Below, one piece after another: positions 1 through 44,029 of a DNA stretch of 44,029 nucleotides. Both the position numbers and the translations under genes were made by a program. Below the pieces are notes generated by a model that made no database searches, was not told the origin of the DNA, and was given only the letters and a program-made list of their open reading frames with translations. Source of the stretch: a virus; IMG/VR virus record IMGVR_UViG_3300030102_005211, positions 1 to 44,029 of that record. One strand, 5' to 3'. Position 1 is the stretch's first letter, and each line of letters opens with the position of its first letter.

Positions 1-3
1 CGT

Positions 4-294
4 ATGACCACACCTGCTGAAGAAGTAGCCAATTCCGATCCTGCACCTATGGTTAAGCAAGTCATGGTGGGCATTGATGTTTCAGAAGCACCCGAACCGG
101 AGCAGATAGACATGGATTCGTTATACCAGATGGTATACGACGAGACCTACGACGATAACTCCTCTATGAGTGTGTCCAAGATGCGCGAGATGGAGGAGGC
201 TATAAGTAAAGACCCTAGGGTGAAGCAGATGGCCATAGAGGAACCGGAGAAGTTCGCGCTATACATGTATGGGCGTACGTCCGTAGTTGCCTAA
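4..294 (+). CDS. Hypothetical acidic phage protein, 96 aa
   Basis: Small, strongly acidic, soluble protein with no signal peptide or membrane segment. I do not recognise a family. It starts at an ATG three bases from the left edge, so its upstream context is not visible. It reads in the virion-gene direction and is probably the last gene of a structural block lying outside the window. Its TAA overlaps by 4 nt the TAG of the convergent glycosyltransferase gene (shared CTAA). The C-terminal half (an SKMREMEEAI-type helix, then an EEPEKFALYMYG end) looks helical. Reality of the gene is supported by the exact abutment with its neighbour; its function is unknown. Confidence 0.7.
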   Translation: MTTPAEEVANSDPAPMVKQVMVGIDVSEAPEPEQIDMDSLYQMVYDETYDDNSSMSVSKMREMEEAISKDPRVKQMAIEEPEKFALYMYGRTSVVA

Positions 295-1004
295 ACGACC
301 CCAGCTTCTAGGGACTTACCAAGTTGTCCCCTGAACCTGAACGTGCCGAGGTGCGAAAGTGCCGCGATTGTATCGCAGTATATTTCGCCGCCTATGTCTG
401 TCCATCTTTTACAGAAGGATATGTCCTCCCCTAGTGCACCCTCTTCTTCACAGGTAATGCAGTCGAAGAAAGCGGGGAAGTTTTTAGTTTCCACTAACTT
501 CCCGTCCTGTATCTGAGTCGAATACGTAATCTTTTCGGGGTATGCTTTTGCCATCTTTGTAAACACGTTACGGTCTATCATCATAAAACCTGCCGGACCG
601 CGTGTTATTTTAACAAAACCGTCCTCGTCTGGGGTCTTGTCTTTAAATTTAAGAATGAATTTAGACTCGTTTGGGTTGCTTAAATTTTTCGTGAGGTAGG
701 GTGCTAGAGCTAAATCAACGTCTTTCCGTAGTAGCCTCCATATATCTTCTGGCTCAAAACCTATATCGGCATCTATGAATAATATTTTAGTGCAATCTGT
801 TTTAAGAAACTTATCAACGATGTCATTTCTAGCGTGACTGATTAGTGCTCCCCCTGAGTGGAGGTGAAACGAAGTGCTATATTTTAAGTCTTGGGGTCTC
901 GATGCGGCGATGAACGAGACGACACTGTTGACGTAGTTAACGTATGTTTGGAATCCAAATGCTGGTGTCGCTATAAAAAGCCTGTGTTCTTTGTCAGGAA
1001 GCAT
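291..1004 (-). CDS. Phage glycosyltransferase-like protein (GT-A fold), 237 aa
   Basis: Probable nucleotide-sugar-dependent glycosyltransferase. The hydrophobic strand followed by a metal-binding DxD motif (D78-A79-D80 in LFIDADIGF) is the GT-A signature. The upstream HARNDIVDKF segment and the C-terminal GED-x-SFCKRW...GG-x-IYCD...SHLG pattern match a family common in phages and resembling Anp1/Mnn9-type transferases. It has no membrane segment, so it acts in the cytoplasm. It is inverted relative to the surrounding virion genes, sits alone, and ends in a 4-nt overlap with the preceding gene, which suggests a moron-like insertion. The target could be phage DNA bases, a virion protein or a host surface glycan; the sequence does not decide. 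I see no clear promoter in the 94-nt gap upstream. Confidence 0.75.
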   Translation of the reverse strand: MLPDKEHRLFIATPAFGFQTYVNYVNSVVSFIAASRPQDLKYSTSFHLHSGGALISHARNDIVDKFLKTDCTKILFIDADIGFEPEDIWRLLRKDVDLALAPYLTKNLSNPNESKFILKFKDKTPDEDGFVKITRGPAGFMMIDRNVFTKMAKAYPEKITYSTQIQDGKLVETKNFPAFFDCITCEEEGALGEDISFCKRWTDIGGEIYCDTIAALSHLGTFRFRGQLGKSLEAGVV

Positions 1005-1064
1005 TTTGAATTTTCCGCCAGCATTTTCTTCAAGTCAACCTTTAAGCAGTAATATTACGCGAGC

Positions 1065-1093
1065 TTGTAATTTGATTGACTTCACAGTATAAT
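1065..1093 (+). promoter_or_regulatory. Sigma70-like promoter abutting the start codon of the 1099 gene
   Basis: TTGTAA at 1065-1070, a 17-nt spacer, and a perfect TATAAT at 1088-1093. The ATG at 1099 lies 5 nt after the -10 box, so the expected transcription start falls on or next to the start codon and the mRNA would be leaderless. No Shine-Dalgarno sequence is present. The -35 box is imperfect (4 of 6); the -10 box is exact. Confidence 0.55.
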
Positions 1094-1098
1094 TAGTC

Positions 1099-1749
1099 AT
1101 GGCTACATCAATTTCTGGTTCTATCCGTTTAACTTACGGCAACCACACGCACAACGAAACTTTTAGCGGCACGACTTCTGCCCTATCATTCACCAACCGA
1201 AGTCACGGCTATTCTGCGGGGGAGGGTCGCGCCGTATATCATGCGTCCACTGGAGCGGCACTATATGATATCGCAGATGAGCTAGATGGTGGGCATGAAG
1301 GTTTACTATTAATTAAAAATATAAACACATCAGGGCATCTAAATGTTAGTATGGATGCGGGTACTAGCTTTGATATAAAAATTCGGGCGGGTGACGCGAA
1401 TCTTATTTCAGTAGGCCCCGACCATGTGGTAAACATAAAAACGGACGTTGCGCCACTAAACACTCAGGAAGTCGCTTCCGTAACTTCGGCTGGGGTGATT
1501 ACTTTTGGTTCTGCGATTGCCACAGCAGGTACATACCTGATGACAGCAACCACCACTCCGGACTATTCTTCAGATCCGGGACCACTATTTATAATGAAGA
1601 CTACCAGTGATGCTACGACTAGCGGCACTGTCTATGAATTAGATGGGGAAACAACTAAAGACTTGGCTACTGGCCCGTTATTCACAGCCTCCACTCGTGT
1701 AACATTAGACTACATCTGTGATTACCGATTCACTTTAACTGAAGCCTAA
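1099..1749 (+). CDS. Probable virion/appendage protein, 216 aa
   Basis: Beta-rich, Thr/Ser/Gly-rich protein with the composition of phage structural proteins and no signal or membrane segment. The N-terminal 60 residues (a SISGSIRLTYGNHTHNETF-type start) and the segment around residues 60-115 (LLLIKNINTSGHLNVSMDAG...) read as alternating beta strands, as in capsid decoration or fibre-base proteins. It is the first gene of a tightly packed block that runs into recognisable fibre genes, and a TATAAT promoter sits 5 nt before its ATG. The next gene starts one base after its stop. Family not recognised; the structural role is inferred from context and composition. Confidence 0.65.
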   Translation: MATSISGSIRLTYGNHTHNETFSGTTSALSFTNRSHGYSAGEGRAVYHASTGAALYDIADELDGGHEGLLLIKNINTSGHLNVSMDAGTSFDIKIRAGDANLISVGPDHVVNIKTDVAPLNTQEVASVTSAGVITFGSAIATAGTYLMTATTTPDYSSDPGPLFIMKTTSDATTSGTVYELDGETTKDLATGPLFTASTRVTLDYICDYRFTLTEA

Positions 1750-1750
1750 A

Positions 1751-2149
1751 ATGGCAAATATACAATTACAGCGGGGACTAAAACAACAAGTTGATATAAC
1801 ATATAAACTTGCTGGGGCTACGGATGCCGTAGACCTAAGTTCTGGTTTTGATGCAGAACTAGTAATCCGCCGTAAGCGAGGTGACAGTTTCCAAGGTAAG
1901 GTTGTTGACACCTTACGGTTTGGAGCGACATCAGGAACCGCAGTCCCTGAAGCGGATAGTAGGATAACTTTGAACTACGCTTCTGCGGGACCGAACGTCC
2001 AGCTTAAATGGAGTACCGCACAAGCTTCTCTATTACCTAACGAGTCAGTAACCGTGTTTGGTGATTTGAAAATTATACAGAATTCAACTGGGGAGACTGT
2101 ACACCACATACGACTCGCTTTTGACATCTTACCAGAAATCACAGCATAA
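1751..2149 (+). CDS. Probable virion protein, 132 aa
   Basis: Small beta-rich protein without membrane segments. The organisation (an LQRGLKQQVDITYKL start; ELVIRRKRGD; ... VFGDLKIIQN...HHIRLAFDI) resembles small phage baseplate- or fibre-associated immunoglobulin-like proteins, in which a one-domain sandwich describes a physical property, but I cannot assign a named family. It starts one base after the preceding gene, and its TAA overlaps the ATG of the fibre gene (TAATG), so the three are almost certainly co-translated. A role as a fibre adaptor or accessory is inferred from position only. Confidence 0.6.
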   Translation: MANIQLQRGLKQQVDITYKLAGATDAVDLSSGFDAELVIRRKRGDSFQGKVVDTLRFGATSGTAVPEADSRITLNYASAGPNVQLKWSTAQASLLPNESVTVFGDLKIIQNSTGETVHHIRLAFDILPEITA

Positions 2150-3879
2150 TGGCGAACGAAACTGTAACTGTAACCCAGTCTGTTAATAATGTACACGTAG
2201 TTACATCTGGTGCTACTGGGTTAAATGCCGGAGGTGATATAGACGGCAATTTGTCGATTACGCCTATTTGGAATGAATCAGGCACTGAGTTTACCTCTTT
2301 GTTGGTTAATGTTACTGACACCTCAAGTTCCTCAACCAGTGAGTTACTTGATATGCAGGTCGGTGGTGTGTCTAAGTTCGCTGTTGATAAGGCGGGTGAT
2401 ACTGTAGCAACGGGCGGGTTTACTGTCGGAGGAGAGCTTCAAATAGAGACGACAACACCGTATATTACTCTAAAGAATAGCACTGCGGAGAATACGAATG
2501 GGGGTTGTGAGTCCAAGATAATCTTTGAGGATCATACAGCCGCAGACCTTGCGTTAATTGAAGCAAGCCACAGTGGTACTTCTGATGACACCAAGGGAAA
2601 ACTTATTTTTTCCGCGAACAACGGATCAACCCTTATCCCAACCCTAACCCTTACCCCCAATTTTGCCACTATCGACGGCGCACTTGACGTTAATGACGAC
2701 ACAGATGCCACGGATGCCACTGGGGAAACGGGGGCATTGAGGACTGAGGGAGGCGCAAGTATTGCTCTGAAACTTTATGTAGGGTCTGACATAGTTGTGG
2801 GTGGGACAGTTGATGGTAGAGATGTTGCGGCAGACGGAACCAAGCTTGATGGCATTGAAACCAGTGCTGATGTAACAGACGCGACTAATGTTGCCGCCGC
2901 TGGTGCGTTGATGGACAGCGAATTGACGGACTTAGCGGGGGTTAAAGGCGTTACTATTTCGACACTGCAAGTCAAACCATCTGAAGGCGCATTTGAAGAC
3001 GGCGATAAGACAAAGCTAAACGGTATTGCAACTGGGGCGGACGTAACCGATAACACTAGTGTTACTAACGCTGGCGCACTAATGGATAGTGAGTTGACCG
3101 ATTTGGCAGGCGTGAAGGGTGTAACAATCTCAACTCTGCAAGTCAAACCATCTGAAGGCGCATTTGCAAACGGAGACAAAACAAAGCTTGATGGTATTGA
3201 AGCAAGTGCAGACGTAACCGATGCAACTAACGTCTCTGCGGCTGGGGCGTTAATGAAGTCGGGCGGCACGATGACCGGAGCGATTACTTGCGGAAGCGGT
3301 GGAATAGATGCCAACTACAGCACCATTAGTAATTTATCTGACGGCTCAAGTGCTCAAGATGCCGTCACAAAAACTCAACTAGATTCTGTAGCTTCAACAG
3401 CCAGTTCGGCATCTTCAACAGCTAGTGCCGCCAATGCTACGGCTCTTTCAGCCTTACCTAAAGCTGGCGGAACTATGTCTGGCGCGATTGCCATGGGGTC
3501 AAGCAACATAACAGGGCTTGCTGAAGGAACTGCCAATGGTCACGCTTTGAGGTTTGAGCAACTCCGAACAATCAAGAACGACGTAACTAATACGACCTAT
3601 ACCTTGGTTGTTGGGGACGCGACCAAAACAGTACGCTTAAACAACGCATCCACCGTCACGGTAACTGTTCCCGATAATACATTTGAACCGGGAGATGTGG
3701 TCACGCTTTTCCGCAAAGGTGCTGGCGGGGTTACAATCGACGAAGCCTCTGGAGTTACTATTAATTCTGTTGGTGACAAAAAGAAGTTAGCCTACCAATA
3801 CTCAGCCGCCACTCTGATATGTATAACAAAGGGCAGTGGTGCATCCGAGTTCGATCTAATCGGAGACTTGACCACATAA
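2149..3879 (+). CDS. Tail fibre-like protein with tandem repeats, 576 aa
   Basis: Receptor-binding or appendage protein. The N-terminal third is beta-rich (residues 1-200). It is followed by two full 57-residue repeats and a partial third (about residues 232-370; repeat core K-L-[DN]-G-I-x(5)-DVTD ... GALMDSELTDLAGVKG), then two S/TGGTM[TS]GAI segments typical of phage fibre shafts and an Ala/Ser heptad stretch. The C-terminal 100 residues (NDVTNTTYTLVVGD ... FEPGDVVTLFRKGAGG ... SAATLICITK) match a domain widely seen at the ends of phage appendage proteins. It is joined to both neighbours by TAATG overlaps. The family is well known; the receptor is unknown. Confidence 0.85.
   Translation: MANETVTVTQSVNNVHVVTSGATGLNAGGDIDGNLSITPIWNESGTEFTSLLVNVTDTSSSSTSELLDMQVGGVSKFAVDKAGDTVATGGFTVGGELQIETTTPYITLKNSTAENTNGGCESKIIFEDHTAADLALIEASHSGTSDDTKGKLIFSANNGSTLIPTLTLTPNFATIDGALDVNDDTDATDATGETGALRTEGGASIALKLYVGSDIVVGGTVDGRDVAADGTKLDGIETSADVTDATNVAAAGALMDSELTDLAGVKGVTISTLQVKPSEGAFEDGDKTKLNGIATGADVTDNTSVTNAGALMDSELTDLAGVKGVTISTLQVKPSEGAFANGDKTKLDGIEASADVTDATNVSAAGALMKSGGTMTGAITCGSGGIDANYSTISNLSDGSSAQDAVTKTQLDSVASTASSASSTASAANATALSALPKAGGTMSGAIAMGSSNITGLAEGTANGHALRFEQLRTIKNDVTNTTYTLVVGDATKTVRLNNASTVTVTVPDNTFEPGDVVTLFRKGAGGVTIDEASGVTINSVGDKKKLAYQYSAATLICITKGSGASEFDLIGDLTT
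2842..3260 (+). repeat. 171-bp in-frame tandem repeat in the fibre gene
   Basis: Two complete 171-bp units (2842-3012 and 3013-3183) and a partial third (from 3184) encode the 57-residue fibre repeat. The units share long near-identical stretches, for example around 2965-2995 and 3136-3166, while synonymous positions elsewhere have diverged. The exact multiple of three keeps the frame open, so copy number could change by recombination and alter shaft length. Confidence 0.9.
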
Positions 3880-4811
3880 TGTTTGCAGGAGTAGCCGCCA
3901 GTTCTAGCACCCCATATGGGTATGAATTCTACGGACATCAACCAGTAGCTTGGTGGGATGCCACGTTAACCGACTCACTTGATATAGACGGTAGCTACAA
4001 GGTTTCAAATTGGAGATCACGTTGGACAGGCAAAGTCCCTTCAGAGGACTGGACTTTATCGCAGTCCGATGCGTCAGATCAACCTTACTATTATTCGCCG
4101 GGGAGTGGACATGATGGAGACACAAACGCATTCCACGCCCACAACCGAAAAACAGACGGTTACGGCTCATCAGCTGGTGAACACTGTTTTGATGAGGGAA
4201 TTATTGAATTTAAACGGGGCGGAACTAAAACTGGGCTGTTTTGTGGAAGTGATACAAATCGAAATATAGACTCGCCTCTTGTTTTGGTTGCGATGTATCA
4301 GACTACTTACGGATCGTCGCAAGGATTATGCGGACAAGCGGGCGATACTGATTGGGACACAGATCGACAATGGATTTTATATAATCTCAATCATGCGACC
4401 CCAAAAGAAAACAGACTTATATGGGCATATGCGCCTACATCCAGTTACAAATATACCACAAATTGGATTGGCGGAACTTACAACCAATTCGACAATCCGG
4501 GATCAAATTTCGATCAAGTGAGCGGTGTTCGTTTGCCATCTGATACTAATAAGCCGACGCTATTTATGAAGTCAGACAAAAAACACACAGCTTCGACGGC
4601 GTATGCAAAAGACCCAACGGTGACCGCCCCTTTCTTTGTCGGTAACCATCCTTTAGAAACTAATCCCGTAGACGGTTATATTGCTGAGGTGATTCTATTT
4701 GATGTTAAAGAATCGGACATAACAAATACACAAGTGGAGTCCCTTATCTTGCAGATGTGCAAGCGGCATAATGTAGACGCAACTTGTGAAACGGCTGGAT
4801 TGGGATACTAA
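3879..4811 (+). CDS. Fibre/spike protein with C-terminal LamG (ConA-like) fold, 310 aa
   Basis: Starts at the ATG overlapping the previous stop (TAATG), not at an upstream in-frame ATG at 3819. The N-terminus (HQPVAWWDATLTDSLDIDG...VSNWRSRW) and the C-terminal DGYIAEVILFD motif around residue 280 are the hallmark ends of the concanavalin A-like/LamG lectin sandwich found on phage adhesins, suggesting carbohydrate binding at the host surface. It is rich in Trp, Tyr and Asn, as expected of a sugar-binding face. It follows the repeat-containing fibre gene directly and precedes a small acidic gene with another TAATG overlap, so it is probably the distal or accessory part of the same appendage. 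Confidence 0.75.
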   Translation: MFAGVAASSSTPYGYEFYGHQPVAWWDATLTDSLDIDGSYKVSNWRSRWTGKVPSEDWTLSQSDASDQPYYYSPGSGHDGDTNAFHAHNRKTDGYGSSAGEHCFDEGIIEFKRGGTKTGLFCGSDTNRNIDSPLVLVAMYQTTYGSSQGLCGQAGDTDWDTDRQWILYNLNHATPKENRLIWAYAPTSSYKYTTNWIGGTYNQFDNPGSNFDQVSGVRLPSDTNKPTLFMKSDKKHTASTAYAKDPTVTAPFFVGNHPLETNPVDGYIAEVILFDVKESDITNTQVESLILQMCKRHNVDATCETAGLGY

Positions 4812-5161
4812 TGGAAGACGATACACCAGAGAATTTTTATCTGCATTACACAGGAGACAATGCTTTGAATGAAGCCCAAGCCGCTTGTGATTTATGCCAC
4901 CAGTTAGCAAGTCGTCCCGCCTCAGAAGGGGGTATCGAGGGTTATTCCGCTGAACGATGGGCTACCCCCAAGAAGCACCCAGACAAAGACGAGTATATTG
5001 TGCCGATTGATGTAACTTGCCTAGAAATCGTGGATGTCCCCGATGATGTCCAAGCTAGGCTGGACGCTAGAGCAAAGCTCACTATATCAGAGGTCGAGCA
5101 AGGTGGATGGTTTTCCATTAGTAGCGATGACCCTGCGGATGCGCTAGAGGATCAAGAATAA
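4811..5161 (+). CDS. Hypothetical acidic protein, 116 aa
   Basis: Soluble acidic protein starting at a TAATG overlap with the lectin-like gene. It begins EDDTPENFYLHYTGDN and ends with an Asp/Glu-rich tail (SSDDPADALEDQE). Position immediately after two adhesin genes suggests a fibre-assembly or virion-associated protein, in the manner of small proteins that follow fibre genes in many phages, but no family is recognised. Translational coupling with the upstream gene is the main evidence that it is real. Confidence 0.6.
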   Translation: MEDDTPENFYLHYTGDNALNEAQAACDLCHQLASRPASEGGIEGYSAERWATPKKHPDKDEYIVPIDVTCLEIVDVPDDVQARLDARAKLTISEVEQGGWFSISSDDPADALEDQE

Positions 5162-5174
5162 CACCATAAAAATC

Positions 5175-5203
5175 TTGAAAACGAATACTCCACGACTTAT
5201 TTT
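5175..5203 (+). promoter_or_regulatory. Sigma70-like promoter before the 5212 gene
   Basis: TTGAAA at 5175-5180, a 17-nt spacer, and TATTTT at 5198-5203. The ATG at 5212 is 8 nt after the -10 box, so the predicted RNA start is at or 1-2 nt before the start codon. The -10 box is only 4 of 6, so this is weaker than the other members of the set. Confidence 0.4.
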
Positions 5204-5211
5204 CTAAGCCT

Positions 5212-5391
5212 ATGAAACGAATTGAGTTCACTGATGAAGAACGCAGAATGGCTATTCAGTTGTTTAATATCGCCGTTATGGAGCGTGGATTAAGTGTATC
5301 TGCCCCCGCAACAATGCTGGCTAGAAAATTTGCAGACGACCCTGAGCCTGATACCTCTGAAGAGCCTCAAGAATTACCACAACCTGATTAA
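5212..5391 (+). CDS. Small acidic hypothetical protein, 59 aa
   Basis: Short gene in the 229-nt gap between two larger virion genes. It has an N-terminal helix (MKRIEFTDEERRMAIQLFNI) and an acidic, Pro/Glu-rich disordered tail ending in QPD. It ends in a TAATG overlap with the 448-aa virion gene, and a promoter-like sequence lies just upstream, which together support real translation. The FTDEER-x-MAIQLFN segment resembles small helical phage proteins, but no function can be assigned. Confidence 0.6.
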   Translation: MKRIEFTDEERRMAIQLFNIAVMERGLSVSAPATMLARKFADDPEPDTSEEPQELPQPD

Positions 5392-6737
5392 TGCCTGTTC
5401 AACGAAATCAACCCAGCCCACAAAGACAACACGTTCTGTCATTCGTATCTCCGAATGTACAGGATATTTTGTTCTATGAGACCGTAGACGCTCAGAGGGT
5501 TGGCATGACCCCTGAACAGCTAAAAAATTCGCTACCTAAGTACGGGACTAAACATCCAGATACTACTAATTTTCCTAATCATGTTTTGGCTTATATACGG
5601 CAAGCTGATCCAAATGGTCAGTTCTACCAGTATTTTTATGTCAACGAAAGGGAGACACAGGACAATTACAATTTTGAGCACTCCCAAGCAAACTTGGGTC
5701 AAACAAAGTTTGATACCGTTGTAAGGACGTATGTTTATTTGAGATCTTCTTTTGAAGAGGGTGTCGCCGCATTATCCGCTGGATCAGCGATGCCTTTAAA
5801 ACAAAAGTCGGATGGGGGTGATGGTTGGGAGGATGACACTACGGACACCTTTTATAATAAGGGTTATATCTTAATGGGTCGTGAACAGAAGAGGATAGGC
5901 GATAAAGAATTAGATGGGATATTTGTTGTAGAGCAAAGGGTGTATTTTATACCTACCACCATAACAACTCATAATTACGACGACCTTTCGCACAATACTT
6001 TAATGCAAGCTGTGGATTACCTTTACCACGGTCAAAGTGTGGCTTATACAAATAATGCGGGTGAAAGTGCTAGTGGTACCGTACAGACTTTATTTGCAGA
6101 AGAAGAGTCTGACTATTGGAAAACCCAAGTGCGTGATGTGGGTGAGGGTCTAAGGGTTGGGTTTTATCGTGAGGGTAGGCAGGTATCTTCAGATTGGTAT
6201 GAGGTGATAACAAAAGATGTAATTGCTGGGGAACCTATAGATACAAAGAATATTAAATTAGACGAATACGATACAGTAACTGAGCATACGTTCCCCCCTG
6301 TATTGCAGTCAATAAACGTGGTTTCGTGGGAAAGGCATGATGGGCAGATGCTTTCTTTCCCTGAGTATCACATGAACCCAGAAGCATATCGAGGGCCTTG
6401 CAAAACAACCGTAGTAGTCAAGTGGTCGCCAGACCCATTTACACAGAGTAATGGCGGTAAAGTAGAGTCCTTCGCCATGCAACCCCAATCCTTTACATTT
6501 GGAACTCCCTATGTGCGGATATCAGTCCCACCATGCCTGACAAAAGGGGGTAAAATACAATGCACATCAGGCACTGTAGATCCCGTGTATAAGTTTACGG
6601 TATACACAAAAAAGATACGAGCGACCGTCCCGCCGACTTGGCCTTCTACACATGTGGCTAGAGATAAGCAAGAAGTGGCTAGGGGAGGTTATATAAGGAC
6701 GACTTGGACGGTGCATAGACCAACTTATTCTGAATAA
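5391..6737 (+). CDS. Probable virion structural protein, 448 aa
   Basis: Soluble, aromatic-rich protein (many Tyr, Phe and Val) without signal or membrane segments, in the middle of the appendage block. The N-terminal 150 residues (HVLSFVSPNVQDILFYETVD; FYQYFYVNERETQDNYNFE) read as beta sheet. Around residues 285-310 a LDEYDTVTEHTFPPVLQSI segment is followed by a beta-rich C-terminal domain. It starts at a TAATG overlap and its stop is followed directly by the ATG of the 674-aa protein, so they form one translational unit. A baseplate, nozzle or fibre-attachment role is plausible from position; the family is not recognised. Confidence 0.6.
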   Translation: MPVQRNQPSPQRQHVLSFVSPNVQDILFYETVDAQRVGMTPEQLKNSLPKYGTKHPDTTNFPNHVLAYIRQADPNGQFYQYFYVNERETQDNYNFEHSQANLGQTKFDTVVRTYVYLRSSFEEGVAALSAGSAMPLKQKSDGGDGWEDDTTDTFYNKGYILMGREQKRIGDKELDGIFVVEQRVYFIPTTITTHNYDDLSHNTLMQAVDYLYHGQSVAYTNNAGESASGTVQTLFAEEESDYWKTQVRDVGEGLRVGFYREGRQVSSDWYEVITKDVIAGEPIDTKNIKLDEYDTVTEHTFPPVLQSINVVSWERHDGQMLSFPEYHMNPEAYRGPCKTTVVVKWSPDPFTQSNGGKVESFAMQPQSFTFGTPYVRISVPPCLTKGGKIQCTSGTVDPVYKFTVYTKKIRATVPPTWPSTHVARDKQEVARGGYIRTTWTVHRPTYSE

Positions 6738-8762
6738 ATGTCGAGTTTGTTTAAAAGCTTTAAGAATTTCTTTTCTCGTTCTGTCGAAGAGTCGGTAGAA
6801 GAATCTTTAGATGAGTTTTTAGAACCAGCGGATACAAGTGTATCCCCGTCTGAGTTAAGGAATGTCCCTCTATTTACTGCGTTACCAGATGCGCTGGGGG
6901 ACGCAGAGCATTATGCGGCTAGAGCCTTTAGTGCTGACGAGGGAAGAGAAGTCCAACACTTAGATGTTCGTTATCGCCAAGAGCATGAACCTTATAGGTT
7001 TGAACCTGACGGCGATATGAACGTGTGTGTTACACTGGCGCATATATACGAGATACATCCTAAAGGCTCTGATGAGGAAACCAGTGAAAATCAGGTTACA
7101 ATTCACGAACTAGATAAGAAGATTATAAAGGTAACCGACAACTGCGTAGTATATTCTAAATTCAAAACCGACGAACACGGTAAAATTAATTCTGAATACA
7201 CATTACATAAGGAAGAGGGGAATAAATTCCGAATTGAATTACCTAATATAAAACCTTTCAAACCACCGGGGGAAAACGGAGGGGGTAAAGATGGCGAATA
7301 CATCATACCTTTATTTTGGGTGATTGACGGCAAGTTAGATCGCAATTTTTGGAATGATGAAGAGGAAGACCCACGGCAAGTGCAATTATGGGGTGGCCTT
7401 AAAGGGCATCGCGGTCCTTTTTGGTGGGTAAGGGGTTACAATGTATTCAAAAACCAAAGTAGTTACGAAAAGGGAGTAGATCCTTTAACGGATCACGAGG
7501 ATCGTGAAAGCAAAAACGTATACAAAGAGTATAATATAACTCAAGACGAACACCGACTACGCACTTTAAATTCCAAGGACAGGCGAAAAGAATCGGGAGG
7601 GTCTGACAACCAAGGCAACCCTGTTGCTGAGGATGCCAACGATGGGTTTACAGGCAAGCATCAGATACAAGTTGAGTATGAATTCGTTAAAAAAGACGAC
7701 AATGAAAATGATAAGGCGAAGAACCAGTCAGAATCTAAAGAGATACATATTTGGGGAAATGAGTATGACAAGTGGTTTAAAGTTGGCGGTAAAAAGGTAG
7801 GCAAGATAGAGGACGGTTTAGTCAGTTGCTTCGGTGATCTTGAGTGTTTAAGCCTTGACAGCACAACCCCTTCAGTAGTTCCATGCTATCAATCATATAA
7901 ATCCGTAGCTAAGTGCCCCGATTCCGATAATGAGTATACCGATGTATTGCGCCGAGGGTCAGGATCGGAAGTGGGTGTGTGGTCAGCGGGAACTACTAGC
8001 AATCAAATTTGGTATGGTGGAAGTGAAAACCCTAACATGATAACTGGGTCTACGGGTACAATATGGGTTGATGGCCAGCAGGATAATAGCATGATATCTG
8101 GGGACACGGGAAATGTTTGGTCTGGGGGGGCCGCGAATACTAGCATGATAACCGGAACCCCAACGTCTAATATGTATGCGGGAGGTGGGTTGCAATCTCT
8201 TACCTACCATAAAGTAGAGGGTGCCGATAGCACGGGAGAAGTGTGGGCATTGGGTGTAGCGGCTAGTGGTTCCTATGAAACTGGTGCCCCTTCTGATCTT
8301 TCTATTATTCAAGGGGCATCTGTAGTCAGCGGCGTGACTGATTGTTCTAACGTAAGTGGGATAGTGGGTGCTGGTATAACCACTGGTGTGGTTGATGCTA
8401 CTAAAGTTCAGGGTTTAATAAACCAGTCTTCAGAGACTGGTGTAACTGGTGCGTCAGTTGTTCAGGGGGTAGTGGGGGCAACTTTGACTACTGGCATTAC
8501 TGGGTCAGAAATTACGACAGTATCGGTTTATAAGGATGCGGAGACATGCACCGTCATTAAAGATCTTGATTGTATCGATGCGGTTACTACGGAGACCAGT
8601 GTTAATGTTTACCAATCCGCGAATCCAGTCCCTAAATTCTTGACGGAGGCGGCAGAGGATGCTTCTGAGAACGACATAGATCATAAACTTGTTAAGTGCC
8701 CAGAGAAAGACCTATGCCCCAAAGAAGGGGACGGAGAAGGGGAAGAGTGCGCAGACTGTTGA
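6738..8762 (+). CDS. Large fibre-like protein with beta-solenoid repeats and Cys-rich tail, 674 aa
   Basis: Multi-part virion protein. Residues 1-35 form an amphipathic basic-then-acidic segment (FKSFKNFFSRSVEESVEESL). Residues 40-360 form a globular acidic region. From about residue 410 it carries glycine-rich repeats of the form [MI]ITG-x-TG-x-[IV]W-x(2)-G, then Val/Gly/Thr repeats (SGIVGAGITTGVVDATKVQG...) that look like a beta-solenoid or trimeric fibre shaft. The last 80 residues contain a cluster of cysteines ending CPKEG...CADC, unusual for a fibre tip and suggestive of metal or disulfide stabilisation. It is the last gene before a promoter-bearing gap, consistent with the end of the fibre operon. 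Confidence 0.65.
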   Translation: MSSLFKSFKNFFSRSVEESVEESLDEFLEPADTSVSPSELRNVPLFTALPDALGDAEHYAARAFSADEGREVQHLDVRYRQEHEPYRFEPDGDMNVCVTLAHIYEIHPKGSDEETSENQVTIHELDKKIIKVTDNCVVYSKFKTDEHGKINSEYTLHKEEGNKFRIELPNIKPFKPPGENGGGKDGEYIIPLFWVIDGKLDRNFWNDEEEDPRQVQLWGGLKGHRGPFWWVRGYNVFKNQSSYEKGVDPLTDHEDRESKNVYKEYNITQDEHRLRTLNSKDRRKESGGSDNQGNPVAEDANDGFTGKHQIQVEYEFVKKDDNENDKAKNQSESKEIHIWGNEYDKWFKVGGKKVGKIEDGLVSCFGDLECLSLDSTTPSVVPCYQSYKSVAKCPDSDNEYTDVLRRGSGSEVGVWSAGTTSNQIWYGGSENPNMITGSTGTIWVDGQQDNSMISGDTGNVWSGGAANTSMITGTPTSNMYAGGGLQSLTYHKVEGADSTGEVWALGVAASGSYETGAPSDLSIIQGASVVSGVTDCSNVSGIVGAGITTGVVDATKVQGLINQSSETGVTGASVVQGVVGATLTTGITGSEITTVSVYKDAETCTVIKDLDCIDAVTTETSVNVYQSANPVPKFLTEAAEDASENDIDHKLVKCPEKDLCPKEGDGEGEECADC

Positions 8763-8766
8763 TATC

Positions 8767-8795
8767 TTGACCTAAAGCCCTTTAGCTATTAATAT
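8767..8795 (+). promoter_or_regulatory. Sigma70-like promoter abutting the start codon of the 8801 gene
   Basis: TTGACC at 8767-8772, a 17-nt spacer, and TAATAT at 8790-8795. The ATG at 8801 follows after 5 nt, the same geometry as at 1099, and the flanking bases also agree (TTAG-x-x-ATGGCTAC in both), suggesting a conserved late promoter and start-site cassette. No Shine-Dalgarno sequence is present. Confidence 0.5.
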
Positions 8796-8800
8796 TAGCT

Positions 8801-9760
8801 ATGGCTACTCTAACCGTAGCGGGTGTTGAAGATGCCCTATCAAACTATAAAACTGTAGGAGGTAACTTTCTACAGCAACTCAATCTAGTTTTACCCCGTT
8901 TGTATGCTATGGGGATGTGGAGGGATCTAGTTTATGAGACTACTATTTCCACGACAGATTTAAATTTCACGCTTCCCGATGATGCGGAATCTATTGTATC
9001 TGCTTTAGTTGACAACGATCCTGCAAAAGCTAGGGCACAATTCCACGATTACAGGATAACTGGGCGAAATTCTGACGGCACAACCATAGGGTCTTACGGT
9101 ATTGTTGATGATGGGTTTGTCCCGATTATTAACGAGTTAGACCCAGCAAAGGCTTATCGAATTTATATAAAGCCCATAGCTCCAGAAACAACTCTACCCC
9201 GCTCCGATTCAAATTTCATTACTGTAACGGGTCTTGATAATAGTAGCACCCCCGTTACTAAAGTATACGCACCTGATCTAGACACGGTATCTACGCAGGT
9301 ATCTTCTTCCGTGTACTTTACATCTGTAACTGAAATAAGGAATGGTGACTCTACTTTAGCGTCACCTGTCGAAGTATCTGCCGAGAACATAGCAGATGCT
9401 ACGGATACTCTTGTTCTAGGGCATGTTCAGGAAGCCAACAGGGTGAACTCTTATAGAAGATACAGGGTAGGTAACGACACCAGTGGCTCGAAGAAAACTA
9501 TGCGCCTCCTCGTTAAGAGGAAGTTTAAGAATTTAATTAACGACAGTGACCCCGTATACCCCAGCAATTTAAACGCTATCAAACATGCGCTGTTGGGTAG
9601 TGTGGCAGAAGACAACGCAGACGTAGAAAGAGCGTCATATCATTGGGCTATCTGCAAACAACTTTTAGAAGAAGAACTGGACGCTTATAGAGGAGCGGCT
9701 AAACCTGCACTCCGCTTTGATCCTACTGGATCAGGGTCTCGCGTTCCTAACATTTTATAA
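8801..9760 (+). CDS. Probable virion protein (tail tube/adaptor-like), 319 aa
   Basis: The N-terminal helix-rich region (VEDALSNYKTVGGNFLQQLNLVLPRLYAMGMWRDL) leads into beta-rich segments. The C-terminal 70 residues are helical (LNAIKHALLGSVAEDNADVERASYHWAICKQLLEEELDAY) and end with an RFDP-type tail. This layout recalls the tail-tubular/adaptor proteins that close the portal in short-tailed phages, but I cannot confirm a named family. It is separated from the fibre genes by a promoter and followed 11 nt later by the lysis cassette. Alternative: another appendage protein. Confidence 0.6.
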   Translation: MATLTVAGVEDALSNYKTVGGNFLQQLNLVLPRLYAMGMWRDLVYETTISTTDLNFTLPDDAESIVSALVDNDPAKARAQFHDYRITGRNSDGTTIGSYGIVDDGFVPIINELDPAKAYRIYIKPIAPETTLPRSDSNFITVTGLDNSSTPVTKVYAPDLDTVSTQVSSSVYFTSVTEIRNGDSTLASPVEVSAENIADATDTLVLGHVQEANRVNSYRRYRVGNDTSGSKKTMRLLVKRKFKNLINDSDPVYPSNLNAIKHALLGSVAEDNADVERASYHWAICKQLLEEELDAYRGAAKPALRFDPTGSGSRVPNIL

Positions 9761-9771
9761 CCCTTAAAACC

Positions 9772-9960
9772 ATGAGTGATATTTTAACATACTTTAGTGA
9801 AAACAAAGATGGGATCATAGGAATCCTTACCGCTGTTGTGGCGACGGCTTCCGCCATCTGCGCATTAACACCAACACCCAAAGATGATAGCATTGTCCGC
9901 AAGGCTTATGTCATCGTTGAATGGTTGGCGTTGAACATAGGCAAGGCGAAACAAAAGTAA
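9772..9960 (+). CDS. Holin-like small membrane protein, 62 aa
   Basis: One hydrophobic segment at about residues 14-32 (GIIGILTAVVATASAICAL), then the sequence TPTPKDDS and an amphipathic helix ending in a basic tail (NIGKAKQK). Small single-span proteins with this ALTPTPKDD pattern occur next to lysis genes in many phages, where they are candidates for the holin or a related pore protein acting in the inner membrane. Here it is directly followed by the spanin pair and the endolysin. Class assignment is uncertain because a second small membrane protein (10281-10454) is also a candidate holin. Confidence 0.65.
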   Translation: MSDILTYFSENKDGIIGILTAVVATASAICALTPTPKDDSIVRKAYVIVEWLALNIGKAKQK

Positions 9961-9962
9961 CC

Positions 9963-10178
9963 GTGCGCTTTTTGCGTTTACTAACTGCCGCATTAGAGGC
10001 TTTTGTGGCGTACATGGACTTTAAGAAGACACGTTACTTATATGAGATTGAGGATGAAATTGACCAGCTTGCTCGCGCCGCTACTCCTTCTGCAAAGTTG
10101 CGCATCGAACGATTGGACAAACGACTCGAACGTGAACGAAAGCGCGTTATACGATCCTCCGACATTGACTCTGATTGA
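9963..10178 (+). CDS. i-spanin (Rz-like), 71 aa, GTG start
   Basis: Predicted inner-membrane spanin subunit. Taking the GTG at 9963, 2 nt after the previous stop, gives an N-terminal hydrophobic stretch (FLRLLTAALEAFVAYM) followed by a charged coiled coil (YEIEDEIDQLARAAT, KLRIERLDKRLERERKR). Starting at the ATG at 10014 would lose the membrane anchor, so the GTG is preferred. The gene contains the start of an o-spanin in another frame (137 nt overlap), the nested Rz/Rz1 arrangement known from lambda-type phages. It would join inner and outer membranes during lysis, which implies a Gram-negative (diderm) host. The hydrophobic stretch is short, which is the main doubt. Confidence 0.65.
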   Translation: MRFLRLLTAALEAFVAYMDFKKTRYLYEIEDEIDQLARAATPSAKLRIERLDKRLERERKRVIRSSDIDSD

Positions 10179-10284
10179 GGGGCGCGAATACCAGTTCGTT
10201 GAAGGAAAGGTGGTTGGGCGGAAGGATCACAAGCTACATAGCCATTACTCATATTTAAGGGCGATAACAATAGGTGGTAAATGA
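10042..10284 (+). CDS. o-spanin lipoprotein (Rz1-like), 80 aa, nested in the i-spanin gene
   Basis: Predicted outer-membrane lipoprotein of the spanin complex. From the ATG at 10042 the protein has a basic n-region (MRLRMK), a leucine-rich core, and a lipobox ending in Cys20 (L-Q-S-C), followed by a polar mature domain of about 60 residues. An alternative start at 10054 keeps the signal. It lies in a different frame from the i-spanin gene, overlapping by 137 nt and extending 106 nt past it. Its stop overlaps the ATG of the next gene (ATGA). Nested i-spanin/o-spanin pairs are characteristic of phages of Gram-negative hosts. Confidence 0.75.
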   Translation: MRLRMKLTSLLAPLLLLQSCASNDWTNDSNVNESALYDPPTLTLIEGREYQFVEGKVVGRKDHKLHSHYSYLRAITIGGK

Positions 10285-10454
10285 ATTCTTCCAAACTTAT
10301 AGATGGCCTTTTAGGGACTGTAACCCCCACGGTAGCTGTAGCCGCTTCGTTGCAAGAGCAGTTGGAATATTGGTTAAGGGTGACCTCGTTAGTTTTAGGG
10401 ATCGCTGTGGCGGCAGTATCTTTATACCGCTTACTCTTCAAGCATAAGAAATGA
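10281..10454 (+). CDS. Small membrane protein, candidate holin/antiholin, 57 aa
   Basis: Short gene with ATGA overlaps at both ends: its ATG overlaps the o-spanin stop and its TGA overlaps the endolysin ATG. One strong membrane segment at about residues 32-53 (LRVTSLVLGIAVAAVSLYRLLF) is preceded by a weaker hydrophobic patch (TVTPTVAVAASL) and followed by a basic tail (KHKK). Direct coupling to the endolysin is the classical position of a holin, so this and the 62-aa protein may be a holin pair or holin plus regulator. Too short for family recognition by eye. Confidence 0.65.
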   Translation: MNSSKLIDGLLGTVTPTVAVAASLQEQLEYWLRVTSLVLGIAVAAVSLYRLLFKHKK

Positions 10455-10999
10455 TTGGTTTAGCTATAGGGCATTCTCGAAAGGGGGACAGTGGTGCTTA
10501 TACTGTCGGGCCGGATAGCGTTAGTGAGCACACATTTAATTCTGAGCTTATACCTTTAATCACCCCGCATCTACGAGTCCCCTTTAAGGTTTACGATGAT
10601 TACAAAGCGTCCAGTTATGTGGGTGCGATGAACTTTATCTCTAGGAAGCTAAAGGAAGACAACGTCGATGCCTGTATAGAGTTCCATTTTAATGCGGCTA
10701 GTCCGTCTGCCACAGGTCATGAATGGCTTCATTGGGAAACCAGTCGTGGTGGCAAACGTCTAGCTTCAAAACTCAAAGAAGCGATGGACGCAGAGTATCC
10801 TGAATTACGGTCTCGCGGCGTTAAACCGAGGGGCAAAGGACAACGGGGTGCTTTGTTCCTTAGAAAGACACCGTGTTACGCTTGCATCGCGGAGCCTTTT
10901 TTCGGGTCGAATGTGTCAGATGTATCTTTGATACGGTCTGATATTGGGAGACTAGCCAAGGTTTATGCAGATGGTATAAACAACTTTTATGCCGGATGA
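10451..10999 (+). CDS. N-acetylmuramoyl-L-alanine amidase (Amidase_3 endolysin), 182 aa
   Basis: Cuts the amide bond between MurNAc and the stem peptide. The single Amidase_3 domain fills the protein: zinc ligands H8 (IGHSRKGDSGAY), E26 (SEHTFN) and H79 (EFHFNA), and the catalytic glutamate E148 in AEPFFGSN. The family order of motifs is intact, so it should be active. It has no signal peptide, so it needs the holin to reach the wall. It is translationally coupled to the small membrane protein upstream (ATGA) and to the next gene (ATGA). A second lysin of different chemistry (GH24) lies at 36601-37152. Confidence 0.9.
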   Translation: MIGLAIGHSRKGDSGAYTVGPDSVSEHTFNSELIPLITPHLRVPFKVYDDYKASSYVGAMNFISRKLKEDNVDACIEFHFNAASPSATGHEWLHWETSRGGKRLASKLKEAMDAEYPELRSRGVKPRGKGQRGALFLRKTPCYACIAEPFFGSNVSDVSLIRSDIGRLAKVYADGINNFYAG

Positions 11000-11295
11000 A
11001 ACTACCGAAGTCAGTACGTGTAGCTGGTCAGGTTGTCAGGATACTTCAGGAAGACTTGAGTGATGACGGCTTATTCGGATACTACAGCCACGACAGGAAA
11101 GTAATAATTTTAGCTAAGGATTTAAAAGACAAGCAGACACTTGCCACACTAAGGCACGAGTTGATGGAGGCATCCTTGTGCATATCCGGTGTTGGTTTCT
11201 GTGAAACCTTTGAGCAGGAAGCCGTAGTCCGGTGTATGGACGAAGTATTCTTCCCTGCTTACGAAAGGTTATTCAAACGCATACGAACCGGATGA
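10996..11295 (+). CDS. Degenerate metallopeptidase-like protein (HELME), 99 aa
   Basis: Resembles the small phage ImmA/IrrE-like zinc peptidases in layout: an N-terminal strand block (VRVAGQVVRILQEDLSDDGLFGYYSHDRKVIIL), a helix with H54-E55-x-x-E58 where the active form has HExxH, and a downstream acidic helix (FEQEAVVRCMDEVF). The second histidine of the motif is glutamate, so zinc binding is altered and activity is doubtful. It overlaps the endolysin stop and the next start (ATGA both sides). It might be a structural relic or a protein-binding remnant; what it does in a lysis operon is unknown. Confidence 0.6.
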   Translation: MKLPKSVRVAGQVVRILQEDLSDDGLFGYYSHDRKVIILAKDLKDKQTLATLRHELMEASLCISGVGFCETFEQEAVVRCMDEVFFPAYERLFKRIRTG

Positions 11296-11828
11296 GACTT
11301 AAAAAGCTACCACCTCAGTTCACTAGAACTAAGGGAATGCTCTTATTTACGCCTAACAGCGACAACATAAAAGAAGCGTTCGAGCGTAGCGAAAAATTAG
11401 GTGTGCTCCCCAATTCCTTTACCCGTGGTGTGGGAAGAATGACAGGGTTTCTTGGCGAAGTCGCATTCGAGACACTTTACCCCGAAGCTAATTATGTGGG
11501 CGATAAAGTGTATACGCATGATTACGTTATCGGAAAACGCAATATAGACATTAAGTCGAAGAACTGTTCTGGCAAGCCCCAGCCCCACTACACTGCCTCC
11601 GTTAATTGTGCCAAGGGTAAAAAACTAGCCGCTAACGCATATTTTTTTGTGCGTGTAAGGAAAGATTTTACGAGAGCATGGATGCTGGGTTGGGCTACCG
11701 CGCACAAGATCCAGAAAAACGGAGAGTATAAAAAGAGGGGTGACCCAGATGACTATGGGTTTACATATAAGGTAGATGGTTTCCATATACCTATATCGGA
11801 ACTGCGTCCCGCTCATTCTCTGAGATAA
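11292..11828 (+). CDS. PD-(D/E)XK nuclease-like protein, 178 aa
   Basis: Probable restriction-endonuclease-fold nuclease. The core reads GFLGE (E56), then D77 in THDYVIGK, and D86-I-K88 in RNIDIKSK, matching the E...D...(D/E)-x-K catalytic pattern. A downstream beta strand (YFFVRVRKDFTRAWMLGWATAHKI) completes the fold. The start chosen is the ATG overlapping the previous stop (ATGA); an in-frame ATG at 11232 would overlap the upstream gene by 64 nt. The last 38 nt overlap the convergent primase gene, so both proteins are coded by the same bases there. Its role (host DNA degradation or DNA processing) is inferred. Confidence 0.65.
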   Translation: MRLKKLPPQFTRTKGMLLFTPNSDNIKEAFERSEKLGVLPNSFTRGVGRMTGFLGEVAFETLYPEANYVGDKVYTHDYVIGKRNIDIKSKNCSGKPQPHYTASVNCAKGKKLAANAYFFVRVRKDFTRAWMLGWATAHKIQKNGEYKKRGDPDDYGFTYKVDGFHIPISELRPAHSLR

Positions 11829-13971
11829 GGTCACGGTCAATGTCGTAAGGTGCAGTTACATCAATTATCCATAGCTTCCCACTTCCCTTACCTACAGATT
11901 TAATGGGTCGGATATCTGAGTTAGATTTACCCGCATCCTCTAAGTGGGACAAACCGTTTCTAACAAATTCTAATTTGTTTGATGCCCCCAACGACCTCCC
12001 GTTGTTGTAGGTGTGTATAGCCACTTGGAACTCTGTTATTGTCCCGCGCCACTCACCCATTTTCTCGTTCTGCCCGCGACAGGCTTTTGCAAAGAAATCC
12101 ACAAGTTCAGCGACTTGTGCCCTACTGGAGTTATCGTATGCGGCAAAAGCAATGCTGTTGTCTATGAAGCTTTTGACTCCGAATCTATCGTCATCGAGAA
12201 CTTGGATGGGTGGTTTCCAATCATAGAGCCATGCTAAAAAGTGCGGCATTTCATCCTGTATAATGCGCTCTAGTTTTTCTTTTGGCGGGAACTTAAATTC
12301 TTCTTGGCAGATCTTGAATGCCATAAGTTTGTCCCTGTTGCTGGAGTCAAGTGTTGGGATGACGCTCATGCTATTTGCATCGTCGTTGAGACTTACAATA
12401 ATTCGCCCCGCCCACGGGAGAGTAACTGCATCTGCATATTTAGCCATGAACTCAATTCGTGGGTTAGCCACACCTCGCTTGATTAATTCTGTAGCCTTCC
12501 GTTGGTCTTGGAATGATGCCGCACTGACTGTATCGTCGATGACCCATGCCGCCGCTCTTCCTAAGTCTTTGTTAAACTTAGTCCCGCCTGAAAGGTAGTC
12601 ACTAGCGTCAGCATACCCACCTACAGCGGCAGATATTATCTTGTTAGATAATAGAGTTTTCCCCCTTTTAGCTGGACCGACTAATATACATGCCTGACCT
12701 TGATCTTCTTTGTTGTTTATAACGGCTTTGTAAAACCTCTGAAACCAAGCAAAGAAATAATACTTAGTTCTGATGTTGGTGGAATCTACGAAGAATTGGT
12801 CAAAAAACTTATTTAACCACTTCCACTTGTCTATGTCCCCATCCTCAGAAGGTGGTATAGGCTCTATACTAGAACTGTTTAATATTCGTAAACCGTTAAA
12901 TGACACCACTCTTTCGTCTCTTCGGAATACAACAGGTGCTATTTCATTGATCCTATTTTGATTGCTGATAACCAATATAGCGTTATCTACTTCAGATATG
13001 TTTTCCCCTTTCTTGGGTCGTTGCTTAAATCCTCTTTGCCGTAGCTCAAGGACAAGTTGATCTCTTGGGATAGGTTGTGCGGTGCCGTGAAGTAGTTTAA
13101 AAAATTGCCTTCCATTAAACCAGTACTCGTCTAACAAGTCCCCCATTTTTTGTTGCTCGTAGTCTTTAACAAAGTCAGGGCCAAATATTTCCCTCCACGT
13201 TTTCCACCCCTTATCCCTGTCTGAGTATATGAGCATACCGTCTTCAAAGACCTGACATCCCTCTCTATCAATCCCGTCATCAATCCAGAACAAAGGCCCT
13301 CTGGAGCCTATCTCAAATTCCCCGACCCATCTGTTCGGAAAACGCTTATCTATCTCTGCGGAAATTTTTTCGATAGGTATTGAGGTGTCCTTTGATTGCG
13401 GCGGGTTTTCCTTAGCCGCTTTGAATAGTGCTGTCTGAACAACAGCCGTAGGCACCTTGCCACCCATAGGCACCCAATCCTCCCCTAATTCAAAATATTG
13501 TGACGGGTTTTCCGACTTGTTGTCGTAACCTGCGAATATCTTGTGGAAGCCGATGGCTTTTTTTAATTCTGCCAAGAAAGGCTTATACATTGACGGATCA
13601 ATTGATATCACTTCCTCGAACTCAAACACCACACGTATGTAACCGCTGTTGGTTTTCGATCTCCAAGAGGGCATGCATTTAACGCACTTGGCTGAGATTA
13701 TGTCGTCCACATTGACCCAATCAACGGGTGCGTCATAGTCAGCGGCTACCCCATGTATCTTAGCTACTTTGTTTTCACCCTCGATCCTTGAGTTTGGTGC
13801 CAAACCTTCTGCCAAACTATAAAAGCAGTGGTCTGTGTTTTTCTTAGCACACCACTCTCTATATGCCGCTTTAGAATTAAAATTCGGTTTAGCGGGCGTT
13901 TTAATTTTCGACATGTCATCACATGCCGTGCATTTCTTTGCTCTAAGATTTTTAATGTATCGGTATTTCAT
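11791..13971 (-). CDS. Primase-helicase (AEP-type primase plus SF3-like helicase), 726 aa
   Basis: Replicative primase fused to a helicase. The N-terminal region carries the metal-binding D78-Y79-D80 in GVAADYDAP, as in archaeo-eukaryotic primase (PrimPol) phage proteins, after short CTAC and HC segments. The C-terminal region is an ATPase of the phage D5/VirE-like SF3 group: Walker A GPAKRGKT (K438), Walker B AAAWVIDDT, and a GRIIVSLND sensor. Such proteins unwind and prime the fork for phage PolA. It is coupled to the polymerase gene (ATGA) and its 3' end overlaps the convergent nuclease gene by 38 nt. The domain boundaries are my estimate. Confidence 0.8.
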   Translation of the reverse strand: MKYRYIKNLRAKKCTACDDMSKIKTPAKPNFNSKAAYREWCAKKNTDHCFYSLAEGLAPNSRIEGENKVAKIHGVAADYDAPVDWVNVDDIISAKCVKCMPSWRSKTNSGYIRVVFEFEEVISIDPSMYKPFLAELKKAIGFHKIFAGYDNKSENPSQYFELGEDWVPMGGKVPTAVVQTALFKAAKENPPQSKDTSIPIEKISAEIDKRFPNRWVGEFEIGSRGPLFWIDDGIDREGCQVFEDGMLIYSDRDKGWKTWREIFGPDFVKDYEQQKMGDLLDEYWFNGRQFFKLLHGTAQPIPRDQLVLELRQRGFKQRPKKGENISEVDNAILVISNQNRINEIAPVVFRRDERVVSFNGLRILNSSSIEPIPPSEDGDIDKWKWLNKFFDQFFVDSTNIRTKYYFFAWFQRFYKAVINNKEDQGQACILVGPAKRGKTLLSNKIISAAVGGYADASDYLSGGTKFNKDLGRAAAWVIDDTVSAASFQDQRKATELIKRGVANPRIEFMAKYADAVTLPWAGRIIVSLNDDANSMSVIPTLDSSNRDKLMAFKICQEEFKFPPKEKLERIIQDEMPHFLAWLYDWKPPIQVLDDDRFGVKSFIDNSIAFAAYDNSSRAQVAELVDFFAKACRGQNEKMGEWRGTITEFQVAIHTYNNGRSLGASNKLEFVRNGLSHLEDAGKSNSDIRPIKSVGKGSGKLWIIDVTAPYDIDRDLISENERDAVPI

Positions 13972-15737
13972 TTTTCATATCTTGTTAATATTGAACCTTC
14001 AGCGGCAACAGGTATGTCCGGTATCCATTCAGGTGGTTTGGACATAATAGCTATAATGCTTTCTAAGGTTTCATCTGCCTTATCAGCATCTTCTTCAACA
14101 ACTACTTCATCGTGTACGTGCATAATTATTTTGTGCCCAGCACTGTTTAACCTCAACAGCATTTCAGAGAAAATATCCCTCGCCAATGCTTGACTTGCGT
14201 TCTCCGCAACCAACCCTCCCCAAAGTCGAACTGTGACATTTTTCCCGTGTCTAGGGATGTTAGATGTAAAGTGCAACCTCCCATCTTCCGGCCATGCTTG
14301 CAACACCCCGTAGTTAATTGACCTGCCACTGGGTAGGTCTATGACAAAAGGTGTAGGTATTTGCTCACTAGCTATGTGCGAACTTTCTATGTCTGTGTTG
14401 TATGAGTTCCAAAGACTCTTCACTTTACCCATCTTGTTTCGGTATTTATTAACACGCTTCTTCGCTTCTTGTTTGCTAATCCCAGACATTTTAGCAAACC
14501 GTTCAGCCCCCGCTCCGTAGCCACACCCAAGTACCATGCCTTTTACTGTGTGTCTGAGTTTTGGGTTTTGCTTTATAGATCCGTCTTGCGCATCCCACAT
14601 GCCAAATCGAATAGCAAAAGCTTCATATATGTCCTCAGTGTTTTTTATTTCTTCCAGCATTTCGTGGTCGTTAGCCAACCAGCATAGTGTCCTAACTTCA
14701 ATCTGAGAAAGATCGACAACGATTAATCTTTTGTCAGATTTAGGTGATATTAAATGCCTCAAATTCACCCCAAACATTTCTTCCCTTGGTAAATTTTGTA
14801 AGTTCAGGTTGCCACCAGACCCACTAAACCTGCCCGTATGCGCTCCAAAATACATACACCCACCGTAATACCTGCCATCTGAAATCGTGGCGTAATCAAA
14901 ACTCTCAAGTTTCTTTTTAAGGGAGTTTATTCTGCGCCAGTTCTTTACTGCGGTGACCCACTTATGTTTTTTACTGTGGTATTCAATCCATTCCTGCGCC
15001 TCAGAATCAGATTCTGCCAAGCTAGTCGGGGGTTCTATGCCCACCAAAAGACACTGTTCGTCGAATGCCGCCCTACTTAAAAGTGGCCGTTCACCCAACC
15101 AAGGTATGTCTTCTTCCGCTTCAAATAGTTTTACCTTTATTGTTTCAAGTTGTTCTCTAAGTAATGCCTCGTCAATTGGTATGCCTCGCTGAACGATCAA
15201 CCTGTTTAATTTACTTACGTCCCGCTCGAACTTAGGCCAATCTTGGTTCAAAGAATCCCAAAGTCTGAGGCACAACTCACTGTCTTTGAGCGCGTATTCA
15301 CTGACCTCGTCTTTAAAATCGTCAACCATATCTGACCATTTCTTGCCAGACATGTTATCTCTTGTCGTCTTATCCACAGACAAGTTATACAACTGTGCCG
15401 TAGCCCCCTTCAGCGATCTAGGTAGTTTGCAGTAAGCGCACATATCAGCCGTGCAATACCAGTTATCGGGACGGCAAGAACCCCACCAACCCTGCTCAAC
15501 ACCGTAGAGATAAAGTGTTTCGTCAAAGCTAGCGTTGTGCGACAAAACTATACCTCCATCCAGAGTTCCCCAGTCAAAATCTTTGGGGTGTCCGACATAC
15601 TTAGTTCCGTCTGTGCCCACTACCGACACTAAGTAAGCATCAAACTTTGGGTGGCTGAAGTAACCAAGAGTTCCGAGTGTTTTTATACTACACTCTTTGT
15701 CATAGTAAGTTTCAAAATCTACGGCAAAAATATTCAT
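13968..15737 (-). CDS. Family A DNA polymerase with 3'-5' exonuclease, 589 aa
   Basis: Replicative phage PolA. The exonuclease quartet is complete: D7/E9 (DFETYYD), D72 (HNASFDE) and D152 (YALKDSE). Polymerase motif A is D342 (DLSQIEVRTL), motif B is R395-x3-K399-x3-L403-x3-Y407-G, and motif C is HVHDE (D543). The residue at the E. coli Phe762 position (K+4) is leucine. There is no 5'-nuclease domain, and the short length is normal for phage PolA. It starts 18 nt after a hairpin terminator and is coupled to the primase-helicase. It works with the latter and the upstream recombination/SSB-type genes to copy the genome. Confidence 0.95.
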   Translation of the reverse strand: MNIFAVDFETYYDKECSIKTLGTLGYFSHPKFDAYLVSVVGTDGTKYVGHPKDFDWGTLDGGIVLSHNASFDETLYLYGVEQGWWGSCRPDNWYCTADMCAYCKLPRSLKGATAQLYNLSVDKTTRDNMSGKKWSDMVDDFKDEVSEYALKDSELCLRLWDSLNQDWPKFERDVSKLNRLIVQRGIPIDEALLREQLETIKVKLFEAEEDIPWLGERPLLSRAAFDEQCLLVGIEPPTSLAESDSEAQEWIEYHSKKHKWVTAVKNWRRINSLKKKLESFDYATISDGRYYGGCMYFGAHTGRFSGSGGNLNLQNLPREEMFGVNLRHLISPKSDKRLIVVDLSQIEVRTLCWLANDHEMLEEIKNTEDIYEAFAIRFGMWDAQDGSIKQNPKLRHTVKGMVLGCGYGAGAERFAKMSGISKQEAKKRVNKYRNKMGKVKSLWNSYNTDIESSHIASEQIPTPFVIDLPSGRSINYGVLQAWPEDGRLHFTSNIPRHGKNVTVRLWGGLVAENASQALARDIFSEMLLRLNSAGHKIIMHVHDEVVVEEDADKADETLESIIAIMSKPPEWIPDIPVAAEGSILTRYEK

Positions 15738-15755
15738 GATGATGCGTGCAAAATA

Positions 15756-15790
15756 ATACCCCGTCCTCCGATTAGTAAGGAGCGGGGTAT
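15756..15790 (-). terminator. Hairpin terminator between the recombination block and polymerase
   Basis: Arms 15756-15767 and 15778-15790 pair over 12 bp with one bulged base (core ATACCCCG/CGGGGTAT) around a 10-nt loop. On the minus strand it is followed by the T-rich TTATTTTG, so it would end or attenuate transcripts from the 19551-15882 block before PolA. On the plus strand the following bases are not T-rich. PolA would then need readthrough or a promoter hidden in this gap. Confidence 0.6.
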
Positions 15791-15814
15791 ATAAGGGCTT
15801 TTATGCGATTACCC

Positions 15815-15886
15815 TTAGGGTGATGAAATTAACCAGCTATACACAGACAAAGCCGCCGCAATACCCAATCCCCACCAAGGATCAAT
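15815..15886 (-). CDS. Possible 23-aa membrane peptide (non-canonical ATT start)
   Basis: In the 144-nt gap between the 65-aa coiled-coil gene and PolA, the minus strand encodes DPWWGLGIAAALSVYSWLI, a plausible single membrane span. The only upstream start is ATT, which would overlap the preceding TGA (ATTGA), echoing the overlap rule of this genome; a TTG at codon 7 would give only 17 aa. Two other tiny membrane genes in this genome have proper ATGs, so this one is only a candidate. Confidence 0.25.
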   Translation of the reverse strand: MDPWWGLGIAAALSVYSWLISSP

Positions 15887-16079
15887 TAGGTTTTATTAGT
15901 TTTATTTCCTGCTGTTCAGGAAGTGTCTTAATTGAATCTTCAAGACTTTCTTTAATCAACTTAGTAGCGGCTAAGTCAAGCTTTGAATTTTCAATGGCAA
16001 CATGCATTTTGTCTATCGTCTCTTCCAAGTTCTTGACTTCACGCTCAAGAATTGTTTTTCTGTCTAGTTCCAATGCCAT
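15882..16079 (-). CDS. Small coiled-coil protein, 65 aa
   Basis: Almost entirely one charged helix (KTILEREVKNLEETIDKMHVAIENSK...), predicted coiled coil, no membrane segment. It begins at a TAATG overlap with the 217-aa gene and lies between a probable ssDNA-binding protein and the polymerase, with a hairpin terminator downstream. Small coiled-coil proteins in phage replication blocks may be oligomerisation partners or inhibitors of host factors; no specific role can be given. Confidence 0.65.
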   Translation of the reverse strand: MALELDRKTILEREVKNLEETIDKMHVAIENSKLDLAATKLIKESLEDSIKTLPEQQEIKLIKPN

Positions 16080-16732
16080 TACTTAACAAACCCCTCCACG
16101 AAACTTTGAACCTCTTTGCTTGGTTCTTCGTTAGTAATCGTAAGAGAAGGGGCATACCAGCTATACTTACCTCTAGTGATTAGAGTTGACTGGAAGTTCC
16201 ACAACCTTTTGTGAATAGGGGTATCTTTGTTAAATACCGCAAAGGTGGCAAGACGTTTGAATGTTTGCCTATACGCATCTTTAGCCACGTTAATTCGACC
16301 AAGTGCGTAGTTTGCTTTACCTATTGGGAAGGGGTAAGACTGAACATCATCGCCACCTTTGAATAGTAGTGTGATTTCTGCGAATTCCAAAATTGGGTAT
16401 TCAGAGTCCAGCCCCAGTTGATGCTTTTCTTCCGAAGTGTTCGCGATACGCGGCACATCATCAGAGTCAAAAGGCACATCTTCTCTCCATGCCTTTACTG
16501 CCATCAAAGGAACAACTTGTACAGCTTCCTCTGGTTCTGACAAAATAAAGGTCTTGTCCAAAACAAGAGATCCAGTTGGCGCAGGTTTGCCGTCCGCGCC
16601 TGTTATATCGCTTGTTTTTTGCACGACATTGACTCTGGGGATGTCAATATCTGATTGGTCTAACGTCTCCGAAATAGCGGATGTTGTTAGGCTACTAGAT
16701 GGAGCTTTTGCAAGCTCAGTGTTATCACTCAT
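16079..16732 (-). CDS. Probable ssDNA-binding-type replication protein, 217 aa
   Basis: I do not recognise the family with certainty. It has a Ser/Thr-rich disordered N-terminus (residues 1-27), then a DIDIPRVNVVQKTSD segment followed by strands (GSLVLDKTFILSE; VQVVPLMAVKAW), a helix-rich RINVAKDAYRQTFKRLATFAVF segment, and a KYSWYAPSLTI end. This arrangement and its place between a Cas4-like nuclease and PolA are typical of phage proteins presumed to bind ssDNA or assist recombination. It lacks the acidic tail of classical SSBs. It is coupled by TAATG to the coiled-coil gene. Confidence 0.5.
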   Translation of the reverse strand: MSDNTELAKAPSSSLTTSAISETLDQSDIDIPRVNVVQKTSDITGADGKPAPTGSLVLDKTFILSEPEEAVQVVPLMAVKAWREDVPFDSDDVPRIANTSEEKHQLGLDSEYPILEFAEITLLFKGGDDVQSYPFPIGKANYALGRINVAKDAYRQTFKRLATFAVFNKDTPIHKRLWNFQSTLITRGKYSWYAPSLTITNEEPSKEVQSFVEGFVK

Positions 16733-16770
16733 TTCTATGCTTCTTTTTATTCTTTGTTTCTTGCTTATCC

Positions 16771-17886
16771 CTACGACAAAGTTTGTCGAGGGGGTGATTT
16801 TTCTATGATGCCTGATGTCTCGCAGGTTTCTATAAACTCGTCCGCACGTTTGCGCTTTTCACCTCTGCTAGCGTTGTCGCCTATGGCTTTAGCTATTTTA
16901 GCAAGGGGCAAGCTCACTTGGTCGATTACACCCTCCGGCGTAAGACCAAAATCAGACGCAATGTTTAATAGTGTTTTATTGTCGGTAACTTTTCTAGTAC
17001 CCCCCGTGCTTTTTAGTTGCAGATTAGGAAATTCCATACCGTCCTTCGCAAGATTTACAGCACGTTTCTTAAATCTATCCGCCCACGCGGATACAATTTT
17101 CGCTATAGCCCATAGGTCTTCTACGACCATCGGATCTTCCACCGAGTCAATGTCCACATCTGGCAACCGAGGGTTAATCTTTTTTGCCACCTCAACAACA
17201 AGACCACCAAGTGCGGGGCACACATCTTCAAACTTACAAAACCTGCAATTGACTGTCGGTGTAAGTTCTGAGAGGTCGGGCGTACCGTTCTCCCATTTGG
17301 GTCTTACTTTCTCTGCCGCGAGTATAACAGTAGAAAGATCGTCAATCATATCTTCTAAGTCATTGCGGTGAAACCTATGGGACAAAATTTCGTTTCTTTG
17401 TGGGATAAAGAATACAAAGTCAATAGTTTCTAAATCTGGAAATTTTTGAAAGCAACCAACTGTATAAGCTTTGGATTGCCAGTTTTTATCGGGGGTGTCG
17501 ATGACCGATATACCTGTCTTATAGTCAATCAACACCCCCGTTTTCCCCTCATACACGTTAAGAAAGTCGCACGTACCGTAGGTAGAAGTACCTTTTAGTT
17601 CTATATCCAAAAGTATTTCAGCATGACTCGCAGTCAGTTCTTTGCCCGCATAGTTCTGCAAATACTCGTTCTGGTCTGCTATTATCTCAGAGTAAATAGA
17701 TACCTCTTCTTCACTTTGCAGGTTTGATGGGTCATTTATTTCTATGGCTTCGTGGATGCGAGTGCCCATTTCAGCCGCCGCGCTTGACCCGTCCCTGCCC
17801 TTATATCCAGCACAGCCAGCACAGTATTTAAGACTGCTTGGCGAAAACTCTGCGTGACCCCGTTCGGAGTGGTCTGGCTGATTCAT
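16771..17886 (-). CDS. Cas4/RecB-like PD-(D/E)XK nuclease (DUF2800-type), 371 aa
   Basis: Predicted exonuclease for recombination or end-processing. N-terminal SPSSLKYCAGCAGY (C22, C25) and GTRIHEAIE (H45) lead to D107 in GTCDFL, then D121-Y-K123 (LIDYKTG) and the Q-x3-Y motif (QSKAY, 137-141). A cysteine group C214, C217, C223 (NCRFCKFEDVC) together with an N-terminal cysteine matches the 4Fe-4S arrangement of Cas4/AddB nucleases. The C-terminal 140 residues are helical. It lies between the RuvC-like resolvase and the ssDNA-binding-type gene, supporting a role in genome replication and recombination. Confidence 0.8.
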   Translation of the reverse strand: MNQPDHSERGHAEFSPSSLKYCAGCAGYKGRDGSSAAAEMGTRIHEAIEINDPSNLQSEEEVSIYSEIIADQNEYLQNYAGKELTASHAEILLDIELKGTSTYGTCDFLNVYEGKTGVLIDYKTGISVIDTPDKNWQSKAYTVGCFQKFPDLETIDFVFFIPQRNEILSHRFHRNDLEDMIDDLSTVILAAEKVRPKWENGTPDLSELTPTVNCRFCKFEDVCPALGGLVVEVAKKINPRLPDVDIDSVEDPMVVEDLWAIAKIVSAWADRFKKRAVNLAKDGMEFPNLQLKSTGGTRKVTDNKTLLNIASDFGLTPEGVIDQVSLPLAKIAKAIGDNASRGEKRKRADEFIETCETSGIIEKSPPRQTLS

Positions 17887-17917
17887 GCGCCAACCCTCTC
17901 ACAGCCCCAGCATATTA

Positions 17918-18415
17918 TCAAAGACTTTTTTCAATATTTTTTAGACCCCACACATACCTAGCGATCAGGAACGCATCCACCATACCATCGTGGGGTCTTC
18001 GGCATCTTTTGTTTTTAAGCCAACTTTCTTCTGGCGCGATAGATTCCGCCACAGATAAAGCGGTTTCTTTCGTTTTCCCTTTCGGTCTATAGCCCAGCAT
18101 AGATTTTTGCCATTTGTGCACTGACACCCTGAGGACATCATATTGGTTTGTTTCTGCCATCCCAATAATTTTTCCGAAGCTGAGTGCCATTGAGCGCACA
18201 GCTTGCGAACTTTTCGCGTGGGCGAGCGGCTCTTCTACGGCTATCAAAAAGGGTGTGTTAAAATCTAGTAGCCACTCTTTTATTTTTATGGTGTCTACTT
18301 CCCGTTTCTTGTGCACCCATTTAGTGGGCATAGCGGTTTTGGCAATAAGACTCCCGTCAAATTTAGCAATGGCACAAATACCGCCATCAAGACCATTATC
18401 AATTCCTACGATCAA
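17918..18415 (-). CDS. RuvC-like Holliday-junction resolvase, 165 aa, TTG start
   Basis: RNase H-fold endonuclease that resolves branched DNA before packaging. The acidic residues fit RuvC: D6 (VGIDNGLDGG), E61/E62 (AVEEPLAH), and D143/D147 (RPHDGMVDAFLIARY). The start is a TTG that overlaps the preceding TGA (TTGA); no other start keeps D6. It is small and complete, with no membrane segment. Placement next to terminase and the Cas4-like nuclease fits removal of junctions ahead of the packaging motor. Confidence 0.85.
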   Translation of the reverse strand: MIVGIDNGLDGGICAIAKFDGSLIAKTAMPTKWVHKKREVDTIKIKEWLLDFNTPFLIAVEEPLAHAKSSQAVRSMALSFGKIIGMAETNQYDVLRVSVHKWQKSMLGYRPKGKTKETALSVAESIAPEESWLKNKRCRRPHDGMVDAFLIARYVWGLKNIEKSL

Positions 18416-18645
18416 AATAGGTTCAGTGTAACAATCAGACCATCACCCGTTGCTGGGGTGTATACAAACACATTTTTCTTTAAGCCTTGTATAAAAGCTA
18501 TCTCTGCGGCTGTGCTTGGAATTATTCTGTAGAACGCACCTTCGAGTTGTTTAGTTTCAAAAGTAAAATCGTTATCGAGTTGCTCAACCCGTATTACAAC
18601 TTTCGGGTTATGCACTAATTCTTTTTTCTTAAATAGCGACTTCAC
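18412..18645 (-). CDS. Hypothetical protein, 77 aa, GTG start
   Basis: Short soluble protein with a basic N-terminus (KSLFKKKELVHNP) and beta strands (VVIRVEQLDNDFTFE; NVFVYTPATGDGLIVTLNLF). I chose the GTG at 18645 because it overlaps the upstream stop as GTGA; a longer GTG start at 18675 would overlap the upstream gene by 34 nt. Its stop overlaps the resolvase TTG start. Conserved packing suggests it is real, but no family is recognised. Confidence 0.55.
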   Translation of the reverse strand: MKSLFKKKELVHNPKVVIRVEQLDNDFTFETKQLEGAFYRIIPSTAAEIAFIQGLKKNVFVYTPATGDGLIVTLNLF

Positions 18646-18986
18646 TTTTCGACAATGCTTGTATCTAAGAAACACGGAGCAGAAGGACCGAGGTCAGAGT
18701 CGATTAGCTGACTAAGTGCGGATTGGGCATCTTCTTCAGAAAGACCGTGTTTGTTCTGCAAAATAGAAAGAGATATGGAACTGCTGTAGCATGCGACTGG
18801 TGGTCTATCTGAATACTCGACGACCCCCATCAAGGCATCTTCAAGTTGGTTAAAAAAAATAACTTCCTCATAGCGTACATTGGACTCTTCAGTGCCCCCG
18901 ATATGGGAGCATGATTTAGCCCTTTTCGCATACGGGTCTTCCGAGGGGTTGTAGTCCCAAGAAAAATTCTCAAAGTTATTTATCAT
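18642..18986 (-). CDS. Hypothetical protein, 114 aa
   Basis: Soluble protein between the small terminase and an unknown gene. The ATG at 18986 is used (a TTG at 18995 is also in frame); it overlaps the small terminase stop by 11 nt. The C-terminal half includes a helical HGLSEEDAQSALSQLIDSD segment. Cysteines are scattered and do not form a zinc pattern. No family recognised; the position suggests packaging or DNA-metabolism accessory. Confidence 0.5.
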   Translation of the reverse strand: MINNFENFSWDYNPSEDPYAKRAKSCSHIGGTEESNVRYEEVIFFNQLEDALMGVVEYSDRPPVACYSSSISLSILQNKHGLSEEDAQSALSQLIDSDLGPSAPCFLDTSIVEK

Positions 18987-19551
18987 TAGCTTCAACGTCT
19001 ATGATTGCACCGTTACCCCTGTCAGCTTTCTTGTTATTTAAAATAGATATATCAATTCGCATTTGGCTAGAACCACCACCAGCAGTCTTGGCATTTAGCC
19101 CAAGGTTACGTCTGATCAGTTGATCAAGTTCCGAGAGTTCTCTGACATTCTTCGGCCCTTTTAAGTTTTTTATACTGTCCCTCAATAACTTAATACTGGC
19201 GGCGGCAACGTAGTGTTGGTATTTGTCGGCGGGGGTGCTTTGGCTTTCTGCGATATCTAGCATAGCTTCGTCTTCTGCTAGTCGAGCATCGTGTTTTGCT
19301 CTCATCACAGCCTCGTCTGTCATGTTTTCTAGGTTTTCTTTTAAACCATCTGCCAATTCATCTCCCGATCTTTCTGGTTTTTCAGTTGCGACCAACCCGT
19401 TTTTCCTAGCGGGTATGCCGCGTTTCTTGAACCATCTGCGAACTGTGCCCGCATGAACACCAAGTTCTTTCGCTATAGCCGATGTTTTCCAATCAGCGTA
19501 GTAAAGTTCCACGGCACGTTCTTGAATGTCGTCTTTGGAATTGATCCCCAT
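18976..19551 (-). CDS. terS: Small terminase-like HTH protein (TerS), 191 aa
   Basis: Probable DNA-recognition subunit of the packaging motor. Residues 20-45 form a helix-turn-helix (TSAIAKELGVHAGTVRRWFKKRG), followed by a central helical oligomerisation region (residues 75-145) and a C-terminal segment (RELSELDQLIRRNLGLN) that resembles the TerS region contacting TerL. It is divergent from the large terminase, with only 27 nt between the two starts, an unusual arrangement that allows shared control. The alternative is a phage DNA-binding regulator; the adjacency to TerL favours TerS. Confidence 0.7.
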   Translation of the reverse strand: MGINSKDDIQERAVELYYADWKTSAIAKELGVHAGTVRRWFKKRGIPARKNGLVATEKPERSGDELADGLKENLENMTDEAVMRAKHDARLAEDEAMLDIAESQSTPADKYQHYVAAASIKLLRDSIKNLKGPKNVRELSELDQLIRRNLGLNAKTAGGGSSQMRIDISILNNKKADRGNGAIIDVEANDK

Positions 19552-19578
19552 ATTATAAGCTTTATTGTTAATATAAGT

Positions 19579-21366
19579 ATGCCTTTAAAGATTGATAGGA
19601 GCAAGCAGTTGTTAGAGCCACGGATTGATCCCAAGACCAAAAAGATGGATGTAGGGGGTTACTCAATACCACCGACCAGTTTATTAACTGCGTTGCTCTT
19701 CGGCTTCGCTAAACACGAGGAGGTGATAGCGAGAGAGTATTATTTTTGGAGGATCTGCGATGAGTTGTGGAATCGAGAGGATCTCCCTGAGAAGCTTATG
19801 GTAAAACACCCTTGGGCTGAGTTGATGATACGTAATGCCTTAGAAAATAAATACTTAGCTGTTGGGGGCAGTGCATCTTCTGGTAAATCTCACACAATGG
19901 CGGCATGGGGTATTATTAATTGGTTGAGCCAACCACAAGACACATTAGTGCTGATGACCTCGACCACACTTCGCGAAGCCCGCAAACGAATCTGGGGTAG
20001 TGTAATGTCTTTACTGTCTGTGATTGATGATGCCCCTATAAAAATAAGAGACTCCATAGGCAACGCGGCATACATAAACGAAAAGGGGGTGCTGATAGAG
20101 CGTGCTGGGTTATCACTTATTTCCGCCGAAAAGAGTAAGACCAAAGAAGCGGTTGGTAAATTTATTGGCATTAAACAGAAAAGAGTGATCTTGATCGGGG
20201 ATGAGCTATCAGAACTTTCTGAGGCTATCCTTAACGCAGGTCTCACAAACTTGAGTAAGAACCCTTCATTCCAAATGATCGGTATGAGTAACCCCAACAG
20301 CCGATTCGATGCCTTTGGCGTTTGGGCTACACCTAAAGATGGTTGGGACAGTGTTGACACCAACACCGCTGACGAATGGGACACTAAGTGGCATGGTAAA
20401 TATTTACGCTTAGATGGCGAAAGGTCACCCAACATTTTAGCTGGGGAAACAGTATACCCTTGGCTACCCACAGAAGAAAAACTGGCGGAAGACAAAGCCC
20501 TTTTGGGCGTTGAGAGTCGTGGGTATATGCGGATGGTTCGAGCCGTATTTTTTGATAGTGACGAAACCACGGGTATCTACACGGAAAATGAATTATCAAC
20601 TAGTGGTGCCTTAAATTCTGTGGAGTGGCAATCCACCCCAATTAATCTTTGTGGTATTGACCCTGCTTTCACGAATGGGGGTGACAGAACAATTATGTAT
20701 ACTGCTAAATGCGGATACGACTCTTCAGGTCAATACGTTATCGAATTCGGAAATGCAATACATCTTAATGATGATGCGACGAATAAAGCCGTGCCAAGGA
20801 CGTATCAGATTGTACGTCAAATAAAAGACAAATGTCAGAACCTAAAGATACTGCCGGAAAATGTCAGTGTTGACGCGACCGGAGCAGGAGCACCTTTCTG
20901 TGACGTTCTAGCGGGTGAGTGGTCAAATAAATTCATGAGAATTTCTTTTGGCGGCAAAGCTAGTGACAAGCGAGTGAGTGCAAATAGTAAATTAATAGGT
21001 CATGAGTTATATGTTAACCGAGTATCTGAGCTTTGGTTTGTGGGGAAAGAACTTATGCGAACTCGTCAAGTCTTTGGGGTTGGCTCAGATTTGGCACAGG
21101 AAATAACGGCACGGAACTACGATATGGTAAAAGGGTCTACTCTTCGCATGAAGATAGAGTCTAAACCGGAGTTCAAATCGAGGTTTGGTAGAAGTCCCGA
21201 TTTAGCGGATGCGGCATTTTTGGCACTCGATTGTGCCCGCCAACGGCTGGGATTAGTGGCTGTTGACCCACCCGAAGACAGTGGGAATGTGATGCCTAGA
21301 CACCGTCGATCTATAAAGGGTTTAAGCGGAGCACTCCATAATGCCGAAACCACTCTAGTTGATTGA
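19579..21366 (+). CDS. terL: Terminase large subunit (TerL), 595 aa
   Basis: ATP-driven DNA packaging motor with a nuclease. ATPase: Walker A GGSASSGKS (K103, S104), Walker B VILIGDE (D208, E209), and a MSNPNSRFD coupling segment. The nuclease has the RNase H-like acidic triad D361 (GIDPAFTNGG), D432 (VSVDATGAG) and D541/D544 (SPDLADA). The start is the ATG at 19579; an in-frame ATG at 19453 would run deep into the divergent small terminase gene. Followed immediately by a strong promoter at 21363 that overlaps its last bases. No portal gene follows, which is unusual; it probably lies outside this window. Confidence 0.95.
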   Translation: MPLKIDRSKQLLEPRIDPKTKKMDVGGYSIPPTSLLTALLFGFAKHEEVIAREYYFWRICDELWNREDLPEKLMVKHPWAELMIRNALENKYLAVGGSASSGKSHTMAAWGIINWLSQPQDTLVLMTSTTLREARKRIWGSVMSLLSVIDDAPIKIRDSIGNAAYINEKGVLIERAGLSLISAEKSKTKEAVGKFIGIKQKRVILIGDELSELSEAILNAGLTNLSKNPSFQMIGMSNPNSRFDAFGVWATPKDGWDSVDTNTADEWDTKWHGKYLRLDGERSPNILAGETVYPWLPTEEKLAEDKALLGVESRGYMRMVRAVFFDSDETTGIYTENELSTSGALNSVEWQSTPINLCGIDPAFTNGGDRTIMYTAKCGYDSSGQYVIEFGNAIHLNDDATNKAVPRTYQIVRQIKDKCQNLKILPENVSVDATGAGAPFCDVLAGEWSNKFMRISFGGKASDKRVSANSKLIGHELYVNRVSELWFVGKELMRTRQVFGVGSDLAQEITARNYDMVKGSTLRMKIESKPEFKSRFGRSPDLADAAFLALDCARQRLGLVAVDPPEDSGNVMPRHRRSIKGLSGALHNAETTLVD

Positions 21367-21391
21367 CTTTCAGTAATACAAATCGTATAAT
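21363..21391 (+). promoter_or_regulatory. Near-consensus sigma70 promoter overlapping the terL stop
   Basis: TTGACT at 21363-21368, 17-nt spacer, perfect TATAAT at 21386-21391: the best late promoter in the window. The -35 begins inside the terL stop codon region. The ATG at 21399 lies 7 nt after the -10 box, so the RNA would start at the ATG or within 2 nt of it. It should drive 21399-23245 and perhaps the giant gene. Confidence 0.75.
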
Positions 21392-21398
21392 TTATGTT

Positions 21399-22079
21399 AT
21401 GGATAAAGGAACCGGATTACAAGGAACCCCGTTCGAGCGAAAGCAGACCGATGCTTATGCGATGAACCTGATACAGAATTCGCCTAATTTCGGTCGTTCA
21501 GTCACATCAGGGGACATGGGCGCAGATTTAGGCGAAGCCGTTACGGGGATATTGGGGCGAAGAAGGAAAGACTTGGCGGACAGGTTACTGGGAGCACAAA
21601 GAATAAAAGATGACCAAGATCGGTCTGACGCAATTTCTGATTTACGGGCAGAGGGGAGGGATGATCTTGGGATACCCACAGGTGTGTTTGACAGGGTCTC
21701 AGCGGAACAACAGAGAGACATACAAAGGCAGGAAGCCAAGAGTTGGCTGGACAGCAAGATTGACTCCCGACCCCTCTCCCAAAGAAGAAGAAAAGTGTAC
21801 GCCCCCAACAAAGGGTTGAAGGATGCTATAAGGCTACGCAAGAAAGGCTTTTCTGCCGCCGCCAACAAGTTGGCGTATGATTGGGCTTCGTCCCGTCAAG
21901 CGGATGCGCCATCGATTCAAACCCCTGCGATGCGGGAGGAGGAAGAGAGACAGTCTTTTAGGTCTGCCAAAATGCGGGACACTAACCGAAATCTTCAACT
22001 TCTTCTTATGCGGCGACTTGAGGATAAGTTGATGCGTGACCCCAATTTCTTACCAAGCCAAGACATTAAGTTTGCGTAA
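21399..22079 (+). CDS. Hypothetical Arg-rich virion-associated protein, 226 aa
   Basis: Highly charged (Arg, Asp, Gln) helical protein with disordered stretches; no signal or membrane segment. The start chosen is the ATG at 21399, because an alternative TTG at 21363 lies in the -35 box of the promoter. It ends in a TAATG overlap with the 388-aa coiled-coil gene. Position between TerL and two proteins of ejection-type composition suggests a virion core, scaffold or internal protein, but no family is recognised. Confidence 0.55.
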   Translation: MDKGTGLQGTPFERKQTDAYAMNLIQNSPNFGRSVTSGDMGADLGEAVTGILGRRRKDLADRLLGAQRIKDDQDRSDAISDLRAEGRDDLGIPTGVFDRVSAEQQRDIQRQEAKSWLDSKIDSRPLSQRRRKVYAPNKGLKDAIRLRKKGFSAAANKLAYDWASSRQADAPSIQTPAMREEEERQSFRSAKMRDTNRNLQLLLMRRLEDKLMRDPNFLPSQDIKFA

Positions 22080-23245
22080 TGGCTGATCCGTTTTCCACCG
22101 CTCCCGACGATTTCTTTGATCGTGAGTTCGCCCCACTCAGGAACACTTATGGTCTGACCAGATCTGAGCGAGACTATTTTGGGTCACTTGAGGATGCTAG
22201 GATGGCACCTCAATTAAACACACTCTTAAAGCTATCATCGCATCTTTCCCAGCAAAGAAATTCTGATTTGGCATATCAGGCTAGTTTATTTGAGTTTGAA
22301 GAGAAGAAACGCAAGGCTAGGGAAGAGATTGAAAATGAGGACAGGGTCGCACAAGTTACTCAGGATTTGGGTGTTATTATAAATTCAGACAAGGATGTGT
22401 TTGATAAGCAACGCGACCTAGCCGCATATGGTATGACCAACACTGGCGTATTCAAAAAGAGTGATGTAGCGAGGATGGTTATGGCGGCGGCAGAAAAGTC
22501 TGTGCAAGCAGAGAAGGCTAAGATCTCTAGTCTTGAAGCCAACAAGGGAACGCTTTACGGAATAGCTCAGTTGGGTGAGGTGTCGCCAGAGGAATTTGAT
22601 GCGCGTATAAAGGAAGACGGGGTCGTTACTCAGACCGAAAAAGACTTGTCCGCCTTAAATAAGGCTACGTATGCGAGGCGACAGAAACTACTAAAGACAT
22701 CGGAAGCCGAGAGTGAAGCCAAGACTAGAAGTGAGGCAATCAGGTTGCGTAGGGCGCAAGGGGCAGACAGGCTAAAGGCTCTAGATGATATAGAGCAGTT
22801 TATTAAGCAGGTTGCGGCGGACACACCGAAAACAAAAATGGTAGCCGAGGAAGAGGGAGGTAAAGCTTTTGAACAGGATCTTACTACTGATGAAATCAGA
22901 GCATATCAGCGTGCTCAGTTACAGGGCATCCCATATAGTGAAACCTTGAGTTTTGGGGAGGACGTAACAATTGCCAGTGCTTACCAAAATATTCTGAAAG
23001 AGAAGCAAAGAATACGCTCCCAATTTTTCGGGGCAGTAGCACCACCTACCCGTCAGGGGCAAACAGTGGGTTCTTCTATGAGGGAAGCCTTTGACACAAA
23101 GGCAGTATCACCTGTTACCATACAGAAAAACTTAGAGTCGCTACGCCAACAAGCTATCGAAGAAGGTGAGCGGAGGCGGGCGGAACTTGATGCCGCACGA
23201 CTAGAGCTAGATTTGGAGCTTTCCGGCTTGAGCATGGAAGATTAA
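22079..23245 (+). CDS. Coiled-coil protein, possible internal virion protein, 388 aa
   Basis: Mostly helical and rich in Glu, Lys, Arg and Ala. Long coiled-coil candidates lie at residues 45-100 (FEFEEKKRKAREEIENEDRVAQV...) and 350-385 (NLESLRQQAIEEGERRRAELDAARLELD). No membrane segment. It is coupled by TAATG to the preceding gene and stands 65 nt before the giant ORF. Coiled-coil proteins just upstream of a giant ejection protein are typical internal-core partners (the position of T7 gp14/gp15-like proteins), which I infer by position, not homology. Confidence 0.55.
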   Translation: MADPFSTAPDDFFDREFAPLRNTYGLTRSERDYFGSLEDARMAPQLNTLLKLSSHLSQQRNSDLAYQASLFEFEEKKRKAREEIENEDRVAQVTQDLGVIINSDKDVFDKQRDLAAYGMTNTGVFKKSDVARMVMAAAEKSVQAEKAKISSLEANKGTLYGIAQLGEVSPEEFDARIKEDGVVTQTEKDLSALNKATYARRQKLLKTSEAESEAKTRSEAIRLRRAQGADRLKALDDIEQFIKQVAADTPKTKMVAEEEGGKAFEQDLTTDEIRAYQRAQLQGIPYSETLSFGEDVTIASAYQNILKEKQRIRSQFFGAVAPPTRQGQTVGSSMREAFDTKAVSPVTIQKNLESLRQQAIEEGERRRAELDAARLELDLELSGLSMED

Positions 23246-23310
23246 GCACGTTTTTAATCAAAATATTATATACTGACATTAAATTTAACATTTAGCATAC
23301 AGCTTCTGCT
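23246..23310 (+). promoter_or_regulatory. AT-rich leader before the giant gene
   Basis: A 65-nt intergenic gap, long by the standard of this genome and very AT-rich. It contains TATACT (23269-23274) and other -10-like hexamers but no -35 at the right spacing, and no Shine-Dalgarno before the ATG at 23311. It could hold a weak promoter or an untranslated leader; I see no hairpin. Confidence 0.3.
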
Positions 23311-26300
23311 ATGACAGATCAAAGCACTACACCTACCACACCTTCGTTTGTCGAAACGCCCTATAGTGAATGGGCATCTACTAATGTCTACGAAGACCCT
23401 ATAGAGAGTTATGGTAGGTATGCTGAACATGTGAGGAAAGAATATTTAGGTGCGGGTAAATACACAGAGCAAGTCGAACAAGAATTATCCTACAACGTAG
23501 CCGCCACATTATCTGAGCAAGGATTTCTTACCGCTGACAATCAGGAACAAGTAGCCGCGAGGCTTGATAGCTTTGGAAAGCCTGATCTTTTGGCACAAGC
23601 CAAACAACTGATAGAGAACCCTTCTGTCGGTGTAGTTAGTTTGCCAGATGCAGTCCTCTTGGAAAAAGCCAAGCAAGAGGGACGTTCGTTGGCTTCCATT
23701 AGAGAAGACGCAGGTCAAGATTTAAAAAAACTTAGCGAGTTCGTCACTGGCAGTGAACTTGGGGAAGAGTTTAGTGAAGAGGCTATTACGGAGGCACGGG
23801 AAGCTGTTCGCAACGTAAGTCAAAAATTGTACACAGAGTTGTATAAGAGGGGTGAGATCAACGCCGCTGTTTATGAAGACAAGGAAGGCAATGAAATATT
23901 TATTGGTGGCAGGATTCCGGCGGGCATGTCCGAAAAAGATGTGCTGGAACAATCTGCTGGATATGGTGTGCGACCACAGCATCTATTTAATTTGAGACAC
24001 CAGCGAAAGCAATTGCCGCATACTGGTAATTTGATGCGCCACGAAGTTCAAGAACGTCAATTAGCGCAGGTAGAAGTTGAAAGCATTATAGCTAAGGCTA
24101 ATCCTAGAACGCAAGCTATGTTGTGGGGGTTAGCTAAAGAATACGGCACTAGAACAACTTGGGATTGGGGGGACAAGCTTAACCATTCATTGACTGATGG
24201 TTTTGGTGATGCGTTCAGGGCAGTAAGGGTGGGCTGGAATTGGCTGACGGGTGACACCGAAGAAGAGAACGAACTCCGTCGCAAAGACAGGTTGGATTTG
24301 TTGCGGGAAGAGTATGAGGCGGACACTGACCGTGCACGCAATGAACTTATACTAGATTTACAAAAGCAGACTAACTACAGCCGAGACGTATTAGAAGATG
24401 TAGTACACGACATAACAGTCAAGTACGCCTATGAGGGGGACAGGAAAAATAAGGTGTCCCCATTTTTAAGGTATACCGACAACGAGGACGAACTTGGGCA
24501 GAACGTACACAAGACAAGATACAATGGGGCTTTTGTGGCGGAACAGTTGTCGCTACTGCCTAAAAAGTTTAGCCAAGCATTAGACCAAGCTGGACTCTCA
24601 GCAGAGCAAAAGGAGTTCGCAGAATCCCAGCGGCAGTTTGCAGTCGCAAATAATTTTGAACGGGCAAGCAATGCTTTATTTAAAGACGATGGGTTGTCCG
24701 AAGAATGGGGTGAGTATCTTTTGGCGGGGAGGCACAAAGGACTTACTAATAGTCAAATCCTAGAGGGCTTTGCCGAGGATGCCGACTTCAGTAAAGTGTG
24801 GCACCGCATAAGCGGTGTGGGTAGCTCCATATGGGAAGGCATAACTTCTATTGTTTATGGTGTAGCCGCCGCTTTTGAGAGTGAGTGGGGGCAAAAGGGG
24901 CTAGTCTCTATCCAAGAAAATAATGCACACGCTCGCCAAGTCGCTTCGATTTTTGGGATGGAGATGGGGGCTGGGCAAGACTTCATGGAAGCAATTGCCC
25001 CCATGATGGCTGATGCCACCCTGACCGCAGTACTCACAGCACTTACTGTCCCGACAGCAGGGACAAGCACTGCCGCCGCCGCTGGGTATTTAGGCGCAAA
25101 GACGACAGCAACAGCGTCCGCGAGAGCAATTATTTCCGCAGGGTTTAGAGGGTCACTAAAGCTAACTGGCAAGGAAACTGTAGAAGAAGCGGCTGAAAGA
25201 ATATTTAAGGGGGGAGTGCTCAAAGGGGCGACTAAAGAAAGGACTCTCAGCATTATTAAGGCATACAACGGACAGCTAGCAAAAAAACTTGGCATTGGTG
25301 CCGCTTCCTTTATCCCTGCCGCCACTAGGTCTGGCGCGAATACGTATGGCGCGGTTTTTAAAACCGTAGAAGATGACTTAACGCTAAAGCATAAAAACGA
25401 GGATGGCACATGGGAAGAGGGGTGGAGTGAAGAGCGTGTAAAAACAGAGGCGCATGATGCGGCTCTGGGAGGTGCGATAACTGGGGGTATAATAACGGGT
25501 GTGCTCACAGCAGGGATGGGGGCAATGGGTAAAGGTGGATTGGAGTCATCGTTCCTAAAAGGCATGAGCTTTAGGCAAGTCCACCTTATAAAATCAAACA
25601 TACTGGGCAGGAACGTAGGCAAGAAAGTATTCCGAGATTTACTTGCTAAGTCTCTCAGCAAAATCACTAGGAAACATTTTTTGGTGGAAGCCCCAACAGG
25701 TTTCCTAAAGAGCGCGTTGCACGAGGCTGTAGAAGAGGGTCTGGATGAGTTCTTCAATACTCTTGTAACAGATGCCTATACAAACGAAAACACCTCCATG
25801 TTTGATAGGCTAATACAAACGTGGCACGGTTTTGTGCTAGGTGCCGCTATGGGCGGGGCAGGAAATTTAGTCAGCAAAGCCGCAAAAAATATAGCCCCAT
25901 CCAGATTTCTAGATCGGTCTGCCGCCGCTCGCATGGAGCGAATGGTTTTCGAGCAGTATGAAAAAGATGCCGCTGAACAGGGGGTCGAAGCATTAAGAGC
26001 GGCGGGTGCTCCAGTTACTGCCAATGAGGTGGAGCGGGTTGTCAGGCAATATGCCAGAGCCGAGCGACCCGCGCTTACAGAGCCAACACTTGGTGAACTT
26101 AGCGATGAAGTGGAACAAGACGTTTTAGATGACGCGCAAGACGTTGCGAGTGAGTCAACTGAAGAAGTTTCGCAACAACAGCTAAATGAAATTAACGCCG
26201 AGCTACAACTAAAGCTCAACCCCGAATCTGTTGATAGAGAAAACAAAAAAGTAGACACTGCCAGTAAACAGCAACCTTCAGTAGACCCTGCTGTTGCGGG

Positions 26301-29300
26301 CAGTGAAGCCGCTACCGAGATTGTATCCGACGAGGAGGGTGATGCTACAACGGGGTTGCAAAACATAACTGCCTCGCATGCCGCCAAGAATATAAATCTT
26401 GAGTTAAAGGAAGAGTATGAGCTTCTTTTGCAAGAGATAGACCAGAAAGAAGAAAAGTATCGTAAGATGGAACTCCGTCTTATGCAGACCTCTGACAGTG
26501 CACACGACAGATTCAAGAGGGAGATGTCCATTGCAGAAAGGGAAGGGAGAATTTTTTCCCCAGCCAAAGCTACATTTCTACGGAAAGAAGCATTGAAAAG
26601 GTTTGAGGAGAATGTAAAAGCACAACAAAAGTCTGACAAAAAAGGAGTGACTAGGGAAGATGCAGACGCATTAGACCTTTTGGCGGCGGGAGGTTACCCG
26701 CATAACCTAACTATTGAACAATTAGATAAGCTTGGTGTAGATACGGAGAACATAGATAAGGTATCACTACGCAGTTTGACAAAAGAACTTCTCAGGAAGG
26801 TGCGTAAACTGTTCCCAATTATCCCAAAGAGCATGCCTGAAGGGGGTGCTTCTATACCGAAAATATATGGTGGGACTGGTAGTGTGTATGTGTCTTCTGA
26901 CGGTAGGGGTGTCTTCAACAATGACCCCGTAGGCATGCTTACTTTACTAGAGAGTAATATCGCTATCCCCGTCTCACAAGACGTTATAAATGCTGGCAAT
27001 ATCAACCCAGCATTTAGGTTTACTAAGCGGGGGACTGAGTGGTTTGTGACCGACATAATGGTGCGCGAATCAGGCGGACTCGTATCCGCCACCACTGCAT
27101 TCAACAGGATCGGTGTCCTTGAGGAAGACTATACGCAGGTTTCTGAATTAGCTAACAAGCTAAATCAACTTAGAGAGTCAGTGACTATTGATGAGAACAT
27201 AAAAGTTCGTAACCCCTTTAACAATAAGAGTAAGATAAAACTCAGCACATTACTTAAACGCTCCAAAGACATTGGTATGTTGCGTAAGATTGTAGCTTCG
27301 GATTCTACACTTAATCTGAATAGGGATTTTGTGGAGTCTACTGCCATAGCCACAAGCTTAGACATGCAGATAGCCGTATATGAGTATGCAGTTAGTGTTA
27401 ATAATAACCAAGATGTCGGGCCAAATGTTTTCATCGTCCCAGAGATCCGCCGTAAGCACGGTAACTTTTTTGCAAAGCAACAAATCGCGAGAAAGAAAAA
27501 AGCTAAAAGGGATCTCGCCAGCATTATCAACCCAGACACCACCCTTCACAGGACTGATGGTTTTGATGTGGAAGTCAACGGAGAGGACAGTGCTTATGTT
27601 CCCCCAAGGGCAAACCCCTTGCCGCCCATACCGGAGAGTAAGATATCCGAATACATAGGCAACCTACATGATGTCGCTTCTGCCGCGCTTGAGTCCGATG
27701 CCGATATGCTCACTTCGGCCAAAAACATGTTGAACGAAGAGGTTCACGGTGGGAAAGACGTAACGTGGGACTACACCCCATCTCAAGTGTTCAATGAACT
27801 TGTGCATTTCTTCGCAAAGGGCAACTCCGTAGGCAATCAAAGAGCGGTTGATTTTCAAGCCATGCTCAAAGCGAACCGTTTCAACAACGCGCAGACTTTG
27901 AGGAAGTCGTTAAAACTTCTAGCACTTTCATCACCTACAATAGAATCCTCACCATCAAAAGATTCAGGTTATTTAGATCTTATACGCGAGGAGTTATCTC
28001 AATTGGTGGGGAGTGATTACGATGTAACTACCAATCATGCTATAGACTTCTTTAAAGACATACAGAAGGCAGTAAAAATATTTCACCAAAGAGCCGTTGT
28101 TAATGGCAGATCCATGAGGGTCAATGCCGCCATTAACCGAGCAGAGATAGATGAGCTTGGGTTGGTAGATGGAGATGCAGATTCAGTTATTACTGCGCTA
28201 GAAAAAATAGCCGCTGGGAAGAGTAGGGGTCAGGCAATCATAGCAAAACTATTACTCACTAATAAGGAGTTCATAAAGTCAGTTAAGTTCTTTATAACTG
28301 GATCTAGCGCAGAATATGCTGGGGCTTTTTATGTTGACGGCAATGGTGTACGCAATGTCGTAATTAACCCCGCTAGGAGTAGCGCAAGGGGAGTCGCTGA
28401 CACTTTACTTCATGAGTATATCCACGCATTTACGTCTAGGATTCTCGATACTCCTGCGGAAGCTAGGACAGTAGCAGAAAACAATGCCATCAGTAGAATA
28501 GATGGGCTAATTAAAATTCTACGCAGTCGTGCGGCTAGAGAAAATACTCCCGCAGGAGTGATGCACGGCTTGAAAAACACAGAAGAATTTATAGCCGCCC
28601 TACTTACGTCACCAAAATTTCAAGCCTATGTTAAAGGGATAAAAACATTACAGGGGGAAAGGAACTTCCTTCAGCGTGTCATTGACGCTATATCTAGATT
28701 GTTCGCAACACCTGATGCCGCTTTCCAACAAGCCATGCAGGATGCCTTGGATCTCACACAAAATTCAAGAGCCACTGAACCCGAAAATGAATCAGGGTTC
28801 GGGAATCAGGTTGCATCTAAAGTGAATGGTGCGCAAGTCAGGAGGTCTCGATTAGCTTCCAGTTTTGGTATGGCTGAAGACATAGCCGCGAACGAAGCTT
28901 TGGACAATGCGGCAGAGGAATACTTCGCATGGGCTGTGAGTTATGTCCCAGCAGAGATCAATGTCGTGATGGATAATTCTACCGATGTTATCGCAGAATG
29001 GGACGGGGCGACCCAATCAATAATATTCAACGGGAGAAGAGCCGCCGGAAAGATAAACAAAATAGTCGCGGAGGCTGGGGGTAAACCTATAAGGAGGGAG
29101 CACATTCTGGCGGCTATATTGAACGAGGAGATAGCACACTCCGCTTCCTTCGCTCAGTTAAGCCAAGCCCAGATTGACGCTATTATAGATGGGTTATCTA
29201 ATCAGGATGCAAGAAGAACTATTGAGCAGTATTACCCAGAGAATGAGAGGGCAGATGCCATAGCCAGATTGGAGAGTGAGGATGCCGATGTGTCTAGAGC

Positions 29301-32300
29301 AGAAAAGTTTATTCTTGCCGAAGAAGGTCTACGCATCCACGCGCAAAAAGTCTTGCGGGGTGCTGAGACAAATGAACAGATTAATTTCTTGCTGGAGAAC
29401 CCAAGTCTTATAGAAACCTTTAAACAGTATCTCAAGAATTTCCTTACCAAGATAACGTATCACCGCGAACTCAAAGATGTCTCCCCTGAGATGAGGAATG
29501 CGGTTAACAGTATCGTCAAAGAAATACGTGCGATGGAGATGCGCTATCGCCTATCTCCTAATGGAATTCATTTTGACATAAACAACCCCGAAGCGGCGTT
29601 ACAGCAGTTGTTAAAACAGGTGGATATGCGTAATTCTGCCGTCCTCGACCAAGACGAAATGGAAGATTTAGGGGAGGGTGTTGACTCACCTACACTACAA
29701 TCTAGGTGGGGGGCAGACGCTGGGACTGATCTGTCGATGGATAGCTTCAAAGTAAACGCTTACCCCCAAGAATTGAGGTTATTTAAAACTAAAGAAGGCA
29801 AACTTAAAGGTGCTCCCCCTCAAGTTAAGTCTAGTCAGGATGTAACCAAGTTGATGACTAGGCTTAAAAAGCTAACTATTGAAGGTTCTGTTGGTAGGTA
29901 TTGGTATGAGGATGCCGCTAAAAAAATACTAGAGATAACTAATGGTGATGTTGTCGAAGCAGAGAAATTTATCGCACTACTAGCAATCTACTCACCACAA
30001 ACTGGGGTAGAAGTTAATACTTATTTTGCTGTTCGAGCATACGAACAACACGCAAATGGGGTTAGCCGTGAAGACTATGGCGTAAAGACCCGTGTTCAGG
30101 ACGATAAAGCAATAGCGGTTCTATATGACGGGAAACCTTGGGCGGGGAGAAAGACAGACAACTTCTACAAGAACTTAATGTTCCACATAGTTTCTGAAGC
30201 ATCCCCCGATCAGTTAGCGTCAATGCAAATTGATGACGCTTTTTTGAAAGACCTACAACAACCTGTCACCGTGGACATGTGGGTTTACCGTGCGTTGGGT
30301 TACGACACGATTGGTTTAACGGATGCAAAGGGACAAGGTGCTTTTGGTTTTTCTGAAAAGCTAATTAATAGGTTAGCATATGCGTTGAATGAAAACCTTC
30401 CAGTAGGAGCAGACCCATATCAAGCGCACCAGATACAAGCTATGATTTGGACAGCTATTAAAGCACGTTCAGAACAAAAGGATGTTAAGAAAAAGACAGA
30501 AGCTCAGAGTATTAAAGCAGGTGATCTAGTATACAAGACAGGCGCAAAGGGCAAGAGGGTCAGAACATTCCCTAGCAAAGAAGCGGAGCGCAAGCACCAA
30601 CTTCGTTGGACAAGAAACGCGCTTGCCGCAGAAGGGGTAGACTTCATCGAAGCATCGCGTTCGTTTGATTACTTCGTCAACTCGATGGGACTCACAGCAA
30701 CGTGGGAAGTTATCGCGTCTGAGGAAACAGAGATCGGCAAAAGACTTGCGGCTATGTCTCTTGAAGAGAAGATGGCATTCACAGAACAGGCTATGCAACT
30801 TATTGTAGACCCAACTACTGGTGAGGACACTCTCGCCAGAGATTTGGGGATAGCAATATCCACAGCTAGGATGTCTATGGGTGGTTATGCTGGTGGTGTA
30901 ACCCCGAATGTGTTGTCCACGCTTTACCCTAACAAACCATCGGGTGAATACGATGATGACGCAATTCGCGCTTACGCCAGAGCACTCCAGTTCATATTTA
31001 TGCAAGATGCTGTGCCGTGGGTAAGGTATGTGAAGTCCAACAATCAAGACGTTCACTACAGGGTCATCAGAGATGGCAAGGCAATCCAAGGTGGTGCGAA
31101 ACTTGCCACTCAAGAAGAAGCACAGAGGTTGTCCCAAGAAAAGAACGCTAAGATTGACGCACCTCAAGTTGTTAAAGTTGAGGGTGGTTACCAGATCCTT
31201 AATTCTGAAGGCAGTCCTTACAAACTTAAAAGTAAGCAGACCAAGAAGATGGAAGAAGTTCCTATCTTCAAACCAGACGAAGACACTTTAAGAAGTGAGC
31301 ATCAAGATGACGACGGCAATTTTGAGGATGGTTGGGACGAAGCAAGAGTTCTTAAAGAAGCAGACAGTAATGCTCAATCAGCCGCCGAAGAGTTTGCCAA
31401 CAGAACCATACTAACTTATGTCGCGGGCAACGATCAGTCCCACGGATTTATTCTTACGTTCGACGAAGACTTAACCTCAGAAAAAGAACAAGAGATACAA
31501 GACACCTTGGGTGAAATACACCCAGACTTAGGGTTTACAAAGATAGACAGTAACCAAGTTACTGTGATTAACTTTAAGATTGACTATAAAGACATGCTCC
31601 CTGAGTTGACAGACGGAGCGTTTGCAACCAAACTAGCAGAAAAATATGAAAAAGAAGCAACCTTTGAAAAAATCGCAACCGTTGGAGAATACGGATACCA
31701 CGACTGGAACTCCGACCCAGAGGGAGATGTCATCCTTTCCCTCAGCCCCAGATTCACACCCGATATTCAAGAGGGGGTTCGCAATCGGAGGGAGAGGTTT
31801 CTCCAGATCTCGTCGGACACAGAAGGAAGAGTAACCCCAAGGTTACAATCCCGCTTCGGTGCTGACTTTGTTCTCTCTAAACTAAACAAAGCCGAGCAAG
31901 ATCAACTGGGTGGTCAGAGAATGACTCCCACAGGGAAACCTATGACGGGGACTGTCGTATCTAAGCAGAACATTGCAAAGATTTGGCAACAAGGTTTTGA
32001 GAAAAGCAAAAGACGATACGACAAAGCTAAAGAGAGGTTAGAGGAAGATGGTATTTATCTTCCTGAACTTACCATTGATAGGTATGCGCCCACTCCCGCA
32101 TCCACCTTAGAGTTATTTAAGTTGCCTGATATCGCCCAATGGCATTCTGACATGGCGAACTTTGTAATACCGGAAGGATACGACACAATCGCTTTCGTCC
32201 CTTGCGCGGCTACTAAACCTTGGTGTGGGGCTACAGATGCAAAGACTTTGCAGAGCAAAGCGCACCGTATGCTATACCCATCCTATAATCGGATAAGGGA

Positions 32301-35300
32301 GATGTTTGATGATGGGGCAGTAGGAAAGAATTTCAAAAGGGTTTACTTTGTAACAATCTCAGAACCGTTAGGTGTTGTCCCACAAGACAGGTGGCACAAC
32401 TTCCCGACCTATGATAACTCAGGACTGTTCACCGATGCTTCCCAACAGTCAGGGTTCTCTACTCAATACTGGTTGGATCTTCCGAAGGACAAAGGGGGAA
32501 CAGGAAGCAAACAATTACTTCCGTTCGACGAAAAAGCATTCGATCAAGCGATAGACACACTAGGCGAAGTTATCTCAAACTTTGTGCAGACAAATAAAAA
32601 GAACAACCCCAACTTGAATGTCATCAGCTTTGTTAAAGACGATAAGACAAAAGGTTCGCATGAGTTAATGGTGGAGTCCGCTTCAAAGTTTGCAGGGCAA
32701 GATATTGTCCCTGCGCAAAACAACTATGCCAAACGTGCTGAGTCGGGAACAGCACCTGAAGCTCTATTGAAAACAGTTTTGGGACTTGAAGGGCAGGTAG
32801 AATACGACCCCAATTTTGTGGTTGATCGGGCGCAGATAATAGCTAAGTCGCCACTTCCCACACAACCGAGGTTACAGTCCCGATATGGTGCGGGTTCTTA
32901 TATCCCTTCTGAGCTTGATGCGGATTCGGTTGACTTCAGTAGCTGGATCGAAACCCTTGAAATACCATTAATGGGGGTAGGCACATACAAGAGTCCTTCT
33001 AAAATGTGGAGGATGTTCACAGGGTATGCTGACCGCGATATCATGCGCTTTAAAGAAGAGCGTGACGCTTTCATTAGCACAGCAAAAAAGAGGGTAGAAG
33101 AATTTAAGGAAAAGCACGACAGGATAATTAAAGAAGAAGAGAAGGAAAGAAACATTACCATACCCCCAGAACTTATCTCAAGGGCATCAGGTTCAAACCG
33201 TGGGTCGCAGTTGTCGGATGCACAGCTAGAGTCTGTTGAAGCACAATTCAATAAGGAGCGATCAGCCGCAAACAGGGAGGCAGACCTAAAAGTTAGGGAG
33301 AGTAAACTAGCCTTGGCTGAGTCTAATAAGGTGGCTAATGCCAAAAAGCTTCGCCGCCAAAATCATGCAGAACTTATAGCAGACCGCAACGAGGCACTTA
33401 AAACATTGCTGATGGTTTCCCCTAAGGCACACGCGCTTATCCTAGATATGCGTAAGCTGACTGATGAACTATCCAAGATAGGTAACAGTTTATTCAGCGG
33501 GTTCTTAAATAGGAAAGAAGAATTTAAAGCTACGTTCGACGGTAACGGGGGGATATACATCACGAGAAGATACAGGATGTTTGAAGATGTTGATTTCATC
33601 AAACAGGTATCTGATGAGAAAGACCCGACATACGCAACAGAAAGGGAAGACGCAATAAACTTCTTTGCAGATCAGTATATGGATTACCACACGGCTGAAC
33701 TGATGAAGAACGAAATGCTGACCGAATCAGAAGCGCGGGCGCAGGTGGAAGCAGACCTTCATTCTAGGGGGTCTAATGCCCGCTCTATGGGGGATGACAT
33801 GATGAAGGAGTTCATTAATGCATATGAGAAGAATGCAGTTAAGCACGAACTTGAAATCTATGAAGGAGCAGATGGGGGGCGCAGTATAATTTTGAACGAG
33901 AAAAAGTTTAAGGCGGGGGCACTGAAAGCTCTAGTTAACAACCTCAATTCCAAGAAGAACATCCCATCCCCACTTAGGAAACTGCTTGGGGAATACGGTG
34001 ATGAAGCGGGCGTATCTAACATTAGCCACACCATACTCAAAACAGCGAGTATAATGGCTAACCAAGCTTTCTTTAATAGGGTTGTCGAGCACGGAACAAA
34101 AGGTAGTAAACCGTGGTTAATTACGCGGGAAGCGTATGTTGAAGATTTACAAAAGAAACCAGAGGACAGGCAGTATGCTAATTGGGACACCCTTAAAGGG
34201 GATGAGGGTGAGCTAGATTGGAATCCGTTGAAGGGTTACTATGCCTCACCGGAGGTGCTAAAAGACTTCCGAGACCTCATAGCCTTGAACAGAAAAGATG
34301 CTGTAACTAAAGATGTCACTAGCGACACTGAGTATCTCTTCCACAGCTTTGGAAAATTTTTACACAGAGCAACGGGACTATCACTTGCCGCGAAAACTTT
34401 AGGCTCAGTAGGTTTCTATGTCCGCAACATGATGGGCAATGCCATGTTCTTCGGACCGATGCAGGGATACTACGGAGGGATCGGCAAAATGTTTGGGGAG
34501 ATCGGTGGAGTGGCGGGGGTCTCCTCCGCGTTGCGTGAGAGTTCGATGATCGTCCGTGCGGCTAAAGGTTCTCTCGCTGAAATGAGTTCAGAGCTAAGTG
34601 TTCTAGAGACTTTGAATGTGTGGGGCGACGAGATGGAGGCGGGTGCTTTGCGTGACCTACTCACTGGCAAGATGACCACGGTAGATGTCGAAAACAAAAT
34701 AGCCAAACTTGCCAAAGACCACGGTGGGAAAGTTAAGAAGGGTTACGACAGTGCTGTTAAACTAGCTACCCGTCTCGCGTCTGCTATGGATGCGTATTAC
34801 AAAATAGGGTTATACGAATTTGAGTTGGAGACACTCATTGAAGCGGCTAAAGCTGATAGCCCTAACGGAAAATACAAAAGACTACTTAAAAGTGACGGGA
34901 CTCCTTCAACAGATATGAAGCGTGCCGCCGCAATCAAAGTTAAACGGACATCCCAGTCTTACAGTCAAGCACCCCCGCTAATAAAGGCACTGACAAGAAG
35001 CTCCGCAGGGTTACTTATTGCGCCGTATGTTCGTTTTGCGGCAGAGATTCCTAGAGTCATTGGCAACACTTACTCTTTGATGAAGGAAGAAAAGAATGAC
35101 CCTAACCCTGTGATTAGGAAAAGGGGTCTAAAAAGGAGGCGCGGAGTCATGGCGACTACTTCGTTCACTTTTGGTTTGCCAGTTCTCCTGAAATTACTCG
35201 CGGGCATTGGTGAAGACGAGGATGAAGCACTAAGAAAAGGGCTTCCCCCATACCTGAGAGGGCACACTTTCTTCTACATACCTTTAGGTGAAGATGACTT

Positions 35301-36105
35301 GTTCAGTTTAGATTTAACTTACCTTAATCCATTCTCCGTAGTAGCTGACCCCATAGCTCGCGCAGGTGAACAGTTGTTTAGGGGCGAACCATTGGCGGCT
35401 GTGTGGGCGTTGAGAAGATTGTTCGAGCCTTACGTCAGTGAACAGATACTCGCTAAATCTGTCACTCAGGTTGTATTCAACAAAAATGACTATGACCAGA
35501 AAATAATGTATGGAGATGATGTCGCTAAAAACATTAGCAGAGCCTTTCTCCACATCTGGGAGCAAGCATATGAGCCTAGATCCTTTACTAAGTTGAAGGC
35601 TTCCATAAACGCCGCATTGGGTGACTCCACAGAACACCTGTCCAGCCCACTTGGTGTGATATTCAGTGAGTTCCTGCCAGTGAAACCACACAAAGTAGAC
35701 TTATCTAAAAGCTTGAGAAACTATTTAAGAGAACACACGGGTGCATACAGAGACATCAACAATAAGTTTAATAGGCTACTCTCCAAAAACCTGACTGACG
35801 GGCAAATAGAAGATATCTACGACGACATTTTAAAAACAAGAGAGTTCCTGAACAATGACTTCCGCAAAACCCTGCGTGGATACAAGGGACTTGGAATGTC
35901 GTGGAGGGAAATACATGCGCAAGCAAAAGCGAAAGGCGTAAGTAAAGAAAGGCTAAAGCTTAATTACAGTGGGTTCATGAACCGTCCAGTGCTTTCCCCT
36001 TTCATTCAGGATAAACTCAAGGCACTTCCCCAAGGGAGGGACAGGATCAGGAAAGTTTCACGCTACGCGCAGAAATATAATAGATACATTTCACTAGACG
36101 ATTAA
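23311..36105 (+). CDS. Giant polyvalent/ejection protein, 4264 aa, multi-module
   Basis: One uninterrupted reading frame of 12.8 kb. Regions in order: 1-500 helical; 505-760 with hydrophobic Ala/Gly-rich segments (571-600, 719-742); 870-1650 helical/charged; 1650-1840 a zincin with H1701-E-Y-I-H1705 and a NTEEF helix near 1756-1760; 1847-2127 a second zincin-like region with EEIAH (1939-1943); 2128-2843 a module with WYED (2198-2201), SPQT (2228-2231) and D2322 in VDMWVYRALG; 2844-3186 a module with PCAATKP (2964-2970), SEPLGVVP (3017-3024) and YD (3034-3035); 3187-4264 a long helical region with hydrophobic stretches near 3691-3730 and 3946-3966. This is the architecture of phage polyvalent proteins with large-polyvalent-protein-associated domains, delivered with DNA and acting in the new host. 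The end resembles the LPD38 type. A motif R-L-[QA]-S-[RS]-[FWY]-G stands at the module borders. Confidence 0.8.
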   Translation: MTDQSTTPTTPSFVETPYSEWASTNVYEDPIESYGRYAEHVRKEYLGAGKYTEQVEQELSYNVAATLSEQGFLTADNQEQVAARLDSFGKPDLLAQAKQLIENPSVGVVSLPDAVLLEKAKQEGRSLASIREDAGQDLKKLSEFVTGSELGEEFSEEAITEAREAVRNVSQKLYTELYKRGEINAAVYEDKEGNEIFIGGRIPAGMSEKDVLEQSAGYGVRPQHLFNLRHQRKQLPHTGNLMRHEVQERQLAQVEVESIIAKANPRTQAMLWGLAKEYGTRTTWDWGDKLNHSLTDGFGDAFRAVRVGWNWLTGDTEEENELRRKDRLDLLREEYEADTDRARNELILDLQKQTNYSRDVLEDVVHDITVKYAYEGDRKNKVSPFLRYTDNEDELGQNVHKTRYNGAFVAEQLSLLPKKFSQALDQAGLSAEQKEFAESQRQFAVANNFERASNALFKDDGLSEEWGEYLLAGRHKGLTNSQILEGFAEDADFSKVWHRISGVGSSIWEGITSIVYGVAAAFESEWGQKGLVSIQENNAHARQVASIFGMEMGAGQDFMEAIAPMMADATLTAVLTALTVPTAGTSTAAAAGYLGAKTTATASARAIISAGFRGSLKLTGKETVEEAAERIFKGGVLKGATKERTLSIIKAYNGQLAKKLGIGAASFIPAATRSGANTYGAVFKTVEDDLTLKHKNEDGTWEEGWSEERVKTEAHDAALGGAITGGIITGVLTAGMGAMGKGGLESSFLKGMSFRQVHLIKSNILGRNVGKKVFRDLLAKSLSKITRKHFLVEAPTGFLKSALHEAVEEGLDEFFNTLVTDAYTNENTSMFDRLIQTWHGFVLGAAMGGAGNLVSKAAKNIAPSRFLDRSAAARMERMVFEQYEKDAAEQGVEALRAAGAPVTANEVERVVRQYARAERPALTEPTLGELSDEVEQDVLDDAQDVASESTEEVSQQQLNEINAELQLKLNPESVDRENKKVDTASKQQPSVDPAVAGSEAATEIVSDEEGDATTGLQNITASHAAKNINLELKEEYELLLQEIDQKEEKYRKMELRLMQTSDSAHDRFKREMSIAEREGRIFSPAKATFLRKEALKRFEENVKAQQKSDKKGVTREDADALDLLAAGGYPHNLTIEQLDKLGVDTENIDKVSLRSLTKELLRKVRKLFPIIPKSMPEGGASIPKIYGGTGSVYVSSDGRGVFNNDPVGMLTLLESNIAIPVSQDVINAGNINPAFRFTKRGTEWFVTDIMVRESGGLVSATTAFNRIGVLEEDYTQVSELANKLNQLRESVTIDENIKVRNPFNNKSKIKLSTLLKRSKDIGMLRKIVASDSTLNLNRDFVESTAIATSLDMQIAVYEYAVSVNNNQDVGPNVFIVPEIRRKHGNFFAKQQIARKKKAKRDLASIINPDTTLHRTDGFDVEVNGEDSAYVPPRANPLPPIPESKISEYIGNLHDVASAALESDADMLTSAKNMLNEEVHGGKDVTWDYTPSQVFNELVHFFAKGNSVGNQRAVDFQAMLKANRFNNAQTLRKSLKLLALSSPTIESSPSKDSGYLDLIREELSQLVGSDYDVTTNHAIDFFKDIQKAVKIFHQRAVVNGRSMRVNAAINRAEIDELGLVDGDADSVITALEKIAAGKSRGQAIIAKLLLTNKEFIKSVKFFITGSSAEYAGAFYVDGNGVRNVVINPARSSARGVADTLLHEYIHAFTSRILDTPAEARTVAENNAISRIDGLIKILRSRAARENTPAGVMHGLKNTEEFIAALLTSPKFQAYVKGIKTLQGERNFLQRVIDAISRLFATPDAAFQQAMQDALDLTQNSRATEPENESGFGNQVASKVNGAQVRRSRLASSFGMAEDIAANEALDNAAEEYFAWAVSYVPAEINVVMDNSTDVIAEWDGATQSIIFNGRRAAGKINKIVAEAGGKPIRREHILAAILNEEIAHSASFAQLSQAQIDAIIDGLSNQDARRTIEQYYPENERADAIARLESEDADVSRAEKFILAEEGLRIHAQKVLRGAETNEQINFLLENPSLIETFKQYLKNFLTKITYHRELKDVSPEMRNAVNSIVKEIRAMEMRYRLSPNGIHFDINNPEAALQQLLKQVDMRNSAVLDQDEMEDLGEGVDSPTLQSRWGADAGTDLSMDSFKVNAYPQELRLFKTKEGKLKGAPPQVKSSQDVTKLMTRLKKLTIEGSVGRYWYEDAAKKILEITNGDVVEAEKFIALLAIYSPQTGVEVNTYFAVRAYEQHANGVSREDYGVKTRVQDDKAIAVLYDGKPWAGRKTDNFYKNLMFHIVSEASPDQLASMQIDDAFLKDLQQPVTVDMWVYRALGYDTIGLTDAKGQGAFGFSEKLINRLAYALNENLPVGADPYQAHQIQAMIWTAIKARSEQKDVKKKTEAQSIKAGDLVYKTGAKGKRVRTFPSKEAERKHQLRWTRNALAAEGVDFIEASRSFDYFVNSMGLTATWEVIASEETEIGKRLAAMSLEEKMAFTEQAMQLIVDPTTGEDTLARDLGIAISTARMSMGGYAGGVTPNVLSTLYPNKPSGEYDDDAIRAYARALQFIFMQDAVPWVRYVKSNNQDVHYRVIRDGKAIQGGAKLATQEEAQRLSQEKNAKIDAPQVVKVEGGYQILNSEGSPYKLKSKQTKKMEEVPIFKPDEDTLRSEHQDDDGNFEDGWDEARVLKEADSNAQSAAEEFANRTILTYVAGNDQSHGFILTFDEDLTSEKEQEIQDTLGEIHPDLGFTKIDSNQVTVINFKIDYKDMLPELTDGAFATKLAEKYEKEATFEKIATVGEYGYHDWNSDPEGDVILSLSPRFTPDIQEGVRNRRERFLQISSDTEGRVTPRLQSRFGADFVLSKLNKAEQDQLGGQRMTPTGKPMTGTVVSKQNIAKIWQQGFEKSKRRYDKAKERLEEDGIYLPELTIDRYAPTPASTLELFKLPDIAQWHSDMANFVIPEGYDTIAFVPCAATKPWCGATDAKTLQSKAHRMLYPSYNRIREMFDDGAVGKNFKRVYFVTISEPLGVVPQDRWHNFPTYDNSGLFTDASQQSGFSTQYWLDLPKDKGGTGSKQLLPFDEKAFDQAIDTLGEVISNFVQTNKKNNPNLNVISFVKDDKTKGSHELMVESASKFAGQDIVPAQNNYAKRAESGTAPEALLKTVLGLEGQVEYDPNFVVDRAQIIAKSPLPTQPRLQSRYGAGSYIPSELDADSVDFSSWIETLEIPLMGVGTYKSPSKMWRMFTGYADRDIMRFKEERDAFISTAKKRVEEFKEKHDRIIKEEEKERNITIPPELISRASGSNRGSQLSDAQLESVEAQFNKERSAANREADLKVRESKLALAESNKVANAKKLRRQNHAELIADRNEALKTLLMVSPKAHALILDMRKLTDELSKIGNSLFSGFLNRKEEFKATFDGNGGIYITRRYRMFEDVDFIKQVSDEKDPTYATEREDAINFFADQYMDYHTAELMKNEMLTESEARAQVEADLHSRGSNARSMGDDMMKEFINAYEKNAVKHELEIYEGADGGRSIILNEKKFKAGALKALVNNLNSKKNIPSPLRKLLGEYGDEAGVSNISHTILKTASIMANQAFFNRVVEHGTKGSKPWLITREAYVEDLQKKPEDRQYANWDTLKGDEGELDWNPLKGYYASPEVLKDFRDLIALNRKDAVTKDVTSDTEYLFHSFGKFLHRATGLSLAAKTLGSVGFYVRNMMGNAMFFGPMQGYYGGIGKMFGEIGGVAGVSSALRESSMIVRAAKGSLAEMSSELSVLETLNVWGDEMEAGALRDLLTGKMTTVDVENKIAKLAKDHGGKVKKGYDSAVKLATRLASAMDAYYKIGLYEFELETLIEAAKADSPNGKYKRLLKSDGTPSTDMKRAAAIKVKRTSQSYSQAPPLIKALTRSSAGLLIAPYVRFAAEIPRVIGNTYSLMKEEKNDPNPVIRKRGLKRRRGVMATTSFTFGLPVLLKLLAGIGEDEDEALRKGLPPYLRGHTFFYIPLGEDDLFSLDLTYLNPFSVVADPIARAGEQLFRGEPLAAVWALRRLFEPYVSEQILAKSVTQVVFNKNDYDQKIMYGDDVAKNISRAFLHIWEQAYEPRSFTKLKASINAALGDSTEHLSSPLGVIFSEFLPVKPHKVDLSKSLRNYLREHTGAYRDINNKFNRLLSKNLTDGQIEDIYDDILKTREFLNNDFRKTLRGYKGLGMSWREIHAQAKAKGVSKERLKLNYSGFMNRPVLSPFIQDKLKALPQGRDRIRKVSRYAQKYNRYISLDD

Positions 36106-36117
36106 ACACAAACTACT

Positions 36118-36297
36118 ATGAACAAAAAAGATTTTAAACCGCACATGATGTATCACCCCAAGACAGGGAAAGGGGTTCAGGCTACAAGTTACAAGAAGCA
36201 CCTTGAGTTAAAAGAGAAGGGATATACACACAGCAAACCGACTAAGCGTAAGTCGTTTACTGAGGCTGTAAATAAGCGGATGGGAGGACGCTATTAA
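36118..36297 (+). CDS. Small basic protein, 59 aa
   Basis: Lys-rich soluble protein (MNKKDFKPHMMYHPKTGKGV..., YKKHLELKEKGYTHSKP) ending in KRMGGRY. Starts 12 nt after the giant gene's stop; the next gene starts one base after its own stop. Small basic proteins with an MYHPKTGKG-type N-terminus are recurrent in phages near virion genes and may bind nucleic acid, but this is a resemblance seen by eye, not an assigned family. Confidence 0.6.
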   Translation: MNKKDFKPHMMYHPKTGKGVQATSYKKHLELKEKGYTHSKPTKRKSFTEAVNKRMGGRY

Positions 36298-36298
36298 A

Positions 36299-36604
36299 AT
36301 GAAAGGCATAGACTCAAAATTTTTAGTTTCACTGCTTATCGGTTTAGCGGTGCAAGCAGGGGGCATCGTTTGGTGGGCAAGCAACCTACAAAGCTCCGTT
36401 CAACACAACGATTTTCAAATCCAGATGATGGCAAAGGATGTGGAGAAGCACTCAATTTTTGTGCGCGATTGGCCAGCAGGAAAGTGGGGAAGCGGAAGTC
36501 TGCCCGATGACGTTAGGCAGAACTTAAAGATATCCATGCTGGAACTAGACGTTGAGAAGATAATGGAGAAGCTCCACAACGGAAGTGCCCCTAAACAGGA
36601 CTAA
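36299..36604 (+). CDS. N-terminally anchored membrane protein, 101 aa
   Basis: One membrane segment at about residues 8-29 (FLVSLLIGLAVQAGGIVWWASNL), followed by a periplasmic-type or cytoplasmic helical domain (NDFQIQMMAKDVEKHSIFVRD; LKISMLELDVEKIMEKL). The layout is like i-spanins or phage membrane proteins with a coiled-coil tail. Its stop overlaps by 4 nt the stop of the convergent GH24 lysozyme gene (CTAA). Placing a membrane protein against a lysozyme hints at a lysis or ejection role, but a complete spanin pair already exists at 9963-10284. Confidence 0.6.
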   Translation: MKGIDSKFLVSLLIGLAVQAGGIVWWASNLQSSVQHNDFQIQMMAKDVEKHSIFVRDWPAGKWGSGSLPDDVRQNLKISMLELDVEKIMEKLHNGSAPKQD

Positions 36605-37152
36605 CTGCCCGACAACCGGAACCTCTCTTCCACAGCTTCGTTGTAGGTCATTCCCAAAGACTCAGCATTACCCATGTCCACAAACGGTTGGACATATTTG
36701 TCGAAACGTGGCGCGATTCCTGACCCATCTTTCAAAGACTCCCTGTAGTCCTTGTTGTTTTTCATCTCTTTTGCGAACGCGAAATACTTCCCATCTTTTA
36801 GGTGACCGATAGCTTTGGGCGACAGTCTGTAGTAGCCCCAAAAATCAAATCCTACGATGTTTTCCTTCGCTTCTTTGCTTAGAGAATTAAAAACATCTTC
36901 GCCTAGATCCTTTTTAACGTGGGCGATCTTGGGGGCTAGATCCTTGTAGAATAGATCCAACGCTTGCTTCGGCGTGATCTTCGTGAACTTCTCATTCGGG
37001 AGGATCTTATGCCCGTAGCCAATGGTTAGTATGCCTTTACTGTCCTTGTAAGGAGTAAGGTTGGGTTTACCTCCGATAACTTCATGTAGGGCAATCGCTT
37101 TAAAATAATCCGGCTCTTCAGAACTCTTAGTTGGCATACGAGAGTTTAACAC
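36601..37152 (-). CDS. GH24-type lysozyme (muramidase), 183 aa
   Basis: Hydrolyses the MurNAc-GlcNAc bond of peptidoglycan. From the GTG at 37152 the catalytic residues are E24 (ALHEVIGG), D37 and T43 in the diagnostic Y-x-D-x-x-G-x-x-T-I-G-x-G-H segment (35-48); an ATG at 37137 would give 178 aa with the same core. It has no signal peptide or SAR-type anchor, so it needs a holin, or is carried in the virion for entry. It is the last gene of the minus-strand early block, and its stop overlaps the convergent membrane protein gene. Together with the amidase at 10451 the phage encodes two different wall-cutting activities. Confidence 0.85.
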   Translation of the reverse strand: MLNSRMPTKSSEEPDYFKAIALHEVIGGKPNLTPYKDSKGILTIGYGHKILPNEKFTKITPKQALDLFYKDLAPKIAHVKKDLGEDVFNSLSKEAKENIVGFDFWGYYRLSPKAIGHLKDGKYFAFAKEMKNNKDYRESLKDGSGIAPRFDKYVQPFVDMGNAESLGMTYNEAVEERFRLSGS

Positions 37153-37154
37153 AC

Positions 37155-37526
37155 TTAACCCTTTTTAACAATCTCCTCCACCTCCCGCTTGACCTTTTGT
37201 TTTCTAAGACCTTCCCTTGATTCTAGTAACATCGCTTTCGCTAGGATCGCATAGTTGACGATATCCTCGCACGCATCTTCAACCGATTCATCTGGCACAG
37301 ATAACACACCGTCATTCGCGAATGTCTTTATGCGTTGCAACTTGTCAATAATACGCATCAGGATTCCGGTTACAGGGTGCACTCCCAGAATCTGAGATGA
37401 CTTAAAATTAGCGAATATATCTGTCGCTTCTTTGCCGCCAGTGTAGTCGTTATTTTTTATCTCCATGACTTTACGGCATTTGTCGTGCGTCTCGTCGTGG
37501 AGTTTGAGTAGTTCTTGCAGAGTCAT
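37155..37526 (-). CDS. Nmad1/DUF1599-like protein, 123 aa
   Basis: All-helical protein of the nucleotide-modification-associated type (Nmad1, DUF1599): KNNDYTGGKEATDIFANFK, then a GILMRIIDKLQRI helix, then ESVEDACEDIVNYAILA. The acidic residues N/D/E in these helices fit the all-alpha NTP-pyrophosphatase-like fold. Family proteins occur in phages with altered bases. It overlaps the 32-aa membrane gene by ATGA and is followed directly by the lysozyme GTG. Possible role: hydrolysis or binding of modified nucleotides; the substrate is unknown. Confidence 0.8.
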   Translation of the reverse strand: MTLQELLKLHDETHDKCRKVMEIKNNDYTGGKEATDIFANFKSSQILGVHPVTGILMRIIDKLQRIKTFANDGVLSVPDESVEDACEDIVNYAILAKAMLLESREGLRKQKVKREVEEIVKKG

Positions 37527-37621
37527 AAGTGGAATATGACGGTGGTTACCGCTATGAGCAAGAAAGAGATAAGCATAAATAATCCCCCAAGCACATCTTG
37601 ATTAGTTAGTATGTCAGTCAT
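37523..37621 (-). CDS. Tiny single-pass membrane protein, 32 aa
   Basis: Starts at the ATG overlapping the 78-aa gene by 8 nt and ends in an ATGA overlap with the Nmad1 gene. It encodes a polar N-terminus (MTDILTNQDVLGG) and a strongly hydrophobic segment (LFMLISFLLIAVTTVIFHL), a full membrane span. The exact fit of both ends in the operon's overlap scheme argues that it is translated. Function unknown; perhaps a superinfection-exclusion or membrane-modulating peptide. Confidence 0.6.
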   Translation of the reverse strand: MTDILTNQDVLGGLFMLISFLLIAVTTVIFHL

Positions 37622-37850
37622 GGCTCGCCTCTTTATATTGTTTAGTTAAGTGGGTAGCTATTTGCATAGCTAGGCATTTCCCCGCTTTGTTATCCGTCAT
37701 AAGTTCAGGCCCGATTTGCTCAACGCCAGCAAAGTTAGCCCATATCGTGAACACCCTAACCGTCGTAGGTTCGATGATGCCGTTAACAACCTCCCCCTGC
37801 ATAAGGATTTTATGCGCCCCCTTGTGGTCAACTTTTCTTACGATGTGCAT
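37614..37850 (-). CDS. Hypothetical protein, 78 aa
   Basis: Soluble protein with beta strands (HIVRKVDHKGAHKILM; EPTTVRVFTIWANFAG) and a C-terminal helix (KAGKCLAMQIATHLTKQYKEA). ATG at 37850 overlaps the upstream stop (TGATG); an in-frame GTG at 37853 would give one more residue (GTGA). No family recognised. It is one of the small early-block genes of unknown role. Confidence 0.55.
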   Translation of the reverse strand: MHIVRKVDHKGAHKILMQGEVVNGIIEPTTVRVFTIWANFAGVEQIGPELMTDNKAGKCLAMQIATHLTKQYKEASHD

Positions 37851-38134
37851 CACTCAAATTCATACCGTGTTATTCTGTGCAGTTCCTCCTCAATTTTTTC
37901 AAAGGCATCTGGGTCATTGGGTGGTAGCCCAGATAGGGTAACCACGCAACGAATGAAAAACTCCAAGTGTTTTCTTTGGTGGGCACGCACACAACGAACA
38001 CTCGCTGAAGGCGCGAAAGCTATCACGCTCCACCCCGAAGGGTTCATGTCGTTGTCATCGGGTCTGGCTTTGAGTGCTAACTTAACCCCGTTAATTTCCA
38101 GTATAGCCGCAGTTGTGTTCTCAGGTTCTTTCAT
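37850..38134 (-). CDS. Hypothetical protein, 94 aa
   Basis: Soluble protein beginning MKEPENTTAAILEINGVKL, with a helical C-terminus (DPDAFEKIEEELHRITRYEFE). I chose the ATG at 38134, one base after the helicase stop; an in-frame start at 38167 would overlap that gene by 32 nt. It is rich in Cys, His and Arg in the middle (SVRCVRAHQRKHLEFFIRCVV) but without a clear zinc pattern. No family recognised. Confidence 0.5.
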   Translation of the reverse strand: MKEPENTTAAILEINGVKLALKARPDDNDMNPSGWSVIAFAPSASVRCVRAHQRKHLEFFIRCVVTLSGLPPNDPDAFEKIEEELHRITRYEFE

Positions 38135-38135
38135 T

Positions 38136-39521
38136 TTATGTATTATAATGTGTTGAATTAAACTCACATGGCTGTGAGTGATGGATTGTTTTCATGTTGT
38201 CCAGCTTGTTGCTTATAGCTTGCATCACATACTCTTCGATTGATTTGTCTGAGAGCAGTATTTTTTGCAACGCATCTGACTTTGCACCGTTCCTGTGGAT
38301 GCGCCCAATGACTTGGGCAAACTCCTTTGCGTTGAAGCTTGGGGAGATCAGCGAAAGCCTTGGTCTGTTACCCAAAGTATCGTGCAACGAGATACCAGTC
38401 CCACCTGTAGCGGCGTTGATGGCTATACAATTGACCTCATCTTTTTGGAAAGAATCAATATATTGGTTACGCTTTTCTTGGGGCGTTGACCCATCTATAA
38501 ATTCGCAACCTATTAGCGATGATAGTTCGTGTAGGCTTTCAGTGAAGTTGAGAAACACTACCACATTGTAACCCTCTTCAACTGCATCTTGAGCCATAGT
38601 TGCTATGTCCCTTACTTTGTATAACTCGCACTGTTGCCTAGCGCGTAGGATTTTAACTATGATCGGGTCTTCTTCGTCATCATTTTTAAGGTGATCTGGA
38701 ACTGTCCCATCCTCGACGTATGCTTTAACATCAGAAGGCGACATTTTAAGTTTGTTGTATGCCTTAACAATTTTGTCGTTGTTGTTAAACTCGATGGGGT
38801 CAACGAGAACTCTGTTGTCTCTAAAAGAATCGGGAAAATCAGATACAGTCAGTCCGTGCGTGTTGATGCCATACATTTTCTTCCTAAGTGTAGTTAAGGC
38901 ATATTTAGGATCACGCATTTCAAAGCCACCCCAGTGTCCTTTCTCACACTTCAGCGACCGTAGCCATTGCCAGTAGTTCGGCAAGCCCCCACGCGATTGA
39001 TCATTCGCATGCAACCGGAGCATGTAGCCCAACGGGCGCATCTCCATCGGAGTTTCACAGGGTGTCCCACTCATGCCGTGAATCCTAAACCCCTGCCTCA
39101 CCAGAGACACTAACAGGTTGGCATTTTGAGTCCACGGACCTTTAAATTTGTGAATCTCGTCAATGAGGATCAATGTTTCTGGGGGTATACCCCACTTAAA
39201 GTTTTTCTTCCCAATCTTTTTGACCCAAGGAGTGTTACCCTTACGCAGTTTCTCAACATTCAAGATAAAGAGGGGGTCAATCCCACACTCCCTAAGTTCA
39301 GACTCCCAAGTGGGGAACACAGCTTTTGGGCACAGCACGGCTACTCTATCGAACACTCGATCCGTGCCCTTCGACTTGGCCAATACCGATCTGGCTATCT
39401 GCGAACCAACAACAGTCTTGCCAGTGCCCATCTGGGAGGAGTCCAAAGTGTTGTAACCACTGATAAGTGTATCCACAAAAAACTTATGTGCCTCAGATTG
39501 TTTTGGGAACAGGGTCTTCAT
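38136..39521 (-). CDS. SNF2-like (SF2) helicase/ATPase, 461 aa
   Basis: DNA-dependent ATPase of helicase superfamily 2. Walker A MGTGKT (K35), DEIH box D121-H124, motif III SGTP, and a C-terminal lobe with motifs V (ATGGTGISLHD) and VI (QVIGRIHRNG). The first in-frame codon is a TTG at 39524; the ATG at 39521 is preferred and overlaps the methyltransferase stop (TGATG). It lacks obvious accessory domains, as is common for phage SNF2-like proteins, which are thought to remodel protein-DNA complexes or assist recombination. It directly follows a DNA methyltransferase, a pairing that resembles restriction-modification-derived gene sets, but no nuclease accompanies it. Confidence 0.85.
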   Translation of the reverse strand: MKTLFPKQSEAHKFFVDTLISGYNTLDSSQMGTGKTVVGSQIARSVLAKSKGTDRVFDRVAVLCPKAVFPTWESELRECGIDPLFILNVEKLRKGNTPWVKKIGKKNFKWGIPPETLILIDEIHKFKGPWTQNANLLVSLVRQGFRIHGMSGTPCETPMEMRPLGYMLRLHANDQSRGGLPNYWQWLRSLKCEKGHWGGFEMRDPKYALTTLRKKMYGINTHGLTVSDFPDSFRDNRVLVDPIEFNNNDKIVKAYNKLKMSPSDVKAYVEDGTVPDHLKNDDEEDPIIVKILRARQQCELYKVRDIATMAQDAVEEGYNVVVFLNFTESLHELSSLIGCEFIDGSTPQEKRNQYIDSFQKDEVNCIAINAATGGTGISLHDTLGNRPRLSLISPSFNAKEFAQVIGRIHRNGAKSDALQKILLSDKSIEEYVMQAISNKLDNMKTIHHSQPCEFNSTHYNT

Positions 39522-40366
39522 CAATTCATTATTCTCTTCTCTGCAATCTTGAAATACTCTGGGTCGAGTTCAATGCCGATGAAGTTGCGGTTGAGTTTCT
39601 TACATACAACACCCGTTGTTCCACTCCCCATGAACGGGTCAAGGACTGTGTCTCCTTCGTTGCTCCAAGAAGTGATGTGGTCGTGTGCGAGTTTGTCGGG
39701 GAATCCGGCAGGATGTGCAGTGCCATATTCAACAGAGTTGCCCCCACCGACCACATATTTCCACACATTGTTTATCTTCACTTCACCAGTGAGAGATACC
39801 CGCTTCTTTATAAAATCCCCATTCTTATTCCTTGTAAACGCTTTAACTCGTTCAGTTCTTTTGTCATTGTATTTATTACGTCTTGCTCTGTGTATAGGGT
39901 TGAAAGTTCTTGGCTTCCCTTTACTGAATATAAACATATACTCAAATGCTTGATAGTAACGATTACTACCACCCACAGGGGGAGGGTTATCCTTCAAGTA
40001 AATCATCGTGTCGTGTAAATTAAAACCACAATCTTTTGCCCACAATGCTTGCTTGAAACTTGTCCCTGTCTCACTTCCTTTGATAGTAGCATCACCGACA
40101 ACCCACACCACAACACCGCCATCTTTTGTCACTCGATACAGGTCTTGTATAGCCGCCCTCCATACATGATCACCCCATAGATCACTGTTACCGTTGTAGG
40201 TTCTGAGGTTGTCGTAGGGGGGTGAGGTTACGGTTAGGTCAACACTCCCATCTGGGGTATCCCTCATCTTCTCTAGACACTCCCCTTGTATCAACTCAAT
40301 CTTTGGTATTTTTGGGAGCGGGTTTTTCATTTTTATGGTGGGACTTGTCGTGCCAGCACTTGCCAT
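39521..40366 (-). CDS. DNA methyltransferase (N4-cytosine/N6-adenine type), 281 aa
   Basis: AdoMet-dependent amino-methyltransferase acting on exocyclic amines. Catalytic motif IV is T47-S-P-P-Y51 and the AdoMet motif I is D243-P-F-M-G-S-G-T250 near the C-terminus, the beta-class order (motif IV before motif I). SPPY is more often found in N4-cytosine enzymes, but N6-adenine cannot be excluded. The start is ATG 40366 (a TTG at 40372 precedes it; an ATG at 40330 is also possible). It has no partner restriction enzyme nearby, so a protective or regulatory (orphan) role is likely. Confidence 0.85.
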   Translation of the reverse strand: MASAGTTSPTIKMKNPLPKIPKIELIQGECLEKMRDTPDGSVDLTVTSPPYDNLRTYNGNSDLWGDHVWRAAIQDLYRVTKDGGVVVWVVGDATIKGSETGTSFKQALWAKDCGFNLHDTMIYLKDNPPPVGGSNRYYQAFEYMFIFSKGKPRTFNPIHRARRNKYNDKRTERVKAFTRNKNGDFIKKRVSLTGEVKINNVWKYVVGGGNSVEYGTAHPAGFPDKLAHDHITSWSNEGDTVLDPFMGSGTTGVVCKKLNRNFIGIELDPEYFKIAEKRIMN

Positions 40367-40378
40367 GCGCAATAGATA

Positions 40379-40633
40379 TCATCTCTGTCTAGTCTTTGTT
40401 ACTACGGTTTTACCAGACTCAGGACTCACCGTGACATCAATGTTGAATATTTCTGTGCTTTGGTTTCGTGTTATCTTTTCACACGCGGTAGCAACCCGAC
40501 GAGTTAAATACTCAGCGATGATGTTAACATCTTTTTGGGTCAGCTTGTGCGTCATCCCTTCAATTAGGTTGAGGAAATGATCTATTTTGTTTATCCGTTT
40601 TGCGGCGGTATTCTTAGCCTTTTTGTTTGCCAT
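40379..40633 (-). CDS. Hypothetical helical protein, 84 aa
   Basis: Basic N-terminus (MANKKAKNTAAKR) followed by a helix-rich core (INKIDHFLNLIEGMTHKLTQKDVNIIAEYLTRRVATACEK) and a short beta C-terminus. No membrane segment. It is one base from its upstream neighbour's stop. No family recognised; probably a small early protein. Confidence 0.55.
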   Translation of the reverse strand: MANKKAKNTAAKRINKIDHFLNLIEGMTHKLTQKDVNIIAEYLTRRVATACEKITRNQSTEIFNIDVTVSPESGKTVVTKTRQR

Positions 40634-40634
40634 G

Positions 40635-40820
40635 CTAGTATGTTGTTTTTGTTTCGCCTAGAAGAACTGAGCTTTCTTCAAGTAACTCTTCGGTCTTTGT
40701 GAGTATGTCATCCTCCCAATCCTCATAGGGGACTTCTGATTGAAAGTAGCTCTTGATGTCTTCAGCAAAGATCTCTAAGAGTCCGTGTATATCCTGTGCA
40801 GTTTTGTTATTGACTGGCAT
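40635..40820 (-). CDS. Hypothetical acidic protein, 61 aa
   Basis: Small acidic helical protein (QDIHGLLEIFAEDIKSYF; DDILTKTEELLEESSVLLGE). The ATG immediately follows the TAA of the upstream gene, and its stop is one base before the next start. Early-block location and size suggest a host-interaction protein, but there is no sequence evidence for this. Confidence 0.55.
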   Translation of the reverse strand: MPVNNKTAQDIHGLLEIFAEDIKSYFQSEVPYEDWEDDILTKTEELLEESSVLLGETKTTY

Positions 40821-41075
40821 TTATTTTCCTAGTTGCGATGCGGCAGACCAAGTGGAGATAACTTCTAAGCACTCCTTGAAGGTTGGGTTACCATCAAGGT
40901 ATTCCCATTCACCTTTGGACTGCTCCCAAATCCCCCATCGGTATTCCTGCCCCATCTTATTGAATTGTGAGGGTCGGTCATACGCCCCCGTTCTGGTCGA
41001 ATCCTCCACCCTGTAGTTATTGTTCTGAAGGTCGATGACTTCATACAGTCCCTTGCTTAATTTACGAACTAACAT
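40821..41075 (-). CDS. Hypothetical protein, 84 aa
   Basis: Soluble beta-leaning protein (KLSKGLYEVIDLQNNNYRVED; YRWGIWEQSKGEWEYLDGNP) with a C-terminal helix (TFKECLEVISTWSAASQL). Aromatic-rich centre. No family recognised. Stop-to-start contact with the next gene supports co-translation. Confidence 0.55.
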   Translation of the reverse strand: MLVRKLSKGLYEVIDLQNNNYRVEDSTRTGAYDRPSQFNKMGQEYRWGIWEQSKGEWEYLDGNPTFKECLEVISTWSAASQLGK

Positions 41076-41080
41076 GTTAA

Positions 41081-41290
41081 CTACTTTCCTATGGTTCGGA
41101 TTAGTGGTATTACCAACTGCTCCAAATCTTCGATGGCTTGTCTGACATCTGCGCGAACATGAGGGTCGCTTATACCCAGAAGTCTAAGGTTATTCGCCAC
41201 CTCACCCACTTCCATTATGGCTTTGCCCCTTTCTCTTTCCAGAGTTTCGCGTAGCCTTTTGTTAAAGCTTGTTGAATGAACCTCGGTCAT
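41081..41290 (-). CDS. Hypothetical helical protein, 69 aa
   Basis: Almost all helix, with a basic/acidic alternating N-terminal half (KRLRETLERERGKAIMEVGEVANNLRLLG) and an acidic C-terminal helix (VRQAIEDLEQLVIPLI). No membrane segment. It follows the 41293 gene by 2 nt. No family recognised. Confidence 0.55.
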   Translation of the reverse strand: MTEVHSTSFNKRLRETLERERGKAIMEVGEVANNLRLLGISDPHVRADVRQAIEDLEQLVIPLIRTIGK

Positions 41291-41292
41291 GA

Positions 41293-41667
41293 CTAAAGAT
41301 TCAGGGTGCAGGTTTCACCTTCCAGCAGATCCTCTACTTCCAACAAATCATCAACTGCTCTGAGAACCTCAACCTTCAACTTGTAGTCCATAGGGTTGAT
41401 AGCAATTTTAGATTTAATCTCAGCGACTGTATACGCTGGGTCAGATTTAGATACCGACGAACGTGTGTTTGTTTCGACGGCTTTTGGTGTATCGAGTTCT
41501 CCTGTAAGAAGACTCTCGATGGGGGTGCGTTGGGTTTTACTGGATCGCATCTTGCGAAGTGCAAAAGATGCGGGGTGCTGTTCTGTCTCTGGTTGAAGTG
41601 ATGCGAGATACTTCTCGCCGTTCAATTCCACAAGACGTTGGACGGGTTTGTTTAACGGTGTTGGCAT
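41293..41667 (-). CDS. Hypothetical protein, 124 aa, first gene after a consensus promoter
   Basis: Soluble, partly disordered protein: a basic N-terminus, a Ser/Thr-rich middle (about residues 45-75) and a helical C-terminus (YTVAEIKSKI; LKVEVLRAVDDLLEVEDLLEGE). Transcribed from the near-perfect promoter at 41697-41724, giving a leader of about 23 nt that contains the AACCTGAATAAA motif. No family recognised. As the first gene behind the strongest minus-strand promoter, it is expected to be expressed early. Confidence 0.6.
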   Translation of the reverse strand: MPTPLNKPVQRLVELNGEKYLASLQPETEQHPASFALRKMRSSKTQRTPIESLLTGELDTPKAVETNTRSSVSKSDPAYTVAEIKSKIAINPMDYKLKVEVLRAVDDLLEVEDLLEGETCTLNL

Positions 41668-41689
41668 TTTTATTTATTCAGGTTTAATT

Positions 41690-41709
41690 CGACACCATTA
41701 TAGGTGTCG
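41690..41709. repeat. Perfect inverted repeat framing the -10 box
   Basis: CGACACC (41690-41696) and GGTGTCG (41703-41709) are perfect 7-bp inverted arms. The six bases between them read TATAAT on the minus strand, exactly the -10 box of the promoter driving 41667. This is a candidate operator: a dimeric repressor bound here would cover the -10 element. On the plus strand it precedes TGTTTTATTG and could also act as a weak terminator. Confidence 0.65.
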
Positions 41710-41724
41710 GTGTTTTATTGTCAA
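41697..41724 (-). promoter_or_regulatory. Consensus sigma70 promoter (TTGACA-16-TATAAT)
   Basis: On the minus strand TTGACA (41724-41719), a 16-nt spacer, and TATAAT (41702-41697): both hexamers match the consensus perfectly. The expected start is near 41690, so the 41667 gene has a leader of about 23 nt. The -10 lies in the loop of the inverted repeat 41690-41709. It is the most convincing early promoter here and should serve the operon down to 36601. Confidence 0.8.
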
Positions 41725-41732
41725 TTATTTTC

Positions 41733-41969
41733 TCAATACCCATAAGGCAAATAAGAACCTATGTTTGCCCTCATCTCGGAGAGGTCGGTGAGATACGGTT
41801 GCCCATACTTGTCTTTGTCATCAAAGCAAGAGTCGCAAAACACAGCACCCGTGTCATCGTGCAAGTTACCTTCGTCTGCCCAACTGGATATGTCATCAGT
41901 CACTACCTGCTCTTCGCCACAACGGTGGCATTCTAGGATCTCATACTCTTCTTCGTCTTCCTCACTCAT
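41733..41969 (-). CDS. Zinc-ribbon-like acidic protein, 78 aa
   Basis: Two CxxC pairs, C14/C17 and C45/C48 (ECHRCGEE; FCDSCF), form a probable four-cysteine zinc ribbon. The N-terminus is very acidic (MSEEDEEEYEILE). Start overlaps the previous gene's stop by 8 nt. Small zinc-ribbon proteins in early phage operons may bind nucleic acid or host RNA polymerase; there is nothing here to decide. Confidence 0.65.
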   Translation of the reverse strand: MSEEDEEEYEILECHRCGEEQVVTDDISSWADEGNLHDDTGAVFCDSCFDDKDKYGQPYLTDLSEMRANIGSYLPYGY

Positions 41970-42207
41970 TGGGTAACCCCTCTATATCTATCATGCTCCG
42001 GTCATACATCATTATGAATCCAGCACCATTGCACTGGACACCCATTACGTTGAAGCTTATCCACTCCTCTGCCTCTTCGCGGGTCATGCCGCGCCCCATA
42101 AATACATCTATCATTTTTTGGTAGTCGTAGATCAACTGACCACAATCTGAAGCTCCCGCTATGGCTTCGTCCAATCCATCTAATACTAGTGCACCTGTCA
42201 CAAACAT
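41962..42207 (-). CDS. Conserved-looking hypothetical protein, 81 aa
   Basis: Soluble protein whose central part, DYQKMIDVFMGRGMTREEAEEWISFNVMG, resembles a helical motif recurrent in small phage proteins of unknown function. The C-terminus is MMYDRSMIDIEGLPNE. ATG at 42207 is 2 nt after the stop of the 28-aa membrane gene. Reality of the gene is supported by the operon spacing; the function is unknown. Confidence 0.6.
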   Translation of the reverse strand: MFVTGALVLDGLDEAIAGASDCGQLIYDYQKMIDVFMGRGMTREEAEEWISFNVMGVQCNGAGFIMMYDRSMIDIEGLPNE

Positions 42208-42209
42208 GG

Positions 42210-42296
42210 TTAATCTCTGTCGGGGTTAGATACGGCAAAGAATCTAAGAATGAAGATTACTAGTGCCGACCAAATTAAAAATCCAAGTATGATCAT
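42210..42296 (-). CDS. Tiny single-pass membrane protein, 28 aa
   Basis: ATG overlaps the stop of the 414-aa gene (ATGA), and its TAA is 2 nt before the next ATG, so it fits the operon precisely. It encodes one hydrophobic segment (MIILGFLIWSALVIFILRFF) and a short polar tail (AVSNPDRD). The exact spacing and the membrane span make it a good candidate for a real microprotein. Role unknown. Confidence 0.55.
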   Translation of the reverse strand: MIILGFLIWSALVIFILRFFAVSNPDRD

Positions 42297-43537
42297 TTCG
42301 TTAATCCTCTATCTTTGTTCGGATCATTTACATAGCACGGGTCAACCCACTTCACTATCTGTTTAGTGCGTCCTTTGCCCGTCCAGTATCCTCTAAAGTG
42401 TCCCCGCCGCCAGTGTGAACTCACCTTACCCCGTTCACCATACCCTTTTTCCTTCATTGAACTACCATACTTTCGCCCAATAAAACAGGGACTCCATTTG
42501 CTGTCGTTCATTAGCTTACCTCGACGATGTCTAATCCGTTGCACCTCCTTGCCTTCAAGCTCCACCTCTTCTGGTTTCGCGGCTAGAAACAGTAACAGCT
42601 TTAGTGTGAATCGGGTTAACTCCAGAGCCTCGTTAGCACCTGACTCATCCCCGAACTCAACAAATGCGTGGTCGGTCAGAAAGTCTAAAGAGGCGCGGAT
42701 GGATTTATCTAGGAGCGGAAACCGTATAGGCATGTTGTTGCCGTTCAAGGTTACTCCCCCAATGTTTATGACAGGGGCAAGCGTAACCTCATCCTGATAC
42801 TCGGCTAAACCAAACTCATCTATCCAAGAGTCGCGGATCTCTTTCCATGTCCCATCCCCCTCAGACACTATCCGCTTATTCAGGGACTTGATGTCTTTGA
42901 TGTCCACACCAAGTGAGCTTAACGCATCTTGCCTCAACGCATTGTGGTTGCCGCCAGTATGGCAGACCGTGAATGTTCGACTAACGGCTAGCGCAATAAC
43001 GGGGTCATGGTTTCCGTGCTGGTCTTTCGACGCAATCACTAAACTCTTAGGGAGGGACACAACAAAGGCAGGCATACTGAACAGTAGCTCAGACAACTCT
43101 AACGAATCATCGAGGTGACTGCGGTGTATCATGTCTGCGCAAGTCGGGTCTAAAAAGTAAGTTCGCCAATCAAAAGACCTAAGTTCTTTTTTGATGTCCG
43201 CCCATGTGTCCACACTCAGCGCGGCTAATGAAGATCTATCCTCCTTGTCCACTTTGGAAAGCCCTACTTCCCATAGGGCAATGCCGATAGAAGTTGGGTC
43301 ATAACAATCTCCAGTGCTGTTAAAGGTCTTAGGGAAGAACGAACGGTAAGCTGACTCGTGGTCAACGTCCCTTGCGTCAGGGTGCATGAGGCATTTCCAT
43401 ATTCCCCGCCTAATTTTCTTCGTGCTGTTTCCCCACACTTCGTCAGGCTGTAGGTCATACATGTCGAACCTAGCGCGTGAGACCGCGTCCATGTTGTCCC
43501 GTATCACAGGGTATGGGTTAGAGTTTTGGTGGTTCAT
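42293..43537 (-). CDS. Unknown early protein with HWRRGHFR-type C-terminus, 414 aa
   Basis: Soluble protein. The last 60 residues (SPCFIGRKYGSS...SSHWRRGHFRGYWTGKGRTKQIVKWVDPCYVND) match a recurrent C-terminal signature, H-W-R-R-G-H-[WF]-R ... G-x-G-R ... WV-x-P, that I recall from uncharacterised phage and plasmid proteins, including relatives of the anti-CRISPR AcrVA2. That assignment is a resemblance by eye; AcrVA2 itself inhibits Cas12a production, and nothing here proves such activity. The N-terminal 300 residues are not recognised. Start overlaps the 68-aa gene's stop (ATGA) and its stop overlaps the 28-aa membrane gene. Confidence 0.6.
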   Translation of the reverse strand: MNHQNSNPYPVIRDNMDAVSRARFDMYDLQPDEVWGNSTKKIRRGIWKCLMHPDARDVDHESAYRSFFPKTFNSTGDCYDPTSIGIALWEVGLSKVDKEDRSSLAALSVDTWADIKKELRSFDWRTYFLDPTCADMIHRSHLDDSLELSELLFSMPAFVVSLPKSLVIASKDQHGNHDPVIALAVSRTFTVCHTGGNHNALRQDALSSLGVDIKDIKSLNKRIVSEGDGTWKEIRDSWIDEFGLAEYQDEVTLAPVINIGGVTLNGNNMPIRFPLLDKSIRASLDFLTDHAFVEFGDESGANEALELTRFTLKLLLFLAAKPEEVELEGKEVQRIRHRRGKLMNDSKWSPCFIGRKYGSSMKEKGYGERGKVSSHWRRGHFRGYWTGKGRTKQIVKWVDPCYVNDPNKDRGLTK

Positions 43538-43740
43538 TCGCCTTCTACTCGGTTAAGTTCCCTAACTGCTGTCCGAATGTATGGGATGAAACAAGCAATG
43601 GACTCATTGTCACCATCCAAGCTTGCCACCTTCTCCTCAATGGCATCTAGGGCTTGCAGATCCCGCCTTGAAAGGGCTATTGAGAGTGCCAGCATGGCAT
43701 CATCTCCATCTTCTATTTTGTTTATTTGGTTATGGTTCAT
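43534..43740 (-). CDS. Hypothetical acidic protein, 68 aa
   Basis: Helical acidic protein (DAMLALSIALSRRDLQALDAIEEKVASLDGDNESI) ending in an ELNRVEGE tail. Start is preceded by the AACCTGAATAAA leader motif 7 nt upstream of ATG, shared with the 41667 gene. Its stop overlaps the 414-aa gene by ATGA. No family recognised. Confidence 0.6.
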   Translation of the reverse strand: MNHNQINKIEDGDDAMLALSIALSRRDLQALDAIEEKVASLDGDNESIACFIPYIRTAVRELNRVEGE

Positions 43741-43778
43741 GTATTTTTTTATTCAGGTTAAAATTTGTAGCGTTATCT

Positions 43779-43907
43779 CTAATACTGATAATCGGGTTTA
43801 GCTTTAGACCTATCTAGCTGACGTTGTTTTTTGCGGCGGCGTTTTTTCTGCGCCTTCTCATCGGAACGGGAAAGGCTGTGGCAGGTCTCATGTATTTCTT
43901 TTGGCAT
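43779..43907 (-). CDS. Small highly basic protein, 42 aa
   Basis: Short gene with a run of Lys/Arg residues (EKAQKKRRRKKQRQLDRSKAK) between a polar N-terminus and a QY end. The basic stretch suggests nucleic-acid binding or a disordered tail. It begins 14 nt after the partial gene's stop, behind an AACCCTGAAG leader similar to that of the 43740 gene. Too short for family recognition. Confidence 0.5.
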   Translation of the reverse strand: MPKEIHETCHSLSRSDEKAQKKRRRKKQRQLDRSKAKPDYQY

Positions 43908-43920
43908 CGTTCTTCAGGGT

Positions 43921-44029
43921 TTACTGCTGGCTAATGTTAATGGTGACATCTTCAAGATATTCTTCGGCGGTGTTAAGTGGGATAACAACGCGGTGTAGGA
44001 ATTGTTTATGCGCCTTTGGGAAATCGTTC
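43921..44029 (-). CDS. Partial CDS running off the right edge (C-terminal 35 aa)
   Basis: Open frame from the window edge to TAA at 43923-43921, ending HRVVIPLNTAEEYLEDVTI and NISQQ. The remaining 5' part lies outside, so the genome continues in this direction and the window is not a complete genome. The short visible portion shows an acidic helix and no recognisable family. Confidence 0.5.
   Translation of the reverse strand, partial: NDFPKAHKQFLHRVVIPLNTAEEYLEDVTINISQQ

Follow-up and report, generated by a model that had tools for sequence, protein, structure and literature searches.

The 44,029-nucleotide window analysed here (IMG/VR record IMGVR_UViG_3300030102_005211) contains an open reading frame for a phage protein of 4264 aa, and raises the question of whether a short peptide that recurs along this chain marks sites at which it is cut into separate proteins. 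Phage proteins that run to several thousand residues are widespread in the family and are largely unexplained. A seam motif that is readable from the sequence would open module borders, predicted fragments and the processing mechanism to test in dozens of phages. The giant resembles polyvalent proteins in being very large and multidomain with exchangeable domains: modules are gained and lost among its homologues, which cover its entire length (Table 1).

Table 1. Coordinates of the giant reading frame, its modules and its seam motifs in the window
Feature	Coordinates	Strand	Basis or remark
Giant ORF, polyvalent-type modular phage protein	23311..36105	+	Open frame, homologues throughout, mass 474.8 kDa
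N-terminal region (residues 1-1440)	23311..27630	+	Without LQSR motif in the window's lineage
Zincin-like domain 1 (residues 1596-1800), HEYIH 1701-1705, third-ligand Glu E1759	28096..28710	+	Alignment, AF2
Seam motif 1, RLASSFG (residues 1847-1853), after zincin 1	28849..28869	+	Sequence, clade counterparts
Module M2 (residues 1854-2127), second zincin-like domain, NEEIAH replacing HEXXH	28870..29691	+	
Seam motif 2, TLQSRWG (residues 2128-2134)	29692..29712	+	
Module M3 (residues 2135-2843), contains DUF7178	29713..31839	+	Pfam PF23802, E 2.5e-7
Seam motif 3, RLQSRFG (residues 2844-2850)	31840..31860	+	Absent along with M4 in L002
Module M4 (residues 2851-3186)	31861..32868	+	Weak DUF5591/ArcS-like similarity
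Seam motif 4, RLQSRYG (residues 3187-3193), C-module seam	32869..32889	+	
C-terminal module (residues 3194-4264), the family's common module	32890..36102	+	Homologues

A recurring peptide between unlike modules

An initial annotation had placed four related heptapeptides exactly between unlike modules and had read them as candidate protease sites. All four are present in the reading frame, at residues 1847, 2128, 2844 and 3187, and are followed by Met, Ala, Ala and Ala, in agreement with the claim of Ala or Met at this position. The proposed consensus, R-L-[QA]-S-[RS]-[FWY]-G, describes the copies overall, except that site 2 begins with Thr rather than Arg. The aromatic residue is common to the window's four copies but is not essential, as homologues show V, I, L, H or Q. 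Care is needed in judging how far such a motif exceeds chance, because four-residue patterns alone are indistinguishable from noise: in a gapped-pattern scan with four residues fixed, the best random patterns were at least as rare as the motif. When all gapped patterns were scanned, P.LQSR.G was the only six-residue pattern family present three times (also as LQSR.GA), and neither 60 shuffles nor the unrelated giants that were scanned contained any six-residue pattern in three copies. The count of LQSR.G expected from composition is 0.004; for L.S.[FWY]G it is 0.13, and this pattern occurs nowhere else in the 4264-aa protein. The claim that the spacing is hard to explain by chance is borne out by these shuffles and by the concerted, lineage-specific changes described below.

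Close homologues show that the motif sits between modules, as had been claimed. The nearest, L002 (a 4022-aa ORF, 59.8% identical), keeps RLATSIG, RLQSRVG and RLQSRYG and lacks exactly M4, from motif to motif, with one motif copy remaining. Added modules of ~300 and ~190 aa are found in L006 and L035, and each has LQSRxG copies of its own at its borders. At the C-module seam of six homologues, five of the six motif columns are invariant, against a mean identity of 16% in the linker before them. When different seams of one protein are compared, identity is 64% in the motif and 6-11% in the flanks. Counterparts of motif 1 read RLATSIG, RLASSIG or SLASLMG in the LQSR clade and RLSSGIQ or RLASGLG in the SGIT lineage. 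The AF2 model places motif 1 outside the fold of the zincin domain, in a stretch with pLDDT of about 50 or lower.

Motif copies within one gene differ at synonymous codon sites, so that constraint acts on the peptide, and no long DNA repeat was seen among the copies of one gene. At the LQS sites of the clade, Ser is always encoded by TCN, and hence the copies probably share descent, yet are kept as peptides. The DNA of motif 2 is nearly identical to that in L006, where a different 300-aa module starts with it.

Several observations concern individual parts of these proteins. The giant of L002 has an extra insertion of ~100 residues in its N-terminal part (residues about 1090-1190), which carries no seam motif. 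M4 (31861-32868) shows weak similarity to DUF5591 and to the archaeosine synthase ArcS (E 0.001-0.013), and its AF2 model, built from three sequences only, is too poor to interpret (mean pLDDT 50). C-module homologues in Cellulophaga phages carry the annotation virion structural protein.

Lineage-specific seams and shared cassettes

Scans seeded with the C-module produced a set of about 85 distinct giants; a single scan of genome contigs yielded one relative. The search of these homologues for the motif showed that equivalent seams carry recurring, lineage-specific motifs. In full-length homologues at about 30% identity there is no LQSR and the equivalent seams read SGIT, mostly L.SGIT, which is found at seams five to seven times in full-length giants of this lineage, with one site near residue 885 within the N-terminal region. 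Elsewhere P.LETxxG recurs in L041, LESRFG in L193 and L112, VGTxFG in L068 (five times, p 7e-16) and RxTQAG in L145 (up to six times); the recurring seam peptides of other loci are TSFGD (L122), LQxRYG (L115), ATQFG (L124), L.SGLGP (L048), KFSIxxP (L186) and [LFY]SAP (L137, L169, L174). The scan of giants revealed no clear recurring motif in many distant members, and none was clear in L017-L028, distant giants sharing only DUF7178. We found no homologue in which the motif sits inside a folded domain, the situation that the initial annotation had named as incompatible with its reading.

An unsupervised permutation test, in which each C-seam peptide was sought elsewhere in its own protein and in every other protein, gave recurrence in the own protein above all 20,000 permutations (p <= 5e-5; 86 giants). 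This test ignores relatedness, and motifs common to close relatives make it conservative. Breakpoints of pairwise homology, which are not independent of one another, fell within 30 residues of motif sites in 251 cases versus 119 expected. Outside the giants, the seam motif was absent from the other ORFs of the 14 loci tested, save for one antisense chance hit.

Modules shared between lineages carry the seams of the giant in which they are found. M4 is 44-46% identical in L145, where both borders read RETQAG, and 39-43% identical in L178, with borders RHTQAG and RYTQAG; the BLAST values are 46% and 43%. The SGIT lineage has a counterpart of M3 at 60-63% identity, flanked there by SGIT. Between L137 and L011, 48 of the last 59 residues of a shared tail are identical and are followed by FSAP in the one and RSGIT in the other. 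A tail element ending IPLSxRF[DN] is found in many lineages and, where a motif is defined, that giant's motif comes next; in more than ten giants, this PLSxRF tail stands directly before the motif of the respective lineage. As the seams change in concert and cassettes bear the motif of the host giant, the seams appear to be under selection and to be read by a factor matched to the lineage. The switch of motif between lineages amounts to a natural experiment, which points to a single reader for all the seams in one protein. On these sequence comparisons, there is strong support for the view that the seam motif behaves as a series of sites recognised by a single factor, and the pattern is best explained by one such factor per lineage reading every seam of a giant.

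Several modules close, just before the seam motif, with a longer version of the tail, IKSxxPVTRDxxGNxIPLSxRF[DN] (e.g., in L011, L115, L137 and L145); no PLSxRF tail domain was found in named phages. In Pseudoalteromonas phage vB_Pun_Y3 (L003, 15470-18553), the C-module homologue is a separate gene adjoining the giant, and a seam in this family can thus equal a gene border. The giant of L013 has two SGIT sites 13 residues apart at residues 3095-3115, with no module between them (KLASGITPERVGEQIASGIT); the paired sites look as if a cassette had been lost or emptied.

Proposed cleavage, the putative protease and alternative readings

The best explanation, which we consider somewhat probable, is that the seams of this polyprotein-like phage giant carry repeated processing sites, at which a lineage-matched protease cuts. 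The giant would be made as one chain, such that all modules are handled together, and would presumably be packaged into the virion and then injected. A single protease, with a specificity matched to the lineage motif, would cut the seams and release the modules; the window's giant would yield pieces of about 204, 32, 80, 38 and 121 kDa. Recognition of the motif may mean cleavage either in the virion or after injection, and the conserved motif core does not point to a single scissile bond. A broader proposal, on which we are evenly divided, is that tailed phages run true polyprotein systems, in which interchangeable cassettes are joined by cleavage sites that are specific to the lineage and evolve together with one protease, and in which an incoming cassette must acquire the seam of its host giant.

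The zincin-like domains are candidates for this protease. H1701, E1702 and H1705 are conserved in the alignment of domain 1 together with the downstream E1759, which gives a complete HEXXH with third ligand, and the AF2 model of this domain is mostly at pLDDT > 85. A Foldseek search with the zincin model gave no match at E <= 0.001, and in VIA zincin metallopeptidases lead the list with Z up to 8.0, a value within the range quoted as common background. Despite the conserved zincin-like HEXXH...E, the named polyvalent peptidase models of Pfam and NCBIfam had no match in the giant. Many zincins favour a hydrophobic residue at P1', and a hydrophobic residue sits one or two places after the motif's conserved Ser/Thr. 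The second zincin-like domain, of the M2 type, has a conserved [NSD]EExxH and is seen in many loci. The RxTQAG lineage is without zincin-like domain 1 and has HEXXH in the second domain instead. In L061, L063, L066 and L069 the arrangement is reversed, with EEXXH in domain 1 and HEXXH in M2.

In L137, L169 and L174, both zincin-like domains have EEXXH, there is no other HEXXH, and the recurring [LFY]SAP seams are kept; the canonical own zincin is thus not always the reader. A rule by which a dead zincin means no motif, suggested by L059, L060 and L053, is ruled out by these three loci. Motif recurrence shows a weak association with an intact HEXXH (p = 0.04, uncorrected for relatedness). The initial annotation is thus partly supported: the module borders and recognition by one factor agree with it, and a protease is the best inference for that factor, but its suggestion that the giant's own zincin (H1701/H1705) does the cutting is not established. 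The likeliest cutter would be one or other of the zincin-like domains, and the own HEXXH zincin is a plausible but unproven candidate.

A separate phage protease, e.g., a prohead protease, might cut the seams rather than the giant's zincin, a reading that differs from ours in the cutter and that we regard as possible but doubtful. Such an enzyme would account for the EEXXH lineages that still bear motifs and has a parallel in P1, in which processing of the major capsid protein and DarA is predicted to be the work of Pro (PMC9024508, PMC12810830). However, no other protease was recognised among the window ORFs tested, although most structural genes are unidentifiable. A shared head protease should cut other proteins too, and the lack of the motif in the other ORFs tested speaks against such a general enzyme. 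It is unlikely that the chain stays uncut and that the motif serves for docking or cargo loading, each copy binding a lineage-specific partner (the capsid shell, the portal or another internal protein) and pinning the chain at each module during packaging or ejection. This reading also predicts the concerted, lineage-matched change and the seam position, and capsid-targeting sequences exist: in P1 DarB, the N-terminal 30 residues are enough (PMC9024508). Yet the P1 signal is terminal, whereas the motif was never terminal in the proteins read and always lay between modules; the closely paired L013 sites, with nothing between them, resemble an emptied cassette.

Two further readings give the motif no role in the protein. 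If the copies derived from one DNA repeat that enables in-frame cassette swaps, one would expect cassettes to be gained and lost exactly from motif to motif, as they are; the uniform TCN codons, which fit common descent, and the motif 2 DNA shared with the start of a different module in L006 point the same way. We nevertheless judge this recombination origin very unlikely, as the copies in one gene differ synonymously and form no long DNA repeat, the peptide is fixed while the preceding linker diverges, and shared cassettes bear a different peptide in another lineage. It is scarcely credible that the motif is nothing but the usual composition of linkers at domain ends, with a resemblance due to chance. 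S, G, P and A abound in linkers, and chance does produce isolated four-residue repeats that are about as rare, but the six-residue repeat never appeared in shuffles, and the lineage-specific repeats and the permutation test already contradict such a reading from the homologue side.

Relation to known systems

Autoproteolytic release by zincin-like domains has been proposed for polyvalent proteins, with an analogy drawn to RNA-virus polyproteins, by Iyer et al. 2017 (PMC5512222). The giant resembles the proteins described there in its size, its many domains and the zincin-like domains embedded in it. It differs in its recurring, lineage-specific motif common to all seams, of which term searches of that article turned up no mention. 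Self-cutting by polyvalent zincins has thus already been proposed; what the giants add is the lineage-specific seam motif, which turns this general suggestion into site-level predictions. No published description of such a motif was found in the open-access literature, to which the search was confined. According to PMC5512222, the N4 virion RNA polymerase, which bears the same kind of domain, is packaged uncut, and this counts against the processing reading.

In P1, DarA and the major capsid protein are processed (PMC9024508), as far as is known by the prohead protease Pro (PMC12810830); the major capsid protein is cut between E120 and S121, and its N-terminal trimming is attributed to Pro. 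These are head internal or capsid proteins cut during assembly; unlike the seams, however, the P1 cuts are N-terminal trimming and involve no repeated seam motif.

The polyproteins of eukaryotic RNA viruses carry a repeated short cleavage motif between unlike modules and encode the protease in the chain. The giant resembles them in motif layout; there is no homology, and its own cleavage and protease are putative.

PLxRFG/tail-700 (NF032893) is a name for very large phage proteins whose letters are superficially similar to the seam motif. We rejected it as the same motif, since a search with NF032893 matched nothing in the window at E <= 10, and since PLxRFG belongs to the C-terminal part of tail-700 proteins. 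In Klebsiella phage LASTA, PLARFG lies in the C-terminal part of the protein and, unlike the window motif, not at a module seam. In the giant of this phage (L036), YSV and YSM at residues 3278 and 3478 flank a zincin-like module and may be an analogous seam motif of another giant family.
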